Source: Bdellovibrionales bacterium
Lineage (GTDB): Bacteria; Bdellovibrionota; Bdellovibrionia; Bdellovibrionales; Bdellovibrionaceae
Direction of reading: 5' to 3'
NCBI GenBank assembly: GCA_018266295.1
Contig: JAFEAQ010000011.1
Span: 1,029,626 to 1,093,625, forward strand
DNA length: 64,000 nucleotides
Shown: positions 1 to 64,000 of the stretch, piece after piece
Layout: each line of letters begins with the position of its first letter
How positions within the stretch are numbered: the stretch's first letter is position 1
Program-made: the position numbers and the translations under genes
Notes under the pieces: generated by a model
Database searches by the model: none
Seen by the model: only the letters and a program-made list of their open reading frames with translations
What the model was told of the DNA's origin: nothing

Positions 1-1026
1 CCCTAGTAAGATTAAGCCCGTGATAGTTAAAATCCGTGGCCCCATCTTATCGCTGAGACGCCCACCCACCGGCATCAACATCGCAAGAACCAAAGAACCC
101 GGCAGCAACAATAAACCGCTATCGACTTCTTCTAAGCCCTGAATCTGTTGCAAGAAGAGCGGCAACAAGAACGTCCCGCCGTACAAAGCCAGCGAGCGCA
201 CCATGGTCACCACCATTGCCATTGTAAAGGTGCTGTTTTTAAACAACGTAATATCAATAATTCGGTTTTCCACTTGGGTTTCCACAAGCATGAAGCCGAT
301 GAAACCCAACACAGCAATGATTCCGCAGACAATGATATAGTTCGAAGTCCATCCTTCGTGCTCTCCTTTAGAAACTCCGAGCAGGAAAGAAATCAAGAAC
401 GAAGTAAAGAAGAAGAATCCCCAGGTATCAAACGCCCTGCGGTGATGCGGATGCGGAACGTCTTTACGAAGCATCTTCATCGCCATAATCAAACCGATAA
501 TCCCGATCGGCAAATTCACTAAGAAAATAGATCTCCAGCCAAACCACTGAGTCAAGAAACCACCGAGTGTCGGACCAATCGCAGGACCTGCGATCACACC
601 GACGCCCCAATAGCCAAGAGCTTTACCGCGCTCTTCGGGCTCAAACACTTCGGTGATCATCGCCATACCGGTGGGAGTGATCGCACCCCCACCCAGAGCT
701 TGAATCACGCGGGCAACGATCAGCGAAGGTAAATCCCACGCAAGACCGCACAGCACGGAGCCTAAAGTAAAAACGATCAAACTGACTGCATACAAAGATT
801 TGTGACCAATGCGGTCGCGGAGCCATGCCGTCAACGGCATCAGAGAAGCAAAGGCTAGCATGTAGCCTGTAATAATCCATTCGATGTCATCAACACCGAC
901 ACCGAAGTCGGCCATAATATTTGGAACAGAGACGTTAACGATACTGGAATCCAGGGCCGCCATCATCGTCCCTATCATAACGATGATCAGCACTTCCCAT
1001 TTATAACGCGAATTTTGCGTTTCCAT
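1..1026 (-). CDS. EmrB/DHA2-type MFS multidrug transporter, C-terminus beyond window
   Basis: This reads leftward from an ATG at 1026 and stays open to base 1, so about 342 N-terminal residues are visible and the end is missing. The product has a short polar N-terminus (METQNSRYKWEV) and then hydrophobic segments. It carries the family signatures of 14-helix DHA2 drug:H+ antiporters: an ALDSSIVNVSVPNI stretch in helix 1, a loop with WLRDRIGHK, and a GPAIGPTLGGFL motif C-like segment. It should export hydrophobic compounds across the inner membrane together with the adaptor encoded 2 bases upstream. The marR gene heading the operon suggests induction by a ligand; the substrate cannot be told from sequence. 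Confidence 0.9.
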   Translation of the reverse strand, partial: METQNSRYKWEVLIIVMIGTMMAALDSSIVNVSVPNIMADFGVGVDDIEWIITGYMLAFASLMPLTAWLRDRIGHKSLYAVSLIVFTLGSVLCGLAWDLPSLIVARVIQALGGGAITPTGMAMITEVFEPEERGKALGYWGVGVIAGPAIGPTLGGFLTQWFGWRSIFLVNLPIGIIGLIMAMKMLRKDVPHPHHRRAFDTWGFFFFTSFLISFLLGVSKGEHEGWTSNYIIVCGIIAVLGFIGFMLVETQVENRIIDITLFKNSTFTMAMVVTMVRSLALYGGTFLLPLFLQQIQGLEEVDSGLLLLPGSLVLAMLMPVGGRLSDKMGPRILTITGLILLG

Positions 1027-1028
1027 AA

Positions 1029-1901
1029 CTATCTCACTTTAATTTTTACCGTCACTGATTGTCCTGATTTCAAAGTTTCTAAGGGATTGTCTAAAATGAT
1101 TTTGATCGGGATCCGTTGAACGACTTTCACGAAGTTCCCCGAAGCATTATCACTTGGGATCAGCGCAAATTGTCCTGCGGTTGCCGCACGCACTTCGCTG
1201 ACTTTACCAATCAGCTTGCCGCCTTCGTCGACAGAAATAGTCACAGGCTGGCCTGGTTTAATATGCGAAACTTCTGTTTCTTCGATATTCGCATTCACCC
1301 AAGCATGGGCTCGGTCTGCGACAGAAACGGCCGTCTGCCCGTTCTCAAGAATATTCCCGACTTCAGCAATCTTCTGAACGACGATGCCGTCAAAAGGCGC
1401 TTTTAAGAACGTATTCTCAAGCGCAACCTGGGCAAGCGTCAGCTCTGCTTGCGCCAGTGTAAAGTTAGAACGAGCATTATCGAGATCTCTTTGCGGAGCA
1501 CTGTTTTGGCGAACAAGGCCTTCGAGGCGGCCAAGCTCTTTTCGGGTCAAATCCAGTTTTGATTGTGCACGGTCGACCTGTGCTTGGCTGATACGATGAT
1601 CGAGCTCAACAAGCACATCCCCTTTTTTAACGATCGAGCCTTCTTCGACATTCACTTTTTCAATTCGCCCGCTCACACCACTCGGAGCTACGCGGACGAT
1701 GGTCATCGCGACGCGAGCATCATCGGTGTTGATGTAAGGATGGAAGAAGAAAAACCAAGTGATTAAAGAGAGGATGGCAACACCAAGAGTGCTGATCAGC
1801 ACTTTGCGGGTCATCTCAGACTTGTACCACACCTTTTTCTTTGAGATCGCAGCTGTAGGAACTTCTCTAGAAATGTTATTTGTGATTATAGTCTCTGCCA
1901 T
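1029..1901 (-). CDS. EmrA/HlyD-type membrane fusion protein
   Basis: A 290-residue periplasmic adaptor. It has a cytoplasmic N-terminus, one membrane segment near residues 33-53 (VLISTLGVAILSLITW), then a biotinyl-lipoyl half (VEEGSIVKKGDVLVELD), a helical hairpin rich in Q, R and L (about 105-165), a second lipoyl half (FDGIVVQKIAEVGNIL) and a beta-barrel. This domain order is typical of EmrA. It links the adjacent MFS pump to an outer-membrane channel, for which no gene is visible here. It sits 12 bases after marR and 2 bases before the transporter, so the three genes are almost certainly cotranscribed. Confidence 0.92.
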   Translation of the reverse strand: MAETIITNNISREVPTAAISKKKVWYKSEMTRKVLISTLGVAILSLITWFFFFHPYINTDDARVAMTIVRVAPSGVSGRIEKVNVEEGSIVKKGDVLVELDHRISQAQVDRAQSKLDLTRKELGRLEGLVRQNSAPQRDLDNARSNFTLAQAELTLAQVALENTFLKAPFDGIVVQKIAEVGNILENGQTAVSVADRAHAWVNANIEETEVSHIKPGQPVTISVDEGGKLIGKVSEVRAATAGQFALIPSDNASGNFVKVVQRIPIKIILDNPLETLKSGQSVTVKIKVR

Positions 1902-1913
1902 AAAGGCTCCTAT

Positions 1914-2351
1914 TTATTTGCCGTGTACTTTGTCGAAGTGCGCATTTATTTTTGTTAGTAAGTTAAAAAGTTGATCATGTTCTTCTGGTGAAAGCGAAGC
2001 GACTAGCAAATCCGCCAACTCACCGTAAATCGCCATAATCGCCGGCATTTGCTTTTCGCCTTCCGCCGACATTTTCACTTTCCATAAGCGGCCGTCTTCA
2101 GGACTCTGAGTTTTCTCAACCCAGCGCTGTTCGACCATCTGAGCGATGGAACGACTGACAGTTCCTGGGTCGGTGCCAACTCGCTCTGCGAGTTTACCCA
2201 GGCTGATTTCGCCTTGTGTGTGAATTACCTTGAGCATCACCATCTGACGATGCCCGAAAGGAAGATCTTTAATTCTCTGAGAGACTTCTAAACTAAGGTT
2301 TCTTCTCAGAGCGCCATATTGTTCGAGGGTTTTAATATTATTGTTTGCCAT
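1914..2351 (-). CDS. MarR-family transcriptional regulator of the efflux operon
   Basis: A 145-residue winged-helix regulator: an N-terminal dimerisation helix, then GEISLGKLAERVGTDPGTVSRSIAQMVEQRW (helix-turn-helix; recognition helix GTVSRSIAQM) and the wing SPEDGRLWKVKMSAEG. I start it at the ATG at 2351 (MANNNIKTLEQYG) rather than the TTG at 2387, because a good -10 element (TATATT, 2364-2359) lies just upstream and would place transcription almost exactly at this ATG. The 12 residues added by the TTG start would be encoded within the promoter. Two copies of a 12-base palindrome overlap the promoter and the start codon, which suggests autorepression and joint control of the two downstream efflux genes. 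Confidence 0.92.
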   Translation of the reverse strand: MANNNIKTLEQYGALRRNLSLEVSQRIKDLPFGHRQMVMLKVIHTQGEISLGKLAERVGTDPGTVSRSIAQMVEQRWVEKTQSPEDGRLWKVKMSAEGEKQMPAIMAIYGELADLLVASLSPEEHDQLFNLLTKINAHFDKVHGK

Positions 2352-2387
2352 AGCAAATAATATAACAGGTGTTATTTGCCATAGCAA
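2345..2387 (-). promoter_or_regulatory. marR promoter with paired palindromic operators, apparently leaderless
   Basis: Reading leftward: -35 TTGCTA (2387-2382), a 17-base spacer, -10 TATATT (2364-2359), then the marR ATG at 2351. The palindrome TTGCCATAGCAA occurs twice, at 2345-2356 (over the start codon) and 2376-2387 (over the -35), 31 bases apart or about three helical turns. Between them lies ATAACA-GG-TGTTAT (2362-2375). No Shine-Dalgarno precedes the ATG and the expected transcription start falls within a base or two of it, so the mRNA may be leaderless. The elements are seen in the sequence; the regulator bound is inferred. Confidence 0.65.
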
Positions 2388-2448
2388 GGAATGCTAAACT
2401 CGCATTTCAAAATGAGACTTAAGATACTGGAATAATTGATAGATCCAG

Positions 2449-2484
2449 AAAAACAAAAAGCCATGGGTTTCAATCCATGGCTTT
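2449..2484 (-). terminator. Intrinsic terminator between small ORF and marR
   Basis: A 10-base-pair stem AAAGCCATGG / CCATGGCTTT (2457-2484) with an 8-base loop, followed on the minus strand by CTTTTTGTTTTT. The T tract is better on the minus strand, so it should stop leftward transcription coming from the small ORF at 2507-2602, before marR. Confidence 0.75.
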
Positions 2485-2506
2485 GTTTTAAAAGTGTTTT
2501 ATAGCT

Positions 2507-2602
2507 CTACCCCGGGGGACCTGTCTCCTGGTGGTGGACCAATTCACGCAGCTCCGTGTGAAGCATGAATTCGTGGCGAAGTGATTTATTTATTAGTAAC
2601 AC
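2507..2602 (-). CDS. Possible 31-residue small protein or leader peptide
   Basis: A GTG at 2602 opens a short frame ending in TAG at 2507. The product begins VLLINKSLRHEF and ends HHQETGPPG. A very strong Shine-Dalgarno (AGAGGAGG, 2616-2609) lies 6 bases before the GTG; an in-frame ATG at 2608 directly abuts the ribosome site and is a poorer start. An intrinsic terminator follows 22 bases after the stop. I recognise no family. The arrangement (strong ribosome site, tiny frame, terminator, then an efflux operon in the same direction) is what a leader peptide would look like, but an independent small protein is equally possible. Confidence 0.45.
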   Translation of the reverse strand: MLLINKSLRHEFMLHTELRELVHHQETGPPG

Positions 2603-2673
2603 TCGCATCCTCCTCTAGGGCCCTCATTACGATGAGCCAACATGTATGACTTATCGGCTGGACCTTCGGCGAG

Positions 2674-3063
2674 TTGAGGAGTTTTTTTGGCCGCACATAC
2701 GATTATCAGTGTGAAACGAGAAGTGCTGAAAAAAGAATCATCTCTAATCTTAAGACAGTTTCCGACTCAATCTCGGACGAATTGCAAATGCTTGCCGCAA
2801 GCTCCGGAATTTTTGTTAATCTTTCTTACATGAATAAGAAGACTTCAGAGAAGCTGGACGTTGGTAGTGAAGACTTCGAAAAGATCCTCGAGTTCCTTAA
2901 TGAGGATTCAGAAGCGCCTCCCGCAAGTGCCATCGAGCAGGCTGAGTTCAGTGCACTCAAAACACTGCTCCTGACACCCGCTCAAAATCGTCGTGCGGTG
3001 AGAGGCTATCTTCAACAAACATCCAGCTTACAAAAAGGCGAACGCGTAAAAAAAGCCGCTTGA
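2674..3063 (+). CDS. Hypothetical protein upstream of PilZ protein, start uncertain
   Basis: The open frame gives up to 129 residues. The part from about residue 26 (NLKTVSDSISDELQML) to the end looks like a soluble, mainly helical protein with an acidic middle (LDVGSEDFEKILEFLNEDSE) and a basic C-terminus (LQKGERVKKAA). No family is recognised. The listed start is a TTG at 2674 without a convincing ribosome site; internal starts are possible. The next gene begins 26 bases after the stop, so the two are probably coexpressed, which hints at a link with cyclic-di-GMP signalling or motility. That link is inference only. Confidence 0.55.
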   Translation: MRSFFGRTYDYQCETRSAEKRIISNLKTVSDSISDELQMLAASSGIFVNLSYMNKKTSEKLDVGSEDFEKILEFLNEDSEAPPASAIEQAEFSALKTLLLTPAQNRRAVRGYLQQTSSLQKGERVKKAA

Positions 3064-3088
3064 GTGTCTACTCTTGAGAGGATGCTTG

Positions 3089-3805
3089 ATGTATCATCAA
3101 CCTGTGAGCCAGGATGGAGCCGATATTTTTTCGAAAGTGACCGCCGAAGAGCGCATGCGTCTTTTCAGAGACCTTGCGAACGTACGCGGCGAAGTCACCT
3201 GCAAAGGTGACAGCGACGAAGTTTATCGTCTGATCGTAGAGCGCGCGACGGCGAAAGCAGAACTTCAATGCTCTATTCCTTTCGGCCTGCAGTCCCCTGC
3301 TAAAGAAACCGAACTTTTAGGAAATTTCTTTTTAGGCGGTGAACGATACTTCTTTAAAACACCCGTGAAGGTGGATCAGGACGTTGTCGTTTTACGAATG
3401 GATTCAGATCTCTTTCATCTGCAGCGCCGCCAAAATTACCGCATTAAAATTCCAGAAAATTATCAGGCTACTTTGCTGATTTCCTCTCTGAATAAAGCGC
3501 CTGTGAAACTAACAGGTCAGCTCTATGATTTAAGTAGCGGTGGCTGTCGCGTCGTTTTAACTGCGAGCACACCGGTGCTTGAGCATGGTGATATCATTGA
3601 GGGTCATGTGGTGATCGGCAAACGGGAATCCCTCGAGATTGAGGGCACCGTCCGACATCACAAAATCGAAAAAGGCGCGAACGTCACTAAACAAATTTTT
3701 GGTATTGAATTCAAACCGCTCTCTTCTCTGCTCGAGGGAAAACTGTTCGCAATTACAATGGATTTGCACCGAGAGTTCTTCTCAAGATTAAACACCAAAG
3801 GCTAA
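3089..3805 (+). CDS. PilZ-domain cyclic-di-GMP receptor, YcgR-like
   Basis: From the ATG at 3089 the product is 238 residues. GAGAGG sits 7 bases before this ATG and favours it over the upstream in-frame TTG at 3074. The N-terminal half is a YcgR-N-like beta domain (LLGNFFLGGERYFFKTPV). The C-terminal half is PilZ with both ligand motifs intact: RRQNYR (residues 113-118, RRxxxR) and DLSSGG (147-152, DxSxxG). Intact motifs predict c-di-GMP binding. YcgR-type proteins act as flagellar brakes or on related motility outputs; which applies here is not visible. It forms a pair with the gene just upstream. Confidence 0.88.
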   Translation: MYHQPVSQDGADIFSKVTAEERMRLFRDLANVRGEVTCKGDSDEVYRLIVERATAKAELQCSIPFGLQSPAKETELLGNFFLGGERYFFKTPVKVDQDVVVLRMDSDLFHLQRRQNYRIKIPENYQATLLISSLNKAPVKLTGQLYDLSSGGCRVVLTASTPVLEHGDIIEGHVVIGKRESLEIEGTVRHHKIEKGANVTKQIFGIEFKPLSSLLEGKLFAITMDLHREFFSRLNTKG

Positions 3806-3844
3806 AGAATTATTCAAATTTTAATCGTGTCCTGAACGGAACCA

Positions 3845-3852
3845 GCCGATAA
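3845..3852 (+). promoter_or_regulatory. GCCGATAA motif, sigma-28-like -10 element upstream of small membrane peptide
   Basis: GCCGATAA is the classical FliA (sigma-28) -10 consensus. It lies 24 bases before the start of the 26-residue peptide gene. The expected TAAA at -35 is not clearly present, so promoter activity is unproven. The longer string CCAGCCGATAAGT (3842-3854) occurs again in the opposite orientation at 2649-2661. Confidence 0.35.
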
Positions 3853-3876
3853 GTATCTTAAGAAGGCAGGTGATTA

Positions 3877-3957
3877 ATGAAGTACGTACTTGGAATCATC
3901 ATATTTGCGTTCATACTAGGTATTGGCATCTGGTTTGAGATGCTCATGAACAGCTAA
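3877..3957 (+). CDS. 26-residue single-span membrane peptide
   Basis: An ATG at 3877 opens 26 codons ending in TAA at 3955-3957: MKYVLGIIIFAFILGIGIWF followed by EMLMNS. Nearly all of it is one hydrophobic helix of about 18 residues with a Lys at the N-terminus, as in known bacterial membrane miniproteins. A ribosome site (AGGCAGG) lies about 6 bases upstream, and a GCCGATAA motif precedes that. It ends one base before the convergent lipoprotein gene. No family is recognised; the coding call rests on start, ribosome site and composition. Confidence 0.6.
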   Translation: MKYVLGIIIFAFILGIGIWFEMLMNS

Positions 3958-3958
3958 T

Positions 3959-4633
3959 TTAGTTTTTTTGCTTAGCCGCTGCCTCTGCAGCTTTCTTGGC
4001 CTCTTCGTAGCGTTTGGTATAAGCGCGAAGCTCTTGATTAAATTCATTACTTTTCTCTCGCGCATAATCATCGAAATTCTTTCTTTTATCTCTCATGTCG
4101 GATTCGAACTCTTCGCGCTTATCACGTTCGGCGGAGTAGAATTCTTTTCTTTTGGCATCGAGATCGTCGTAAAAATCTTTGTTCTGATCACGCGTGCTCT
4201 TTTGTTTCTTAAAATCGCTGCGGGCTTCCTCTTGCTGTTTGGTGAAGTCGTCTTTACGCTTCTTCTCTTCTTTCACGTAGGTTTCGCGGGCCTTGGTCAT
4301 ATCTTTTTGAAAAGTTTCGCGCTTCTTGCGCAAAATGCTATCGAACTTTTCGCGGATATCTGAGGGAGATTTTTTTTCGTCGGCAAAGAGCTGACTCATG
4401 AACGCAAGTTCGTCGTTTTCTTTTTTCTTCTCTTCTGGAATATTCTTGCGAAGCTCATCGAGCTGTTGGCGATCCGCCGTCAGAGAGTACTTATCATCGA
4501 CTAGAGGCGCATTCTCAGTTTGAGACGGGGTGCCTTCCGATCTTTTTGTAGAAATTTGGCAGGCAGAAATGAAAATCAAAGATGCCACATAAAGCAGCGA
4601 AAGGTATTTTGTTTTCCCCGACCATAGTCCCAT
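3959..4633 (-). CDS. Highly charged coiled-coil lipoprotein
   Basis: A 224-residue protein with a lipoprotein signal: membrane segment at residues 10-24 and a lipobox ending SAC (lipidated Cys25). After a Ser/Thr/Glu linker, residues about 60-220 are almost continuous K, R, E and D with regular F/Y (for example KKRETFQKDM and RKEFYSAERD), predicting a long charged alpha-helix or coiled coil. AGGGAGG precedes the ATG by 7 bases. With no Asp at position +2 it is likely sorted to the outer membrane, reaching into the periplasm. The function is unknown; a rod-like spacer or tether would fit the composition. Confidence 0.8.
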   Translation of the reverse strand: MGLWSGKTKYLSLLYVASLIFISACQISTKRSEGTPSQTENAPLVDDKYSLTADRQQLDELRKNIPEEKKKENDELAFMSQLFADEKKSPSDIREKFDSILRKKRETFQKDMTKARETYVKEEKKRKDDFTKQQEEARSDFKKQKSTRDQNKDFYDDLDAKRKEFYSAERDKREEFESDMRDKRKNFDDYAREKSNEFNQELRAYTKRYEEAKKAAEAAAKQKN

Positions 4634-4717
4634 GAACGGACCTCCCTGAGTCTAATTTGTCTCACTCTGAGAATAATTGGACTTCAAAGAAAGAGCAATC
4701 TGTCGATAAGTATATAT

Positions 4718-5446
4718 ATGTTGTACGGAAAACGAATCTACGAACCTCAGTCGCGTTTGTCTCACAATCGGTCTCAGAAGATGATTCTGAACAAGGCCTT
4801 CCAGTACAAGTACACGGTCTTTTTGATGACCGCTGTCCTCGGCGGTGCGCTGCTGTTCTTCATTCCGGCGTACTACTTCATCAGTCAGAACTACACTCTC
4901 TTTACAAATCTTGCTTATGATACGCAACCGGCTCTGGTGACTCACCTGGAGCGCGAAGTGGTTTGGCTTGGCGTCTTTATGGTCCTTAGTCTGGTCATCA
5001 TTGGCGGCTTCACACTCGTCGCCGGCCTTCGTATGACAAAGAACCTTCTGGCTCCGCTGGTGCAAATGGAAAAGCACATGAAAGAGCTCATGTACGGTCA
5101 CTGGCATATTCCTGATTACAAAATCACCAATGAAGACGACTTCCGCGATCTGGCGATGACGTACGATTACTTCTATCGTTCATTGAAAGCCAACACTGAA
5201 GCGGAGTTGAAACTCATCGAAAAGCTTTCGATCGATCCACAAAATCGCGAAGCTTATGCGGCTTGGAAAAATTTAATCACGATCAAGCGTTCACGCTTAG
5301 GTTTACAAGAGCTGCCATTTGAAGAATTCACGGTGCAACCGTTGTCACGCAACGGTCCTGATTTCGAAGCCGAAAAAGCGAAGGCGGCGGCTAACGGTCC
5401 CGACGTAGTGTCGATCGAAGCTGGGCGTCGGCGTCGCGTTTCTTAA
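4718..5446 (+). CDS. Two-helix membrane protein with HAMP domain, no output domain
   Basis: 242 residues. A basic N-terminus (MLYGKRIYEPQSR) leads to helix 1 (about 35-58), a short periplasmic loop, helix 2 (about 83-105) and a HAMP-type linker (LRMTKNLLAPLVQMEKHM ... DFRDLAMTYDYF). The tail of about 80 residues matches no kinase, cyclase or chemotaxis domain. It therefore resembles the front half of a sensor without an effector and may signal through a partner. GTCGATAA (4702-4709) lies just before the ATG at 4718 with no ribosome site between, suggesting a leaderless transcript or a later start at Met22 (MILNKAFQYK). The last 56 bases overlap the end of convergent smpB. Confidence 0.75.
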   Translation: MLYGKRIYEPQSRLSHNRSQKMILNKAFQYKYTVFLMTAVLGGALLFFIPAYYFISQNYTLFTNLAYDTQPALVTHLEREVVWLGVFMVLSLVIIGGFTLVAGLRMTKNLLAPLVQMEKHMKELMYGHWHIPDYKITNEDDFRDLAMTYDYFYRSLKANTEAELKLIEKLSIDPQNREAYAAWKNLITIKRSRLGLQELPFEEFTVQPLSRNGPDFEAEKAKAAANGPDVVSIEAGRRRRVS

Positions 5447-5843
5447 TCGCCTCACGCTTGTCGTGGGTCTTTTTACCCTTCACTAACGCAATCTCAACTT
5501 TAGCGCGGCCTTTTTTGAAGTAGATCTTCAAAGGCACGCAGCTATAACCCTTTTCACGAAGAGCATCGTAAATACGATCAAGCTCCAAGCGATGCATAAG
5601 AAGCTTACGCAATCTCTCAGGCTCATGGTTATTGTAGCTGCTGGCTTTATAAACCGAGATATGGGCGTTCTGCAAAAAGGCTTCGCTGCCCCGGAAGCTC
5701 ACATAGGAATCTTTGAGCTGAACATTCTTATCGCGAAGTGATTTCACTTCACTGCCCGTTAAAACAAGGCCGGCCTCGAAGGTATCAACGACCTCATAGT
5801 TGAAGCGGGCTTGTTTGTTTTCTTGGATAATCAGAATGCTCAT
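5391..5843 (-). CDS. smpB: SsrA-binding protein SmpB
   Basis: SmpB brings tmRNA to stalled ribosomes for trans-translation. From the ATG at 5843 the product is 150 residues and starts MSILIIQENKQARFNYEV. It has the family signatures FEAGLVLTGSEVKSLR, the Y-V-S-F and N-A-H-I region, LKIYFKKGRAKVEIALVKGKK, and the C-terminal DKREAIKKRDAD tail that enters the mRNA channel. A GTG at 5861 in frame is an alternative start. The gene's 3' end overlaps the HAMP gene by 56 bases. No tmRNA gene (ssrA) is recognisable in this window. Confidence 0.96.
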   Translation of the reverse strand: MSILIIQENKQARFNYEVVDTFEAGLVLTGSEVKSLRDKNVQLKDSYVSFRGSEAFLQNAHISVYKASSYNNHEPERLRKLLMHRLELDRIYDALREKGYSCVPLKIYFKKGRAKVEIALVKGKKTHDKREAIKKRDADAQLRSTLRRDR

Positions 5844-5911
5844 GACGAAAGAAACTAGCACCCCACCCAGCCGAAGTCACGCGGGCAACACCGAGCCAGC
5901 TTGCTTATATT

Positions 5912-6054
5912 GCTTGTCGCAGCAGTACGGGGCACAGCAAGGCGCATCCATCCATGAGAACGCCTTCCTGCCGGCCATCGTGGCCGCCAGGAAGCGGGGT
6001 TCGGGGCAGTCGCCCCGATTGTCAGGATGCAGAAAGACCTGCGAAGCCATCCCC
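5912..6054 (-). repeat. Intergenic repeat family, copy A (fused module 1 and module 2)
   Basis: Read on the minus strand this matches the repeats at 19.5-20.0 kb and 40.6-40.8 kb. It contains hairpin 1, stem TCGGGGC / GCCCCGA with a 4-base loop (6001-6018). Hairpin 2 pairs CCTGCCGGCC (5967-5976) with GGCCGCCAGG (5982-5991), with one mismatch. The module-2 tail, with TTCTCATGGATGGATG and GCTGTG, follows at about 5911-5960. Here module 1 runs straight into the module-2 tail, while the other copies have a spacer. It fills the gap between smpB and the TIGR02147 gene. I see no protein in it. Confidence 0.75.
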
Positions 6055-6066
6055 TACGCTCGGAAA

Positions 6067-6876
6067 CTACGCCGACGTGGACTGGAAGAACTGAACATTG
6101 AGCTGGAACACCTCGGTGCCCCCGCTCGTATCCATCTCCTCATTAAACTTATCAACGAAGTCACGGATCAGCTTCTTGGCACGTTCCATGTCTTTCGGGC
6201 GCATAGCCACAGCCAGGTTATTGAATTCGCGAATATCGACCGGCTGTCTGCTCAGAGCGGCCGTCGCACGTTGCAACTGCTGGCGGTGGTTTTCACGAAT
6301 CGCCGCAGACACGATGTCATCAGACGTCGTGATGTCCTGAGCTTCGACCGGGCGGAGTTCGCCTTCGGGAGTTTGCTCTAAGAGTCTCAAATTCAATAGA
6401 CGGTTGATCGCATGAGTGGCTTCCAAAGGCTGAATTTCCAAGCGGCGCGCGATCCAGTGCGGATCGTTGCGGAAGCCCGGGATCTTTGCCAAAGCGATGA
6501 TCGCAAAATGATGCCAGTCAGAGATTGTTTTGAAAGTCTCGAGATCCAACGTCCTTCTTTGAGCGCTTTTGCTCTTAGAAGCCATTGTTTTAAGAATCTC
6601 TGCGCGGATCTCTTCATCTTTTGTCATTTCAAGCTGAACCAGCAGCATGAAGTAGCTGGTCTCGGAACGGCCAAGCTGCAGGCGCTGAGCCACTCTGCCC
6701 GCCATCACCATCGAAAGCTTTTTAGAGCCCGACAAAACGCGCGACAAATGCGAAGGGCTGAGCTCCAAGTTGCGTGCGAAGGAACGGAGAGAAAACGCCG
6801 CATTCTTCTTCACTTTGTCTTCAAGAACATTACCTAAGTATGTGCGATAGCTAGTGTGATCAAAAACTGAAATCAT
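6067..6876 (-). CDS. TIGR02147 (DUF4423) family helix-turn-helix regulator
   Basis: 269 residues. The N-terminus (FDHTSYRTYLGNVLEDK) followed by an HTH-like FSLRSFARNLELSPSHLSRVLSGSKKLS is the hallmark of TIGR02147, a family expanded in Bdellovibrio and Fibrobacter. A winged-helix-like middle (WIARRLEIQPLEATHAINRLLNLRLL) and the DUF4423 C-terminal part (AMRPKDMERAKKLIRDFVDKFNEEMD) follow. It overlaps the secreted-protein gene before it by ATGA (6873-6876), so the two are translationally coupled. Regulator plus exported protein is a common arrangement for this family. The DNA target is unknown. Confidence 0.88.
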   Translation of the reverse strand: MISVFDHTSYRTYLGNVLEDKVKKNAAFSLRSFARNLELSPSHLSRVLSGSKKLSMVMAGRVAQRLQLGRSETSYFMLLVQLEMTKDEEIRAEILKTMASKSKSAQRRTLDLETFKTISDWHHFAIIALAKIPGFRNDPHWIARRLEIQPLEATHAINRLLNLRLLEQTPEGELRPVEAQDITTSDDIVSAAIRENHRQQLQRATAALSRQPVDIREFNNLAVAMRPKDMERAKKLIRDFVDKFNEEMDTSGGTEVFQLNVQFFQSTSA

Positions 6877-8066
6877 GGGACTGTCACTCCTACCGTCGAT
6901 TGAACGAAATCCAAAACAAACTCAGAACCTTCCAGAGTCACGTCTTTGCCGTTCACGGTGCCTTTGAAAACCAGCACCGGCAATGGACCTGGCAACACAG
7001 ACGTTGGATCGCCGTCACCGCGAATTGTAACCTGACGGCTGTCAACCGATACGAAACTTTCGCGGATATTGGTCAAATAGCCGCTACCATCTTTAAAAAA
7101 TAATTTCCCATTGATACCCGCTTCCTGAATCGTCAGTTCGTTCACCAAGGCATCCAGGCAGGTCGGCGCACCTTCCGCGTTGAAGTAACGTCCAGCAGCG
7201 GCCTCAGAACATTCACCGTTTTGTAGAATAACTTTATTACCCAACCACGTATAGAAAATGCCGTTCAGAATCGGAGCAGCTGTTTCTGCAAAATCAACTG
7301 TATCTGGCGACGAGAATCTTACTTTAGTATGAACAAACTCGCCTTGAGCACTCGCCGTCGTGATCACAATTGGCAAACCGTACTGTGTATCCATCGTCGC
7401 GACATAATTTGCGCTCAGATTATTGTAGTACTCTTGCAAGTGCATAGTTTTCACTTCGCGAGAGCTAAAGAACGCATTCAAGCTACGCGCAAAGTACGAA
7501 GTCCCATGCGGCGGATACTGAGTCACCAGCTCGCGATAGATCATCTCATGCAACACAAGGCCGGCTTTGCCGTTATTGTCGAGCTTGTTCCAGATCCCTT
7601 TGTTAATGATGTAGCGACGATCACCACGCAGGTTTGTATCTTGGTGAACCGCCGCCTGAGCCAAGTCACAACCTTTTGGCGGAGTATCGATTTCGCCGGT
7701 ATCTTTTAACAAATTCAATTTTGCATCGGTGAAGTAAGTATCCATTTCAAAAGATGCAAGCCACTCTTGATAAAGAGCTGCACGGCTTGGGTTCAATCGC
7801 TGGATGGAGTCAATCACTGCCGCCACTTTTTGAAAGTAATGATCTTTTGGAGAACCGAGATCGAGAGTCCATTGTCTCTTGCTTGCTTCGTAGTGATCCA
7901 AAAGCTGAACAGTCGCCTGGCCGGAGCGGTTTTTACAGATAAGAACAACACCACCATTTCCTACACGTGGCCCGCCGTTACCGACACGTGGCCCATCCAA
8001 CAACACAGCGTGGACAGATGCAGTCCCCAACAAGAAGGCGCCTATAAAGTGAATGAAAATCTTCAT
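6873..8066 (-). CDS. Secreted protein coupled to TIGR02147 regulator
   Basis: 397 residues with a clear signal peptide (MKIFIHFIGAFLLGTASVHA). Soon after the cleavage site the heptad GPRVGNG is repeated in tandem (about residues 25-38), then VVLICKNRSGQ. The body is mixed alpha/beta with pairs of Cys and a conserved-looking VLHEMIYRELVTQYPPHGTSYFARSLN segment. HEMIYRE resembles, but is not, a zincin HExxH. No family name is certain. Proteins beginning with this VGNGG-V-LC pattern are often found beside TIGR02147 genes in Bdellovibrio-like genomes, so it probably belongs to that secreted class. Confidence 0.75.
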   Translation of the reverse strand: MKIFIHFIGAFLLGTASVHAVLLDGPRVGNGGPRVGNGGVVLICKNRSGQATVQLLDHYEASKRQWTLDLGSPKDHYFQKVAAVIDSIQRLNPSRAALYQEWLASFEMDTYFTDAKLNLLKDTGEIDTPPKGCDLAQAAVHQDTNLRGDRRYIINKGIWNKLDNNGKAGLVLHEMIYRELVTQYPPHGTSYFARSLNAFFSSREVKTMHLQEYYNNLSANYVATMDTQYGLPIVITTASAQGEFVHTKVRFSSPDTVDFAETAAPILNGIFYTWLGNKVILQNGECSEAAAGRYFNAEGAPTCLDALVNELTIQEAGINGKLFFKDGSGYLTNIRESFVSVDSRQVTIRGDGDPTSVLPGPLPVLVFKGTVNGKDVTLEGSEFVLDFVQSTVGVTVP

Positions 8067-8186
8067 TTACGTTCCTTTGTCTCTAGTTAACTTTGTTTGA
8101 ATTACAGCGGGACTATTCACATGAGACAAGCCCCCAAGGCAACAAATTGTTATCCGCAGGCAACAGCTGGGCAATGAAGATTGGCG

Positions 8187-8206
8187 CAAAACCGCTCCAG
8201 GAGCGG
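8187..8206 (-). terminator. Terminator after rsmA
   Basis: On the minus strand CCGCTC-CTG-GAGCGG (8206-8192) is followed by TTTTG. It lies about 20 bases beyond the rsmA stop and probably ends the pal-to-rsmA operon. The T run is short, so efficiency may be modest. Confidence 0.6.
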
Positions 8207-8226
8207 CTTACAAGAAGGTCTCGTTT

Positions 8227-9069
8227 TTAACGTGTAATTTTTTCGAATTGAAACCGGTGGTAAAGTTCGACAAATTGAGCAGGATTCAATTCCTCAGCTC
8301 GAACAGTCTCTTTAAATCCCATCTCTGAAAGCCAGCCCACAACCTTTGCGTCATCGGTCCCGGTTTGGTTGTAAAGAGCTGACAGATTCTTTTTCAAAAG
8401 CTTTCTTCTTTGCGCAAACGCCGCTTTGACGAAACCTAAAAAGGCTTTTGGATTTTGCACAGAGGTTGGCTTGCGAGTGAATGCCAGAACTCGCGAAGCA
8501 ACCCGGGGTGGCGGATCGAAATCACGCGGACCTGCTTCAGTCACTTTTTCAGTTTTCCAGAAAGTCTGAGCAATCACCGTCAGCAAGCCATAGGCATCGG
8601 TCTGCGCTTGAGCCGCGATTCTTTGTGCGACTTCTTTTTGGAACATCAATACCATGTGATCAAGCCCCTCTTTATCAAGGCTGCGATCAATCACAATGCT
8701 GGATGAAATCTGATAAGGAAGATTGCTAACGAGGACTTTCTTGCCGGTTTTGCCTTCGTAGAATTGCTGCCAATCCAACTGCAAAGCATCGCCTTCTATA
8801 ACATCGACTCCATGGCCACGCCAGAATTGCGCCAGCACGCGATCGAGTTCAATCACACGAAATTCCGCTTTAAACTGACGCAAGAAATAAGTCAGTGCAC
8901 CGGGCCCAGGACCGACCTCAATTAAAACATCCGGCTCAAATTCCCGGGCTTTATTGATGATTCTTTCAATGACAATATCGCTGACCAAAAAGTTTTGGCC
9001 CAACGACTTCTTGGCTTCGATGCCAAGGGCTTCTTGCACCTCTTGAAGGCGCTCGCGAGCGGTACTCAT
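8227..9069 (-). CDS. rsmA: 16S rRNA adenine dimethyltransferase RsmA (KsgA)
   Basis: RsmA dimethylates two adjacent adenines (A1518 and A1519) in the 3' end loop of 16S rRNA during 30S maturation. The 280-residue product has KKSLGQNFLVSD at the N-terminus, the SAM-binding EVGPGPGALT (51-60), acidic EGDAL (92-96), the catalytic NLPYQISS (116-123) and the FDPPPRVAS loop. Length and motif order are normal. It overlaps tsaD by ATGA (9066-9069), indicating coupled translation. Confidence 0.96.
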   Translation of the reverse strand: MSTARERLQEVQEALGIEAKKSLGQNFLVSDIVIERIINKAREFEPDVLIEVGPGPGALTYFLRQFKAEFRVIELDRVLAQFWRGHGVDVIEGDALQLDWQQFYEGKTGKKVLVSNLPYQISSSIVIDRSLDKEGLDHMVLMFQKEVAQRIAAQAQTDAYGLLTVIAQTFWKTEKVTEAGPRDFDPPPRVASRVLAFTRKPTSVQNPKAFLGFVKAAFAQRRKLLKKNLSALYNQTGTDDAKVVGWLSEMGFKETVRAEELNPAQFVELYHRFQFEKITR

Positions 9070-10109
9070 TGTTTGTTATTGAAATCTTGGGGAAGGCTTT
9101 GCGGAGAAGGCCCAAGATCCAATGTAGAAACTTCGCCACGATTCAGGCGCAAAACACCAACGTAGCCAATCATCGCTGCATTATCAGTGCAGTATCTGAG
9201 CGGCGGAATCACAAGCTTAAAACCTTTGCGCTTTGCCCAGTCTTCGGCCCGCGCACGCAAACGCGAATTCGCACTCACTCCACCCGTTAGGATGACACGT
9301 TTCGCTTTAAACTTCTTAGCGGCTTTTTCTAACTTAGCGATTAAAACGTCCACGATCGCTTCCTGGAAAGAGGCGCAGAGGTCCGGCAAATTTTTTTGCA
9401 CTTCCTCAGCTCCCATCTGTTCAAGCAAGCGCTGACCGGAAGATTTCAAACCCGAGAAGCTCATGTCGAAGGTGTCGTCGTGAATCATGCTGCGCGGGAA
9501 ATCGTAAGCTTTCGGATTTCCTTTTTGCGCTTCTTTATCAACACGCACGCCGCCTGGAAAACCAAGCCCCGCCATCTTCGCAAACTTATCGAAAGCTTCA
9601 CCGGCCGCATCGTCTTTGGTGGTGCCGAGCACTTCGTACTCGCCGATGCCTTTGATGTGATACAAACTCGTATGACCGCCGCTGATTGCAAGACCCACAT
9701 AAGGATAATCAAAATCCTCAGGTGGCGCGTACTGCGCATCTTTCAAGAAAGGCGCAAGCAAGTGTCCCTCAAGGTGATTCACACCAATAAACGGAATCCC
9801 CTTGGCCTGAGCGATGCTTTTTGCAGTAATCAATCCGACGATCAAAGACCCCACGAGGCCCGGGCGATTGGTCACCGCAATCGCAGGAATATCTTTCCAC
9901 GTCATGTTCGCTTTTTTCAGAGCTTCTTCAATCAGGGGAATCAAGGCTATCGAGTGATTGCGGCAGGCGATCTCTGGAACAATTCCGCCGTAGGGCTCAT
10001 GTTCCAGGTCTTGGCTCGCAGAAACGACCGAGTGAACCCAGCCTGTGCGTTCAACAACAGCTACAGAGGTATCATCACAACTCGTTTCAATCGCGAGAAC
10101 GCGGTCCAT
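9066..10109 (-). CDS. tsaD: tRNA N6-threonylcarbamoyltransferase TsaD
   Basis: TsaD is the catalytic subunit that transfers the threonylcarbamoyl group to A37 of ANN-decoding tRNAs. At 347 residues it has family length. Visible signatures are AIETSCDDTSVAVV at the N-terminus, the metal-binding HLEGH (H112 and H116), ISGGHTSLY, the GEAFDKFAKMAGLGFPGG phosphate region and LTGGVSANSRLR near the C-terminus. It lies between the cpoB-like gene and rsmA in one leftward operon. Partner genes tsaB, tsaC and tsaE are not in the window. Confidence 0.96.
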   Translation of the reverse strand: MDRVLAIETSCDDTSVAVVERTGWVHSVVSASQDLEHEPYGGIVPEIACRNHSIALIPLIEEALKKANMTWKDIPAIAVTNRPGLVGSLIVGLITAKSIAQAKGIPFIGVNHLEGHLLAPFLKDAQYAPPEDFDYPYVGLAISGGHTSLYHIKGIGEYEVLGTTKDDAAGEAFDKFAKMAGLGFPGGVRVDKEAQKGNPKAYDFPRSMIHDDTFDMSFSGLKSSGQRLLEQMGAEEVQKNLPDLCASFQEAIVDVLIAKLEKAAKKFKAKRVILTGGVSANSRLRARAEDWAKRKGFKLVIPPLRYCTDNAAMIGYVGVLRLNRGEVSTLDLGPSPQSLPQDFNNKQ

Positions 10110-10144
10110 TTAGTACTCTTTATTTCAAGCCCCAAAGGGGCCCA

Positions 10145-10849
10145 TTATTTTTTATTAAGACCTTTTAAACGGATCTTAGCTTTTTTCGCTTCGTTGGAAT
10201 CCGGAGACTTCGTCACAAGCTCATCATAGAAAGTCTTTGCTTCGTCTTTCATACCCAGTTCTTGGAAAGACACACCCATCTTATAGGTCGCTTCGTTGAA
10301 CTTTTTGCCCTTAGGGTTTTCATCACGATATTTCTGATAATTCAAGATCGCTTTTTTCCAATCCTTCTGGTCGAAAGCCTCTTGGCCAAGCTCATAGGAG
10401 CTTTTCTTGGCTTCTGTCGCTGCTTTTGCCTGGGCTGCTGACGCTTGGGCTACGGCTGCGGCTTTTTCAGCTTTCAAAGCATTTACTTCGGCATTTAATT
10501 GGAAAACGGTTTTTTCAAGATTGCTGAGACCTTCTTGCAAAAGAAGGATCTTCTTATTGGCATCCGCAGAAGAATCGGCAGCGAACTTTTTCGCCGCTTC
10601 GGCCTCTTGCGAGCCTTGGCCTTTTTGGTGTTCAAGCACTTCTACACGGCCGCGAAGGCCACGCATATCTTCTTCGATATCAGAGAAGCGGCTTGCGGAA
10701 TCCGCAGAGGCCTTCTGCATTTTTGTGACTTCTTGCTGAATCACTTGTTTTTGTTCGGTTTCACGCACGTCCGTACGGGTTTTCAAGCAGCCAGTAAGGC
10801 CGAGGGATAAAAGCCCAACGTATGTAGTTGCAGGAAGTAACCACTTCAT
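10145..10849 (-). CDS. CpoB/YbgF-like lipoprotein of the Tol-Pal region
   Basis: 234 residues. A signal peptide ends in lipobox LTGC (Cys21), unlike enterobacterial CpoB, which is a soluble periplasmic protein. Residues about 30-150 form a heptad-rich coiled coil (IEEDMRGLRGRVEVLEHQ and following). The C-terminal 85 residues hold TPR units (SYELGQEAFDQKDWKKAIL, FNEATYKMGVSFQELGMKDEA). Coiled coil plus TPR is the CpoB/YbgF layout, and proximity to pal supports it. CpoB couples Tol-Pal constriction to septal peptidoglycan synthesis. It overlaps the DUF4398 gene by 4 bases. Confidence 0.8.
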   Translation of the reverse strand: MKWLLPATTYVGLLSLGLTGCLKTRTDVRETEQKQVIQQEVTKMQKASADSASRFSDIEEDMRGLRGRVEVLEHQKGQGSQEAEAAKKFAADSSADANKKILLLQEGLSNLEKTVFQLNAEVNALKAEKAAAVAQASAAQAKAATEAKKSSYELGQEAFDQKDWKKAILNYQKYRDENPKGKKFNEATYKMGVSFQELGMKDEAKTFYDELVTKSPDSNEAKKAKIRLKGLNKK

Positions 10850-11154
10850 AACACATCTCCTGTTTTTTGACGGATCAGACGAGCTGAATTTTCCGCTCTT
10901 TCGGCGGCTATTCTTGCTTTAATAAAAGCGTCACGTGCTTGGGCGTAATCTCTGTCTTTATAGTACAACCGGCCTTGTCGATAAGCTTCGTCAGCTTGAT
11001 GCCAGTAGCCTGGTGAATGGCGGGGAGCTTGGACTGCCCGGGCGGCTTCAATCGCGGCGCGGGCCAGAGTATACTCTTCAATCGGCTGGGGGACCGTTTG
11101 GCAGCTCACTAAGAGAGCCAACATTGTCACTGCTAGAACAACAAATCCCCTCAC
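10846..11154 (-). CDS. Small DUF4398-type lipoprotein
   Basis: 102 residues: signal peptide with lipobox VSC (Cys18), then a helical region YTLARAAIEAARAVQAPRHS, WHQADEAYRQGRLYYKDRDY and AFIKARIAAERAE, which is the DUF4398 pattern (helical hairpins resembling TPRs). Such lipoproteins are often found beside OmpA/Pal-like genes. Here it sits between pal and the cpoB-like gene, overlapping the latter by ATGA. It is probably a periplasmic accessory of the Tol-Pal complex; the exact role is unknown. Confidence 0.72.
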   Translation of the reverse strand: MRGFVVLAVTMLALLVSCQTVPQPIEEYTLARAAIEAARAVQAPRHSPGYWHQADEAYRQGRLYYKDRDYAQARDAFIKARIAAERAENSARLIRQKTGDVL

Positions 11155-11173
11155 CCGAAAATTCCTTTAACTA

Positions 11174-11683
11174 TTATTGCTGAACTGGCAAGAAGTTCGC
11201 GCGACGGTTTTTCGCGTTCGCAGCTTCGCTCTCACCTGCTTCAACAGGTTTTTCTTTTCCGTAGCTGATCACAGACAAACGAGCCGCTGGAACACCCAAG
11301 CTTACCAAGTAAGCCTTTACAGCGTTTGCGCGTCTTTCGCCCAATGCCAAGTTGTACTCGATAGTCCCGCGAGCGTCGCAGTGACCTTCGATTTGAACTT
11401 TGTAGCCACCGTTCTTTTTAATCCAGTCCGCGTTGCCTTGGAGGATCTTCTTATTCTCAGCATCGATGCTAGATTTGTCATATCCAAAATGCACAGTCTC
11501 AAGTCCAGGGATTTTACCGCTGTCACTGCCTGCAGTATCAAAACTCATTGGAGTTGATTCCACAGCCGTCTCAGACGTTGGCGTTGTGATAGGTGTTGAT
11601 TCAACATCAGACTTCGTTTGTTTGCCTTTACAAGCAACTACCAAAGCGACTGCAGCAAAAGCGAACGTCAATTTACGTAACAT
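11174..11683 (-). CDS. pal: Peptidoglycan-associated lipoprotein Pal
   Basis: 169 residues. The signal peptide ends ALVVAC (Cys18) and is followed by a Thr/Ser/Glu linker. The OmpA-like domain runs from HFGYDKSSIDAENKK to the end, with VQIEGHCDARGTIEYNLALGERRANAVKAYL and the closing NRRANF. This domain binds meso-diaminopimelate of peptidoglycan and tethers the outer membrane. It is the first gene of a leftward operon with a DUF4398 lipoprotein, cpoB-like, tsaD and rsmA. The promoter with TTGACA at -35 lies just upstream. Confidence 0.93.
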   Translation of the reverse strand: MLRKLTFAFAAVALVVACKGKQTKSDVESTPITTPTSETAVESTPMSFDTAGSDSGKIPGLETVHFGYDKSSIDAENKKILQGNADWIKKNGGYKVQIEGHCDARGTIEYNLALGERRANAVKAYLVSLGVPAARLSVISYGKEKPVEAGESEAANAKNRRANFLPVQQ

Positions 11684-11716
11684 CGTTACTCCTCCTTAAG
11701 GTTTTGAACCCTTAAA

Positions 11717-11744
11717 ACTTTAAGCCATGATGGGTTATTGTCAA
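11717..11744 (-). promoter_or_regulatory. Probable sigma-70-type promoter of the pal operon
   Basis: Minus strand: perfect -35 TTGACA (11744-11739), a 16-base spacer and -10 TAAAGT (11722-11717, 4 of 6). Transcription would start near 11710, leaving a short leader with TAAGGAGG before pal. Confidence 0.55.
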
Positions 11745-11804
11745 ACCATATCAATTAGTTGTTTCGATATTGATGTTGCGTTGCCATGCGGTGATACTGG
11801 GCCC

Positions 11805-14741
11805 ATGAAATTGAAAAATCTGTTATTTTTTGCGGCAGTCCTCGTCACATCGTCATTCTTTTCCGCTCCTAGCTTGGCTCTTGAAGTTCCTCCAGATTGG
11901 AAGTTTAAGAAAATCACCACTCCACACTTTGAAGTTATTTATAATGCCGAGCAGCAAGAGCTGGGAGATCTATACGCCCGTCAATTAGAACGTGCGTACA
12001 ACGTCCTCTCTCCCATTTTCGCCGTCCAGCCTGAAAAAACTCTCGTGATCATCAATGACAAAACGGATGTGACGAATGGTTATGCGACTCGCATTCCTTA
12101 TCCACACATCATGACCTATCCGGTTCTACCGGGCCCGCAAGAAAGCTTGAGTGAGTCCGGCGATTGGTCTCTAGAACTGCTTGCGCACGAGTACACGCAC
12201 ATCCTGACGTTTGAACCTGCGACGGGAGTTTTCCGTGTTCTGCGCGGAGTCCTCGGCAGCATTGCATCGCCGAATATTCTTTTGCCAAATTGGTGGAAAG
12301 AAGGCCTCGCTGTTCAAGTCGAGTCCATGCTCGAACCTAAGGGCGGTCGTCTGAAGTCTCTGTATCAAGATGCCGTGATTCGCGCGATGGCGGATGATGG
12401 CAGCTTACAAGCTTACGATGTTGCCCAAATCAACGAGTACATCCCTTCCTGGCCTGAAGGCATGCGTCCTTATATGTTCGGCTCGATTTTCTGGAGCCAA
12501 GCCGTGGATGAAAACGGCAAAGAGGTCATGAACAACCTCAACATGCGCCACTCTTCGCGCATCCCGTTCTTTATTGAAACTCCGGCCAAAGATTTACTAA
12601 AGCTGGACTACGAAGGTTTCTATAATAAAGCTCTCAGCACGACGAACACGATGGCCCAAGATCAGCTGAAAGCTTTGCGAGTCACGCCAACGACTGAGAT
12701 CCATAGCCTCCCTCTGAAAGCAAAATACTCTTCTGCACCGGCCATCAGCGACGACGGCAAGTACTTGGCACTGATTACTGTCGACTACAAAGCCGATCGT
12801 GTGATTGATATTTTCATTCGCGACCCAGACACAAAAGTGATCTCCAAGAAACTGCAGGTTGAAATCAAAAAAGAAGAAGAACCTCTCGCCCCGAAAGACA
12901 ATAACGACGGCCCGCCTTCTGGCAGCATTCAAAAGATCGCGTGGTTCCACAAGACACCGAAATTGATTTACGACCAGCTTCGCTACTTTAACCGCATTGA
13001 GCGCTACTCGGAACTCTACACTTATGATCTCGACACCGGTAAAAGCAAACGTCTGACGACAGGCCTGCGTGGCCGCGAACCTTCGATGGCTCCTGACGAT
13101 AGCAAAGTCGTCTTCGTCCGTCTCGAAGGCGGACGCACCCGTCTTGCCGTTTACGATCTGGCGACCGAGAAAGCCGAGATCCTCTTGAGCGCAGCCATGC
13201 AAGAGCGCATCTCTTCGCCAACTTACTTAAACGCGGACACGATTATCTTCGCGCTTCGTAACAGCCAAGGTGAAGAAGGTCTTTGGACGTACTCACTCAA
13301 AGACAAAACCACCGCGCAAGTTTTGACATCGTTTACGCAAGCGCGCTTTCCGAGTGTGACGAAAAATGGTTTGATGTTCACGGCCTCTAACAACGGTGTG
13401 CATAATCTCTATCTCGCCAACGCCGAGATGACTGCGGCAAAGCCAGTAACTCACGTAGGCACAATGGTGAGCTCATCAGCACTTGATCCACAGACAGATA
13501 ATCTCTATGCCACTTATATGTCGTCTGTAGGCCCGATGGTTGTTATGATCGCAGCTGATAACTGGAAGAAAACTCCGGCAGAGCTGCCAAAAATCGACGG
13601 GCTTTTTGCAAAACGCTACCAGAAGACTTTGGCGCCGGCGGAAACTCCGGCCACCGATGAAACAAAATACGAAGTCAGCGATTACAGCCCTTGGGGCTAT
13701 ATGTGGCCACGCTACTGGATTCCATATCTTTGGACTTCCCCTGAAGGCGGCATTGTCATTCAGGCGCAGACCTCCGGTTTTGATCCACTTCATCGCCATT
13801 CTTATGATGTGCTTGTCGACTGGAATACTTACCTCAAAGCCTTTGACTGGTCGGTGAGCTATTTGAACAACACCACGAACCTGCCAGTTCAAGTCACGGG
13901 CGCGCAAACTCATTCATACCTCGTTGAGCGCGAAAATCTTGTGAAAGATACTTTGGCACAGGTCTCTGCTCTGCCGGATATCTGGCGCTTTAGTGACAAG
14001 CTCACTCTAGGGCTTGGCTGGCGTTACCTTGAAAGAACCGTGGTCAGCAGCCCGACCACAAAGCGCACGGGGCCTTTCGGCTCATTGATCTACAAAAACT
14101 TTACTCAAGGCGGGGAACAGTTTGCTCCGCAAGAAGGTGGCGGCGCTTATCTGATGGCGGTGGATTACATCGCGGGCAAAGACCTGATGAACCATTCGCA
14201 GTTCCAAACCGGCGGCGTTTATTATTTCTCAAAATGGCTGCCGAAATTGCACTCCATAATGGCCCGCGCGAGCGTGCTTTACACGCCTGAAAAAATTGCT
14301 GCGATTTACGGAACTCAGTCGGACTCGATGGATTTCGATGGTTCGGATTTGATGTCGAAGTTCCTGGCACGTGGTTACTCGACCGGTCAATTCATTGGCC
14401 GCAATATGTACAATGCGAGTCTCGAGTACCGCCTGCCGATTTGGGACATGTACAAAGGCAAGGGAACCTGGGCGTTCTTTGCCCGCCGTCTGTATGCAGC
14501 GGTCACGATGGATGCCATTTCAACCGACGGGTTTGCTTATGAGATCGTTGACGGCACTTACACGGCCAATGCGGTGACGGCGCATGATATTTTCACGAGC
14601 TATGGCCTTGAAGGGCATTTGGAAACGACGATTGGCTACGAATTCCCGCTGAACTTTGTTTTTGGTGTCTACCAAGGTGCTAACAAAAAGTACGCGCCAA
14701 ATCCAACAGCGGGCCTTGCCATCCAATTCGGAGGCTTTTAG
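11805..14741 (+). CDS. Outer-membrane gluzincin protease with beta-propeller and beta-barrel
   Basis: I start at the ATG at 11805, where a signal peptide begins (MKLKNLLFFAAVLVTSSFFS, cleavage near 26), giving 978 residues; the open frame extends 26 codons upstream without such features. Domain 1 (about 30-260) is a peptidase-MA-like gluzincin: HEYTH (128-132) and the downstream Glu in NWWKEGLAVQVE (E166). Domain 2 (about 290-570) shows TolB-like propeller blades (SAPAISDDGKYLALIT, GREPSMAPDDSKVVFV, ARFPSVTKNGLMFTAS). Domain 3 (about 620-978) is a barrel with alternating aromatic strands ending in Phe, a typical outer-membrane beta-signal. It lies divergent from pal. Active site and topology are read from motifs; the substrate is unknown. 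Confidence 0.82.
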   Translation: MKLKNLLFFAAVLVTSSFFSAPSLALEVPPDWKFKKITTPHFEVIYNAEQQELGDLYARQLERAYNVLSPIFAVQPEKTLVIINDKTDVTNGYATRIPYPHIMTYPVLPGPQESLSESGDWSLELLAHEYTHILTFEPATGVFRVLRGVLGSIASPNILLPNWWKEGLAVQVESMLEPKGGRLKSLYQDAVIRAMADDGSLQAYDVAQINEYIPSWPEGMRPYMFGSIFWSQAVDENGKEVMNNLNMRHSSRIPFFIETPAKDLLKLDYEGFYNKALSTTNTMAQDQLKALRVTPTTEIHSLPLKAKYSSAPAISDDGKYLALITVDYKADRVIDIFIRDPDTKVISKKLQVEIKKEEEPLAPKDNNDGPPSGSIQKIAWFHKTPKLIYDQLRYFNRIERYSELYTYDLDTGKSKRLTTGLRGREPSMAPDDSKVVFVRLEGGRTRLAVYDLATEKAEILLSAAMQERISSPTYLNADTIIFALRNSQGEEGLWTYSLKDKTTAQVLTSFTQARFPSVTKNGLMFTASNNGVHNLYLANAEMTAAKPVTHVGTMVSSSALDPQTDNLYATYMSSVGPMVVMIAADNWKKTPAELPKIDGLFAKRYQKTLAPAETPATDETKYEVSDYSPWGYMWPRYWIPYLWTSPEGGIVIQAQTSGFDPLHRHSYDVLVDWNTYLKAFDWSVSYLNNTTNLPVQVTGAQTHSYLVERENLVKDTLAQVSALPDIWRFSDKLTLGLGWRYLERTVVSSPTTKRTGPFGSLIYKNFTQGGEQFAPQEGGGAYLMAVDYIAGKDLMNHSQFQTGGVYYFSKWLPKLHSIMARASVLYTPEKIAAIYGTQSDSMDFDGSDLMSKFLARGYSTGQFIGRNMYNASLEYRLPIWDMYKGKGTWAFFARRLYAAVTMDAISTDGFAYEIVDGTYTANAVTAHDIFTSYGLEGHLETTIGYEFPLNFVFGVYQGANKKYAPNPTAGLAIQFGGF

Positions 14742-14824
14742 CGCTGCATGTTGTCGGCTCTCCACAAGGACCCCTTGACAATGATCCAGGTCGTCGAAAA
14801 CACTGGAAATACCTGGAGGGGTGC

Positions 14825-15340
14825 ATGGAGAAAATCAGCTGGATTAAAGAACTTGTGAAAGCTGAACAACAAATGGAGGAGTCTGGCCTCGTAGACATGA
14901 GCTTTGGTTTCGACCCAGAGCGCGTTCTCGTGACAGAAAGTATCCAATTCCTCATGAACCTCAAAACCGAGTTCGTGGATGCTGCTACCAATTTTAATGA
15001 GCTGAAACCTTCAGCTCTCGGCCGCATCAAAATTTACGGGATCGCAAAGACTCACGCAGACTTCATGCTCTTCCGTAATGGCTATAAGATGATTTTCTCA
15101 TTGAAAGCCCCAGGTCAGATCAGTGTTCGATTCAATTTCATCGGCACAAATTACATCCCTACTCCGGGAGCAGCAGAGAACACTCCGGCTGCGAACGCGA
15201 ACGTCATGGATGAAAATATCGTTGAAGCAAAATGGGCGGCCTTCGAAGAGCTCATCTGGACTTATCGTGGACAGACTGTGAAGCTCGAGTACATGGTTCG
15301 TCACTACCTCACTCAGTTCATCCGCGAAAGCTCAAAATAG
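14825..15340 (+). CDS. Conserved-looking hypothetical cytoplasmic protein
   Basis: 171 residues starting MEKISWIKELVKAEQQMEES, with GGAGGGG a few bases before the ATG. There is no signal peptide or membrane segment. The middle is beta-rich (RIKIYGIAKTHADFMLFRNGYKMIFSLKAPGQISVRFNFIGTNYIP) and the C-terminus helical (AFEELIWTYRGQTVKLEYMVRHYLTQFIRE). Composition and codon use look like a real gene. I do not recognise the family. It stands alone between the large outer-membrane protein and two small secreted proteins. Confidence 0.7.
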   Translation: MEKISWIKELVKAEQQMEESGLVDMSFGFDPERVLVTESIQFLMNLKTEFVDAATNFNELKPSALGRIKIYGIAKTHADFMLFRNGYKMIFSLKAPGQISVRFNFIGTNYIPTPGAAENTPAANANVMDENIVEAKWAAFEELIWTYRGQTVKLEYMVRHYLTQFIRESSK

Positions 15341-15394
15341 TTTCATAGTCCTGGACTTACAAAATGTCCGCAGCTCGCGGACAATAGAGCTAAG

Positions 15395-15910
15395 ATGACA
15401 TCAAAGCTTTGTATTTCTATCTTTGTTGGCCTGGGTTTTATCAATAGTGCTTCTGCCGCTGATATCTGTGCTAAAAACGGCAAAGACTTAGCTCTGTTGA
15501 AAGACTCCTTTCCCCGATTTTTTCAGTCACAAACAGAAATCCACTTCGCCCGCTCACAAACTCCGGTGGCCTATCTCAGTGTGACGGTGGCGCCGGATAA
15601 AATTGCCGGTGAAGCGAAGTACAAAATTCCGATCTTCGGGATCAAGCAAGAAAAAGGCTATGCCACTCAGCTTTGTTATAACAAAGACGACGGTGAGCTA
15701 AAGATTGAGCTCGATAACGGCAAAGAATTCAAAGTGAAAGTCATCAACGACAATCCTCCGGATGCGACTGTCACTATTAAAGGTTACGAGATGACCCGCA
15801 AACCTGCCGAATACAACAAAGCGATGGCCATTCTCAATGGCACAAGCTCCGGCTCTTCATCTTCATCAAGCGGATCCAGTGACTTTAACAATAATGGAGG
15901 TGCTCAATGA
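15395..15910 (+). CDS. Small secreted protein with Ser-rich tail
   Basis: 171 residues with a signal peptide (MTSKLCISIFVGLGFINSASA). The body is a beta-rich domain with two Cys (DICAKNG and QLCYNKDDGE, a possible disulfide). The last 25 residues are low-complexity Ser, Gly and Asn (GTSSGSSSSSSGSSD). It overlaps the next gene by ATGA, so the two are translationally coupled. The function is unknown. Confidence 0.72.
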   Translation: MTSKLCISIFVGLGFINSASAADICAKNGKDLALLKDSFPRFFQSQTEIHFARSQTPVAYLSVTVAPDKIAGEAKYKIPIFGIKQEKGYATQLCYNKDDGELKIELDNGKEFKVKVINDNPPDATVTIKGYEMTRKPAEYNKAMAILNGTSSGSSSSSSGSSDFNNNGGAQ

Positions 15911-16407
15911 TGACTTTCGTGATCAGCACACTTCTCAGCCTGTCTTTTGCAGCGACCTCTCCGGTTCAATCCAAAGAAGAGATCAAGTTTATTTCTAAAG
16001 CTGACAATAAGCTTTTGGACACTTTTAAAACGGACGCTTACATCGGCACCATCGGCCGCGTAGACGAGAAAACTCAGGATCTGAGCCTCGTCGATCTTTA
16101 TGCTTTTAAGGATAACGGCAAAATTTCGATGAATGAGGCGCTTTGCAAAGACTATCTCAAGCAAGTCTATGGGCCGCTTGATAAAATAACTTTAAAAGTG
16201 AAGAACATCAAAATCTATAAATCGCACACGGGTAATACTTGCGAGGCTCAGGCAGATGATCCTGAAGCAAAGAGCACGGTTCCTGAACACCGAATCATCA
16301 TCGGCTTCTTAAACGCCAAACCCTACGCGATTGAATTTAACCTTGCGAAGAAATCGACTCCCGACGTTCAAGAAAACATCCGCAAGTTCTGGGATAGCCT
16401 TCGCTAG
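15907..16407 (+). CDS. Small secreted protein coupled to the preceding gene
   Basis: 166 residues: a short hydrophobic N-terminus (MMTFVISTLLSLSFAATS) that acts as a signal peptide, then an alpha/beta domain with two Cys (EALCKDYLKQ, GNTCEAQADD) and a final helix (DVQENIRKFWDSLR). It is translationally coupled to the upstream secreted protein (overlap 15907-15910) and ends 4 bases into the convergent O-antigen-ligase-like gene. No family is recognised; the two products may act as a pair in the periplasm. Confidence 0.7.
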   Translation: MMTFVISTLLSLSFAATSPVQSKEEIKFISKADNKLLDTFKTDAYIGTIGRVDEKTQDLSLVDLYAFKDNGKISMNEALCKDYLKQVYGPLDKITLKVKNIKIYKSHTGNTCEAQADDPEAKSTVPEHRIIIGFLNAKPYAIEFNLAKKSTPDVQENIRKFWDSLR

Positions 16408-17705
16408 TGAGTCGTCGCCTCGGCCTGCTTCGTAAAAGCTTCGGGCTGAGGCTGAGGACGCTTTGTCTGGTGAATATGTAAAGCCAAGTAGCCGAACACC
16501 AACCAGTAAAACCGATCGGCCATTCCACCGAGCGATAAATGCCAGTGATAGATAATTAGAATCGGAATCTGCACCATCGCGTAGATCCCGAAGATATGCA
16601 GGACCGAGTTCTCGGACATCAGAACCTTGACTGCCATCACCACCAGCAAGAGCAGAAAAATTCCCGTCCAAACTATAAAGGGCCAACCACCGACCACGCC
16701 CGCAGAGGCAAAGATATTGTGCGGGTCTTTGAATGAGTTGTAGCTTTCAACATTGAGATCGTCTTTGCCCGAGAATTTCGACAGCAAACCCTGCCCGATC
16801 CACGGGCTGGTTTCGAAGTACTCCCAACCGCGTTCGACTTCTTCCATGCGGCTGGCGACGCCATCTTGGGCTTCACGATCGACGAGGCCTTTTTTGCCAG
16901 TGGCAATATCGCTCGCGTATTCCGCCATCTGTGCGCCGAAAAGAACCAACGTGACTGTCATAATCAGGGCCGCTGAAAACTTAAAGAAGCGAAAGCCTGC
17001 GTGCTTCGTCGGAACTCGCAAGAGCCACAGCACCCACGCCATCATCACCGCAGCCAGCGCTGAACGCGTGCCTGTAAGAATCAACGCTACAACACTCAAA
17101 AGAATGCCGACAATCCAAAGCGCTCGCACCCAAGGTCTTTTTGTCTGCTGCAAACACGCCAGCGGAAAGACAGTTCCGACGGTCGCGCACGTCACCATAT
17201 ATGGAATGTGCTTAAAGATGCCGATAAAGCGGCCGCCTTTGAAAGTCAGATCCGGGCGCACTGCAAGCAGTCCCAACGAGAGAATAACGAAAATCACTGA
17301 CCAGAAACTGAGAAACCGCACCGCTTTCTTTGGATCCAGCATCGCGGGCAAAAAAACTCCGAACAAAACGATGATCCAATACGTGGACGCCAGCGCCGCC
17401 CATCCATAGAGACCTTTATGATTATCCATAAAGATAAATTGCAGAAGTGTCTCCAAGAACAACGTCAAGAGCAGCACAATGACAAGCGTGCGATAGACTT
17501 TGCCGAGCTTATTCAAACGATCATGATGATGAAGAGTGTAGAAAACTAGCGGCAGTCCCAGCAAAAAACTCAGAATAACGTTCATATACGGATGCAAACC
17601 GTGCTGAAAGATGATGACCGAGACCTGCGAGGGAATCCCCATCCATGTCAGCGACAGTTTCGAGACGAACACTAGAAAGAGTAATGCCAGTGCCCAGAAA
17701 GCCAT
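16404..17705 (-). CDS. O-antigen ligase/polymerase-like membrane protein (Wzy_C)
   Basis: 433 residues with about 10-12 hydrophobic segments and a larger periplasmic loop holding FKDPHNIFASAGVVGGWPF, the Wzy_C signature (a conserved His-Asn near small-residue turns). The family includes WaaL ligases, which attach undecaprenyl-linked polysaccharide to lipid A-core, and Wzy polymerases; sequence alone does not separate them. It lies directly after an SLBB export protein (stop and start share one base), so it should act in surface polysaccharide assembly. The extreme C-terminus is cytoplasmic and Gln/Pro-rich. Confidence 0.82.
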   Translation of the reverse strand: MAFWALALLFLVFVSKLSLTWMGIPSQVSVIIFQHGLHPYMNVILSFLLGLPLVFYTLHHHDRLNKLGKVYRTLVIVLLLTLFLETLLQFIFMDNHKGLYGWAALASTYWIIVLFGVFLPAMLDPKKAVRFLSFWSVIFVILSLGLLAVRPDLTFKGGRFIGIFKHIPYMVTCATVGTVFPLACLQQTKRPWVRALWIVGILLSVVALILTGTRSALAAVMMAWVLWLLRVPTKHAGFRFFKFSAALIMTVTLVLFGAQMAEYASDIATGKKGLVDREAQDGVASRMEEVERGWEYFETSPWIGQGLLSKFSGKDDLNVESYNSFKDPHNIFASAGVVGGWPFIVWTGIFLLLLVVMAVKVLMSENSVLHIFGIYAMVQIPILIIYHWHLSLGGMADRFYWLVFGYLALHIHQTKRPQPQPEAFTKQAEATTH

Positions 17706-18283
17706 TACTGTTTTTCGTTGCTGTATTTACTAATTAGCAGACCCGTCAGTGCAATACTCATGACCACAGAAACCAACGTGATCGCTTTGCTGGCTTCAGG
17801 GCTGACGAGCATTTCTCTTGGCGGAACGTAAATCAAATCTTCATGGCTCATTTTCAAGCTGTCACCGCCGCCTTGTTTGATGAGCTCTTGCACATCGACC
17901 TCGTAAGTTCCACGATGCTCGTCCACGGCCTTGGAGTGAATGCCGGCCCATTTTTCAGGTTCTTGTTTGCGAACCATGACCTCAGAGATGTCGCCACCAT
18001 TCGTACTGCCGCCTGCAAGAGTCAGTACCTTTAATAGATCCGTGTTACTCGGCACATAGTAGACACCAGGCTTTTGGACAGCTCCAAGCAACTGGACTGA
18101 GATCAAGGACTCTTTCGGCGAAGAACGATACATGTATTCTGAGGCTTGCGCTGGCGTTTTAATATCACCAATCGCGCCCAAGTCTGCCGTCGGTGCCGCT
18201 GATGCAAGAGACGTCCAAAAAGTTAAGAAAACCATCAGGAATTTCAACAGCTTCTTCGCAATTATATTACTCGGCGTATTCAC
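17705..18283 (-). CDS. SLBB-domain polysaccharide export protein
   Basis: 192 residues. An N-terminal signal segment (KLLKFLMVFLTFWTSLASA) is followed by one SLBB domain (VQLLGAVQKPGVYYVPSNTDLLKVLTLAGGST) and a link to ...HEDLIYVPPRE, and a C-terminal membrane helix (ITLVSVVMSIALTGLLI). Canonical Wza has a Poly_export domain plus several SLBB repeats; here the export domain is missing, so this is a short inner-membrane-anchored variant. The pairing with an O-antigen-ligase-like gene supports a polysaccharide role. Confidence 0.78.
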   Translation of the reverse strand: MNTPSNIIAKKLLKFLMVFLTFWTSLASAAPTADLGAIGDIKTPAQASEYMYRSSPKESLISVQLLGAVQKPGVYYVPSNTDLLKVLTLAGGSTNGGDISEVMVRKQEPEKWAGIHSKAVDEHRGTYEVDVQELIKQGGGDSLKMSHEDLIYVPPREMLVSPEASKAITLVSVVMSIALTGLLISKYSNEKQ

Positions 18284-18405
18284 GGTAAAACCCTCCCCGT
18301 TGCTCTTTCCTAGACCTGTTGGGATACAAATATAATGGCCCGGACCTTCGCCGAGAAGTGAAGATTTAGGTGACGGAATCTGGCCCTCCGTTTAGCCTTA
18401 TACCT

Positions 18406-19473
18406 ATGACGAGTCCAGTACCAGAACACGAAAAATTATTCGACGAAATCAGTAACAAACTCAATGAGCTCAGCCAGCGCTATCAGGATGGCACTACAGC
18501 CGAAGAGGCGCCGTCTCAACAGCAGAGATTGGAGCGAATGCAAGATCAGTTGAAGAAATTCAGAACTGATATGCAGGGCAACAATAACGAGATGATTGAG
18601 AAGATTAAAAGTCTTGAAAATGTGAATTTTTCGCAAAACGAGATCACGGGACAGCTTCGTCAGATCACTGAGCAGCTGAACCATGAGCGTATGACGAATT
18701 CCAAACTCAGTGCGGACCTCGCAAAATCTCTGGAACTCTGCTTGCAACTGCAACTTGAGATCCAAGGTTTGAAAGCTCGCTCTATGGCGATCCAAACAGA
18801 GGATAAAAAATTCTCTAACTCGCTCATCGAAAAGAATCGCGTTCTGCAACGTGAGCTGGAACTCTCGCAAGCACTCAAAGGTGAAATGGCCATGGAAATG
18901 GCTAAAGCCAAAAGCGCGATGCAAAGAGAACAACAAACTTGGGTTGAAACAGAGCAAAGCCTGCAAAACCAAATCGCCGAACTGAATAAAGAAAAAGCGG
19001 AGATGCTGGCTTCCATCGAAGAGCTCAACGGCATGATGGACGAAAAGGATCTTCAGATCGCGAACCTCAGCATGGACATCGAAAAAATCTCTACTTCATT
19101 CAACGAAGTCGAATCTTCAGCGGTTCAACAAAGCGATGTTCTGAAAAACTTGATGGCGGTTGCCGAAACAAAGATCGTAGAAATGAAACTCGCTTTGGAT
19201 AAAAAACACAGCGAAGCTGCTGACTACTACAGCCACTTGCAAAAGGCTCTGGCACAAGTGAATGTTCTGACCCAAGAGAACATGACTTTGAAAGACTACG
19301 TGAACAAGCTGAACTACTACCATCAGCAGACACAAGCTTTGCAAGCCGCAGGCTTGCAACAGCAGCAAGCGCAGGTTGCGGCTCAAGCACAGGCTGTGCA
19401 GCAGGCTCAGGCGCAGTTGCAACAACAAGCCCAGCAAATGCAGCAGGCGCCTCCGACACAGACGCCGCAGTAA
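18406..19473 (+). CDS. Long coiled-coil protein with Gln/Ala-rich tail
   Basis: From the ATG at 18406 the product has 355 residues; a GTG at 18370 in frame is an alternative, and neither start has a clear ribosome site. Residues about 10-310 are nearly continuous heptads (LFDEISNKLNELSQRY, QNQIAELNKEKAEMLASIEEL), predicting a filament-like coiled coil without a signal peptide or membrane segment. The last 45 residues are Gln/Ala-rich (QQQQAQVAAQAQAVQQAQ, then PPTQTPQ). A strong terminator follows. Such proteins act as cytoskeletal or scaffold elements in other bacteria; here the role is unknown. Confidence 0.78.
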   Translation: MTSPVPEHEKLFDEISNKLNELSQRYQDGTTAEEAPSQQQRLERMQDQLKKFRTDMQGNNNEMIEKIKSLENVNFSQNEITGQLRQITEQLNHERMTNSKLSADLAKSLELCLQLQLEIQGLKARSMAIQTEDKKFSNSLIEKNRVLQRELELSQALKGEMAMEMAKAKSAMQREQQTWVETEQSLQNQIAELNKEKAEMLASIEELNGMMDEKDLQIANLSMDIEKISTSFNEVESSAVQQSDVLKNLMAVAETKIVEMKLALDKKHSEAADYYSHLQKALAQVNVLTQENMTLKDYVNKLNYYHQQTQALQAAGLQQQQAQVAAQAQAVQQAQAQLQQQAQQMQQAPPTQTPQ

Positions 19474-19498
19474 TTACGGATTAAAGTTAGAAGCAAGG

Positions 19499-19529
19499 AG
19501 CCCTGGTGATGAACCGGGGCTTTTTTTTT
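19499..19529 (+). terminator. Strong terminator after the coiled-coil gene
   Basis: The stem AGCCCTGGT / ACCGGGGCT with a 5-base loop (one G-T pair) is followed by nine T residues (19521-19529). It lies 25 bases after the stop of the coiled-coil gene. Confidence 0.9.
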
Positions 19530-19538
19530 GCGCAGAGA

Positions 19539-19652
19539 TTTACTGGCTCCGCCCTTCTTTACTAGCTGCCGCCGGCGCTTCTCCATCCATGTGAATCGAG
19601 GCTTCTGCCTCGAGCTCCGCTTCCTGCCGGCCATCCAGGCCGTCAGGTTTCT
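19539..19652 (+). repeat. Intergenic repeat family, copy B, module 1
   Basis: It begins TTTACTGGCTCCGC, similar to TTTGCTGGCTCCGC in copy C. Hairpin 1 is TCGAGGC / GCCTCGA with loop TTCT (19596-19613). Hairpin 2 is CCTGCCGGCC / GGCCGTCAGG (19623-19647) with one mismatch. Compared with copies A and C, hairpin 1 changes G to A on one arm and C to T on the other, so pairing is kept. Confidence 0.75.
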
Positions 19653-19714
19653 GTATTTTTGGAACTTCCTTCGATCTAATTTTTTGTATTCATACCAAGG
19701 ACCTTCCCTGCGAA

Positions 19715-19764
19715 TCGTCTATTATACGACCCGGTCGTCTTATAGACGACTCACTCGTATAATA
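19715..19764. repeat. Nested palindrome cluster
   Basis: An outer stem TCGTCTAT (19715-19722) / ATAGACGA (19742-19749) encloses an inner stem ACGACC (19726-19731) / GGTCGT (19733-19738). In addition TATTATACGA (19720-19729) is the exact reverse complement of TCGTATAATA (19755-19764), so two alternative foldings exist. No gene overlaps it. It could be a protein-binding site, a cruciform, or part of a structured RNA. Confidence 0.6.
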
Positions 19765-19916
19765 TACCATTTCATCAGAGGTATGCTTTCTGCAAATGGC
19801 GTAACACGATCACGTGATCGCACTACAATCTCTAACTAGAGAGTTCAAAGACTGAACAAATTAAAAATCAACGCCACCAAAAATTTCAAATCAAGTACTT
19901 GAATTCGGCCTTCATA

Positions 19917-19998
19917 CCCAGACGGCCACGATGGCCGTCTGGCCCCGTTCTCAAGGACGGATGGCCGTCGCTGTTCCCCTCACTGGGAGAACGAAGAC
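19917..19998 (+). repeat. Intergenic repeat family, copy B, module 2
   Basis: Hairpin CAGACGGCC / GGCCGTCTG with loop ACGAT (19919-19941), then CCGTTCTCAAGGACGG (a small stem), GACGG-ATGG-CCGTC, and CTGGG closing back on the initial CCCAG. It matches module 2 of copy C (40767-40848) almost base for base. The exceptions include a paired G-to-A and C-to-T change in the main stem. Confidence 0.75.
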
Positions 19999-20012
19999 AA
20001 ATCACACACTCA

Positions 20013-20060
20013 CCGCTCGAAATCCCCTCTGAGAGCGGGTTTTAGTTCCACTTCGGAACT
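20013..20060 (+). other. Two consecutive hairpins after repeat copy B
   Basis: CCGCTC / GAGCGG (20013-20038), followed by GTTTT, then AGTTCC / GGAACT with loop ACTTC (20044-20060). Together with module 2 they give a row of hairpins in a 686-base region (19474-20159) that has no other gene. The rest of that region holds the terminator, repeat modules and palindromes listed separately. The first hairpin could be a weak terminator. Confidence 0.45.
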
Positions 20061-20159
20061 AGGCTGTCGATAGGATTTCAAAAAAAAGATATTTATTTCT
20101 GTTTACAAATCACATCAGAGTGTGAGAACTTGAAATCACTCTATTGAAAGGAGGCTACG

Positions 20160-20246
20160 ATGATGATTACAAAAATTTACAGCATGACTGCAGAGTCCGG
20201 GATGAATCAACTTCAACCGCACGTGGCCTCTCTAGTCGTACGTTAG
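20160..20246 (+). CDS. Possible 28-residue small protein with strong ribosome site
   Basis: ATG at 20160 (a second ATG follows at once) preceded by AAAGGAGG (20147-20154) 5 bases upstream. The frame ends in TAG at 20244. The product starts MMITKIYSMTAESG and ends VASLVVR; it is neither clearly membrane-bound nor secreted. A stem AGAGTG / CACTCT (20117-20142) lies just upstream of the ribosome site. No family is recognised. The ribosome site is among the best in the window, which is the main reason for listing it. Confidence 0.5.
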   Translation: MMITKIYSMTAESGMNQLQPHVASLVVR

Positions 20247-20416
20247 GTTTTTTATCTCTATTAGTTCAGCCACATTTTAATACTTAAATAAAACTTTCAA
20301 GGCAGTTGTTGTCTTGGATTTTAATTCAACTCTCGTCTGGAGTTTGCTTTATCGGCCATAAAGCGCTTCGGCGAGCATTATCACATTCGGGCATTGCTAT
20401 GTCCGAGGAGGAAGCT

Positions 20417-20719
20417 ATGGAAGCGTTATTACGCAAGAAAAGAGAATGGGAATTTCAGAACCACAAGGTATTACTGAAACTCGTTCAGACTTCCAGTGAT
20501 GTGTCTGTTGAAAGCGTGAAAAAGGCCGGTTTAGTAACAAGCTTCCTCGCGTATCTGATCTACGTCATGGTCAGAGGAATGCTCGCCTTCGGCGCCTTTA
20601 TTTTGAATGGACCAGTTTTGGTTCGCAAAGTAGCTCCAGGCTTTAAACCGCAAGAATTTCACGAATTCAATCCGCATCACCACGAAGCCAAATTAGCAAA
20701 TCGTCTTTGGCGATGCTAA
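20417..20719 (+). CDS. Small hypothetical membrane protein
   Basis: I start at the ATG at 20417 because GAGGAGG lies 5 bases upstream; in-frame starts at 20306 and 20399 lack a ribosome site. The 100-residue product has a basic helical N-terminus (MEALLRKKREWEFQNHK), one hydrophobic segment (about 49-72, VTSFLAYLIYVMVRGMLAFGAF) and a His-rich tail (FHEFNPHHHEAK). A near-perfect terminator follows. No family is recognised. Confidence 0.68.
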   Translation: MEALLRKKREWEFQNHKVLLKLVQTSSDVSVESVKKAGLVTSFLAYLIYVMVRGMLAFGAFILNGPVLVRKVAPGFKPQEFHEFNPHHHEAKLANRLWRC

Positions 20720-20756
20720 TTTGAAAGCAATCAGCATAAGGTTGATTGCAATGACC

Positions 20757-20787
20757 GGGCGGAGTCGCCACCGACTCTGCCCTTTTT
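20757..20787 (+). terminator. Terminator after the small membrane protein
   Basis: The stem GGGCGGAGTCG / CGACTCTGCCC with loop CCAC (one G-T pair) is followed by TTTTT at 20783-20787. It sits between convergent genes and has no T tract on the minus strand, so it serves the rightward gene. Confidence 0.88.
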
Positions 20788-20790
20788 ATA

Positions 20791-22617
20791 TTATTCAGCG
20801 AGATGAGACAGAAACTTTTCTGCACGGGCATGGATTTGATCTTGCTCCGCTTTGAGTTCCGGCGTGAACTTGAGAAGCTTTTCATAAACTTCGAGATTCA
20901 TAAACGGCGCTTGAATAGACGCGACAGAAACCGGACGAGGCTGAATCGGCGCTTGCTCCACTTCATCAAGAAGAACTTTTAAACTATCCAAATACAATCG
21001 ATGCTCACGCGCAATGAAGTCCAAAGGCACTCGCGATGCTGGGAGCTTTAATTCCAGGCTGCTGCCAATCGGTGTGACCTGCATGTCAGGCATATTGAAA
21101 ATGTTTAAATCCCCGGGATACATCACGAAAATTCGATAACCTTTCGTGAGCGCACGGGCGAAAATATCCAGCATGATCGTTTCACGCGTTTTACCGGTAA
21201 ACGTATACGAAGGCTCAAGCAAGTGCTGCACTAAACGCAATTCAGACTTACCTTGGAACTGACCGGTGATCACCGTTGCAATGCTGAAGAAGTAACAGCG
21301 ATAGTTTGTTTGGAACTCATTGTAATATCTACCGCCGAAATGAAATGGATCCGACAAGCCAAACACAAGACAGCGGTTGATTTGCGGGTTCACTTCAGTA
21401 TCCAGCTGAGGCCCCATTGCACGCTCAATCACGCGGTAAGTTTGCGCGATCTGAAAATCCATCGTCGAGTAGTGGCGATAATTCAATCGGGCCAGTGAAT
21501 AACTCCCCGCAACCAGCGCAATGACAGCCGCGACGGCGTAAACTTTCGCGTTGTACTTCTGACTGAGCTTTTCCACGCCGAAAATCAGCGGATAAATCAG
21601 CAGAAAGCCCGGAAAAGTCAGATAACGAACGAAGGCGTTTTTACCCTCAAGACTATCCACCGGAAAATTCGCCATTATACAAAAGGCTGCCACAAAAATT
21701 ACCAGCGTAACAACCGATAAAACCGCCGTGGCAGACACTGGCCTGCGTGCACGCCAGAAAAAAGGAATCGCCGCCAAACCACCCAGCACGCCTACCGCAT
21801 AAGTGCTTTTAAAAGTTCCTTCAACGATAATTCTAAAAATTTCCCAGGCTGGAACTCCTTCAGCAGTCCCTGTCATCTTGAAAGTTCCATAGCCTTTGCG
21901 CAAAACCACGAACAGCAAATCCTGCAAAGTATTTACAGAATAGTACGTGTAAGCCGGATCATGCGACGTCGCGATGAAATAATAGGCCATCGGCAAAAGA
22001 GCGAGAACAAAACCGCCAACAAACAAAGAACAGCCTTTACCCCAGCTGGTTTTCATAAAGCCGCGAATCAACAAAAACGCAGATGCCGGAACCATCAAGG
22101 CCATCAAATGATGGTGGCACAGTCCCAAACCGTACATCAAACCGATCATGAAAACATATTTAAGCTCACGCTTTTCATCAAAACATTGATGGAAATAAAT
22201 CAGCGCCGCAACCAAAGTCAGGTTCAAAGTGAATACTTCAGGAATCAGAATATATTGCTGAAGCAAGCCCTGGGCGAGAAAAACCAGAACCGCCACGAGA
22301 GCTGCATTTTTATTCGCCGCAAATGTTTTAAATAAAAAGAAGCAGGCAGTCCACGCCGCGAGAATATTCACCCAAAACTGGGCATCAAACGGGTTCTGAG
22401 TAAAAATAAAGAAGAACTTACCCAAAAGAACATACAGCGGATATCCCGGAGCGTGCGGGATTCCCCAGCCTTGGATGGCGGTGGCAAAATCGCTGGCGTC
22501 AAAAAAAGACAGACCCTCGTGTCTGAGGTAAAAACTGACGAGGGTAAAGAGAAGAAAGACTATTTGGCTGACTAAGAACTGCTGGTTAAGGCTGCCCGCC
22601 TTTTTCAAGTATGTCAT
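20791..22617 (-). CDS. DUF2723 family multi-pass membrane protein (GT-C glycosyltransferase-like)
   Basis: 608 residues. About 10-11 membrane helices occupy residues 1-380, with the family hallmark ATAIQGWGIPHAPGYPLYVLLGKFF in the first periplasmic loop, preceded by an acidic SFFDASDFA (as in GT-C enzymes, where such an Asp is catalytic). A soluble C-terminal region of about 220 residues follows. DUF2723 proteins resemble protein O-mannosyltransferases and are thought to move sugars from a lipid carrier; the acceptor is unknown. The gene starts within the last 32 bases of the receiver/TPR gene, so it is translationally coupled to it. Confidence 0.8.
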   Translation of the reverse strand: MTYLKKAGSLNQQFLVSQIVFLLFTLVSFYLRHEGLSFFDASDFATAIQGWGIPHAPGYPLYVLLGKFFFIFTQNPFDAQFWVNILAAWTACFFLFKTFAANKNAALVAVLVFLAQGLLQQYILIPEVFTLNLTLVAALIYFHQCFDEKRELKYVFMIGLMYGLGLCHHHLMALMVPASAFLLIRGFMKTSWGKGCSLFVGGFVLALLPMAYYFIATSHDPAYTYYSVNTLQDLLFVVLRKGYGTFKMTGTAEGVPAWEIFRIIVEGTFKSTYAVGVLGGLAAIPFFWRARRPVSATAVLSVVTLVIFVAAFCIMANFPVDSLEGKNAFVRYLTFPGFLLIYPLIFGVEKLSQKYNAKVYAVAAVIALVAGSYSLARLNYRHYSTMDFQIAQTYRVIERAMGPQLDTEVNPQINRCLVFGLSDPFHFGGRYYNEFQTNYRCYFFSIATVITGQFQGKSELRLVQHLLEPSYTFTGKTRETIMLDIFARALTKGYRIFVMYPGDLNIFNMPDMQVTPIGSSLELKLPASRVPLDFIAREHRLYLDSLKVLLDEVEQAPIQPRPVSVASIQAPFMNLEVYEKLLKFTPELKAEQDQIHARAEKFLSHLAE

Positions 22618-23863
22618 ATAAAGTCTTTCGTAAATTCGGATACTGACGTACGGCTTTGGCTACAACATCTTCCGCCAGCGTGATCTTCTTATCATCCACC
22701 AGCAACTGCACGAGGGCTTGATAGCATTCAGCGTCCGCATAACCATTCACAACGAGCTTTCGACCCAACTCAATGGCCTGAGGCTTGTGTTGAGACCGGA
22801 CGGCCGTTAAGAAAACCAAAGCACAATGCTCTTTGCCGCCGATTTTTCCATTCGGAAAACGCTGCAACAGTTTCGCTGCGTGCTGTGGCCCCTTCTCTTT
22901 AGTATTAAGGAGGGCGCGAATAGCTTTGTCAATGTATTCAACATCCGGGCCCACAACCTGAATGCCCATATCAAAACACTCCGCCGCTTTGTCGACTTCA
23001 TCACGATTGATATGAAAACGTCCCGCAGCTAAGAGGGCCGCTGAGAATACTTTACGAAGTTCGGGAGTCACGTTATCCAAGCTCAAGAAGCGTCCATAAA
23101 ACTTAGGAATTTCTTCCAAGTGACCGGCGAAAACCGCAGAGATAAATAGGTTGCCGAGGCGTTTCGGACCAATCGGATAATTCTCGAGAATCATCGGTGC
23201 CAAACGATAAGCGGCGGCATAGGACTTCTGCTCAAAAAAGGCATCGAAGTTCCCAGTCAGGCATTTAAAATGCAACGGTTGCAAGTCAAGACCCTTACGG
23301 AACTCATCCACAGCCGGCACGTAATTGTTTTGAATAAACTTCGCATACCCCAAATAGTAGTGCGCGAGTGTCGGCTTCTTTTCTAAACTCATTGCGAAAT
23401 GAAATTGGGCTTCGGCTTCTTGAGTTTTTCCCTCGATCAAAAGCTGCTTTCCGTTACGGATAGATTTGATGTACTCACTGGGATTTACTTTACGGGCAAT
23501 GATGCTGCGAAGACGGTCTGAAAGCTGTCCGCCTTGAAACGGCTTTACAATATAGTCGTCGACGAGTTCTTCGGCGGCCTCTGCGATCGCCGTGCTTGAA
23601 TTGCTATGGGAAACTATCACTGAAATCTTATTCGCGCTCTGAGCGTTCATAAGACTCACAAGTTCAAGCCCTTGACGTCCATTGAGTGAAGACTCTGTGA
23701 TAAGAATGTCAGGCTTCTTGGCGTTGATAATATCGCGGGCTTCTTCGTATTTTTTTGCGATATATATATTCTCTTCAGTACAGCCAAGAGATTTTAAGCT
23801 CGAGGCAATGCCATGAGTATACGAAGTGGAATGATCCACCACTAATGCCGAAAGACTATTCAT
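22586..23863 (-). CDS. Degenerate receiver domain fused to TPR repeats
   Basis: 425 residues. Residues 1-120 are a CheY-like receiver: ALVVDHS (only one of the two usual acidic residues), ITESSLNG where Glu57 replaces the phosphoacceptor Asp, a conserved Ser85 and Lys107 (DYIVKPF). Residues 140-420 are TPR-like helices (AEAQFHFAMSLEKKPTLAHYYLGYA and others). The Glu suggests a receiver that is not phosphorylated or is permanently on. It overlaps its upstream neighbour by 4 bases and the DUF2723 gene by 32, so the three form one unit. Confidence 0.85.
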   Translation of the reverse strand: MNSLSALVVDHSTSYTHGIASSLKSLGCTEENIYIAKKYEEARDIINAKKPDILITESSLNGRQGLELVSLMNAQSANKISVIVSHSNSSTAIAEAAEELVDDYIVKPFQGGQLSDRLRSIIARKVNPSEYIKSIRNGKQLLIEGKTQEAEAQFHFAMSLEKKPTLAHYYLGYAKFIQNNYVPAVDEFRKGLDLQPLHFKCLTGNFDAFFEQKSYAAAYRLAPMILENYPIGPKRLGNLFISAVFAGHLEEIPKFYGRFLSLDNVTPELRKVFSAALLAAGRFHINRDEVDKAAECFDMGIQVVGPDVEYIDKAIRALLNTKEKGPQHAAKLLQRFPNGKIGGKEHCALVFLTAVRSQHKPQAIELGRKLVVNGYADAECYQALVQLLVDDKKITLAEDVVAKAVRQYPNLRKTLYDILEKGGQP

Positions 23864-24234
23864 AACTCGATTTCCCGCATGGATCTAAAAAGAAGGTCGA
23901 CGGCGCGTTGATTTTGCTCCATCGCACGGCGGAAGTCGCCCCAAAGATTAAAGTCATAACGGTGTAATTCAATGCTGTACATGCAAAGCTGATCACTGAG
24001 TTCAATCACAGCGGCGATCCGGCCGGTTGCAACGAACCTTTGGCGTTGGTTTTGAAAACAAAGAATGCCCTCGAGATTAACGAGTTGGCCGACCGCGCAG
24101 GTCTTTTGTGGTGCCTCGAAGCTTACGTGACGGTGGTCGACCTCAACGGCTTCCGTCATCTGTTTTAATAACGGAAGTTCGGTCGTTAAGTTCTCAAGAA
24201 AATGAATTTCAAAATAATTTCTATTTGAAGCCAT
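23860..24234 (-). CDS. Hypothetical protein, possible PilZ-like fold without ligand motifs
   Basis: 124 residues. A beta-rich middle (TCAVGQLVNLEGILCFQNQRQRFVATGRIAAVIEL) and a final helix (NLWGDFRRAMEQNQRAVDLLFRSM) recall PilZ-like proteins, but RxxxR and DxSxxG are both absent. No signal peptide. It is the first gene of a unit with the receiver/TPR protein (ATGA overlap) and the DUF2723 membrane protein, so a signalling or scaffold role is plausible. The fold call is weak. Confidence 0.6.
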   Translation of the reverse strand: MASNRNYFEIHFLENLTTELPLLKQMTEAVEVDHRHVSFEAPQKTCAVGQLVNLEGILCFQNQRQRFVATGRIAAVIELSDQLCMYSIELHRYDFNLWGDFRRAMEQNQRAVDLLFRSMREIEL

Positions 24235-24243
24235 GATCGGAAC

Positions 24244-24316
24244 CTCTCACTATCATTAAACCCCAGGAGACGCTGGCCTTCCAAGACTCAAACGGAGTTC
24301 TGGACAATAGTGAGAG
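24244..24316. repeat. Inverted repeat between rlmI and the hypothetical gene
   Basis: CTCTCACTAT (24244-24253) and ATAGTGAGAG (24307-24316) are perfect 10-base inverted copies, 53 bases apart. The next element, CGAGTGTTCGAACGCTCG, just after the rlmI stop, is a near-perfect 18-base palindrome. There is no T tract. The wide spacing suits a looped operator as well as an RNA stem. Confidence 0.5.
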
Positions 24317-24352
24317 ATCGATAAGGTCTGTATCCGAGTGTTCGAACGCTCG

Positions 24353-25663
24353 TTATTCCACAAAGTGGGTGAACATCTTCAGATAGAAGCCTTCAGGGAA
24401 CTGCAAGATCGTCGGATGGTCCGCCGCGTGCCCACCACGAGTGAGATTGCGAGCCTGCCAGTTATTGCGTTGAATCGCCTTACGGATGGCCTCTTTGAAA
24501 TCCTCTTCCTCGAGAAGTCCAGAGCAAGAGCACGACACCACAAAACGCTGAGCTTTAATCATACGGAAGGCTTGGGTGTTCAATTTTAAGTATGCATGAC
24601 GTCCTGTTGGGATGTCCTTCTTGGCTTTAATAAACGCCGGCGGATCCGCGATAATGATATCAAAGCTGCGACTTTCAAATTTATCAAGACCTTCTAAAAC
24701 ATCCACTTTATGAGCTGTGACTTGTGCGCCTTCACGTTCTGCATTCAGCTTGGCAAATGCCAATGCAGACTCAGAGACGTCACCAAGGTGAACTTCCACA
24801 TCAAAACCCTGACTCTTCAACGCACGCGTGATCTGTGTTGCCCAGTGGCCGACGTAGCAGCAAAGATCCAAAATACGAATCGGCTTTGCTTTTAATTCAG
24901 GATGAGATGCCGCCCAGTTTTTAAAAAGCTGAACTGCTTGGAAAATATTTTGCGTCTGATCGAGGAAGAAGCCGGTCTTCTGCCCTTCAGCGAGATCGCA
25001 CTGCATGCGAATCACGCCCTCATCACTTGCGGAATTCAAAAGAATATCCACTTTCGTCAGATCAATCTCCGGAATCTGTTTAATAGTTTTTGGATCTTGA
25101 ACTTCCATGCCTTCAAGTTTGCGAACATTTACATCGTTTCGCAAAACCACAGCGGTTTCATTCCAGCCCAGTGTCGTCAGATTCTGCTTCTGTGCCTCTT
25201 CAACCAGAAGCTTAAAGAAGCCTTCCGCATCTTGTAGGGCTTTATCTAAACCCGCCGTCACAAGCTGAGCTGCAAACACTTGGCCTTTTTTACCGTTTTG
25301 CTCAACCAAGTAATAGTCCAAGACCAATCCCGGGAGGAAATCGGCTTCGCCAAAGCACATACGGAAACTGCCACGGAAACCGGCGTTCTTGCGAACTTGC
25401 CAAGCTTGTGTGAGTTTCTTAATCAGTGAGGGAAATGCCAATGGTTCACGTTCTTCGGCATTGAAGCTGACGGCACGAAATGAAATCAAAGAGTGTGGGT
25501 TCCCATAGCCGCGCGCAAGAAATCCGCCTTTACAATCCTGGAGCTCAACAAATGAGCCCAGACCGATTCCTTTAGGGCTGCTCGAAAGTTCATTTGAGAA
25601 AACCCAAGGATGGCCGCCACGAATACGCTTGTCAGCGCCTTGGCGCAACTTCCAGATCACCAT
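24353..25663 (-). CDS. rlmI: RlmI-like 23S rRNA m5C methyltransferase
   Basis: 436 residues. An N-terminal PUA domain (KRIRGGHPWVFSNEL, ARGYGNP) is followed by an EEHEE-like linker and a Rossmann methyltransferase domain: SAM motif ILDLCCYVGHWATQ (265-278), acidic HLGDVSESALAFAKLN, DPPAF (340-344) and SCSCS (377-381), the last carrying the catalytic Cys pair expected for 5-methylcytosine formation. RlmI methylates C1962 in E. coli 23S rRNA; that exact target is assumed here by homology. Its start overlaps the stop of the upstream phytase-like gene by one base. Confidence 0.88.
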   Translation of the reverse strand: MVIWKLRQGADKRIRGGHPWVFSNELSSSPKGIGLGSFVELQDCKGGFLARGYGNPHSLISFRAVSFNAEEREPLAFPSLIKKLTQAWQVRKNAGFRGSFRMCFGEADFLPGLVLDYYLVEQNGKKGQVFAAQLVTAGLDKALQDAEGFFKLLVEEAQKQNLTTLGWNETAVVLRNDVNVRKLEGMEVQDPKTIKQIPEIDLTKVDILLNSASDEGVIRMQCDLAEGQKTGFFLDQTQNIFQAVQLFKNWAASHPELKAKPIRILDLCCYVGHWATQITRALKSQGFDVEVHLGDVSESALAFAKLNAEREGAQVTAHKVDVLEGLDKFESRSFDIIIADPPAFIKAKKDIPTGRHAYLKLNTQAFRMIKAQRFVVSCSCSGLLEEEDFKEAIRKAIQRNNWQARNLTRGGHAADHPTILQFPEGFYLKMFTHFVE

Positions 25664-26736
25664 TACTCAACCTCTTTAACTGCAAACACCAACAATGTGG
25701 TCTTCTCTTTAGCGGAAAAATTATTATCGCTCATGACCAGCAAGCTCTTTCGTCCGTCTGGCAAAGCAGGACCCCAGGCAAGAGCTTCAAAGTTTTCTAA
25801 TTTCTGGTTTTTAAACAGCTCTTCAAAATCAAGGAGCTTGGTTTTTTTCATTGCCGTAGATTTACCATCCGCGAGACTCTTGACGCTAGAAACATCTTTC
25901 ACGCCTGAAGTTTCTGCCAAGTAAAGGCCGCCGGTATAGGCAATTCCCGTCTTCGTCAGACGCGCGCCACGCTCAAGCACAATAAACTGACCGTCACTGA
26001 CATAAAGAATCTCAGAAATACCTCGGAAGACCTCAACGCCCACCGGGCTATTCGGCATGCGAGTCACCATGTAAGGATACTCTGCTGACACTTTGAAGTT
26101 ATCCTTGTCTTTTTTGAACTCGACCATTCGTAGCCAGTAGTTCATATCGTCATCGCCCTGATCGGCAATGATAGGATACTCATTCATGATGTAAAGAGTC
26201 TGCCCGCTGGGATTTGCCGTCATACCCTCAAAGCCACGGTTGTTTTCGATCCCTTTTTTCTGAAGACCCGTAGACTCCGGCAAAAATTTATCAGGCAACG
26301 GAATATCAGATTTGTAAACGCCCGTTGCAGACGTCACAAAGATGTGAGGCATCGCACGCGGCTTCTTATCGTTGTCACCTTCTGTGCTGATAACTAGGTC
26401 GCCGCCTGGCAGACTGACGATGGCTTCATCATCTAGAATCCAGTCGCTTGGCGTATCTTTCAGATGTTGAACCTTAGTGACATTAAAATCCACTTTGCCT
26501 GAGGTGATTTTCATATCGAGTTCGTAAAAACGAGGAGTGCCAAACTTGCCGCGGTCATCGCTGACGGCAGTGAGCTTGCTGCCGTCCCAAAACATGCCCG
26601 ATAGGCCGCCGACAGATTCGCTATCGAGGGTCAATTTCGGCGCAAGGCTCGATTGAGCATAGAGTTCCACTTGGAGACTCTTGGCATTCGCCAAAGTCGA
26701 AACAAATAACAGAAATCCTAAAATTAGCTTCGCCAT
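25663..26736 (-). CDS. Secreted esterase-like/phytase-fold protein
   Basis: 357 residues with a signal peptide (MAKLILGFLLFVSTLANA). The rest reads as a beta-propeller of the phytase-like (esterase-like activity of phytase) family: GGLSGMFWDGSKLTAVSDDRGKF, LDDEAIVSLPGGDLVISTEGDND, NRGFEGMTANPSGQTLYIMNE and FEALAWGPALPDGRKSLLVMSDNNF. These Asp/Glu-rich loops are the expected metal-binding or catalytic sites. It is periplasmic or secreted; phosphate release is possible but the substrate is unknown. It overlaps the Rieske gene by 13 bases. Confidence 0.82.
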   Translation of the reverse strand: MAKLILGFLLFVSTLANAKSLQVELYAQSSLAPKLTLDSESVGGLSGMFWDGSKLTAVSDDRGKFGTPRFYELDMKITSGKVDFNVTKVQHLKDTPSDWILDDEAIVSLPGGDLVISTEGDNDKKPRAMPHIFVTSATGVYKSDIPLPDKFLPESTGLQKKGIENNRGFEGMTANPSGQTLYIMNEYPIIADQGDDDMNYWLRMVEFKKDKDNFKVSAEYPYMVTRMPNSPVGVEVFRGISEILYVSDGQFIVLERGARLTKTGIAYTGGLYLAETSGVKDVSSVKSLADGKSTAMKKTKLLDFEELFKNQKLENFEALAWGPALPDGRKSLLVMSDNNFSAKEKTTLLVFAVKEVE

Positions 26737-27764
26737 CTCAGTTCGGTCTCTTTCACCGGATTGTGGAACTCGCGCTTTTCTTCAAGATGCTTTTCCCATT
26801 CCGTTTTTAAAGCATAGTACCACTTGGCCTGAGAGTCCGCATCTTTGATTAACATCAGGCTAGGATCATACCTTAGGCCGTCTTGTTGCTTGGAAACCGC
26901 ATCCATATCCTGGTGCAAGAAAACCTTCGTGAATCTATGAATCGCCGGCTTAATGAAGCTCAGCCACGGGATATCCCAATAAGCCATCTGATGAATCACA
27001 GTTTCTTTCTCATTCACCGGAGTCAAAGCCGTGTAAGAGTAGAAATTGCGCTCACCGACCTGAACGTGTTCAACCCGTACACATGGAAGACTGAACGTGA
27101 TTTCCGTCGTCGGCACACCACCGAGAATTTTATAAGCCTTGGAGTTCGAAGATGGCTGATGGCGCACCATCTGGAAGCCATGATCCACCGGCGCAAACTT
27201 TTTGCGTTTTTCATACATAGTTTTTTCTGAACGCCAGAACCAGCTCTTGTGAACATAGGGCCCATGCGCTGGATCCATTAAACCGATCACCGCGTGATCA
27301 ATGTGGCATGGGAAAATACACTTCTCAAGAATCTTAGGCTGTACATCCGCTGGCAGGCCCTTCATGTATGGAGGCTCTGGAGCTTTTGAGATATCGAAGT
27401 TCTTGTCGCCAACGAAGACCCAGATAAGACCTTGTTGCTCTTTCACCGGATAATGGCGGACCTTAATCTTGGTGCAATCCAAATCCTGACCTTCGCACAA
27501 AGACGGAATCTCCGTGCAAGTGCCTTCGCCGTTGAATTTCCAGCCGTGGTAGGGACACTCGACTTGATCTTTAACGACTCGGCCATAGCTCAGCGGAATT
27601 CCACGATGAGGACAGATATCACGAATCCCAGAGACCTTGTTTTGCGAATCGCGGAAGAAAACAATTGGATCACCTAAGATCACGCGCGATTGCATTTTGT
27701 TTGTTTTTAATTCGCTGCTCGGAAGAGCCACGTACCAAACGTTACGAAGAAAAGTTTGTTGCAT
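26724..27764 (-). CDS. Rieske non-heme iron oxygenase, alpha subunit
   Basis: 346 residues. The N-terminal Rieske [2Fe-2S] domain has CPHRG (C51, H53) and CPYHGW (C70, H73). The catalytic domain shows the mononuclear iron region DHAVIGLMDPAHGPYVH with H167 and H172. The layout is that of single-component hydroxylase alpha subunits (pheophorbide a or vanillate oxygenase type). A reductase partner is not visible nearby. It lies 12 bases after folD and overlaps the phytase-like gene. The substrate cannot be deduced. Confidence 0.88.
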   Translation of the reverse strand: MQQTFLRNVWYVALPSSELKTNKMQSRVILGDPIVFFRDSQNKVSGIRDICPHRGIPLSYGRVVKDQVECPYHGWKFNGEGTCTEIPSLCEGQDLDCTKIKVRHYPVKEQQGLIWVFVGDKNFDISKAPEPPYMKGLPADVQPKILEKCIFPCHIDHAVIGLMDPAHGPYVHKSWFWRSEKTMYEKRKKFAPVDHGFQMVRHQPSSNSKAYKILGGVPTTEITFSLPCVRVEHVQVGERNFYSYTALTPVNEKETVIHQMAYWDIPWLSFIKPAIHRFTKVFLHQDMDAVSKQQDGLRYDPSLMLIKDADSQAKWYYALKTEWEKHLEEKREFHNPVKETELRWRS

Positions 27765-27776
27765 TGAAAACCCTCA

Positions 27777-28637
27777 CTACGAGCGACGAATGCCCGCACG
27801 AACCTCTGCGAGGAACACCGTATTTTCTAAAAGAGACGTAATGGTCATCGGGCCCACGCCGCCCGGAACCGGAGTAATTGCTGAAACGACATCTGCCAGC
27901 TCTTCAAAGCGCACATCACCGCAGAGCTCTCCTCCGCCAGTGCCGTGCATGCCGACGTCAATGACGACAGAACCTTGCTTGAAATCCTCGCGACCCAAGA
28001 AACGCTTCTGCCCCGCTGCAACTACGACGATGTCTGCACGCGAAGTGTATTCGCGCACATTACGAGTTTTTGAGTGGCAGATAGTGACTGTTGCATTGGC
28101 ATCATTCAGAAGCATCGCCATCGGCTTACCAACGATCTGGCTACGACCGACAACAACCGCGTTCATGCCCTCGACGTTGATTTTGTAATGCTCAAGAATG
28201 CTCATGATTCCCATCGGAGTGCAGGGCTTCACAAACGGCTTCCCCGAAGCCAAGTAACCGGCATTTGCGTAAGTCAGACCGTCGGCATCTTTCTCGGCCA
28301 TGATATTACGAAGAACCGGCTCGAGCTGAAGATGTTTCGGGAGTGGCAACTGAACTAGGATACCGTCGACTTTGGGATCCAAATTCAATCTCTCGATCCA
28401 TTGATTGAGATCATCCTGAGTTGCAGTGGCTGGCAAAGTGTGAATTGACGAATCCATTCCTGTCTTCTGACAAGCGCGGTGTTTGTTTCGCACATACACC
28501 TGGCTCGCAGGATCTTCTCCGACAAGAACAACCGAGAGCTGCGGAGCGCGGCCCGTAGCTTTCTTAAAGTTTTCAATTCTTGGTTTTAAAGCCTCTCTGC
28601 GGACAGCAGCGACGTTTTTTCCATCCAAGAGGATCAT
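27777..28637 (-). CDS. folD: FolD, methylenetetrahydrofolate dehydrogenase/cyclohydrolase
   Basis: FolD interconverts 5,10-methylene-, methenyl- and 10-formyl-tetrahydrofolate with NADP. I start at the ATG at 28637 (MILLDGKNVAAVRREA), preceded by AAAGGTGG, not the codon at 28661. The 286-residue product has the catalytic YVRNK (Tyr48, Lys52), VDGILVQLPLPKHL, KPCTPMGIM and the nucleotide-binding VVVGRSQIVGKPMAMLL, and the C-terminal TPVPGGVGPMTI. It is the first gene of a leftward run with the Rieske, phytase-like and rlmI genes. Confidence 0.96.
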   Translation of the reverse strand: MILLDGKNVAAVRREALKPRIENFKKATGRAPQLSVVLVGEDPASQVYVRNKHRACQKTGMDSSIHTLPATATQDDLNQWIERLNLDPKVDGILVQLPLPKHLQLEPVLRNIMAEKDADGLTYANAGYLASGKPFVKPCTPMGIMSILEHYKINVEGMNAVVVGRSQIVGKPMAMLLNDANATVTICHSKTRNVREYTSRADIVVVAAGQKRFLGREDFKQGSVVIDVGMHGTGGGELCGDVRFEELADVVSAITPVPGGVGPMTITSLLENTVFLAEVRAGIRRS

Positions 28638-28746
28638 CAAGTACCACCTTTGATGTCTCAATTTGTTCTATTTCATTAAGAAATTCAATGATTTATCACA
28701 AAAAAATTCTCGACTAAATGCTCTGCAAACGGCCATGGGTGCTGCC

Positions 28747-28775
28747 TTGACCGCAACAGCGCCGTAGTTTATTGT
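28747..28775 (+). promoter_or_regulatory. Sigma-70-type promoter of the Lys/Ala-tail protein
   Basis: -35 TTGACC (28747-28752), exactly 17 bases, -10 TATTGT (28770-28775). It precedes the gene at 28807 by about 25 bases of leader, which contains GGAGG. Confidence 0.65.
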
Positions 28776-28806
28776 ACAAATTCTTGAAACCACGGAGGAA
28801 TTTAAA

Positions 28807-29094
28807 ATGGCTGAAAAAGTTAAGCTTTCTAAAGATGGAAGTTCAATCGACTTTGTTCAATCTGACAGTATCCCTACGTCCCTGAAAAAGTTCCGCCAAA
28901 GCCCTGAAATCGAAGGTTTCTACCGCTTCGTTTTCGAGAATGATTTGCAAAAAGAATCTTACGAGATTCTCGATCAAATCATTATCGCTCGTAAAGCTAA
29001 AAAAGCGTCTGCAGCGAAAGAAGCAAAAGCGGCCGCTAAAGAAGCTGAAGCTGCTGCAAAAAACGTAAAAACTATCAAAGCTAAAAAGAAATAG
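28807..29094 (+). CDS. Small protein with histone H1-like Lys/Ala tail
   Basis: 95 residues. Residues 1-62 form a compact domain (SIDFVQSDSIPTSLKKFRQS, FYRFVFENDLQKESYEILDQIII). Residues 63-95 are almost only Ala, Lys and Glu (AKKASAAKEAKAAAKEAEAA, ending KAKKK), like H1-type tails of bacterial nucleoid proteins. GGAGG precedes the ATG. It has its own promoter (28747-28775) and a strong terminator, so it is a single-gene unit and probably well expressed. DNA or RNA binding is inferred from composition only. Confidence 0.78.
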   Translation: MAEKVKLSKDGSSIDFVQSDSIPTSLKKFRQSPEIEGFYRFVFENDLQKESYEILDQIIIARKAKKASAAKEAKAAAKEAEAAAKNVKTIKAKKK

Positions 29095-29123
29095 TTTTTT
29101 GTTTTTAAAACAAAAGTCCGACG

Positions 29124-29152
29124 AAAGGATCCGCAACCCGGATCCTTTTTTT
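29124..29152 (+). terminator. Terminator after the Lys/Ala-tail protein
   Basis: The 10-pair stem AAAGGATCCG / CGGATCCTTT with loop CAACC is followed by a run of T (29146-29152). Confidence 0.9.
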
Positions 29153-29220
29153 ATGTCCTCGGCTTAAATGGCCGCTCGCCCTGGAATCCATTTTGCTCTG
29201 CTGCCTGTGCAGGAGGGCTC

Positions 29221-29484
29221 ATGTCTCAAAGAAGTCTGAAAAATTGCAAAGGTCAAAGCCTGATTGAATATCTCATTATCGTTGCCATCGTTGCGGTGGG
29301 AACTCTGTCGATCGTGCGCGTGGTTGGCAAAAACGTCTCCGTGCAATTCGCCAATGTGGCAAAGGCCCTTGGCAGTGGCGACGACAATCAACTCAAAGCC
29401 GAAAAAATCGATTCCAAAATGTATAGCAAGAAAGACTTAGGGAACTTCCTCGATGGCGCGACTTCCGGCAGCTCTAAGAAGTAA
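29221..29484 (+). CDS. flp: Flp-type pilin (Tad pilus)
   Basis: 87 residues. A short leader ending in Gly11 precedes QSLIEYLIIVAIVAVGTLSIVRVVG, the Flp prepilin pattern (cleavage after Gly, Glu at +5, then a hydrophobic helix). CAGGAGGGCTC sits before the ATG. The mature C-terminus is Lys/Ser-rich. It begins a rightward cluster of Tad-type genes and overlaps the next gene by 32 bases. The Tad prepilin peptidase (TadV) is not in the window. Confidence 0.85.
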   Translation: MSQRSLKNCKGQSLIEYLIIVAIVAVGTLSIVRVVGKNVSVQFANVAKALGSGDDNQLKAEKIDSKMYSKKDLGNFLDGATSGSSKK

Positions 29485-29806
29485 TCGCGGCCAGGCTTTG
29501 ATTGAAACGCTCGCGCTGAGTTCGGCGCTAGTGGCCGCTCTCGGAGTTTTGCTGGGAGTTCTTTACTTTGGCTTCGTTCATATCGGAGCGAACTATCTGA
29601 TGCACGAACTTCTCGCTTGTCAGGCGACCGAGGGCGAGCACGGCTGCGAAAAGCAGTTCCGTGCGCGGGCCGAGAGGTTTTTGTTTGCCGCCAAAGTTCT
29701 CGATCTTGAGAGCCGGCAGAGTTTCGGCGGCTCTCGCCGTGCGCGCTTGGTTTTACAAATGCCGATGAAGCGGACTTTGACGCTGAAAAAAGAACTGCGG
29801 ATCTGA
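29453..29806 (+). CDS. TadE-like pseudopilin
   Basis: 117 residues. A leader to Gly13, then QALIETLALSSALVAALGVLLGVLYFGF: the same G/QxLIE cleavage signature as the Flp pilin, with a hydrophobic helix, then a soluble part with a Cys pair (LLACQATEGEHGCEKQ). TadE and TadF are pseudopilins processed by the same peptidase. It starts inside the flp gene and ends 2 bases before the next gene. Confidence 0.7.
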   Translation: MARLPAALRSNRGQALIETLALSSALVAALGVLLGVLYFGFVHIGANYLMHELLACQATEGEHGCEKQFRARAERFLFAAKVLDLESRQSFGGSRRARLVLQMPMKRTLTLKKELRI

Positions 29807-29808
29807 CG

Positions 29809-30546
29809 ATGAAAACTTCAGAGGGATTTGCCACTGTTTTGCTTTTGTCTTTGCTGCCGCTGATCTTAGCGGCGGGACTTGCGCTGTTTTGTACGTTTGG
29901 TTTCCTGAAGAGTGATCTTGCTGTGCTGAATGTCTGTCGCGCCAAAGAGCTCGAAGTGCAAAACAAAGTGGGCCGGAATCTGACGAAGTTACTAAAACTG
30001 AATGCGCGTGCTTTGAGCTTGCGCGCGGAAGAAGCCCGGGCCGAGAAAGCGTTGGCTTCCGCCATCGAAAGCGGAAATCCCGGAGCCATCGCTGCCGCTG
30101 AAGCTTACTTGCTGTCCGTGAAAATGCGTCGGCAGGATCTGCACATCCGCCAAAGAGCACTGATCGACACCGCCGATGCGTGGCTGGCAACGGGTGGCGC
30201 GGAACTCCCTCGGGAGCTACAGCGCGAATGGCTTCAGCATCACCGGGGTTTGTCTTCTTGGCTCGAGAGCCGGTTTCAAACCGGGCGCACAGGTCTTGCG
30301 AAGCTGGCCGTGATGCCGGACTTTCCCGAGATCGCGCCTGCATATTTGTTACGGCCCGATTTTACCGAGGCTCAGGCTTGGAAGCAGAACTGGAGTTTTC
30401 GGCTCGCGACAACCGGATGGGCGCGGAGATTTTTAAATTTTAACGGAGGCTTTGAAAGATCATGCACGGTTTCTCTGTATGCCGACGGCGACGATTGGAT
30501 CGCCCGTCTGAAAAAGGACAAGTTCTCATTGAAGGGCTCTTTGTGA
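29809..30546 (+). CDS. TadG-like membrane-anchored protein of the Tad cluster
   Basis: 245 residues. The N-terminus EGFATVLLLSLLPLILAAGLAL resembles the hydrophobic start of TadG (class III-like, no Glu at +5). The remainder is a long helical region (about 45-110, LEVQNKVGRNLTKLLKLNAR and following) and a C-terminal soluble part. It is 2 bases after the TadE-like gene. The last 85 bases overlap the next frame. TadG assignment is by position and N-terminal pattern only. Confidence 0.6.
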   Translation: MKTSEGFATVLLLSLLPLILAAGLALFCTFGFLKSDLAVLNVCRAKELEVQNKVGRNLTKLLKLNARALSLRAEEARAEKALASAIESGNPGAIAAAEAYLLSVKMRRQDLHIRQRALIDTADAWLATGGAELPRELQREWLQHHRGLSSWLESRFQTGRTGLAKLAVMPDFPEIAPAYLLRPDFTEAQAWKQNWSFRLATTGWARRFLNFNGGFERSCTVSLYADGDDWIARLKKDKFSLKGSL

Positions 30547-30656
30547 TGATTTTTATCACCGGCGTTTTGATTGTGTTGATGAGTTTCGTGAAGAAACAAA
30601 ACGGAGTTATGAAAAATTATGAACTTCCTGCAAAGATTAAATATAAAAACCGATAA
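30462..30656 (+). CDS. Small third pseudopilin-like protein
   Basis: Up to 64 residues from an ATG at 30462; a TTG at 30495 is an alternative start. It contains SEKG/QVLIEGLFVMIFITGVLIVLMSF, the same G/QxLIE signature as the Flp pilin and TadE-like protein, followed by a short basic tail. The frame overlaps the end of the TadG-like gene by 85 bases and the start of the next gene by 38 bases. The signature in the right reading frame argues that it is real despite the overlaps. Confidence 0.6.
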   Translation: MHGFSVCRRRRLDRPSEKGQVLIEGLFVMIFITGVLIVLMSFVKKQNGVMKNYELPAKIKYKNR

Positions 30657-31098
30657 AGCCCTTCTGATTGCCTTCGCTGGTTTAGGCGTCGCGATCTTGC
30701 TTTTAAATTTGTTCTCCACTCCGTCAGTGCCGGGTGAAGTGGCAAATTCACAGAGTGAAGAGCGATATGCCGTCGACACCATGATACCTGCGGGTCACCT
30801 GCTGATTCCTTTAGAGCTTAGCAATGCAGAGTCGCTGTCTTCTCTTTCGGGAAATTTCTCGATTGTCGATCTTTATGTCTCTGGCGATAAAGGCAAAAAG
30901 GGATTTAAGATCGCATCGGCAGTCAAACTTTTGCGGGCGCCCCTAAATCCACAGCAATTCGCCGTTCTGGTGCGCGAAGAAGACAGTGGAAAGATTGTCA
31001 CGCACGAAGGCCCTTTCTTCGCTGCTCTTAAAAATCCGAAGGAAGTTTCCAAAGTCCGAGCGACGAAGAATCCCCTCTTGATTCAATACGGAGAATAA
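30619..31098 (+). CDS. CpaB/RcpC-like Tad assembly protein (tentative)
   Basis: 159 residues: an N-terminal membrane segment (KALLIAFAGLGVAILLLNLF) and a soluble domain beginning DTMIPAGHLLIPLELSNAES then FSIVDLYV, which resembles the SAF-like part of CpaB/RcpC (IPAG ... VDV). It is shorter than typical CpaB (about 270). CpaB works with the CpaC secretin in the periplasm; here the secretin gene lies 6.6 kb further on. The next gene starts 5 bases after its stop. Confidence 0.5.
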   Translation: MNFLQRLNIKTDKALLIAFAGLGVAILLLNLFSTPSVPGEVANSQSEERYAVDTMIPAGHLLIPLELSNAESLSSLSGNFSIVDLYVSGDKGKKGFKIASAVKLLRAPLNPQQFAVLVREEDSGKIVTHEGPFFAALKNPKEVSKVRATKNPLLIQYGE

Positions 31099-31103
31099 GT
31101 TTT

Positions 31104-31976
31104 ATGTTACAGAGATATGCTTTATTAGCTGTGCTGGTTATTCTGAATTTCGCAGTGTCTTCGACTGCAAAAGCGATCTTGTTTCAAGCTCCGGGTTCGA
31201 ACTCCGAAGAATTTCAAAACTACGCTCTAGAAAAGAACCAACTGACTTACGCCAAGTGGGTTGAAACTAAACTGGCGATACCGGCAGAGGAGCCTCATCC
31301 CCAAGTTCTCGAGTTCTCTCAGCGCGCGCTTCAAGAAAAATCCTCGAAGCAGCTCGCTACGGACTGGGAACGAGTGCGGCTTAATATTGAATTGAACCGG
31401 TTGGATCGCGAGGTCTTGCTTTTACTTGCCGAAAAATTGCATGTTACTCAAGAACTTTGCCGTTATCTTCTTTTGGAACCTGACCTGGAGAGTTTACTCG
31501 AGAAACCTGTTCCTGCGAGCCTTTGCTCATCGCTGGCTGTTGCAGTGCCGGCTTCTCTTCTTGCGCAGGTCGATGCTCATGGTCTGATCGTGATTGATGG
31601 CAAGGGATTTTCCAAAAGCCAATTGCCGTCGCGGCTTGTGAGCGGCTCTTATCAATGGAGAATAATCTCGGATCGCTATGAAGATCGTCGCTTCATCGGG
31701 AGTGCGAAGGACCTAGCTACGCAAAAGGTGCCACCACAGCCCTGGGTGAGTGGTGACTGCCAAAACTATCGGGCTCCTAATTTTGATTTTTCTCTCCAGC
31801 TTCAGTCGCAGATTTATTTCAGTAACACCTGCATCCAACCGGGAATCCCCAAAGAGAAAACCTTCGGTGATTGGGCCTCAGACCACAAAGCTGTGCTTTG
31901 GGTCGTCGGCGTTGTGGCGACCGGCATCGCGGCCGCTCAACTGAAAGATAAAACGTTGGTGATCACGAAGCCTTAG
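31104..31976 (+). CDS. Secreted hypothetical protein at the end of the pilus cluster
   Basis: 290 residues with a signal peptide (MLQRYALLAVLVILNFAVSSTAKA), a helical middle (LATDWERVRLNIELNRLDREVLLLLAEKLH), several Cys, and a hydrophobic segment near the C-terminus (VLWVVGVVATGIAAAQL). It is 5 bases after the CpaB-like gene and probably cotranscribed. No family is recognised. It may be an envelope component specific to this pilus type; that is inference from position. Confidence 0.65.
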   Translation: MLQRYALLAVLVILNFAVSSTAKAILFQAPGSNSEEFQNYALEKNQLTYAKWVETKLAIPAEEPHPQVLEFSQRALQEKSSKQLATDWERVRLNIELNRLDREVLLLLAEKLHVTQELCRYLLLEPDLESLLEKPVPASLCSSLAVAVPASLLAQVDAHGLIVIDGKGFSKSQLPSRLVSGSYQWRIISDRYEDRRFIGSAKDLATQKVPPQPWVSGDCQNYRAPNFDFSLQLQSQIYFSNTCIQPGIPKEKTFGDWASDHKAVLWVVGVVATGIAAAQLKDKTLVITKP

Positions 31977-32019
31977 TGGCTTTTTGCCCGGGCAGAAAAC
32001 TTCTTACACATTTGCTGGA

Positions 32020-33288
32020 TTATTTTTCAGGTTGGAACGCCAACGACCGGCCATCAAAAACAAGTTCCTGTAGTTTTTGCTCAGCAAAGACCGTATATGT
32101 CTCACCGAGAGTTGCTCCAGGAAAAGAATGGTAATCGACGATATCGCCTTTGAGTGCCGGGATTTTTGCCTTCACGCTTTCAGTGAGTGCGCGCTGATTA
32201 TCCCAGAAAGAAGTTTTCGCCACTGGAGAATCACTGCCAAAATAAAGCGGAATGCCCGTGCGAGACAAAGTCCCCCATGGGAAGGCGTGCTTGTAAAGGT
32301 CACCGAGCTTTTCTTTGAGCCACGCTTTATCACTGAGCCAGTGACATGGCTGCATATGACAGCGCACGTGGAGAGCCTTCATCATCAAAACAGTTTCTGG
32401 TCGCAGGACCTCAACGTGCTCGAGGTTGAGCCAGCCCGTGTACTGATTCGTCGCCATGACTTTTCTTGCCGCAAGCACGACTTGATGAGCGGCTTCGTCG
32501 CCAATCGTGTGAACAGCGATTTCAAAGCCTTTGCTCCAAGCTTTCTTAAAAAGATTTTCTAAATCATCCGAGGTCCACGAAAATTTATGATGAGCGCAGT
32601 TGCATTGAGAAAGCCAGGCGGTGTCTGAACCCAAAGTGCCATCGAAGAAAACTTTTATCCCCAACGCTTTCAGATGAGGTGTCTCTTGCGTCTTTGCGGT
32701 CTCGAGCAATCCTAAAACGCGATCGATGTCTTTCGGCTGCTCGCAGAGAAAGTTTTCTTGCACGTAAAGAGTCAGCTCGCCAGCCTTATCAAGCTCCAAA
32801 GCGGCACGCCACTGCTGCTCATCGCACGTCATATCGCGAATATGGGTGAAGCCTGCACGATTGAAAATCTCACAGCCTTTTTTAAGTGACTGACGGATTT
32901 GCTGGTCAGATAACTTTGGCAAAGAGTAGTACGCTTTGAAATGCTCTTCCTCGAGAAGAATTCCGGAGTGACCGCACTCAAAACCCATTTGATCTAATGC
33001 AATCGAGTTCAGCCAAGAGCAATGCCCGTCCGCGCGCTGAAGCATCACAGGGAAATTTGGGAAAGCGCGATCGAGGATGTCTTTGGTCGGAAGTTTTTTA
33101 TCAGGCCACTTATTGTGATCCCAGCCAAAGCCGACGAGCCACTTGCCGCGGAAGTATTCCGGCTTCACCGAGACCTCTGAAATGTCCTCGGGCTTTTGCA
33201 AATCAAAGAGCTGCAGCCCGACAGCAATCTGTCCGGTGCCAAGCCAATGAACGTGAGAGTCATAAAGACGTGGGATCTTTAAAAGCAT
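32020..33288 (-). CDS. Amidohydrolase family 3 (YtcJ-like)
   Basis: 422 residues. The metal site starts almost at the N-terminus: YDSHVHW (H12, H14). Also visible are the WLVGFGWDHNKWPD and RADGHCSWLNSIAL signatures, the IAVHTIGDEA His, LEHVEVL, and the GSDSPV Asp. YtcJ-like enzymes usually have an extra 40-60 N-terminal residues forming part of a beta-sandwich; these are absent, so it is a short form. It probably hydrolyses an amide or related bond; the substrate is unknown. The ATG at 33288 directly abuts a hairpin whose 3' arm contains the ribosome site GAGG. Confidence 0.82.
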   Translation of the reverse strand: MLLKIPRLYDSHVHWLGTGQIAVGLQLFDLQKPEDISEVSVKPEYFRGKWLVGFGWDHNKWPDKKLPTKDILDRAFPNFPVMLQRADGHCSWLNSIALDQMGFECGHSGILLEEEHFKAYYSLPKLSDQQIRQSLKKGCEIFNRAGFTHIRDMTCDEQQWRAALELDKAGELTLYVQENFLCEQPKDIDRVLGLLETAKTQETPHLKALGIKVFFDGTLGSDTAWLSQCNCAHHKFSWTSDDLENLFKKAWSKGFEIAVHTIGDEAAHQVVLAARKVMATNQYTGWLNLEHVEVLRPETVLMMKALHVRCHMQPCHWLSDKAWLKEKLGDLYKHAFPWGTLSRTGIPLYFGSDSPVAKTSFWDNQRALTESVKAKIPALKGDIVDYHSFPGATLGETYTVFAEQKLQELVFDGRSLAFQPEK

Positions 33289-33316
33289 AAGCCCCTCTGT
33301 TTTAGCAGAGGGGCTT
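33289..33316 (-). terminator. Hairpin: terminator of the Met/Gly-rich gene and ribosome-site stem for the next gene
   Basis: The 11-pair stem AAGCCCCTCTG / CAGAGGGGCTT with a 6-base loop lies downstream of the gene ending at 33344. On the minus strand the 3' arm CAGAGGGGCTT is followed at once by the ATG of the amidohydrolase gene, so GAGG (5 bases before the ATG) is inside the stem. The T tract on the minus strand is poor; the plus side has CGTTTTA. Confidence 0.6.
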
Positions 33317-33343
33317 CGTTTTATTAAGTACTAATTTTGTAAA

Positions 33344-35320
33344 CTATCGGCTGCCAGCTGGAATGACGACGCCGCCGCCCGTTCCAGTCGCCGGAAGGAC
33401 ACCGGTTCCAGTATTAACACCGTTGCCCGGAGCTGGGATTGGAATGCTCGGATTGCCCGTGCCACCAATCGTACCGAATCCGCCACCGATGCTGATACTG
33501 CCACCAACTCCAAGGCTTGTGCCGTAAGAGCCGTAACCGTATTGAACTTGTTGGATTCTGTACATCAAGTTGTAAAGCTCAGATTGCAATCCCGCCATTG
33601 TTTGCTGACGAGCCATCTGATTTTGCATTTGCTGTTGGTATTGCTGCATGTAGAGCTGCATTTGTTGCTGTTGCATTTGCATCATGGCTTGCTGCATTTG
33701 CATTGAGCCCAAACCGCCATCCATCATGGTACCCATACCCATCATGCCCATCATACCGCCGTTCATCATGAGGCCACCATTCATCATGTTGCCCATCATG
33801 TAACCGCCGCCCATCATTCCCATCATGCCGTATGGATTCATCATTCCGCCACCAGCCATGAGACCGATGCCACCGTTAGCCATCATACCGTAAGGGCTCA
33901 TCATTCCGCCGGCCATCATGCCGTACGGACTCATCATCCCACCAGCCATCATTCCATACGGACTCATCATTCCGCCACCAGCCATGAGACCGATACCACC
34001 ACTCGCCATCATGCCATAAGGGCTCATCATACCCATCATGCCCATGTTGCCGTAGGGGCTCATCATACCACCAGCCATCATGCCGTAAGGACTCATCATC
34101 CCTCCGTTCATCATGAGACCGCCGCTCATCATTATGCCACCCATACCTGGATAGCCGCCCATTCCACCCATGCCGCCCATGCCCCAGGGTCCCATACCAC
34201 CGGCGTACATACCGCCGCCATATGGTGAACCGAACATGCCATTTGGATAGCCGAAGGCACCGCCGCCGCCGATACCACCATAGATACCGCCGCCCATGTT
34301 AGCGCCGCCGCAACCAAATGCGCCGCCGCCGACACCACCACCCAATGCTCCGTACAAACCGTTAGCTAAGAATGGAAGACCGTAACCCCAAGTCGGATAA
34401 GACTGAGTTGGCCAGCCAAGATCCGAGTTGTATTGAGCCACCATTTTGTTTTGTTGGTAACCCATGTACATTGCAAGAAGTCCAGTACCGACGTTCGCAG
34501 CAACGCCCGCCCAGTCTGGAGATTGTCTTTCAGAACGATAGCCGCTGCCGCCAGCGATACAAGTCAAACAAACATCACCTTCAGTACCGGCTTGACGGTC
34601 TTCTTTGTAACGTTGTTTTGCATCACGCATAAGTTCTGGCAATTGATCTTTGTAGTTAGCAATACGTTGTTCAGAACGCTCGATATCAGTTTGTGTCTTC
34701 TGATAGTCAGCTGTGTCTTTGCGATAAGAGGTCAAAGCTTTCTTACAATCATTCGGAGAATATCTGCCGCGATCAGAAGAGGCATAACCCGATGTCGTAC
34801 AAACCGCTGTATTGATAACGCCTTTACCTGGTTGGCAAACTGCTCTCCATTGATTCGGAGAGAAACCTGTCAACTTCGTCAGGCTCTTTTGAGCACCGCC
34901 TTCTGCCGGCGGAAGATCTTGACCGTCTACATCAACCTGAGTGCGAGTTTTGGTCGGTGTAATTTCACCGGTGTCATACTCTTCGCAAGTACGAAGGTTG
35001 TCGATATGAGCTGTGATATCAGAAGTGTATTTCGAATTGATCGTGTCTTCGATCGTTTCGCGTGCTTTGTCGAGGTTCTTTTCAAGGTTGCGAAGTTTAC
35101 GCTTCATCTCGCGAAGCTTAGCTTCTTCTTCGGACTTAGCTTTCTTTACTTCATTGTATTCATCGAGATAGCTGGAAGCACCATCACCTGCAGAGACATT
35201 GTATGGGCATGATTGTTGACCCATCATGACCCCGGTCCCCCACATCTGAGCATTTGCAGACATCGCAGATAACGTTACGGAAGACACCGCAAGTATCGCT
35301 AATCGCTTTCCGAATTTCAT
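33344..35320 (-). CDS. Secreted protein with coiled coil and Met/Gly/Pro/Tyr-rich repeats
   Basis: 658 residues. Signal peptide to about residue 24 (ending MSANA). A charged coiled coil follows (about 50-100, VKKAKSEEEAKLREMKRKLR), then a Cys-containing domain (CEEYD, CQPGKGVINTAVC, CLTCIAGG). From about 310 to 530 the chain is Gly/Met-rich and dominated by the unit MMSPYGMMAGG and the larger unit GGIGLMAGGGMM. A Met/Gln-rich helix (QQQMQLYMQQYQQQMQNQ) and a Gly/Thr/Pro tail follow. The role is unknown; a surface or matrix protein is possible. The DNA repeats lie at about 33830-34130. Confidence 0.75.
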   Translation of the reverse strand: MKFGKRLAILAVSSVTLSAMSANAQMWGTGVMMGQQSCPYNVSAGDGASSYLDEYNEVKKAKSEEEAKLREMKRKLRNLEKNLDKARETIEDTINSKYTSDITAHIDNLRTCEEYDTGEITPTKTRTQVDVDGQDLPPAEGGAQKSLTKLTGFSPNQWRAVCQPGKGVINTAVCTTSGYASSDRGRYSPNDCKKALTSYRKDTADYQKTQTDIERSEQRIANYKDQLPELMRDAKQRYKEDRQAGTEGDVCLTCIAGGSGYRSERQSPDWAGVAANVGTGLLAMYMGYQQNKMVAQYNSDLGWPTQSYPTWGYGLPFLANGLYGALGGGVGGGAFGCGGANMGGGIYGGIGGGGAFGYPNGMFGSPYGGGMYAGGMGPWGMGGMGGMGGYPGMGGIMMSGGLMMNGGMMSPYGMMAGGMMSPYGNMGMMGMMSPYGMMASGGIGLMAGGGMMSPYGMMAGGMMSPYGMMAGGMMSPYGMMANGGIGLMAGGGMMNPYGMMGMMGGGYMMGNMMNGGLMMNGGMMGMMGMGTMMDGGLGSMQMQQAMMQMQQQQMQLYMQQYQQQMQNQMARQQTMAGLQSELYNLMYRIQQVQYGYGSYGTSLGVGGSISIGGGFGTIGGTGNPSIPIPAPGNGVNTGTGVLPATGTGGGVVIPAGSR

Positions 35321-35386
35321 ATTCGCTCTCCTGAAACAAAAATATACACTACTTCATTCAACGTATCGTCAGGAGAAGACCGAGAC

Positions 35387-35405
35387 TTGACTATCTTTTA
35401 GTCAA
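35387..35405. promoter_or_regulatory. TTGACTA / TAGTCAA inverted repeat between divergent genes
   Basis: Perfect 7-base inverted repeat with a 5-base spacer, in the gap between the Met/Gly-rich gene (leftward) and the receiver-kinase gene (rightward). It is a plausible operator. No convincing -10 at the right distance is seen. Confidence 0.4.
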
Positions 35406-35494
35406 ATCCGAGGAAGGATTGTGTAAACTGGACCTACATCCTTGTGAAGTCGTCATCCGTGACAAGCTTACTTTCCAATCCTACACTAAGTTTT

Positions 35495-36601
35495 ATGGCG
35501 AAGCATACAATTCTTTGCGTGGACGATGAACTGGACAATGTAGATGCGTTGGAGAGGCTCTTCCGCAAGAATTATACAGTACTAAAGGCTACGTCTGGTG
35601 CGCAGGGATTAGAGGTCCTGGCCGAAAATCCAGGCGTTGCTCTGATTATCTCGGATCAAAGAATGCCGAGCATGACCGGCGTTGAGTTTCTCGAAAAAGC
35701 TCAGCGCACTCATCCTGAAGCGCTTCGCATTCTGCTCACCGGGTACACGGACATCGAATCTGTGATTCAAGCGGTGAATCAAGGGCAGATCTATCGTTAC
35801 CTCACAAAACCTTGGGACTCGAATGACCTTCTGAATACCGTGGCGACCGCGATTCAGAAATACGAGATGACGAAAGAGCTCAAAAAGAAAAACTTCGAGC
35901 TCGCTAAAGCTTTGAATGAACTCAAAAGCCTTGATAAAGCAAAAAGTAATTTCATGATCTTAATTAATCATGAATTGAAAACTCCACTGACTTCGATCAT
36001 CAGCTTTATCGGCCTTCTGAACGAAACACAGATGGATGACGAGCAGAAGCTTTTCGTCAACCGCATCTCGCGCGGTGCTGATAAATTGAAATCCATCATT
36101 GATGACGTGCTCCTGATCGTACGTGCGGAGACCCACCAATTAAAAGTAAATACCTCACCGGTTTCTTTTGCGGGCATCCAAACCTTGCTAAATCCAGAGG
36201 TCAGTAACGTCCTTCAGTACAAGCATCAAACTCTGACGGAAAAGAATCTTGCCGTGACAGCCGCAGCAGATAAGGATTTGATCCGCCAAGTTCTCAACAG
36301 ACTTGTCCACAATGCCGCGAAGTTTGGCTCTGACAATAGCGAAATTTTTATCGAGGCTGCCGCCGCTGAAAATCAACAAGTTGTCTTCTCAGTCACAAAT
36401 AAGGGGCCGCAAATCGAAGCCCCGATGATCGAGAAAATTCTGCGCCCATTCTTTATTGATGAAGATGTGATGAATCACTCGACGGGTATGGGGTTAGGTC
36501 TTAGCATTTGCCAATCGATCTTAGGACTGCACCAATCGAAGCTCCGCATCGAAAACACGGACGAAGGCGTCCGTGTTTCTTTCAACTTACCCTCTGCCTA
36601 A
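35495..36601 (+). CDS. Receiver-histidine kinase hybrid, cytoplasmic
   Basis: From the ATG at 35495 (MAKHTILCVDDE) the product is 368 residues. The frame extends 17 codons upstream to a GTG at 35444. Receiver domain 1-120: acidic pair D10/D11, phosphoacceptor Asp54 (IISDQRMPSMTG), Lys105 (YLTKPW). A linker coiled coil leads to HisKA with INHELKTPLTS (His159) and a HATPase with NAAKFG (N box) and GMGLGLSICQ (G2). No membrane segment. Receiver-first kinases of this type take phosphate input from another kinase. It ends in a 4-base overlap with the convergent DJ-1-like gene. Confidence 0.9.
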   Translation: MAKHTILCVDDELDNVDALERLFRKNYTVLKATSGAQGLEVLAENPGVALIISDQRMPSMTGVEFLEKAQRTHPEALRILLTGYTDIESVIQAVNQGQIYRYLTKPWDSNDLLNTVATAIQKYEMTKELKKKNFELAKALNELKSLDKAKSNFMILINHELKTPLTSIISFIGLLNETQMDDEQKLFVNRISRGADKLKSIIDDVLLIVRAETHQLKVNTSPVSFAGIQTLLNPEVSNVLQYKHQTLTEKNLAVTAAADKDLIRQVLNRLVHNAAKFGSDNSEIFIEAAAAENQQVVFSVTNKGPQIEAPMIEKILRPFFIDEDVMNHSTGMGLGLSICQSILGLHQSKLRIENTDEGVRVSFNLPSA

Positions 36602-37482
36602 CGGCTGACGGCTTTCATTTTTAAATATCGTTCAGACTTTGGCACATAAGGCTTTAATGGTTTTGCCATGGATTTTGCCAAATTAATTCCGAGCTCCATG
36701 CCCGAGAAAGACTGTTGTGCCGTTAAAAAATGTTTTTCCGCTCCATAAAACGTAAAGGACGAGAACGACGGACCTGATTTATAACCGGCCCCTTCTTTTT
36801 TAATCTGATCCTGCAAGAATCCATTTGGTGTCAGCAAAGCAACGTCCCACCCAAGCGCTTGGGCCCAACGTTTTTCTTCATCGCGGGAAACGGCCGTGAG
36901 CTCTACTCCGCGGAGGACCTGCTTACCACTTGGCGTCGTCATTTTAAGCAGGCCGTAAACTCCATAGTGAATTGCCGAGAGCATTTTATTTTGTTCCCAG
37001 AAATCTTTGAGGAGGCGCTTGAGATCCGCATTTCCCGGCAAATCATACATCGCAGCCATTCCCCCTGCGATTACTATTGAAGAATAATCTTTGGCTTGAA
37101 CCTCTGAAAGCTTTTTCGTGTTCGTTAGCTTTGCCGCTGCAATATCATCGCTCAGAAAACCTCGCGTAAGGGCATCATCGGCATTCATTGCATTGAGATT
37201 GCGCGGATCGCTTTTTTGCTCAATCGGCACGGCGCCGCCTTGTGGGCTCGCGAAATCCACTTCATAGCCTGCATTCAACAAAGCGAAGTAAGGATGAACC
37301 GCATCCGGCAGCCATACTCCGGTCTTAATCTGACTGCTCCCCAGCTGCGCCTGACTCGACAGCACGATCAAGACTTTCCCTTTCGACGTGAGAAGCGTAT
37401 TACGAATCTCCGCATAAGCGGTGACGACCATCACGGAAATACCAAGCACTGCAAGAATCGATTTAAGAATCAGGATTTTCAT
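36598..37482 (-). CDS. DJ-1/PfpI-fold protein lacking the nucleophile Cys, membrane-anchored or secreted
   Basis: The ATG at 37482 begins a hydrophobic signal or anchor (MKILILKSILAVLGISVMVV) and has GGAG upstream; the open frame runs 60 codons further without such features. 294 residues. The fold shows KVLIVLSSQ, GYEVDFASPQGG and SSIVIAGGMAAMYDLPG. At the nucleophile elbow, where active DJ-1/PfpI proteins have A-I-C-H-G, this protein reads SAIHYGVYG, so the Cys is missing. It may therefore be a binding protein rather than a protease, glyoxalase or amidotransferase. Confidence 0.75.
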   Translation of the reverse strand: MKILILKSILAVLGISVMVVTAYAEIRNTLLTSKGKVLIVLSSQAQLGSSQIKTGVWLPDAVHPYFALLNAGYEVDFASPQGGAVPIEQKSDPRNLNAMNADDALTRGFLSDDIAAAKLTNTKKLSEVQAKDYSSIVIAGGMAAMYDLPGNADLKRLLKDFWEQNKMLSAIHYGVYGLLKMTTPSGKQVLRGVELTAVSRDEEKRWAQALGWDVALLTPNGFLQDQIKKEGAGYKSGPSFSSFTFYGAEKHFLTAQQSFSGMELGINLAKSMAKPLKPYVPKSERYLKMKAVSR

Positions 37483-37685
37483 CGGAGGCTCCTTTAAATG
37501 AGTCTCTAGGATCGCCAAAATTCTGTTTGCCTGCGACCCAACAGTCTTCCGAATTTGTGAAATTACCTTCCAAGCACGGACCGCCGGATCGAAAATCCGA
37601 AATCGGGATGCCGTTGCCAATTGAAAGACGTTTGAGTCCAGCCCCGATTTTGCTGAGAGCATTCTATATGTCGAGTGAGGTGGTT

Positions 37686-39002
37686 ATGAGGAGTGGGATC
37701 TTCGTCTTATTGTTATTGTGGATTTGCTTGCAGGCTTCCACAGTCTTTGCGGAATCTTTGGTTTTAAAAATCGGTGAAGACTATCGCTTACCTATTCCAT
37801 CGAATCACCGGGTTTGGGTTCAGAACCGCAAGCTTCTGAGTATTTCTACTCGTGGCGGTTTCGTTATTTTGAATGGCCTCAACGAGGGGCAAACCACTCT
37901 GCAAGTAGGAAACAAAGGCTATCAGGTTCAAGTGATTCAACCGCTGAAAAAGAACCTGCTACAAAACTTCGAGAAAGAACTGCGCAACGTTCTCGGGCTT
38001 AAAATTCAAATCAAAAAATACCAAGTCATGGTGACCGGCAAGCTCTATCGCTGGGAAGACTGGCAGCTCCTCGCGAAAGTCAGCGAAGACACCGGCGTCA
38101 GCTATGGCATGAGCGCAGAGATTCCGCCAAACCTCCAGGCAAAGGCGCTGGCCTCTTGGCAGCAAGCGTTTGATCGTGCGGGTCTTGCAGCACTGCCCGT
38201 GCATTTTGCTCATCCTTTGCAAGCCCGGAGCGCAGTGGATCCGCAGCTCTTTGCAAAGTATTCGGACATCCTGGGGCCTTACGGAGTTGTGCTTGAAAAA
38301 GATGTGCAAGCTTTGGACATAGCCCCTGTCATCAAAGTGCAAATCACAGTGGCGGAAGTTCGCAGAGATTTTGCTCAGAAGTACGGGCTTCAATGGCCGG
38401 CCAGCTACTCAGCCAGAGTCTTATCGAACGGTCAGACTGAGTTTGAAGATGCGATCTTCACCGCTCAAGCATTTGAACAACAAGGCCGCGGCAAAATCCT
38501 CGCCAGCCCGAATCTGATCTGTCGAAGTGGCAAAGAAGCAGAATTTCTTGCCGGCGGAGAATTTCCAATCAAAATTGCCAACTACAAAATGCAGGATGTG
38601 GTTTGGAAAAAATACGGAATCCTCTTACGGGTGCGCCCCAAGGCAGACTCTTCCGGGCGCATGAGTATCGGAATTGAAACCGAAGTGTCCACCATCGACA
38701 ATAGCCGGACGGTGGAAGGCATTCCGGGTCTGCTGACGAATCGAATCTCTTCGCACTTTGATCTGAGTCGTTCGCAGACGATCGTTCTTTCGGGACTGAT
38801 TAAAAATGAAGAAGGCAAATCCACAGAGGGCCTTCCAGGTCTGAGCCGCATTCCCGTTTTGGGCGCGCTCTTTGGCAGTCGTGACTTTAAAGAAAATCGC
38901 ACTGAATTAGTGATTCTGGTTCGCCCTTCGATCGTGCGCGAAAATACAACGGCTGAAAGCGCGGACTCATCTCAGCATCTCGGAGATATCAAACATGATT
39001 GA
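37686..39002 (+). CDS. cpaC: CpaC/RcpA-type secretin of the Tad pilus
   Basis: I start at the ATG at 37686, preceded by GAGG and followed by a signal peptide (MRSGIFVLLLLWICLQASTV), giving 438 residues. The N-terminal domain (LKIGEDYRLPIPSNHRVWVQ) is the pilus/BON-like secretin N-domain; the C-terminal half is the secretin core (QGRGKILASPNLICRSGKEAEFLAGGEFPI, VEGIPGLLTNRISSHFDLS, PGLSRIPVLGALFGSRDFKE, ELVILVRPSIV). It forms the outer-membrane pore of a Tad-type pilus or type II-like system. It overlaps the ATPase gene by 8 bases. Confidence 0.9.
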   Translation: MRSGIFVLLLLWICLQASTVFAESLVLKIGEDYRLPIPSNHRVWVQNRKLLSISTRGGFVILNGLNEGQTTLQVGNKGYQVQVIQPLKKNLLQNFEKELRNVLGLKIQIKKYQVMVTGKLYRWEDWQLLAKVSEDTGVSYGMSAEIPPNLQAKALASWQQAFDRAGLAALPVHFAHPLQARSAVDPQLFAKYSDILGPYGVVLEKDVQALDIAPVIKVQITVAEVRRDFAQKYGLQWPASYSARVLSNGQTEFEDAIFTAQAFEQQGRGKILASPNLICRSGKEAEFLAGGEFPIKIANYKMQDVVWKKYGILLRVRPKADSSGRMSIGIETEVSTIDNSRTVEGIPGLLTNRISSHFDLSRSQTIVLSGLIKNEEGKSTEGLPGLSRIPVLGALFGSRDFKENRTELVILVRPSIVRENTTAESADSSQHLGDIKHD

Positions 39003-40098
39003 GCAATTCCAAGAGGCCTTTGCTAAAACTCAGCAGCATCTTCGTGAGGCCGCCGACCGTGGCTACGGTCATGAAGAGTTTTGGCGCACACAGAACTCAG
39101 AGAAGTTCCGGGAAGCACTCGAATTCAGTCTGCGCACTGAAGCACCCGAAACTCAAAAACGGCTGCTGGCCGAGTATTTTACCTATGGTCCACTGGATCA
39201 CTTGCTGGCTGATGAAAATATCACAGAAATCCTCGTGAACGGCCCACAGTCGATTTGGTTTGAAAAAGAAGGCCGTCTGCAGAAGCACGAGGACCTATTT
39301 CTTTCAGACGCTAGTTACAATAACACCCTTCACCGGCTCTGTGAAAAATCTCAATGCCAAAGCACTGTCGAGCATCCGGCGGCAACAGGATTCTTTGAAG
39401 AGTTTCGGCTCACCCTGGTTCGGCAAGAGCTCACCCGCAATCATCATCATTTGTCCCTTCGACGACACCCGAAAAACCCTTGGACACTCGAACGGTTGCT
39501 TGATTGTGGCTGGGCCTCCGAGTCTGAGATTCAAGTGCTTCGCGATTTGATGAAACGCCAGCAAAACTTTCTGATCGTCGGAAGTACCGGCAGCGGAAAG
39601 ACGTCACTCATCAATGCCCTTCTGCAGACCTTATCCGCGAATGAACGGGCGATTGTCATTGAGGACACTCCGGAAATTGAGTTGCCAAATCCTTCGTGCA
39701 TGAAGATGGTCACGCGCGAAGATCCTCAAGGTGTGTTGAAGAGTGTCACTCAAAGCGATCTTCTCCGGCACTCGCTGCGGCTTCGGCCTGATCGCATTGT
39801 GATGGGTGAAATCCGTGGCACCGAAGCAAAAGATTTGCTGATGGCTTTGGCAACCGGTCACGGCGGGAGCTTCGGGACCTTGCACGCGAGCGATCCTCGT
39901 CAGGCGCTGATTCGTCTTGAGATGCTGATTCAGATGGGCGCTCCGCAATGGAACCTGCAAGCCGTGCGAAGACTCATTCACCTGAGCTTAGATTGTATCT
40001 TAGTCGTCGAGAAAACGTCGGAAGGAAAAAGGAAATTCCAGGGAACATACAAAATATGTTCCCTGGAAGAAAATGGCTTTTTAGTCGAGAAGATTTAG
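38995..40098 (+). CDS. cpaF: CpaF/TadA-type secretion ATPase
   Basis: 367 residues. The N-terminal helical domain (LLAEYFTYGPLDHLLADENITEILVNGP) is typical of CpaF/TadA. The ATPase core has Walker A GSTGSGKTS (residues about 196-204), the Asp box VIEDTPEIELPNP, Walker B RPDRIVMGEIRG and the His box ATGHGGSFGTLHA. It drives both extension and retraction in Tad systems. It directly follows the secretin gene. The TadB and TadC membrane platform proteins and the TadZ/CpaE protein are not in the window, so they must lie elsewhere if the system is functional. Confidence 0.93.
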   Translation: MIEQFQEAFAKTQQHLREAADRGYGHEEFWRTQNSEKFREALEFSLRTEAPETQKRLLAEYFTYGPLDHLLADENITEILVNGPQSIWFEKEGRLQKHEDLFLSDASYNNTLHRLCEKSQCQSTVEHPAATGFFEEFRLTLVRQELTRNHHHLSLRRHPKNPWTLERLLDCGWASESEIQVLRDLMKRQQNFLIVGSTGSGKTSLINALLQTLSANERAIVIEDTPEIELPNPSCMKMVTREDPQGVLKSVTQSDLLRHSLRLRPDRIVMGEIRGTEAKDLLMALATGHGGSFGTLHASDPRQALIRLEMLIQMGAPQWNLQAVRRLIHLSLDCILVVEKTSEGKRKFQGTYKICSLEENGFLVEKI

Positions 40099-40101
40099 AC
40101 T

Positions 40102-40461
40102 CTATCTTTCGATAGCGACATTTTTGTAGTTCGAGTTTTGCTCGATGTTTTTGAGAGTCTCTTCAGAGAATGGTCCTTCATCCTCTTGAGCAACACTACG
40201 AGGATTGAAGAACTTCTCAGCGATGTCCTCAACAGCTTTCGCGCGAGCGCTTTCTTTGCTGGTATTCTTGTAGGTCGCTGTCGGTTCCGGAGAGCGATTG
40301 TTCGCAAGCGAACTGAGGCTCACGCGGTCCTGAACATCTAAAGAGCTGTTCTTGATTGGGCGACCAAACTCTGGCGCTCCCGGACGCACCGGTTGATTGC
40401 TCTCTACGTCGACAGTCGTAACCCGTCTGCTGGGCGGAAGAATGCGGCTGATCTTATCCAT
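40102..40461 (-). CDS. Hypothetical small, probably disordered protein
   Basis: 119 residues, no signal peptide or membrane segment, rich in Ser, Arg, Asn and Pro (PPSRRVTTVDVESNQPVRPG; DRVSLSSLANNRSPEPT), with a helical stretch ARAKAVEDIAEKFFNPR. It is convergent with cpaF, 3 bases apart. DRVSLSS faintly recalls the start of anti-sigma-28 FlgM proteins, but nothing else supports that. A ribosome site GGAGG lies just before the ATG. The function is unknown. Confidence 0.65.
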   Translation of the reverse strand: MDKISRILPPSRRVTTVDVESNQPVRPGAPEFGRPIKNSSLDVQDRVSLSSLANNRSPEPTATYKNTSKESARAKAVEDIAEKFFNPRSVAQEDEGPFSEETLKNIEQNSNYKNVAIER

Positions 40462-40625
40462 CTCTCACCTCCGTGTGGAGACTGTTTCTATGAGCCATCC
40501 TAGCTCATACCTCCGTATCGGCTTGAGACGTTTAAACTTGAGACATATTTCAGAAAACTAGACCTTGTTCTGGGGCGATCGGTTTACACGGGCTGGTTTA
40601 AATGTGGATGTGTGGGTGCGGGGTC

Positions 40626-40716
40626 TTTGCTGGCTCCGCACTTCTTCCTACATCCTGATAATCGGGGCGTCTGCCCCGAACCCCGCTTCCTGACGGCCGT
40701 CCGGGCCGTCAGGTTC
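40626..40716 (+). repeat. Intergenic repeat family, copy C, module 1
   Basis: Begins TTTGCTGGCTCCGC. Hairpin 1 is TCGGGGC / GCCCCGA with loop GTCT (40662-40679). The linker ACCCCGCTT joins it to hairpin 2, CCTGACGGCC / GGCCGTCAGG with loop GTCCG (40689-40713), a perfect 10-pair stem. It matches copies A and B over about 90 bases. The surrounding gap 40462-40892 (431 bases) holds only the two modules of this repeat; I see no gene in it. Confidence 0.75.
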
Positions 40717-40766
40717 TTGTAACGAAGACATTCTAAGTTTTTCAGTACTTGTATTAAGTCTTCTTT

Positions 40767-40848
40767 CCCAGACGACCACGATGGTCGTCTGGCCCCGTTC
40801 TCATGGACGGATGGCCGTCGCTGTGTCCCTCACTGGGCGAGCGAAGAC
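40767..40848 (+). repeat. Intergenic repeat family, copy C, module 2
   Basis: Hairpin CAGACGACC / GGTCGTCTG with loop ACGAT (40769-40791), then CCGTTCTCATGGACGG, GACGG-ATGG-CCGTC, and CTGGG pairing back to the opening CCCAG. Compared with copy B (19917-19998) the stem carries a G-to-A change matched by C-to-T on the other arm. The modules in copy C are about 50 bases apart, and about 265 in copy B. Confidence 0.75.
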
Positions 40849-40892
40849 GCAACTCAAGAGTGACCAAAATGCTCAGCCAGAAGAAGTGCCTA

Positions 40893-42002
40893 TCACCGCT
40901 TCGCGCGGTCGTATTGCACAGGCCACTTTAGATCCACGCCGAGCTCTTTTGCCGCGTGCAGTGGGAAGTAAGGATCACGGAGCAGCTCTCGGCCAATAAA
41001 GAGAACATCCGCTTCGCCCTCTTTGAGGATTTTTTCCGCTTGAGTGCCCGAGGTGATAATCCCCACCGCGCCAGTGAAGATCTGCGCTTGATCACGAATG
41101 GCCGCCGCAAATGAAACTTGATAACCAGGGCCCGCAGGAATTTTTGCCTGAGACGTTGACCCGCCCGAAGAACAGTCAATCAAATCGATGCCGACTTCTT
41201 TGAGCTGCTTTGCAAAGACGATACTTTGCGGAAGATCCCAGCCATTATCAACCCAATCAGTTGCAGAAATGCGCACGAACACCGGCCACTTTGCGGGCCA
41301 CACCTTACGGACACGCTCAGCGACTTCTAGAGGGAAACGCATGCGGTTTTCAATCGAGCCACCATACTCATCCGTGCGATGATTCGACAACGGCGACAAA
41401 AATTCGTGCAGCAAATAGCCGTGAGCTGCGTGAATCTCGACAACTTCAAAGCCCGCTTCAAGACTGCGTTTTGCGGCCGCCTCAAAATCCTGAGCCACGG
41501 ACTCGATATCTTCTTTCGTCATTTCTTTCGGCACCACATGCTTATCACTGAAAGCAATAGCACTTGGCGCTTCCGGCATCCAACCGCCTTGCTTGCCGTC
41601 GATAGCCCCGCCTCCATGCCAGGGAGACGCAATGGAAGCTTTTCTCCCTGCGTGCGCGAGCTGAATGCCTGCAACAGCGCCATGTTCTTTTAAAAATGCC
41701 ACGATCGGTTTGAAGGCGTCTCGTTGAGTGTTATTCCAAATTCCTAAATCCGCCGGTGAAATGCGGCCCACAGGATGAACAGCGGTGGCTTCGACCATCA
41801 CTAGGCCTGCCCCACCGACAGCGCGGCTGCCAAGATGAACCAAGTGCCAATTGTTCGGCACGCCATCCATCGCCGAGTACTGGCACATCGGCGACATGAA
41901 GATACGATTTTTAAAATTCAACTCACGCAAACGAATCGGCGTAAAGAGTTTCGTTGTATGAGCTGTCAGCGGCGTGTGGGTTTGAACATCCATGTGAGTC
42001 AT
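40893..42002 (-). CDS. Old yellow enzyme family flavin oxidoreductase (YqjM-like)
   Basis: 369 residues, a TIM barrel binding FMN. Visible are FMSPMCQYSAMDGVPNNWHLVHLGSRAVGGAGLVMVEATAV (YqjM-type N-terminus with the regulatory Cys), GIQLAHAGRKAS, VVEIHAAHGYLLHEFLSPLSNHRTDEYGGSIENRMRF and the C-terminal IGRELLRDPYFP. Such enzymes reduce activated C=C bonds with NADPH and are linked to detoxification. It is the last gene of a leftward run after aspS and a cupin; the gap to the cupin is 22 bases. Confidence 0.93.
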   Translation of the reverse strand: MTHMDVQTHTPLTAHTTKLFTPIRLRELNFKNRIFMSPMCQYSAMDGVPNNWHLVHLGSRAVGGAGLVMVEATAVHPVGRISPADLGIWNNTQRDAFKPIVAFLKEHGAVAGIQLAHAGRKASIASPWHGGGAIDGKQGGWMPEAPSAIAFSDKHVVPKEMTKEDIESVAQDFEAAAKRSLEAGFEVVEIHAAHGYLLHEFLSPLSNHRTDEYGGSIENRMRFPLEVAERVRKVWPAKWPVFVRISATDWVDNGWDLPQSIVFAKQLKEVGIDLIDCSSGGSTSQAKIPAGPGYQVSFAAAIRDQAQIFTGAVGIITSGTQAEKILKEGEADVLFIGRELLRDPYFPLHAAKELGVDLKWPVQYDRAKR

Positions 42003-42024
42003 GAAAGCAAAATATCACTCTCAC

Positions 42025-42414
42025 CTACGAGAGTAAAGAAGGGGCCATCACTATGTCGTTGGACACGGACTTTTTGATGACAAGAATATGAGCTTCCACA
42101 TTTGTTTCATTCAGAACGAAGTGGTATTCAGCAGCTCCTGCTTGAAAACAAACTGAGTCTCCGGGAGACAAAGCGATTTTCTCCCCGCCTTCAACTGCGG
42201 TGGGATAACCGCTCAAAACAAAAACAACCTCATCGGTCTCTGTGTGAGAGTGGGCTCCGGAAGCCCGGCGCCCTGCTGGAATAATTTCGTGAGTAATAAA
42301 GAAGTCTTTAGACTGAAGTCCCTCGCTCAGAACCTGCGAGTGGGAAAAGGCCTCACCTGTTTTCTGTGAGGTCAATTCCCTGTGCTGATGTTCAGACCGA
42401 CGAAAGAGCTTCAT
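42025..42414 (-). CDS. Small cupin-domain protein
   Basis: 129 residues forming a single cupin: motif 1 GRRASGAHSHTETDEVVFVLSGYPT (two His, Glu) and motif 2 ALSPGDSVCFQAGAAEYHFVLNET (His near the end). These would bind a metal ion. The substrate or role is unknown; single cupins act as isomerases, dioxygenases or sensors. It lies 5 bases after the aspS stop and 22 bases before the flavin oxidoreductase gene, so the three may be cotranscribed. Confidence 0.82.
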   Translation of the reverse strand: MKLFRRSEHQHRELTSQKTGEAFSHSQVLSEGLQSKDFFITHEIIPAGRRASGAHSHTETDEVVFVLSGYPTAVEGGEKIALSPGDSVCFQAGAAEYHFVLNETNVEAHILVIKKSVSNDIVMAPSLLS

Positions 42415-42419
42415 CGCTC

Positions 42420-44261
42420 TTACATTTCTTTGTCAGAACCGTGCGAACGTGCTTTGCGAGCTTCGTCCACTGCTTTTTCAGCAAGTGGTGTGAGCTTCAC
42501 GCCGACTTCTGTCAGCTGATCGCGATTTACTTCGCTTGGGCAATCGGCCATGAGGTCGGTTGCTTTTGCGGTCTTAGGGAATGCGATCACTTCACGAATA
42601 GCATCTGTTTCACAGAGGAGCATCACCAAACGATCTAAGCCCCAGGCGATACCACCATGTGGAGGAGTTCCGTATTTCAAAGCTTCGAGGAAGAAACCGA
42701 ACTTGTGTTCTTGCTCTTCTTTGCTCAAACCCAAGAGACGGAACATCGCCTGTTGCAATTCACTGCGATAGATACGGATACTTCCGCCACCCATCTCGTA
42801 ACCGTTACAAACAAGGTCATATGCTTTCGCCAGCATTTTACCGTAAGAAGCTTCATTGCCATCAATCAAATCCTGAGCGTATTCGTCTTTTGGCGAAGTG
42901 AACGGATGGTGACGAGCAACCCAACGCTTATCTTCCGGAGAGTATTCAAACGCCGGGAAGTCCACAACCCACAAGAATTTGTAAGTGCCAGGGCTCACGA
43001 GTTTCAACTCTTTACCGAAGTGAATACGAAGAGTCGACAACGCCGCACACGCCGTATCGAAATCATCAGCAACGATCAAAGCGCAGTCGCCGTTTCCAGC
43101 GCCAACAGCTTTAAACATCTCACCCAATTTTTCAGGGCTAAAGAATTTAGAAACCGGAGAAGAATAAGTGCCATCAGCCTCAGACTTGATCCACACGAGG
43201 CCTTTAGCGCCCGCGCGTTTTGCCATATCAGTGAGTTTATCGAATTGACCGCGAGAGTATGCGCCACCTTTAGGAACCGCGATACCGCGAACAATTCCGC
43301 CGCGAGCAAGAACATCGTCAAACACTTTGAAGCCAGAACCAGTGACCACGGATTTCAAATCTTTGATCTCCATGCCGTAACGTGTGTCAGGCTTATCAAT
43401 ACCGTAACGATCCATCGCCTCTTGATAAGTCATGCGTGGGATTTCGCCAACGTCGATGCCTTTGATCTCTTTCCAAACCGTGCGCAGCAAGCGCTCGTTC
43501 ATTGCCATGATGTCTTCTTGATCAATGAAGGACATTTCCATATCGATCTGTGAGAACTCTGGCTGACGATCCGCACGCAAATCTTCGTCACGGAAACAAC
43601 GAGCGATTTGGAAGTAACGATCATAGCCCGAAATCATCAAGAGCTGCTTCAAAGTCTGTGGCGACTGCGGAAGCGCATAGAAAGTCCCTTGGTTCACACG
43701 CGAAGGAACGAGATAATCACGCGCGCCCTCAGGAGTGGATTTATATAAAATTGGCGTCTCTACTTCGAGGAAGCCGTTGTCAGACAAAAAGCGACGAACG
43801 ACTTGAGTGACTTTGTGACGAGTGACGAGGTGATTCGTCAAACGCGGAGAGCGCAAATCGAGGTAACGATATTTCAAGCGCAACATTTCATTTACGTTCT
43901 CATCATCCACTTGGAATGGCGGAACCGCAGAGTCATTCAAGATCTCACAACGAGTGGCTTCGATTTCGATTTCACCTGTTTTGATTTTTGCATTCTTCAT
44001 GCCGTCAGGACGTGCGCGCACGGTTCCTTCAACAGCCAGTACGAATTCGCCACGCAGATTTTTTGATGCGGAAGTTTCAGCTTTGTTTGGATCCAGCACC
44101 ACTTGCACAATACCTTCACGGTCGCGCAAATCGATGAACACGAGGCTCCCGTGATCACGGCGAGTATCAACCCAGCCCATGATGACGACCTTCTTGCCGA
44201 CGTGTTGAGAGTTTAAGTTGCCGCAATATTCTGTTCTTTTGAGATCTTTGACGAATTTCAT
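42420..44261 (-). CDS. aspS: Aspartyl-tRNA synthetase
   Basis: Start taken at the ATG at 44261 ([17 protein letters not shown]), giving 613 residues; the frame runs further upstream without homology. An N-terminal OB-fold binds the anticodon ([26 protein letters not shown]). The class II core follows with motif 2 [24 protein letters not shown], a bacterial GAD insertion, and motif 3 [14 protein letters not shown]. Length and the GAD insertion are those of bacterial AspRS. Whether it also charges tRNA-Asn cannot be judged without checking for AsnRS and GatCAB elsewhere. Confidence 0.96.
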
Positions 44262-44337
44262 AGTGTTATGAGTCTGACACGTTGTCTTATTGCAGTCAAA
44301 AACCAAGTCAGGTAAATTATCTAGACTGGAGTCAACA

Positions 44338-44640
44338 ATGCCAAAATTTACGATCGAGCATAACAGCTCACACAGTGCGAAAGAGACCTTCGATAAAATC
44401 AAATCGTTTACAAGTGACGAAGACCTACGACGCTTCGATCCTAAGATGCAGTGTCAATTTAACGATGGTGCGATGAATGGCTCCATTAAAGGCAGCCAGT
44501 TTAAGGCGGAGCTGAATGTGTTGGCACAAGGAACAGGGAGTAAAATTGAGATCATTGTCGATCTCCCTATGCTTTTGGCCCCGTTTAAGGGTAAAGTCCA
44601 GGAAACTCTCCAGAAGAAATTGTCTAAATATCTGGCATAA
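44338..44640 (+). CDS. Polyhydroxyalkanoic acid system family protein (PHA_gran_rgn)
   Basis: From the ATG at 44338 the product is 100 residues: [23 protein letters not shown], then [29 protein letters not shown] and [30 protein letters not shown]. This is the pattern of the small PHA-system family, which resembles a START/SRPBCC-like fold. The family name does not prove PHA synthesis. It lies 10 bases before rpoH. Confidence 0.75.
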
Positions 44641-44650
44641 TTAAGAACCT

Positions 44651-45766
44651 ATGAAAAAGAAAGTGGCGGCAAAAAAGCCGAAGGAAAAAGCAAGCCCGGC
44701 GAAAAAGCCTGTTACGAAGCCCGTTGCAAAAAAAGCAACTTCAGCTAAGAAACCGGTCAAAGCCAAAGCCGTCGTCGCGGAAATCGTAGACGATGACAGC
44801 ACACTTGCGCCTGAACAGGCCGCCCCCGAGATTGGCAAAGCCTATGCAATGCCAAACGAACGCGAAATAGAAGAAGAGTTTGGTCTCAACGACGAGCCGA
44901 CGAAAGGCTTGGTTCCCACCGCAGATTCTAAAGCTATTACTTCGACCTCGGATCCTCTAGCGCTTTATCTTGCTGATGTCCGCAAGTATCCCGTGCTCAG
45001 CAAAGAAGAAGAGCAAGAAGTCGCTAAGAAATATTTCGAAACCAAAGATCCTGAAGCTGCACAAATCCTGGTGAAATCAAATCTTCGTTTCGTCGTCAAG
45101 GTTGCCGCTGAGTATTCCAAGTTCGGCGCGAAGATGATCGACCTTATCCAAGAAGGCAACGTGGGACTCATGCACGCTGTACGCGAGTTTAATCCGTACA
45201 AAGGAGCGCGCCTGATCACCTACGCTGTTTGGTGGATTCGCGGTTACATTCAAGAGTACTTGATGCGCCAGTATTCTATGGTCCGCATCGGTACGACTCA
45301 GAACCAAAGAAAACTTTTCTATCAATTGCAAAAAGAGAAAGACGCTCTCGATGCTATGGGACAGTCTCCGGACATTGCCCTCCTGAGCTCTCGCCTCGGC
45401 ATTCCTGAAGATGAAGTGGAGCAAATGGCTCAGCGAATGTCAGGCCGTGATATTAGCCTCGATCGTCCCTTGGACGACGACTCGGGTGGCACGCTGATGG
45501 ATTTCCAAAAATCGACATCAGACATGAGTGTCGATGAGCGCATTGCTCACGAAGAAGAGCTCGAGTTTCTGAAAGAGAAATTGAAAGAGATCCGCCCAGA
45601 ACTTTCTGAGCGCGAAAGAATTATTCTCGACGAACGCATTCTGAATGACGAACCGCTGACTCTGCAAGAGATCGGCGAAAAGCACGGCATCACACGCGAA
45701 GCCGTCCGTCAGATGGAAGTCCGCGTGATGAAAAAAATCAAAGCCAAAATGGAAGAGCTTAAGTAG
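44651..45766 (+). CDS. rpoH: Heat-shock sigma factor RpoH with basic N-terminal extension
   Basis: 371 residues. The sigma core starts near residue 101 (DPLALYLADVRKYPVLSKEEE, region 1.2), continues with region 2 (LRFVVKVAAEYSKFGAKMIDLIQEGNVGL, YAVWWIRGYI), the RpoH box QRKLFYQLQ (219-227), which identifies it as sigma-32 type, and region 4 (LTLQEIGEKHGITREAVRQMEVRVMKKIKAKM). The first 100 residues are extra: 1-40 are Lys/Ala/Pro repeats like a histone H1 tail, 41-100 acidic. Known RpoH proteins of about 285 residues lack this. Confidence 0.9.
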   Translation: MKKKVAAKKPKEKASPAKKPVTKPVAKKATSAKKPVKAKAVVAEIVDDDSTLAPEQAAPEIGKAYAMPNEREIEEEFGLNDEPTKGLVPTADSKAITSTSDPLALYLADVRKYPVLSKEEEQEVAKKYFETKDPEAAQILVKSNLRFVVKVAAEYSKFGAKMIDLIQEGNVGLMHAVREFNPYKGARLITYAVWWIRGYIQEYLMRQYSMVRIGTTQNQRKLFYQLQKEKDALDAMGQSPDIALLSSRLGIPEDEVEQMAQRMSGRDISLDRPLDDDSGGTLMDFQKSTSDMSVDERIAHEEELEFLKEKLKEIRPELSERERIILDERILNDEPLTLQEIGEKHGITREAVRQMEVRVMKKIKAKMEELK

Positions 45767-45837
45767 GGCGGTCTGTTCCGTCGCCCGACAAGATAACCAG
45801 CAAGTCTTGGCCCGCCTCTTGAATAATGGGTTTGGTT

Positions 45838-46827
45838 ATGAAACCAAATCAATTTATTTTCGCATTAAGTTCCGTAGCATTTACACTTTTTGTTAGCTGT
45901 CCAACACTTGCACAGCAGGCCGCCCCGAGCGACCTCTGCCAAGAGTTCACAGCTGGCTGTCAGATTAAAAAGATCGCGGTCAAAGGCCCCATGGACACCG
46001 AAGACCAGTATGCCCTGGATGTCACCGTAGGAGCTCTGACAGAGGCGCAATTCAACAGCCTCTATACACGTTATGCAACAAAGCCTACGAAGGCCTTTGA
46101 TGCTCGCCACGCTTATAAACTTGCTGAGTTCTTGCCGGCCTTTGCGCAAAAACTCAATGGCAAGATTTTGATTCCTCACTCTGTGCCGGCGCCTGCCGCT
46201 CTTATCCAAGCCCTGCGTGCGCAAGGTAAGAAAGCCGCGAACATTGCAATGGTTGATGGCAACTGCCACTCTGTGAGCTGGCAATGGGTTAACTACCTCC
46301 AAGGCCGTGGCACTGAAGAGGCCCTGCTGACTCTGGCTGATGGCGAGAGCATGAGTTTGGATGCTTCAGTAGACTATAAAGATATTCAGCCCGGTGATGT
46401 CCTTGTGATTAGCGGCACCGGTGGGTTTAATCAAGACGGTTCAGTTTTGCACTCGGCGGTTTACCTAGGCCACGGACTCATGTTTGAAAAACCAAATCCA
46501 GGTCAAGAATATGTGTATCGCATGAGCTATCTTGCTGACATCGTTGGTAAGTATAAAAAAGTGGATGCGCAGGCGGAGTTCCATTTCTATCGCCCGAGTA
46601 AGAATTCGCATCTCTTGCCAACTCTGACAGAGCAATTGTCACTCGTTTCAGATCAGAATCAAAAAGCCATGTCTGTGAATCTGTCTTCTGTACCCGCGGC
46701 GATTCTAAGCACTCATATTCTGCAGGAAAGCTGGGATAATGCAAAAGGCGAAAGCGTTTTCACTCTCGGCCGCATTTTGAAAGCGAGCGAAGTAAATCCG
46801 GCGAAATTTAAAAACGTCGGTCCTTAA
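45838..46827 (+). CDS. Secreted NlpC/P60- or CHAP-like cysteine peptidase (tentative)
   Basis: Start taken at Met at 45838 (MKPNQFIFALSSVAFTLFVS, signal peptide). 329 residues. The candidate catalytic Cys is in VDGNCHSVSWQWVNYLQGRG and the candidate His in SVLHSAVYLGHGLMFEKPN, with GDVLVISG between. This C...H order and spacing suits papain-like NlpC/P60 or CHAP folds that cut peptidoglycan peptides. The N-terminal 100 residues match nothing I know. Terminator copy 1 follows. Confidence 0.6.
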   Translation: MKPNQFIFALSSVAFTLFVSCPTLAQQAAPSDLCQEFTAGCQIKKIAVKGPMDTEDQYALDVTVGALTEAQFNSLYTRYATKPTKAFDARHAYKLAEFLPAFAQKLNGKILIPHSVPAPAALIQALRAQGKKAANIAMVDGNCHSVSWQWVNYLQGRGTEEALLTLADGESMSLDASVDYKDIQPGDVLVISGTGGFNQDGSVLHSAVYLGHGLMFEKPNPGQEYVYRMSYLADIVGKYKKVDAQAEFHFYRPSKNSHLLPTLTEQLSLVSDQNQKAMSVNLSSVPAAILSTHILQESWDNAKGESVFTLGRILKASEVNPAKFKNVGP

Positions 46828-46841
46828 ATCTTAATACCCAC

Positions 46842-46880
46842 AAAATGAAAAAGGCCCCGGCGATTGCCGAGGCCCTTTGT
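46842..46880 (-). terminator. Terminator, direct-repeat copy 1 (39 bases)
   Basis: On the minus strand the hairpin (arms GGGCCTCGGC and GCCGGGGCC with loop AATC) is followed by TTTTTCATTTT. It lies 17 bases after the stop of the gene at 46898-48313. The 39 bases 46842-46880 are identical to 48469-48507. Confidence 0.85.
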
Positions 46881-46897
46881 AAGTTATAGAATAAAAA

Positions 46898-48313
46898 CTA
46901 CTTACTGTTTAAAAACTCAAACTTCGAAGTATAAGAACCGCAAGTCTTCACCATGTTACCGACAAGTTGTTTGGCCAAATCTCGATGAGTTGTCATAGTA
47001 GAAGCAGAAATCTCACTTGGTACAAGTCGACAGTCAGAGGGCGCTACCTTTCCACTCGCATTTAGTCTTTTTACCGCTTGGGCAATTAGGTGGTCGAGCG
47101 CTTGAAGATCTTTTTTCTTTTGGACAATAGAAAGATTGTTGTAGTACCCATCTTTCTTTCCTTGGGCCAATTCAGCATCTAGAGATGCCTGCTTAGATAC
47201 CTTTAGCCCCATTTGATAACAATATTCCAATTCATCTTCTGCAGCCTTGCACTCTTTGGTGTTCTCTAGTGCCGCTTTTTTTGCAACCTTACTACGCAAC
47301 TCGGCTACCCTATTCTTTCTATCAGCCTCCAAGCTTTCAACAAGAGTTTTAATTTTCGCATCTTCACCAGGTTGTTCCGGAGGTTTGATCCAATAATTAA
47401 TCTCTCCATTAACGCTCATTGACTCAAAGCCGATGCGACCTGCTACCTCGCCGGGCGCTACACACGTTAAACTGTCTCCGTAGAAGGTCTCACAGGGATC
47501 TGCACGATTTTCATTTGTCCTTCTAAAGCCAGTCCCAGGATGGCAAAGTGTTTCGAGACGGTCTGCCTCTGGCTTAGTGAAGCGATTATTCGCATTAACT
47601 TGACCTTGATTACAAATTTCATATTTAACTTTGCCCGCAACTCGATCGGCAGCCTTTTTCTTTGCGACATCAAGCTCTATCCTTTGAGCTTGACCCTTTA
47701 CTTCTTTGCTTTTTTCATACGCAATAAGCTGTGCAGACCAATCCACTTTTGGTGGTGATACTTTATCCTTGGCGTAACAAGGGCAGACTCTTTTGAAATC
47801 CAACCATTCGCGTACATCTTGTGCTTGACCTTCATTTGTGACCGATCCAGCACTTTCAAGTGTCTCAAGCTTTGGTCCGACGCTAGTCCATTTCAGATCG
47901 CAATTGAAAGGCTCCGTACATTTCTGAGAGGAAACTTGAGCAACTTCCGGCGAAGCTTTTAGAGCCTCTTGGGCTGGCGCGGACGTTACTGCTTTCTGAG
48001 TCGGCACCTTAACCGTCTCAAGCTCTTTCTTCAATTTCAACCCCTCTGCCTGAAAGTCTCTCCCTTTTAAGGCACTTGTGATATATGCAGATGCGAGGCC
48101 CGATTTGCTTAAATAGCATTCGCATTCCTTTTGGTATTTTATAACTGCAATTGCTTTCTTGATATCTTCCTTTGTCGTCATGGGATTTGCTGGTATTGAG
48201 GTGTTGACCAAAGCGTTGCCACGTTCTTCGCATTTAGAATTTTCTTCTGGCGTACATGACCACGCCTTTGCGCTATGTATTGCGAAAATCAATATCATTA
48301 CAGATAATTTCAT
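46898..48313 (-). CDS. AT-rich Cys-rich secreted protein of unknown function
   Basis: 471 residues with a signal peptide (MKLSVMILIFAIHSAKA). Many Cys occur in short patterns (SCTPEENSKCEERG, KECECYLSKSG, CTEPFNCDLKW, RVCPCYAKDK), and long charged helices lie between (LVESLEADRKNRVAELRSKV). AAAGG precedes the ATG by 7 bases. Two hand-counted stretches are only 33% and 35% G+C (47581-47640, 48121-48180), against 55% in a sample of the upstream gene (46261-46320). With flanking 39-base direct repeats this looks like an acquired gene. No family is recognised. Confidence 0.75.
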   Translation of the reverse strand: MKLSVMILIFAIHSAKAWSCTPEENSKCEERGNALVNTSIPANPMTTKEDIKKAIAVIKYQKECECYLSKSGLASAYITSALKGRDFQAEGLKLKKELETVKVPTQKAVTSAPAQEALKASPEVAQVSSQKCTEPFNCDLKWTSVGPKLETLESAGSVTNEGQAQDVREWLDFKRVCPCYAKDKVSPPKVDWSAQLIAYEKSKEVKGQAQRIELDVAKKKAADRVAGKVKYEICNQGQVNANNRFTKPEADRLETLCHPGTGFRRTNENRADPCETFYGDSLTCVAPGEVAGRIGFESMSVNGEINYWIKPPEQPGEDAKIKTLVESLEADRKNRVAELRSKVAKKAALENTKECKAAEDELEYCYQMGLKVSKQASLDAELAQGKKDGYYNNLSIVQKKKDLQALDHLIAQAVKRLNASGKVAPSDCRLVPSEISASTMTTHRDLAKQLVGNMVKTCGSYTSKFEFLNSK

Positions 48314-48468
48314 ACGTATACCTTTAGTGTGGTTGTACTAGCACGATAGCATACGCTCATGTGAAGTCATCGGTTATGAATAAACCAAGACTAATTTGCC
48401 TGAGTTGCGGCCCAAATCCAATACTCATGTCTAAATACTTCTTTCAGACAATAATCCAAACGGCGGTA

Positions 48469-48507
48469 AAAATGAAAAAGGCCCCGGCGATTGCCGAGGC
48501 CCTTTGT
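48469..48507 (-). terminator. Terminator, direct-repeat copy 2 (39 bases)
   Basis: Identical to copy 1 at 46842-46880. It lies 33 bases after the stop of the stalked lipoprotein gene (48541-49968) and is read on the minus strand as hairpin plus TTTTTCATTTTT. Confidence 0.85.
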
Positions 48508-48540
48508 TATGTGGAGTTTACCAGAAACTCCTTTTAGCTG

Positions 48541-49968
48541 TTATTTACAAGGTCCTACATACCCAGCAACGTTGCTGTAGTTGAGGATTTTTGCGCCACC
48601 GTGCAAGCACACTTTGCCGGCGCTGTTTTTCAAGACTTTCACAGTACCGCCGTAGATGTGTACTACACCGGCTTGTGCAGTCAATTCATCCAACTGCTGA
48701 GTGATGATCACTTTCTTACCTGCAGTTGAAGTGATTTTGCCGATTGCTCTAGCTCTGATACAAGCGTTACCCGCCATACCATTCAAGCTACCAACAGTCA
48801 GAGCATTGACTTGTACGATACCTGCTACACCGTTGATAGTACCGATGTTTGCAGCGTGATCGACACGTACGCTACCGCTCATATTGCTGATAGAACCGAT
48901 GTCACCAGAAACTCTGACATAAGCTGCACCTGCTGAACCAGAGATTGAGCTGATGTACATTGCAGAGTTAATGCTGAAGCCACCAGCGATATTTGAAACT
49001 TGCAAGTTACGAATATCACCAACAGTTTGCTTACCGGCTTTGTTCGCCAACCAGAGGTCTACATTCGAAGCATTCACTTGCAATGAATCGAAGGCCGCAG
49101 TGTTTTTGAACAGAGCACACTCACCAGTATACGGATCAGCATCATCTACAACTGGTGTAGGAGCTGGCGTAGGTGTTGGAGTCGGAGTCGGGTTATGACC
49201 GCAACCGCAACCTTTGCAAGGAGTAGGTGATACTACTGGCGTAGGTTTTGGAGTAGGACTTGGAGTCGCTACTGGTGTTGGACTAGGAGTTACAACTGGA
49301 GTAGGCGTAGCTACTGGAGTTGGGCTCGGAGTCGATACAGGAGTAGGACTTGGTGTAGCTACCGGAGTTGGTGTCGCAACTGGCGTAGGAGCCGGAGTTG
49401 GATCAACAACAGGAGTCGGTGTTGCTACTGGAGTTGGATTTGGTGTTGGAGTCGACACAGGCGTAGGCACTGGTGTCGGAGTCGAAACCGGAGTTGGTAC
49501 TGGAGTAGGATCTACAACTGGCGTTGCAGTCGCTACTGGAGTAGGAGCCGGAGTCGGATCAATAACTGGAGTCGCCGTAGCTACCGGAGTTGGAGCTGGC
49601 GTTGGATCAATAACTGGAGTTGCCGTTGGAGCTGGTGTCGGAGTCGGAGTTGGCACAACAACTACTGGAGTTGGTGTTGGTTCAACGACAGGTGTCGCCG
49701 TTGGAGTAGGCTCAACAACCACAGGAGTCGGCGTAGCCACTGGTGTAGGGTCTACAACGGGTGTTGGTGCCGGCGTTGGCGTGGTATCCACCACAGGAGG
49801 AGGCACATCTTCTTGTCCTGGGATCCAGCCGTCAGCTGCTGGCGCCATGCTCATAATGGAGGATTGATCCCCTGCTTGCATACCACCCATATTGTTACCA
49901 CAGGCAGTAAGGCTCAAAGAGAGAACGGAGCCGATCAGAAATTTGTTTGAGACAATAAATGCTTTCAT
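48541..49968 (-). CDS. Stalked surface lipoprotein with Pro/Thr stalk and 17-residue repeat solenoid
   Basis: 475 residues. The lipobox SLTAC places lipid on Cys23. Residues 63-275 are Pro/Thr/Ala/Val repeats (TPAPTPVA, TPTPVV types), an extended rigid stalk. A Cys cluster CKGCGCG (251-257) sits near its end. The C-terminal domain (284-475) consists of 17-residue units such as IGTINGVAGIVQVNALT, VGSLNGMAGNACIRARA, LDELTAQAGVVHIYGGT and VKVLKNSAGKVCLHGGA, bracketed by Cys284 and Cys474. This reads as a beta-solenoid. GGAGGGG precedes the ATG. A paralogous domain is at 50348-51046. A surface adhesin or sensor is plausible; the function is unknown. Confidence 0.78.
   Translation of the reverse strand: MKAFIVSNKFLIGSVLSLSLTACGNNMGGMQAGDQSSIMSMAPAADGWIPGQEDVPPPVVDTTPTPAPTPVVDPTPVATPTPVVVEPTPTATPVVEPTPTPVVVVPTPTPTPAPTATPVIDPTPAPTPVATATPVIDPTPAPTPVATATPVVDPTPVPTPVSTPTPVPTPVSTPTPNPTPVATPTPVVDPTPAPTPVATPTPVATPSPTPVSTPSPTPVATPTPVVTPSPTPVATPSPTPKPTPVVSPTPCKGCGCGHNPTPTPTPTPAPTPVVDDADPYTGECALFKNTAAFDSLQVNASNVDLWLANKAGKQTVGDIRNLQVSNIAGGFSINSAMYISSISGSAGAAYVRVSGDIGSISNMSGSVRVDHAANIGTINGVAGIVQVNALTVGSLNGMAGNACIRARAIGKITSTAGKKVIITQQLDELTAQAGVVHIYGGTVKVLKNSAGKVCLHGGAKILNYSNVAGYVGPCK
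49144..49782 (-). repeat. Imperfect tandem repeats coding for the Pro/Thr stalk
   Basis: About 640 bases of degenerate 6- to 24-base repeats encoding T-P-x-P and V-x-T-P units within the lipoprotein gene. The third codon positions vary among copies, so selection on the protein rather than recent slippage seems likely. Such tracts can still change length between strains. Confidence 0.8.
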
Positions 49969-50115
49969 TGGGACTACCCCTCCACATTAAGCAATATACG
50001 CAAGTCCTGGACCAAGCCGGATGCGGACGTTCCATCTTCTTAAGTGTGCTCAGCTATTTAGGATTCTCATTGTGGAAACTCTGAGGAAATGATCAGTCCT
50101 TAGTCGTGGAGAAAC

Positions 50116-50125
50116 TTTGATCAAA
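50116..50125. other. Gap 49969-50347, little content
   Basis: The 379 bases between the two lipoprotein genes hold the ribosome site of the stalked protein, a perfect 10-base palindrome TTTGATCAAA (50116-50125) and the terminator at 50281-50311. A 68-residue frame at 50093-50299 has no ribosome site and an arginine-rich, unnatural composition; I do not call it. Confidence 0.4.
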
Positions 50126-50280
50126 AAATCGAAGATTGGTTTTGTCCTCAAATACAATCTGCGATGAGGAGCCTCTTTGTTTTAGGTCGGAATTTCTGAT
50201 TTTTCGTCGAAGCTCTCGGCAAAAGCGCCCTTGCAGAGCTATCTCAATGTGAGGATTCAGAAAAAACTGTCTAGAAAATG

Positions 50281-50311
50281 AAAGAGCCCGGTGTCTCACT
50301 CCGGGCTCTTT
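50281..50311 (-). terminator. Terminator after the second solenoid lipoprotein
   Basis: The 11-pair stem AAAGAGCCCGG / CCGGGCTCTTT with a 9-base loop, about 36 bases after the stop at 50348. On the minus strand it is followed by CATTTTC. Confidence 0.8.
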
Positions 50312-50347
50312 GAAGTCTTATCAGAACGGGATGCCCTTAAGGGGGAC

Positions 50348-51046
50348 TTATTGGCACTCACCCACGAATCCAGCGACATTGCTATAGTTCAAAACCTTGG
50401 CTCCGCCATGCAGGCAAATGCCGCCGGCGTTATTGCGAACCATTTTGATCACACCGCCATAAACGTGGATCTTACCGGCTGTATTTGAGATCTCCTCAAT
50501 CTCTGCCGCGATCACTTTTGTACCGCCGGCTGCACCGGAAATCGTTCCAACTTTCATAGCATGAATACAAACTTTGCCGGCCAAATTTGAGATCGATGAA
50601 ATCTCATTGGCATTGGCTTGAACGCCACCTGCGGCACCGTTGATACGCACGATCTTGTCGGCCGCGCGAATCATGATGTGACCCGCGATCCCTTGCAGAT
50701 CGACATTCTTAGCAAGATCAATCTTCAGAGCGCCCGCACGACCACTAAGAACTACGTCTTGCGCCGAGCTTGGAATCATCATCGGGATTTGCATATCTTT
50801 AAACACAGAACAAGCGCCGGAATAGGCGACATTGGGATCATCAGGAATTTCCTGAGCCGGTTGATTGCCATTTTCATCCGTTGACGGAACACCGTCTTGT
50901 GGAAGTTCCATTTCAGCATCTCCCGCTTTCAGAGATGTTGCCCCTGGCACCGCCGTGAAGTTCGTCTTGCCGCAGTTCTGGAATCCGATGATCATTACCG
51001 TGAGCAAAGTAATGAACACGATTCTTTGTGGTTTTTTGATATACAT
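50348..51046 (-). CDS. Solenoid lipoprotein, stalkless paralogue
   Basis: Start at the ATG at 51046 (MYIKKPQRIVFITLLTVMII) with GGGGGA upstream; 232 residues. The lipobox GFQNC puts lipid on Cys25. A short acidic linker (about 40-75) replaces the long stalk. Residues 79-232 carry the same 17-residue units as the neighbour: VDLQGIAGHIMIRAADK, IVRINGAAGGVQANANE, ISSISNLAGKVCIHAMK, IEEISNTAGKIHVYGGV and IKMVRNNAGGICLHGGA. The domain is capped by Cys79 and Cys231. The last 20 residues are nearly identical in both proteins. The two genes probably arose by duplication. Confidence 0.78.
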   Translation of the reverse strand: MYIKKPQRIVFITLLTVMIIGFQNCGKTNFTAVPGATSLKAGDAEMELPQDGVPSTDENGNQPAQEIPDDPNVAYSGACSVFKDMQIPMMIPSSAQDVVLSGRAGALKIDLAKNVDLQGIAGHIMIRAADKIVRINGAAGGVQANANEISSISNLAGKVCIHAMKVGTISGAAGGTKVIAAEIEEISNTAGKIHVYGGVIKMVRNNAGGICLHGGAKVLNYSNVAGFVGECQ

Positions 51047-51208
51047 TGTTTCCCCCGGATTCCCCTCATTAAAGCAAGATGGTTGCCACATATGAGCCCT
51101 TGTAAACAAACGTGGGCCGTCCCGGGCGCCCCGTCCTGCCGATTCCGTTTCCATCGTTTAAAAGATTTAAACAAAATCAAGGATTCACAATTGCATTAGC
51201 TCTCTGTC

Positions 51209-52060
51209 ATGTTTTACTTAGCTCGCTTTATCATATTCATCGCGATTATAGGTTCTTTTGGGATCGGAACAGCCCGCGCTGCCGATGCCTTTTTGGGGAA
51301 TCTGTACAATGATTCGACACTCTCGTTTGGTAAGCCGGCGCCAACGTCCTCGTTGCCTTCAGACAAAATACGATTGTTCGTTTGGAACATCCACAAAGCT
51401 GAGGATCAAAGACTTTCTCAAGACTTCGGTGATCTGACTTTCGGTGCGGATCTGGCCCTCTTTCAAGAAGCCGTTAGCCGACCTGACTTCATTCAAAGCT
51501 TAGTCGCCGCAAATACCGATTTCGAGTGGACGATGGCGAAGTCTTTCCAGCTTTTTGATTTTAGCTTTACCGGCGTTGCAACCGCTTATCGCGTGAAGCC
51601 CCTGGGTGAAGATGTGATTATCTCTAAAGTCACAGAGCCTGTGACTGAAACCCCTAAGACGATCTTGCTCTCTGTGTTTTCAATCAACGGTACTTACGAC
51701 ACACTTTTAGTGGCGAATATTCATGGTATTAACTTCGTGGGACTTGAGGCTTACAAAGTTCAAATGAACCAGTTAGCTGAAAAGCTTCGCCAGCATCAAG
51801 GCCCAATGATCGTAGCCGGTGATTTTAATACCTGGGAGCCTGCTCGCTTGGCTTATGTTAAGAGCCTCTTTGAACCGCTGGGTTTAAGCCAGGTCAACAC
51901 TCCTGTCGCAGGAATGCTCGATTTAGATCATGTATTCCTGCGCGGAATGAAAGCGAACTTCATTTTTGATCTTTCTCATATCGATTCTTCAGACCATGCC
52001 CCATTGATGGTTGATCTAATTTTTGAAAATAACAAGGTGATGATGTATGAAGGCAACTAA
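51209..52060 (+). CDS. Secreted endonuclease/exonuclease/phosphatase-family hydrolase
   Basis: 283 residues with an N-terminal signal (MFYLARFIIFIAIIGSFGIG). The EEP fold is indicated by RLFVWNIHKAED (Asn), ADLALFQEA (catalytic Glu), NIHG, IVAGDFNTW (Asp, Asn), LDLDHVFLRG and SSDHAPLMVDL (Asp, His). All key residues are present, so it should be an active metal-dependent phosphoesterase. Whether it cuts DNA, phosphoinositides or sphingomyelin-like lipids is not clear. It overlaps the next gene by 14 bases. Confidence 0.85.
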   Translation: MFYLARFIIFIAIIGSFGIGTARAADAFLGNLYNDSTLSFGKPAPTSSLPSDKIRLFVWNIHKAEDQRLSQDFGDLTFGADLALFQEAVSRPDFIQSLVAANTDFEWTMAKSFQLFDFSFTGVATAYRVKPLGEDVIISKVTEPVTETPKTILLSVFSINGTYDTLLVANIHGINFVGLEAYKVQMNQLAEKLRQHQGPMIVAGDFNTWEPARLAYVKSLFEPLGLSQVNTPVAGMLDLDHVFLRGMKANFIFDLSHIDSSDHAPLMVDLIFENNKVMMYEGN

Positions 52061-53105
52061 TAAGAACCTCCTCGTCTTAGTCGGTTTCGCTGTGGCTCTG
52101 AATGCCTGCGATATGAAACGCAATCTCGATGATATGCATGACCAGACCGCCGAGATGAATAAAACCACTCAACAGATGAACGAAACAACGGGCAAAATGA
52201 ATGAGCGCACTGAAGGCCTCGAGAACGCTACTGGCGAGCTCTACGATGCTCTTCGCCAAGGTGACTCATTGGCTGCCCGCCGTGCCGCTTTAGACAATAT
52301 GCTGAAAGCAGATGAACCTGCTCGCAAGCTTTCGGAAGCTGCTAAATACTTCATGTCTTTTGAATTCCAGTTCTGGACAAATGCCAACGAAGATAAAGGC
52401 GAAGAAAAGCGTATCGACCTTGCAACACTGGCTGCGCGTGAGTTCTTTAAAGATGTATATCAATTCATCCCTAACGGTGTGATGAAGCCAGATCCATTTG
52501 CTGACCAGATTATCTCTACGGATAAAGGCAACCTCATTGCTTGTTTGAATGCACTTGCGGTGACGACTCACTACTTGAATCCGAAGCAAGAAAAGCGCAT
52601 TAAAGAAAATCCTTCCATGAAATCGATTTCAATGTACAAGATGATCGAAGAGTCTTTGCTTGCAAAAGCGTCGATTGAATCCGGCGATAAGAAGATCTCT
52701 GATTATCCGGGCTATGTTTTCGAAATTCTTTCTAACGAGCCTGCGGCCATTTACTTGATGCAAGCTCGCTATAATTACCTAAGCGCCTTGTTCCTCGGCC
52801 GCGCGACTCCGGTGGCTCACAGCAAATGGACGGGAGTTAAGTTCTTTGCGAAAAAATGGACTCTGGATTTGAACAGCTTTAACGCGGCTCAAATCGAGGA
52901 GTTTAATATGTTCTTGGACGGAGCTTTGAAAACGAAGAAGATCCTTCAACAAATCGGCGCGAAACCAGAAATGGATTTCATGCTGAAGAGAATGATCAAC
53001 AATATGACTCTGGTGGATATTACCAGCAATCCACGAACGACTTCCGAGAAAGTATCTAACTTCCGCGAAATCGCCGCTCGCTTGACGGAATTAAAGAAGT
53101 TCTAA
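52047..53105 (+). CDS. Lipoprotein with N-terminal coiled coil
   Basis: 352 residues. The lipobox LNAC gives Cys21. Residues 25-75 follow a clear 7-residue pattern (MHDQTAEMNKTTQQMNETTG, then MNERTEGLENATGE), predicting a trimeric or dimeric coiled coil as in Lpp-like proteins. The remaining 270 residues are mostly helical and conserved-looking (KYFMSFEFQFWTNANEDK; IYLMQARYNYLSALFLGRAT), with no recognised family. It overlaps the EEP hydrolase gene by 14 bases, so the two are translated together. Confidence 0.75.
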   Translation: MKATNKNLLVLVGFAVALNACDMKRNLDDMHDQTAEMNKTTQQMNETTGKMNERTEGLENATGELYDALRQGDSLAARRAALDNMLKADEPARKLSEAAKYFMSFEFQFWTNANEDKGEEKRIDLATLAAREFFKDVYQFIPNGVMKPDPFADQIISTDKGNLIACLNALAVTTHYLNPKQEKRIKENPSMKSISMYKMIEESLLAKASIESGDKKISDYPGYVFEILSNEPAAIYLMQARYNYLSALFLGRATPVAHSKWTGVKFFAKKWTLDLNSFNAAQIEEFNMFLDGALKTKKILQQIGAKPEMDFMLKRMINNMTLVDITSNPRTTSEKVSNFREIAARLTELKKF

Positions 53106-53131
53106 GCGACCACGAAAGGCCGCCTAGGTGA

Positions 53132-53917
53132 CTAGGCGACTTCGAGCTCACCCGCGCCGATGCTTTGTTGCAGCTTCACACGAAGTCTCGCAACAGCCTG
53201 GGCGTGGAGCTGAGATACGCGGCTCTCTGTGACTCGCAGAACCTGACCGATCTCTTTTAAGTTCAAATCTTCAAAGTAATACAAAGAAAGAACCAAGCGC
53301 TGACGCTCAGGCAATTCTTCGATGGCCTGAGCCACGACTTCTTTGATGGACTTGATATTGAGCTGATTGAACGGATTATTCAGCTTAGAACCTTCCAAAA
53401 GGTTCAAGATCGACTTGTGGTCGTCATTGCTGAAGGATTGACTGTTATCAATTGAAAGCAAGCTCACAGGACGAACTTGGTTCACGAGATCATGGAACTC
53501 GTCGACAGAAATATTCAACGCCTTAGAAACTTCCTCGTCGGTCGGCGCACGACCGAGCTCGTTTTCTAGGTTTGCCATTGTCTTATCGAGAAGTTTTGCT
53601 TTGTCACGAATAGAGCGTGGAACCCAGTCTTGAGCGCGGAGCTCATCGAGGATCGCACCACGAATACGGAACTCGGCATAAGTTTTAAATTTATTATCAC
53701 GAGTGGGATCGTATTTATCGATGGCATCCATCAAGCCGATCACACCGGCAGAGATCAAGTCATCCAATTCGATATTTGAAGGAAGGCGCACGGCAATCTT
53801 TTGTGCGACGAACTTAATCAGCGGAGCGTATTCCTTAATCAACTCATCCTTTTGTTTCTGGGTGAGTTTCTTAGGCTCCTCTTTGTACTTTTTCAGCAAT
53901 GCCACGTTTTTCGCCAT
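53132..53917 (-). CDS. fliA: Flagellar sigma factor FliA (sigma-28)
   Basis: 261 residues. Region 2 (LIKFVAQKIAVRLPSNIELDDLISAGVIGLMDAIDKYDP, then YAEFRIRGAILDELRAQDWVPRSIRDK) and region 4 (LSLYYFEDLNLKEIGQVLRVTESRVSQLHAQAVARL) are the FliA/WhiG pattern. It directs late flagellar and chemotaxis genes, recognising GCCGATAA-type -10 elements; three matches or near-matches occur at 2.6, 3.8 and 4.7 kb. It is the last gene of the leftward flagellar block, 60 bases after flhG. An anti-sigma flgM is not seen here. Confidence 0.93.
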   Translation of the reverse strand: MAKNVALLKKYKEEPKKLTQKQKDELIKEYAPLIKFVAQKIAVRLPSNIELDDLISAGVIGLMDAIDKYDPTRDNKFKTYAEFRIRGAILDELRAQDWVPRSIRDKAKLLDKTMANLENELGRAPTDEEVSKALNISVDEFHDLVNQVRPVSLLSIDNSQSFSNDDHKSILNLLEGSKLNNPFNQLNIKSIKEVVAQAIEELPERQRLVLSLYYFEDLNLKEIGQVLRVTESRVSQLHAQAVARLRVKLQQSIGAGELEVA

Positions 53918-53977
53918 ACGTTCCCTCTGTTATTCCATGTTAGCAAACGGATACCAGTTCTAAAAAGTCCAATTCCC

Positions 53978-54808
53978 TTAAGCTACACCGACGACCTGTT
54001 CCCAGAACATCTGCAGCCCGCCCTTAGTGATGATTTTCTGATTAGAATTCTCGATTTGCGTGCTGAGATTCTTAATCGCCTTTGCGGACTCCGCAGTCAT
54101 GTCGTGTCTCATGATGAGACGATTTAACTGCGTCGCCTTACGAAGTACGGGATCCATAGGTACGGAACCCCAGTAATCAAGACCAATGTAGAGGAACTTA
54201 TTCACAACATCGTTGAAGCGCTGATAAAGACCCGCGCCTTCCGCTTCATCACGAACATTGTTGCAGATAATAGAAAACTTATTCTCTTTGTATTTCTGAT
54301 GCAGAACTTTAATAAGCGCATAAGAATCCGCCAGGCTGGCAGGATCCGGAGTGATCACAACCGAGATCGTTTGCGCGGCCGCATTTAAATACAGAACGTT
54401 ATCAGCTATTCCAGGCGCTGTATCGATCAGCATGTAATCGAAATCCTGCGGCAAAGTGCCGACTGCTTCGATCATCGTGCGTCTTTGAAAGCTATTGAGG
54501 TTGTTAAACTCCAAGATGCCACTACCGCCAGGAATCAAGAACACATCCTTCGCCACTTCCACGAGGATTTCATCGATGGTCTTATCGCCCATGATCACAT
54601 CATGGATATTTCCGTCAGCTTTAACTCCGTACAGAATATCCACGTTCGCCATTCCCAAATCGCCGTCAAAGATCAGAACTTTGTTTCCGGTCTGTGACAA
54701 TCGCAACGCCAGGTTCGAAGTCAAAGTGGTTTTACCCACGCCGCCTTTACCGGAGGTGATGCTGATTGTGCGCGTTCCGCTGCTTTGGAAGAGTCCGTTA
54801 TATTTCAT
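53978..54808 (-). CDS. flhG: Flagellar number regulator FlhG (FleN), MinD-like ATPase
   Basis: 276 residues. Deviant Walker A SGKGGVGKTTLTSNLA near residue 20, FDGDLGMANVDILYG (switch I), DYMLIDTAPGIADN (Walker B) and VITPDPASLADSYALIK are the FlhG/MinD signatures. FlhG restrains FlhF and the number of polar flagella. It overlaps flhF by 4 bases. Confidence 0.93.
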   Translation of the reverse strand: MKYNGLFQSSGTRTISITSGKGGVGKTTLTSNLALRLSQTGNKVLIFDGDLGMANVDILYGVKADGNIHDVIMGDKTIDEILVEVAKDVFLIPGGSGILEFNNLNSFQRRTMIEAVGTLPQDFDYMLIDTAPGIADNVLYLNAAAQTISVVITPDPASLADSYALIKVLHQKYKENKFSIICNNVRDEAEGAGLYQRFNDVVNKFLYIGLDYWGSVPMDPVLRKATQLNRLIMRHDMTAESAKAIKNLSTQIENSNQKIITKGGLQMFWEQVVGVA

Positions 54809-56295
54809 AATGTCTGATGTTCCTGTTTAGTCGCTTGAGTGATTTTAAAAAGAAGATCCAACACACGCTCTTTCGTCGCGAACTCGAAGTCTTCAGGGAC
54901 GCGCGTACCGATACCAAACGAGTGGAGTGGCACATCAAAGCGTCTCATAAAATTATAAATAGTTCCGTGCTGTACGGACTCATCAAGGCCCGTAAAGATC
55001 ACGTCATGGTAATCCAGTACCGAGTAACGGCGGCCGAGCTCCGTCACGTCTTGATCTTTTGCCAATGTCGAAAGTACCAAGTGCACGCGGGACTTCAAAG
55101 TCGCCGGTGGCATCAAGCGCTTCAAGTTCATGCCTTCTTCGGCATTACGAAGGCTCAAGCCCGGATAGTCGACAAGGATGTAATCCACGCTATTCATGTA
55201 ATTCATGATGTGATACCAGTCGCTGGCATTACGAATAACACTGAATGGGACATTGAGGATTTGAGCATAAATACGCATCTGATCCGCGGCACCCACCTTG
55301 AAAGTATCGGCGGAAAGAATCGCTACTTTTTTGTTTTCACGAACCACTAAGTGGCTTGCCATTTTTACAAGGGCTGTCGTTTTACCAGAACCTGCAGCGC
55401 CGACAAAAATGTGAACCTTTGCCTGCTTGGTTTCCTCTGGTGTACAAACCTTGGTTGTCTCAAGGATTTTTCTTGCAACCCAGCCTTCCACCAAAGCGCG
55501 GTTCTTCAATTTCAAAGACGGAAGATCTTTCTGTGCATGACCACAGATATCCGCTGAGATCTCAGGCGCAACGCCTGCGGTAACGAGCTTTTCAAATACG
55601 AAGCTCAAATCATAAGGCAAGCCGAACTCCGAGCCCGGATGACCTTGAACGAAATTCTGTGGAATGTTCTGAAACTGAGCTAAAACCTGCTTTAAGTTCG
55701 CAATCTCTGTTTTCAAAGACTGCATTTCTAAAGATTCTACTTGTTTTGCGGTTGGCGTTGGTACTGCCGGAATGACCGTGTTAATGGCCGCCGCTGCCGC
55801 CGCCTTCACTGGGGCTACAACCGGAGCCGCTTTTCTTGCCGGCTGAGGAGCTTGATCTTGCAAAGCCGCCAAAGCACGCTTAGCCGCTGACTGAACACGT
55901 TCTTGCGCCGCCATAGAACCATAGCGGTTATCCTGCTGCATCTGAACCTGTTCTTCATCGATATCAATATAACGTTGGGAAGTAATAGGACGTGGCGCCT
56001 TGTTTCTTTCAAGATGCTTATTCACCATCTTCTCGATCAACTCTTTTTGCTGGCGAGCCGTGCTTTGGCTGAACTTCGTCCGCTCTTGCTCACGCAAGCG
56101 AGCTTCGGCAAAACGTTTTTTTTGCAAAGTCTCCTCTGAAACCGCCGCTGTGATCTCGACACTGCCGTCACCAACAAGACCGTAGCTCTTGTTGTTATCC
56201 CGTGCAGAAAGAATGATCGCATCGGGGCCAAGCTCAGCTTTGACCATCTCGAGGGCTTCCTTCATTGTGCGAGCTTCAAATTTCTTAACCTGCAT
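54805..56295 (-). CDS. flhF: SRP-type GTPase FlhF, polar flagellum placement
   Basis: 496 residues. The N-terminal B domain starts MQVKKFEARTMKEALEMVKAELGPDAIILSARDN. A long Gln/Ala/Pro-rich linker (about 90-215) follows, then the NG domain with FVGAAGSGKTTALVKMASHL (P-loop), VAILSADTFKVGAADQMRIYA, YILVDYPGLS and the GTPase closing region. FlhF recruits the flagellar base to the pole. In G3 the usual DTAG reads DYPG, a moderate divergence. It overlaps flhA by 11 bases and flhG by 4. Confidence 0.92.
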   Translation of the reverse strand: MQVKKFEARTMKEALEMVKAELGPDAIILSARDNNKSYGLVGDGSVEITAAVSEETLQKKRFAEARLREQERTKFSQSTARQQKELIEKMVNKHLERNKAPRPITSQRYIDIDEEQVQMQQDNRYGSMAAQERVQSAAKRALAALQDQAPQPARKAAPVVAPVKAAAAAAINTVIPAVPTPTAKQVESLEMQSLKTEIANLKQVLAQFQNIPQNFVQGHPGSEFGLPYDLSFVFEKLVTAGVAPEISADICGHAQKDLPSLKLKNRALVEGWVARKILETTKVCTPEETKQAKVHIFVGAAGSGKTTALVKMASHLVVRENKKVAILSADTFKVGAADQMRIYAQILNVPFSVIRNASDWYHIMNYMNSVDYILVDYPGLSLRNAEEGMNLKRLMPPATLKSRVHLVLSTLAKDQDVTELGRRYSVLDYHDVIFTGLDESVQHGTIYNFMRRFDVPLHSFGIGTRVPEDFEFATKERVLDLLFKITQATKQEHQTL

Positions 56296-58384
56296 TGTTT
56301 AACTCCACCAAAGCGACGGATTGTACATTTGCGTCGGATGTTAATTCGTTATGAGACAAAATCACCAGTTGCGGAATGAATCTGTGAGTCAGCTTAAACA
56401 AGTGACGACGTGACGTCGGGCTTGTTAACAAGATCGGCTGACCCGCGATTTCAGGATGCGTTTCTACCGTGCGAGCGATCTCTCCAATGAGTCTATGCGC
56501 CGTATTTGGATCCATCACCAACTGAACGCCCTGCTCTGTTTGCAACAAGGAATTCGCAATCAATTCTTCAATCACTGGATGCAATGTCATCACCGGAATA
56601 TTGCCAAGCTCCGTCGTATACTTCGCCGTAATCGAGCGAGCCAAAGCACGACGGACATTCTCGGTCAGAACCTCAGTGTCTTTATTGCGAGGAGCTTCAT
56701 CCGCCAAGGTTTCAAAAATTGTCAGCAGGTCGCGGATAGAAACCTGTTCTTTCAACAAGCCTTGCAATACGCGCACGACAGCACCCAAAGACATTTGATC
56801 CGGGATAAGCTCTTCCACCACTTTCGGGTGAGACTTTTTAAAGTTATCAACCAACGAAGAAGCTTCCTGACGGCCAAGGAGTTCATGCGCATGCGTACGT
56901 ACGATCTCTGTCAAGTGAGTCGCCATCACTGTCGGCAAATCCACCACCGTGTAACCGGCCATTTCAGCTTCTTCCTTGCGATTCGGCGAAACCCAAAGAG
57001 CATCCAAACCAAACGCAGGCTCCTTCGTAGGAATACCTTCGATACGCTCCATCACGTTGCCTGGATCCATCGCCAGCATGAATTCGGGGCGAAGAGTTCC
57101 GCCGCCGACTCTGTTCCCTTTAATAAGGACGCGGTATTCACCCGGAGCCAACTGCAAGTTGTCGCGGATATGAATACTCGGCACAACGATGCCAAGATCG
57201 AGAGCAAACTGTTTACGGATACTGACGATACGCTCGAGAAGATCGCCGCTTTTGTCAGATTCAACGATATTAATAAGACCATAACCCACTTCGAGCTCGA
57301 CGAGATCCAGAGGAAGCATCGTCTCGATGTTTTCTTTCTTCGGTGCGGAAGCCACCACTTCGGCGGCTTTTTTCTCGTTTTCTTCTTTTTCCTGTTTGTA
57401 GCGATTAATGACCCAAGAAACCGTTCCAAGAATGATCGACATGAATAAGAATGGAACTGTCGGAAGACCCGGCACCAAGGCCAGCAACCCGATAACCGCT
57501 GCCGAAATCGCCACAGCACGTGGATTTACCAAGAGCTGACCCGCAACCTCAGCACCCATGTTCTCATCCGTGCTCGAACTGCGGGTTACGATCATACCGG
57601 CCGCCGTGGAGATAATAAGTGCCGGAATCTGAGCCAAGAGACCGTCACCGATCGTCAGCATCGTGTAGTACTTGGCAGCTGTCGAAATATCGAGGCCTTT
57701 TTGGATCACACCAATCAAAAGACCGCCAATGATATTGATCAAAGTAATGATGATACCGGCAATCGCATCACCACGTACGAACTTCGAGGCACCATCCATC
57801 GCACCATAAAAATCCGCCTCTTGCTCGATCTCTTTACGGCGTTTGCGGGCGTCAGCTTCCGTGATGAGGCCGGCGTTCAAGTCGGCATCGATCGCCATTT
57901 GCTTACCAGGCATCGCATCCAAAGTGAAACGTGCTGCAACCTCAGCGACGCGTCCAGAACCCTTGGTGATTACGATGAAGTTGATCACGATCAAGATCAT
58001 GAAGACGATGATACCGATCACATAGTTATTACCGACAACGAAGTTACCGAAAGCCTCGATCACGTCACCGGCAGCATGAGTTCCCTCATGACCATGAGTC
58101 AGGATCAAACGAGTCGTTGCCACGTTCATCGACAAACGGAACAAAGTCGTCATCAAAAGCAATGACGGGAACGACGTAAAATCAAGAGCACGCTTTACGT
58201 AGATGGAAACAACCAGGATCAACAAGCTCAAAGACAGAGAGAAACTCAATGACAAGTCGAGCATTATTGGCGGGAGCGGAATGATCATGACCGCAAGGAT
58301 TGCTAACAACCCGAAGGCAATGAATAAATCCGTATTCTTGGTGAACTTTTCGAATCTCTTGATGAATTGAAACAACGGTTCCAT
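56285..58384 (-). CDS. flhA: Flagellar export protein FlhA
   Basis: 699 residues, standard length. Seven to eight membrane helices occupy residues 1-330, with the FHIPEP-like loop region (GSGRVAEVAARFTLDAMPGKQMAIDADLNAGLITEADARKRRKEIEQEADFYGAMDGASKFVRGDAIAG). The cytoplasmic C-terminal domain (about 370-699) binds export chaperones (GNRVGGGTLRPEFMLAMDP, TVVDLPTVMATHLTEI). FlhA forms the nonameric gate of the flagellar type III apparatus. Its start shares one base with the flhB stop. Confidence 0.97.
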   Translation of the reverse strand: MEPLFQFIKRFEKFTKNTDLFIAFGLLAILAVMIIPLPPIMLDLSLSFSLSLSLLILVVSIYVKRALDFTSFPSLLLMTTLFRLSMNVATTRLILTHGHEGTHAAGDVIEAFGNFVVGNNYVIGIIVFMILIVINFIVITKGSGRVAEVAARFTLDAMPGKQMAIDADLNAGLITEADARKRRKEIEQEADFYGAMDGASKFVRGDAIAGIIITLINIIGGLLIGVIQKGLDISTAAKYYTMLTIGDGLLAQIPALIISTAAGMIVTRSSSTDENMGAEVAGQLLVNPRAVAISAAVIGLLALVPGLPTVPFLFMSIILGTVSWVINRYKQEKEENEKKAAEVVASAPKKENIETMLPLDLVELEVGYGLINIVESDKSGDLLERIVSIRKQFALDLGIVVPSIHIRDNLQLAPGEYRVLIKGNRVGGGTLRPEFMLAMDPGNVMERIEGIPTKEPAFGLDALWVSPNRKEEAEMAGYTVVDLPTVMATHLTEIVRTHAHELLGRQEASSLVDNFKKSHPKVVEELIPDQMSLGAVVRVLQGLLKEQVSIRDLLTIFETLADEAPRNKDTEVLTENVRRALARSITAKYTTELGNIPVMTLHPVIEELIANSLLQTEQGVQLVMDPNTAHRLIGEIARTVETHPEIAGQPILLTSPTSRRHLFKLTHRFIPQLVILSHNELTSDANVQSVALVELNNAG

Positions 58385-59448
58385 TATCTTCTCACCTTTT
58401 TACGTAACTTATAAACATACGAAAGAACTTCTGCGACCGCGACGAACAGTTCGCGAGGAATCACTTGGCCGATCTTGAGGGTTTTATAAATAGTTCGAGC
58501 CAATGGTTTGTTCTCAACAATAGGAATATTGTGTTCGCGTGCGATTTCTTTAATTTTTTCAGCCATGAAATCAGCGCCTTTAGCCACGATCTGTGGCGCC
58601 GGCAAGTTCGCGTCGTACTTCAATACAACCGCGATATGAGTTGGATTCGTGATCACGACGTCTGCTTTTGGAATCGCATCCATCATACGCTTGCTCGCGC
58701 GCTCGCGTTGCATACGGCGGACACGAGCCTTGATCATCGGATCCCCCTCGCGGGATTTAGCTTCTTCTTTCACTTCTTGCTTGGTCATCATCATTTCTTT
58801 TTCAAGCTTCCAACGCTGAAAGAAATAGTCCGCAGCTGACAGAATCAGCATCATCATGCCGATACCACCGAGCAGGCGAATCACGATGCCACCGATGTAC
58901 TGGAAAATACCTTCCAGAGAATAACCGATCAGGTAAGGAACCTTCACCACTTCTGAACGAAGCAAGAAGTACAGAACCATCCCGATAAAGAGCAATTTCA
59001 AGAAGGACTTCAATCCTTCTACCAAAGCGCGCATACTGAAAACGCGTTTAAAGCCTTCAATCGGATTCAATTTATTGAAGTCCGGGCTCATCGCATCTTC
59101 AACCTGCATGAAACCTACTTGAGCAATCGACGAGATCGCACTGATCAACGCAGCAACAGCCATGACCGGCGCAATCAAGATAAACATCTTCTGCGCACAG
59201 AACGTCATAGCTTCCGTGAAATTGCCGGAGCGGATGGTGGTCACGAGCTGTGGACCGAATGAGTAATTGAATACTTCATAGATGTTTTGAAAAAAGAAAC
59301 GACTGAGAGCATAAATGCCCCCAGCAAACGTCAACAATAGCAAGCACGACGCCAACTCTTTCGTTTGCGCCACTTGACCACGTCTACGGAAGTCTTCCCT
59401 CCGGGCGTCCGTCGCCTGTTCCGTCTTCTCTTCTTGGTCCTCTGCCAC
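58384..59448 (-). CDS. flhB: Flagellar export switch protein FlhB
   Basis: 354 residues. The N-terminus EKTEQATDARREDFRRRGQVAQTKEL, four membrane helices, and the cytoplasmic autocleavage site NPTH (268-271) within VVITNPTHIAVVLKYD identify FlhB. Cleavage between Asn and Pro switches export from rod/hook to filament proteins. The C-terminal half also has ENKPLARTIYKTLKIGQVIP. It lies between fliR and flhA with minimal spacing. Confidence 0.97.
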   Translation of the reverse strand: MAEDQEEKTEQATDARREDFRRRGQVAQTKELASCLLLLTFAGGIYALSRFFFQNIYEVFNYSFGPQLVTTIRSGNFTEAMTFCAQKMFILIAPVMAVAALISAISSIAQVGFMQVEDAMSPDFNKLNPIEGFKRVFSMRALVEGLKSFLKLLFIGMVLYFLLRSEVVKVPYLIGYSLEGIFQYIGGIVIRLLGGIGMMMLILSAADYFFQRWKLEKEMMMTKQEVKEEAKSREGDPMIKARVRRMQRERASKRMMDAIPKADVVITNPTHIAVVLKYDANLPAPQIVAKGADFMAEKIKEIAREHNIPIVENKPLARTIYKTLKIGQVIPRELFVAVAEVLSYVYKLRKKVRR

Positions 59449-59462
59449 CTAAATGTTCCTTC

Positions 59463-60242
59463 CTAGAACGCTAAGGCTTTCATTACCAACAACATCTTCG
59501 TCTGCGTTAAATCCAAAATCCCGTTCATCTCCATGACGAGTAATGGAATACAGATAAACATCAAAACAAAACCCAACATCAAAGTAACCGGCATACTGGT
59601 TACTAAAACGTTGATTTGGGGTACGGCTCTTCCCAAAACCCCCATGGCGATGTTTGTGATCAAGATCGCGCCGATAATCGGAGCGCACATTTTGATGGCC
59701 ATGACCATCATGTCTTGAACAAAACCCGCCATCTCAGCCATTGGCCCTACGTTGAATTTCAACTGTGCCAAAGGAATCAGCTCATAACTTTGAGCAATTC
59801 CCGTCACCAACATGTGGTGGCCATTGACTGCGAAAAAAATCAAAGTCGCGATCGTATTGTAAAACTGTTCCACCGTATTGCTGTTTTGACCCAGCATCGG
59901 ATTAAAAATCTGTGCTTGGCCCAAACCGATAGAAACCGAAATCAACTCTCCCGTCATGCCCACCGCGAAGAAAAACAAACGGGTCAGAAAACCTAAACTC
60001 AAACCGACAGCCACTTCACGGGCTGACAACAGAACCAGATCCTCAGTCAAACGAGCGGCTTCCGCGCCCGAGATGTGAATCGCCGGCATGACCACCATCG
60101 AAAACACAACCGCTAAAAGAATCTTAATCGGAACGCTGATATTACCCGAGCCGAAAACCACAGACGAAACCACGAACGCAATCATCCTCAAGAAGATGAG
60201 TCCGAACATGATCACTTGTGCTTCCGACATCGTATAGAACAA
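59463..60242 (-). CDS. fliR: Flagellar export protein FliR
   Basis: 259 residues with six membrane segments; FLRMIAFVVSSVVFGSGNISVPIKILLA at the N-terminus is typical. A TTG at 60242 has AAGGGG 9 bases upstream, whereas the ATG at 60230 (MSEAQVIMF) has no ribosome site at the right distance. I therefore keep the TTG start. FliR forms the export gate with FliP and FliQ. Confidence 0.93.
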   Translation of the reverse strand: MFYTMSEAQVIMFGLIFLRMIAFVVSSVVFGSGNISVPIKILLAVVFSMVVMPAIHISGAEAARLTEDLVLLSAREVAVGLSLGFLTRLFFFAVGMTGELISVSIGLGQAQIFNPMLGQNSNTVEQFYNTIATLIFFAVNGHHMLVTGIAQSYELIPLAQLKFNVGPMAEMAGFVQDMMVMAIKMCAPIIGAILITNIAMGVLGRAVPQINVLVTSMPVTLMLGFVLMFICIPLLVMEMNGILDLTQTKMLLVMKALAF

Positions 60243-60253
60243 ATGCGTCCCCT

Positions 60254-60526
60254 TTATTCCCGTACAATCGTTGCAATATTCTCAAACAAACTCACCGTGT
60301 AGTTGCTCATCACGTCCATCATCCACGGACCCGCGAGCACAAACACCAGCGCCACGACGATCATCTTCGGAATGAATGTCAGTGTGGATTCATTGATCTG
60401 AGTTAAAGCTTGGAAGATACTTACAGCCAAACCGATGACCAACGTGCTCAAGAGCATCGGCGCCGCCAACATTGCCGTCGTGCGAAGTGCGTCTTGTCCT
60501 AGCTTGATAATAATCTCTTCAGTCAT
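60254..60526 (-). CDS. fliQ: Flagellar export protein FliQ
   Basis: 90 residues with two membrane helices (MLAAPMLLSTLVIGLAVSIF and FIPKMIVVALVFVLAGPWMM), and LTQINESTLTFIPK between them as in the family. It forms the export gate with FliP and FliR. Spacing to neighbours is 9-11 bases. Confidence 0.95.
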   Translation of the reverse strand: MTEEIIIKLGQDALRTTAMLAAPMLLSTLVIGLAVSIFQALTQINESTLTFIPKMIVVALVFVLAGPWMMDVMSNYTVSLFENIATIVRE

Positions 60527-60535
60527 CGCCTACTC

Positions 60536-61276
60536 CTACCCGAAACTCTTCACCATCGAACCGATGAGAAGACCCCAGCCATCGACCAAAACAAAAAGCA
60601 TAATTTTAAACGGCAGTGAAATTACTACCGGCGGCAACATCATCATCCCCATTGCCATTAAGACACTTGAAGCAACGATATCGATCACTAAGAACGGCAA
60701 GAAAATGATAAATCCGATCTGGAAAGCCGTTTTTAATTCAGACACAACGAAAGCCGGAACCAAAACGATCGTAGGAACGTCCGCACGAGTTTTTGGCGCT
60801 TCGATTTTCGCGAGCTTTACAAACAAAGCCAGATCTTGGTCGCGTGTCTGATGGAACATAAACTTCCTGAGGGGCGCCAGCGAGTTTTCAAGAGCCACGT
60901 CCTGGGAAATTTTTCCAGCCAAATACGGCTGCACACCTGTTTCGTTCACTTCTTTAAAGGCCGGACCCATCACAAAGAAGGTCAGGAACAAAGACAAACC
61001 CACCAACAACTGATTCGGTGGCATTTGCTGAATACCCATCGCTTGGCGCAAGAAGCTCAAAACGATGATGATACGAGTAAAACCCGTCATCATGATCAAG
61101 ATCGCCGGAGCCAAAGTCAGCACCGTCATGATCAAAACTAATTTAATGGCATTCACGACTTCATTTGGGTTGTCAGTTGTTTTGAAACCCAAATTCACTG
61201 TTGGCAAAGTCACTTGTTGTGCCATCGCCCAGGAGCCAAAAAGAACAATACCTGCCATCAGTAAGAATTTTTTCAC
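60536..61276 (-). CDS. fliP: Flagellar export protein FliP
   Basis: 246 residues with a cleavable signal peptide (MKKFLLMAGIVLFGSWAMA), as usual for FliP, and four membrane segments. Signatures are MMTGFTRIIIVLSFLRQAMGIQQMPPNQLLVGLSLFLTFFVM, VPTIVLVPAFVVSELKTAFQIGFIIFLPFLVIDIVASSVLMAMGMMMLPP and the C-terminal LVDGWGLL. It forms the pentameric core of the export gate. It overlaps fliO by 4 bases. Confidence 0.96.
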   Translation of the reverse strand: MKKFLLMAGIVLFGSWAMAQQVTLPTVNLGFKTTDNPNEVVNAIKLVLIMTVLTLAPAILIMMTGFTRIIIVLSFLRQAMGIQQMPPNQLLVGLSLFLTFFVMGPAFKEVNETGVQPYLAGKISQDVALENSLAPLRKFMFHQTRDQDLALFVKLAKIEAPKTRADVPTIVLVPAFVVSELKTAFQIGFIIFLPFLVIDIVASSVLMAMGMMMLPPVVISLPFKIMLFVLVDGWGLLIGSMVKSFG

Positions 61277-61959
61277 TGGAAAGACCTCATGCCTTTCAAC
61301 TTCTTAGAAACGACGTCTTTTACTCCGCGGATCGAAAACTCTTCTTCGTCTTCAGTTTCCACCGTCGCATCGGGAGCCGTCTTAACTGACGGAGTGTATT
61401 TCGTAGCAGGCACGTTCGCGAAAGTATCTGCGAAGTTACCGCTATGAATTTCTTCTGGAACTTCGTCATCCAACAAAGCCAAAGACTTAATCATATTGAT
61501 GTTTTGATCTGTTACACCGATCAGGATGCTTTCACCCGCAACGCGAATGATTGCCAAAGATTTCTTTGGACCCAAATAGTGCTGAGTCAAAACTTTGATT
61601 TCGTTATTCTTACCGGCGGCAAAACTCGTTTTAGAGTATTTGCGCATGTAAATGTAAGCGCCTGTACCAAGGACACCCATCATCGAAACGATCAGAATCA
61701 ATCTGAAGATAGGAGAACCTTCCTCTGAAGCTTTCTTGGGGGAATTCAGATTCAAAGGAATTTCTGATTCTTTCTTGTTCTCAACAACAGCATCTTTATT
61801 CTCAGTCGCGGCACCAACTGCTACCGGAGCCGATTCAGCTTTCGCCGTCTCAGTCACAGCTACTTCCGTCGCTGCTGGAGCAGCCGCAGACTTCGCCGTT
61901 TCTTTTGCAGAAACTGCCAAACTTACCATTAATAAAGATGTAACTAGTAACAAGCGCAT
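61273..61959 (-). CDS. fliO: FliO-like flagellar assembly protein
   Basis: 228 residues. A signal peptide, then an Ala/Glu/Val-rich region (about 20-80), one membrane helix (FRLILIVSMMGVLGTGAYIY), then the FliO domain (IKVLTQHYLGPKKSLAIIRVAGESILIGVTDQNINMI). FliO stabilises FliP during assembly. The N-terminal extension with a long periplasmic Ala-rich stretch is more than the short E. coli form has. It overlaps fliP by 4 bases. Confidence 0.85.
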   Translation of the reverse strand: MRLLLVTSLLMVSLAVSAKETAKSAAAPAATEVAVTETAKAESAPVAVGAATENKDAVVENKKESEIPLNLNSPKKASEEGSPIFRLILIVSMMGVLGTGAYIYMRKYSKTSFAAGKNNEIKVLTQHYLGPKKSLAIIRVAGESILIGVTDQNINMIKSLALLDDEVPEEIHSGNFADTFANVPATKYTPSVKTAPDATVETEDEEEFSIRGVKDVVSKKLKGMRSFQ

Positions 61960-61973
61960 GAATACCTCGTTAA

Positions 61974-62378
61974 TTATTTCAACTGCTCAATACGTTCGGT
62001 CGGGCTAATGATATCTGTCAGACGCACACCGAATTTTTCATTGACCACAACGGCTTCACCGCGGGCGATGAGTTTTTCGTTGACGTAGACTTCCATCGGC
62101 TCACCTGCCAATTTCGCAAGCTCGATCACGCTACCTTGAGTGAGATTCAACAACTCGCTCACCGGCATTTTTGTACGGCCCAATTCCACAGTCACACGAA
62201 GTGGAATGTCCAAAATCAATTGCAAGTTTTTATCTTTCGGTCCGGCGCCGCCGCCGCTCATGCCGCCAGCACCACCGCCTCCGCCGCCTGCGTCGCCCCC
62301 GCCTTTACCAGCGAGCGCGTCGTTCATCGCGGCTGCTTCTTCTGCGAGCTGATCCGCTAGATTCTCTAAATCGTTCAT
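61974..62378 (-). CDS. fliN: Flagellar motor switch protein FliN
   Basis: 134 residues. An N-terminal acidic helix (1-24), a Gly-rich linker (25-46, mostly Gly with a few Ala, Ser and Met) and the C-terminal SpoA domain (LILDIPLRVTVELGRTKMPVSELLNLTQGSVIELAK, VNEKLIARGEAVVVNEKFGVRLTDII). FliN forms the base of the C-ring and binds CheY-P and FliH. The Gly linker is unusual in composition. Spacing to fliM is 12 bases. Confidence 0.95.
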   Translation of the reverse strand: MNDLENLADQLAEEAAAMNDALAGKGGGDAGGGGGGAGGMSGGGAGPKDKNLQLILDIPLRVTVELGRTKMPVSELLNLTQGSVIELAKLAGEPMEVYVNEKLIARGEAVVVNEKFGVRLTDIISPTERIEQLK

Positions 62379-62390
62379 GATGGCTTCCCC

Positions 62391-63395
62391 CTATTTCTCT
62401 ATTTGACGTGTGACTTGTACTGCCACCGTTCCGTGATGAATTCCGTAGTAACCTTTAAACTTTTTAACATTTTCAATTTGAATATCGATTTCGCCGGTCG
62501 CATCCTGATCGAGAGGAATCACGTCGCCGACTTTCATGTGCATCAGATCTTGTAAAAGAATCTCAGTTTGACCGAGGTTTACTTTCACTTCGCAGTTTGT
62601 CTCTAACAACTGCTCTTTGATGATCGCCGTCCAAAGCTTTTTATCTGTTTGATCAGATTCAACTTGGAAGCCGGATTGAAGTTTTTGTTTGATAGGCTCG
62701 ATGGTTGCGTAAGGCACAACCACTGAAATAGTTCCCGTCGCATTTTCCAATTCCACGTCGAATGTCGAAGCGATAACAACGTCTGTCGGTGGAACGATAC
62801 CGACGAACTGAGGATTGACCTCAGTTCGTACGAAAGAACAATCGATCTTTTCAACCGATGCCCAAGCATTTTCCAAATCATTGATCGCAAGTTCCACGAC
62901 CTTTTTAACGATCGAAAGTTCGATCTGCGTAAATTCCTTACCGTCGATCTTTGTATAAGGACGGTCAGCACCACCGAAGAAGCTATCTACCAAAGCATAA
63001 GCCAGCTTACTTTCGATCACCATCAAAGCCGAACCACGAAGAGAACCAAAACGCAAAACCGACATACACGTTGGCATCGGTAAGGTATTGATAAACTCAC
63101 CGAATTTTAAAAACTCAGTGCTTGTCAGGGTGATCGATGCAATCTTACGCAACGTTGATGACAACGAGACGCGGAATGCACGCATGAATTTCTCGTAGAT
63201 AACTTCGAGTTGCGGTAAGCGACCGCGGATAATACGGTCTTGGCTCGTTAAATCGTAGTTAACGACGTTCTTACCTTCTGTCGCTTTAACCGAACCGGAG
63301 CTCTCCGTTTTCGGCGTATCCGCGGTCGTCACCTCACCATCTGAGACGGCGGCTAGGAGCGCATCTACTTCACTTTGTGACAGGACCTGATTCAT
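62391..63395 (-). CDS. fliM: Flagellar motor switch protein FliM
   Basis: 334 residues. The CheY-binding N-terminus LSQSEVDALLAA is present (family LSQxEIDALL). The CheC-like middle domain contains IDGKEFTQIELSIVKKVVELAINDLENAW and the C-terminal SpoA domain is VNLGQTEILLQDLMHMKVGDVIPLDQD. It controls rotation sense in the C-ring. Confidence 0.96.
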   Translation of the reverse strand: MNQVLSQSEVDALLAAVSDGEVTTADTPKTESSGSVKATEGKNVVNYDLTSQDRIIRGRLPQLEVIYEKFMRAFRVSLSSTLRKIASITLTSTEFLKFGEFINTLPMPTCMSVLRFGSLRGSALMVIESKLAYALVDSFFGGADRPYTKIDGKEFTQIELSIVKKVVELAINDLENAWASVEKIDCSFVRTEVNPQFVGIVPPTDVVIASTFDVELENATGTISVVVPYATIEPIKQKLQSGFQVESDQTDKKLWTAIIKEQLLETNCEVKVNLGQTEILLQDLMHMKVGDVIPLDQDATGEIDIQIENVKKFKGYYGIHHGTVAVQVTRQIEK

Positions 63396-63404
63396 GCTCG
63401 ACCT

Positions 63405-63950
63405 CTAGTTATAGATAAATTCAGTAAAGAACACGTTTGAAATCTTTCCTTTTACTAAGAAAGAATTAATAGTGTCCTTGATTTCATTTCTGAGATTGTC
63501 TTTACCCTCTCGAGTTGAAACTTCCTCGTAGGTCTTGCTAGAGAGAATGATAATAATGATATCGCGCACTTGAGCCTTGCGCTTGTCGATCTCTTCCTGA
63601 ACGGCTGGGCCTTTCACTTCAAGTTCGATGCTCACGCTGGCAAGCTTACGGCCTTTAGAGCCCGCGAGATTGATGATGAACTTCTCTAAAGGAATGATTT
63701 GACCGACGAATTTCTTTTCTTCGGAGTTTTCCTTTTCGTGTTCTTGGGCTTCTTTTTCGCCCTTGATCACTTGCTCAATTTTTGGTTCTGCAGCTTCTTT
63801 TTGTTTGCCTTTATACAGCATGAAGCCCACGCCGGCGACCACCAACATGTTGATAACTGCCAGAGCAATCAGAATGATATTGTTTTTCCCGCCACCAGAT
63901 GGCGCCGCTGCTGGTTCTGCTGCCGCTGCCGCCGCTTTTTCCTCTGCCAC
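63405..63950 (-). CDS. fliL: Flagellar basal body protein FliL
   Basis: I start at GTG 63950 because AGGAGG lies 5 bases upstream (63955-63960); the open frame continues to a GTG at 63977. The 181-residue product has an Ala-rich N-terminus, one membrane helix (NNIILIALAVINMLVVAGVGFML), a Glu/Lys linker and a periplasmic domain (FVGQIIPLEKFIINLAGSKGRKLASVSIELEVKG ... VRDIIIIILSSKTYEEVSTREGKDNLRNEIKDTINSFL). FliL surrounds the stator and affects torque. It is the most upstream flagellar gene visible; its promoter lies beyond the window. Confidence 0.94.
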   Translation of the reverse strand: MAEEKAAAAAAEPAAAPSGGGKNNIILIALAVINMLVVAGVGFMLYKGKQKEAAEPKIEQVIKGEKEAQEHEKENSEEKKFVGQIIPLEKFIINLAGSKGRKLASVSIELEVKGPAVQEEIDKRKAQVRDIIIIILSSKTYEEVSTREGKDNLRNEIKDTINSFLVKGKISNVFFTEFIYN

Positions 63951-64000
63951 TTCATCCTCCTTGATGAATAGACACACCGATCTCAGTAAGTTATTAAGCA

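Follow-up and report, generated by a model that had tools for sequence, protein, structure and literature searches.

A gene bounded by two identical copies of an intrinsic terminator in a Bdellovibrionales genome: probable insertion at the terminator

Main finding

In a 64,000-nt stretch of DNA from a Bdellovibrionales bacterium (hereafter the window), a gene that we call X is enclosed by two identical copies of a 39-nt terminator. The best explanation, to which we give a probability of roughly 0.6, is that X entered a single terminator between the convergent genes at 45826 and 48541 and left an identical 39-bp copy on each side. The event seems to have been a single, recent insertion in which a terminator was duplicated, and not the work of a new kind of mobile cassette. 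Both the insertion, as opposed to the copying of a terminator next to a resident gene, and the route by which it took place are what we infer from the present state of the locus. The features concerned are as follows.

45767..53131, no strand: variable interval from a convergent sigma-factor gene to fliA, 7365 bp here
45826..46827, plus strand: convergent neighbor, 333 aa, with a weak resemblance to NlpC/P60; one of the two genes that would share a terminator in the putative empty site
46842..46880, minus strand: left repeat copy, intrinsic terminator of gene X, hairpin at 46849-46878
46881..48468, no strand: putative inserted segment minus one repeat copy, 1588 bp, 43.1% GC
46898..48313, minus strand: gene X, coding for an orphan protein of 471 aa, Cys-rich and putatively exported
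48469..48507, minus strand: right repeat copy, intrinsic terminator of the gene 48541-49968, hairpin at 48476-48505
48513..48531, plus strand: weak terminator-like hairpin, 58 nt behind the gene 45826-46827 in the putative empty site
48541..49968, minus strand: neighbor, 475 aa exported protein with a Pro/Thr repeat; also uses a terminator copy; tandem paralog of 50348-51154

The duplicated terminator

The two copies of the 39-nt sequence, AAAATGAAAAAGGCCCCGGCGATTGCCGAGGCCCTTTGT, lie 1627 bp apart and differ at no position. The first-pass annotation, made from the letters of the DNA, had described this perfect direct repeat with exact coordinates, and the match lies well outside chance; the 22-nt core had no counterpart, even at 3 mismatches, in any shuffled version of the window. 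A search of the whole 4.22-Mb genome for further copies, as the annotation had proposed, returned the two exact ones and one related palindrome with 3 mismatches, and none of the 65 other family genomes searched contained the 39-mer when up to two mismatches were allowed in the core. Nor did the region match any Rfam family.

The rarity of such a pair can be judged from 788 kb of the genome, consisting of the 64-kb window and 724 kb of contig C11. Leaving aside low-complexity sequence, only three direct repeats of at least 20 nt lie within 8 kb of each other in this sample, and the 39-nt pair is the longest of the three and the sole terminator among them. It is also the only identical pair among the 268 terminators predicted there, the next best match to it scoring 47 as against 78. 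Given the copy number, the lone identical pair of terminators and the few nearby repeats, the duplicate therefore falls far outside the normal pattern of this genome. The copies agree even at the loop and tail positions that would be free to vary, and this suggests that the event was recent.

Read on the minus strand, each copy contains the terminator AAAGGGCCTCGGCAATCGCCGGGGCCTTTTTCATTTT, with a 13-bp stem that includes one G-U pair, a 4-nt loop and a T-rich tail, and the repeat folds at -23.2 kcal/mol (z about -7). Its plus-strand form has a broken stem and a short run of T, so that the repeat serves mainly the minus-strand genes, X and 48541-49968. In both copies a GC-rich stem followed by a T run stands just behind a stop codon, as in other intrinsic (rho-independent) terminators with their GC stem and U-rich tail, and the earlier description of a functional-looking terminator behind both genes thus holds, in the form of a strong predicted minus-strand terminator in each copy. 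Unlike the other terminators in the genome sample, these two are letter-identical at a distance of 1.6 kb, which was otherwise not seen there.

A terminator of similar appearance follows the paralog at 50348 at the same distance from the gene. Descent of the 39-nt terminator from a common source with this one was considered; the alignment score of 32 is matched by 10 of the 268 terminators, both repeat copies included, and is not decisive.

Gene X and its composition

X is the only plausible gene of the putative insert. Judged by eye, its N-terminus, MKLSVMILIFAIHSAKA, resembles a signal peptide, and the protein contains 16 cysteines. The GC content is 43.7% for X, 43.1% for the insert and 40.6% for the 155 bp upstream of X within the insert. 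In comparison, the window as a whole stands at 48.1%, and 478 genes have 48.0% on average (sd 3.5). Among these 478 genes X stands at the 2.7th percentile for codon score, the 5th for GC3 and the 9th for GC, an atypical composition of the kind used as a sign of lateral transfer. The first-pass annotation had called the gene clearly AT-richer and had suggested a look at codon usage; the atypical character stands and extends to the codons, whereas its figures of 33-35% against 55% were wrong.

Of the genes measured between the sigma-factor gene and fliA, X has the most atypical codon usage. The neighbor at 45826 and the paralog at 50348 have ordinary codon scores, as does the gene at 48541 in spite of its low GC3, which may be due to its Pro/Thr repeats. 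The genes 48541-49968 and 50348-51154 belong to an exported family, one of them with a long linker of PTPVAT-like repeats, and further copies of the family are found on contigs C6, C14 and C19 of the same genome.

No relatives of X were found in a GTDB pattern scan, in IMG/VR or among phages and plasmids, and it matched no family in Pfam, PHROGs, NCBIfam or PADLOC. The 141 genomes of the order contained no convincing relative; the sole match, of 63 residues in one other genome (E 0.002), falls in a helical stretch and is probably due to chance. On these sequence comparisons X is an orphan, lineage-specific gene within the genomes and databases searched. A model of the protein folded alone, without an alignment, had a pLDDT of 44 and was unusable. 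A suspected internal repeat of two modules around CxCY did not rise above shuffled sequences (241 of 1000).

The variable interval that holds X

X lies between two convergent genes, the sigma-factor gene at 44651 and fliA at 53132. In six of the 12 relatives that carry both genes on one contig, the interval, measured between the matches, is 25-95 bp long; in four others it is about 0.5-1.0 kb and in the remaining two 5.2-6.8 kb, and the longer intervals have unrelated contents. None of the six genes in the interval of the window has a match at that place in any relative compared; both genes that flank X, at 45826 and 48541, are absent from the site, and the neighbors of X are partly orphans too. 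With the interval short in half of these relatives and filled here with unmatched genes, private genes thus accumulate at this place, X being one of them. Several of the short intervals in relatives contain a hairpin followed by a T run, as read by eye.

The matching interval in L016, L019, L021, L026, L029 and L033, with unrelated contents in each, marks a recurrent place of insertion in the Bdellovibrionales. In L033 it holds an open reading frame (10107-10814) with the motif DNHVHLLVYY, which by eye resembles a REP-associated Y1 transposase. The L026 contig is titled as a Streptomyces griseus metagenome-assembled genome, but it has aspS, the sigma factor, fliA, flhG and flhF in the gene order of the Bdellovibrionales, so the name of that record is probably wrong.

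How the terminator may have been duplicated

The insertion that we favor would have started from two genes, 45826 on the plus and 48541 on the minus strand, that converged on one shared terminator. X would have joined at this terminator and left a 39-bp copy on either side, the right copy continuing to end the old gene at 48541 and the left copy ending X, so that X would have come as a complete transcription unit with its neighbors undamaged. The most likely route is a homology-dependent join at the 39-bp terminator, which might have been a single crossover with a donor that carried X and the same terminator in circular or tandem form, or template switching at the hairpin; such a join through 39 bp of homology would need nothing special. 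Beyond the 39 nt the flanks resemble each other no better than shuffled sequence does, on either side, which is what a junction limited to the repeat would leave. When the flanks are joined without X and with one repeat copy, a plus-strand hairpin with TTTT comes to lie behind the gene at 45826, which at present has no good plus-strand terminator nearby; the placement is weakly suggestive of an insertion. The first-pass annotation had likewise read the locus as an insertion at a terminator that left a copy on each side, and this remains the best reading, with partial support from the unique exact duplicate, the orphan gene, its atypical codons, the variable locus and the dissimilar flanks. Against the insertion count the absence of both flanking genes from the site in relatives and the partly orphan character of the neighbors of X; moreover, nothing in the sequence points to a donor or an enzyme, and the case is a single one.

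The main rival is that X was already present and took over a copy of the neighbor's terminator, either in place of its own or as a new one, through short gene conversion or template switching, with no insertion. We consider this a possible but clearly less probable origin. It would explain why the repeat coincides so closely with the functional terminator (the 30-nt hairpin and its tail), as copying of a selected unit would give, and it agrees with the fact that nothing marks X as younger than its neighbors at the locus. A conversion of 39 bp limited to the terminator would however be unusual, and the lack of another identical pair among the 268 terminators argues against it, as does the codon usage of X, more atypical than that of any other gene measured in the interval.

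Alternatively, a transposition-like reaction or a staggered break may have led to the capture of a DNA fragment, and fill-in to a target duplication of 39 bp. The direct repeat exactly at both ends of the 1588-bp insert is what such a reaction would leave, but no transposase was found in the insert and no Ku in the genome, and the insert lacks terminal inverted repeats, its ends matching no better than shuffles (164 of 500 were as good). Among target duplications 39 bp counts as long, and we regard this origin as unlikely.

The probability drops further for a cassette mobilized in trans, in which a site-specific recombinase would use the terminator hairpin as its site in the way that integron integrases use attC. 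In its favor, the hairpin forms an imperfect palindrome that stands as a direct copy at each end of the segment, and five tyrosine recombinases over the Pfam cut-off are encoded in the genome, all of them on other contigs. No integron integrase reaches the cut-off, the best match to TIGR02249 scoring 70.8 bits against 265 (all 14 control genomes were likewise below it), and there is no attC core (GTTRRRY or RYYYAAC) within about 50 nt of either copy. The genome has no further copies of the site, and no second gene bounded by terminators in this way was found in 788 kb of it or in about 1 Mb of relatives, where nearby direct repeats were mostly coding repeats or tandem copies. The many dispersed palindromes of REP or BIME elements have no counterpart in two exact copies and one 3-mismatch site in 4.22 Mb. 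The suggestion of an attC-like or REP-directed event in the first-pass annotation thus found no support. A dedicated cassette system is likewise unsupported, since no integron integrase, attC core, transposase, terminal inverted repeats or Ku was found and the copy number is not that of a REP element. A mis-join of the assembly at the 39-mer is hardly credible: the genome is a draft of 23 contigs, but the contig is 1.26 Mb long, completeness is 99.99% and 39 bp is shorter than normal reads.

Comparison with known systems and significance

In Bdellovibrio bacteriovorus Tiberius, as compared with HD100, single strain-specific hypothetical genes are inserted at tRNAs, single insertion-deletions occur elsewhere, and the large inserted areas are mostly of below-average G+C (PMC3539863). 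Bdellovibrio sp. NC01 has eight regions of probable transfer origin, of which four are low in G+C (PMC7137782). The locus of X fits this picture of gene gain, with a single, private hypothetical gene at a particular site and a tendency to low G+C as in Tiberius and HD100 (PMC3539863), and the twist is the duplicated terminator. Unlike the single genes at tRNAs, X sits at the terminator of a protein gene, and its site is marked by the 39-bp duplicate. No description of a gene insertion that duplicates a terminator was found in the literature searched.

Islands inserted by tyrosine integrases at the 3' ends of genes are flanked by att direct repeats that restore the gene end. The locus of X shares with them a short direct repeat at both ends and an intact 3' signal of the resident gene, but its insert holds one gene only and no integrase, and what is repeated is a terminator instead of the end of a coding sequence or tRNA. 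Integron cassettes likewise combine one gene with a hairpin-forming site (attC) that is repeated on both sides, whereas the locus of X has no integron integrase, attC core motifs or array.

Genes gained between convergent neighbors must leave those neighbors undisturbed, and the locus would be a clean example in which the join itself gave the newcomer its terminator. With this locus the stretch from the sigma-factor gene to fliA also stands out as one at which predatory bacteria acquire private genes time and again. As a single case in which no machinery was found, the pattern stays a curiosity. That intrinsic terminators between convergent genes serve Bdellovibrio as landing sites, through a hairpin-directed route that copies the terminator, seems to us quite improbable; if it were true, each incoming gene would arrive already insulated.

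Other repeats in the Bdellovibrionales

In L024, from a relative, a hairpin-forming repeat of 36 nt from a GGTACC family follows the sigma-factor gene closely at 1595-1630 and recurs 3.6 kb further on at 5154-5189. The gene end that it adjoins corresponds to that in the window, but the repeat is a different one; it was considered as a second terminator-bounded case and left uncounted as a dispersed element. Elements next to the sigma-factor gene of L024 have the start AAAAGGTACCAG in common with a REP-like element of the genome that carries X, in which GGTACC itself is rare. This element, AAAAGGTACCAGGTCGCTTTTCNGAATTGACTT, is dispersed on contig C11 at about 75297, 91220, 91970, 641605, 641704 and 911918 (in L051, L052, L070 and L086), and some of its copies form inverted pairs.
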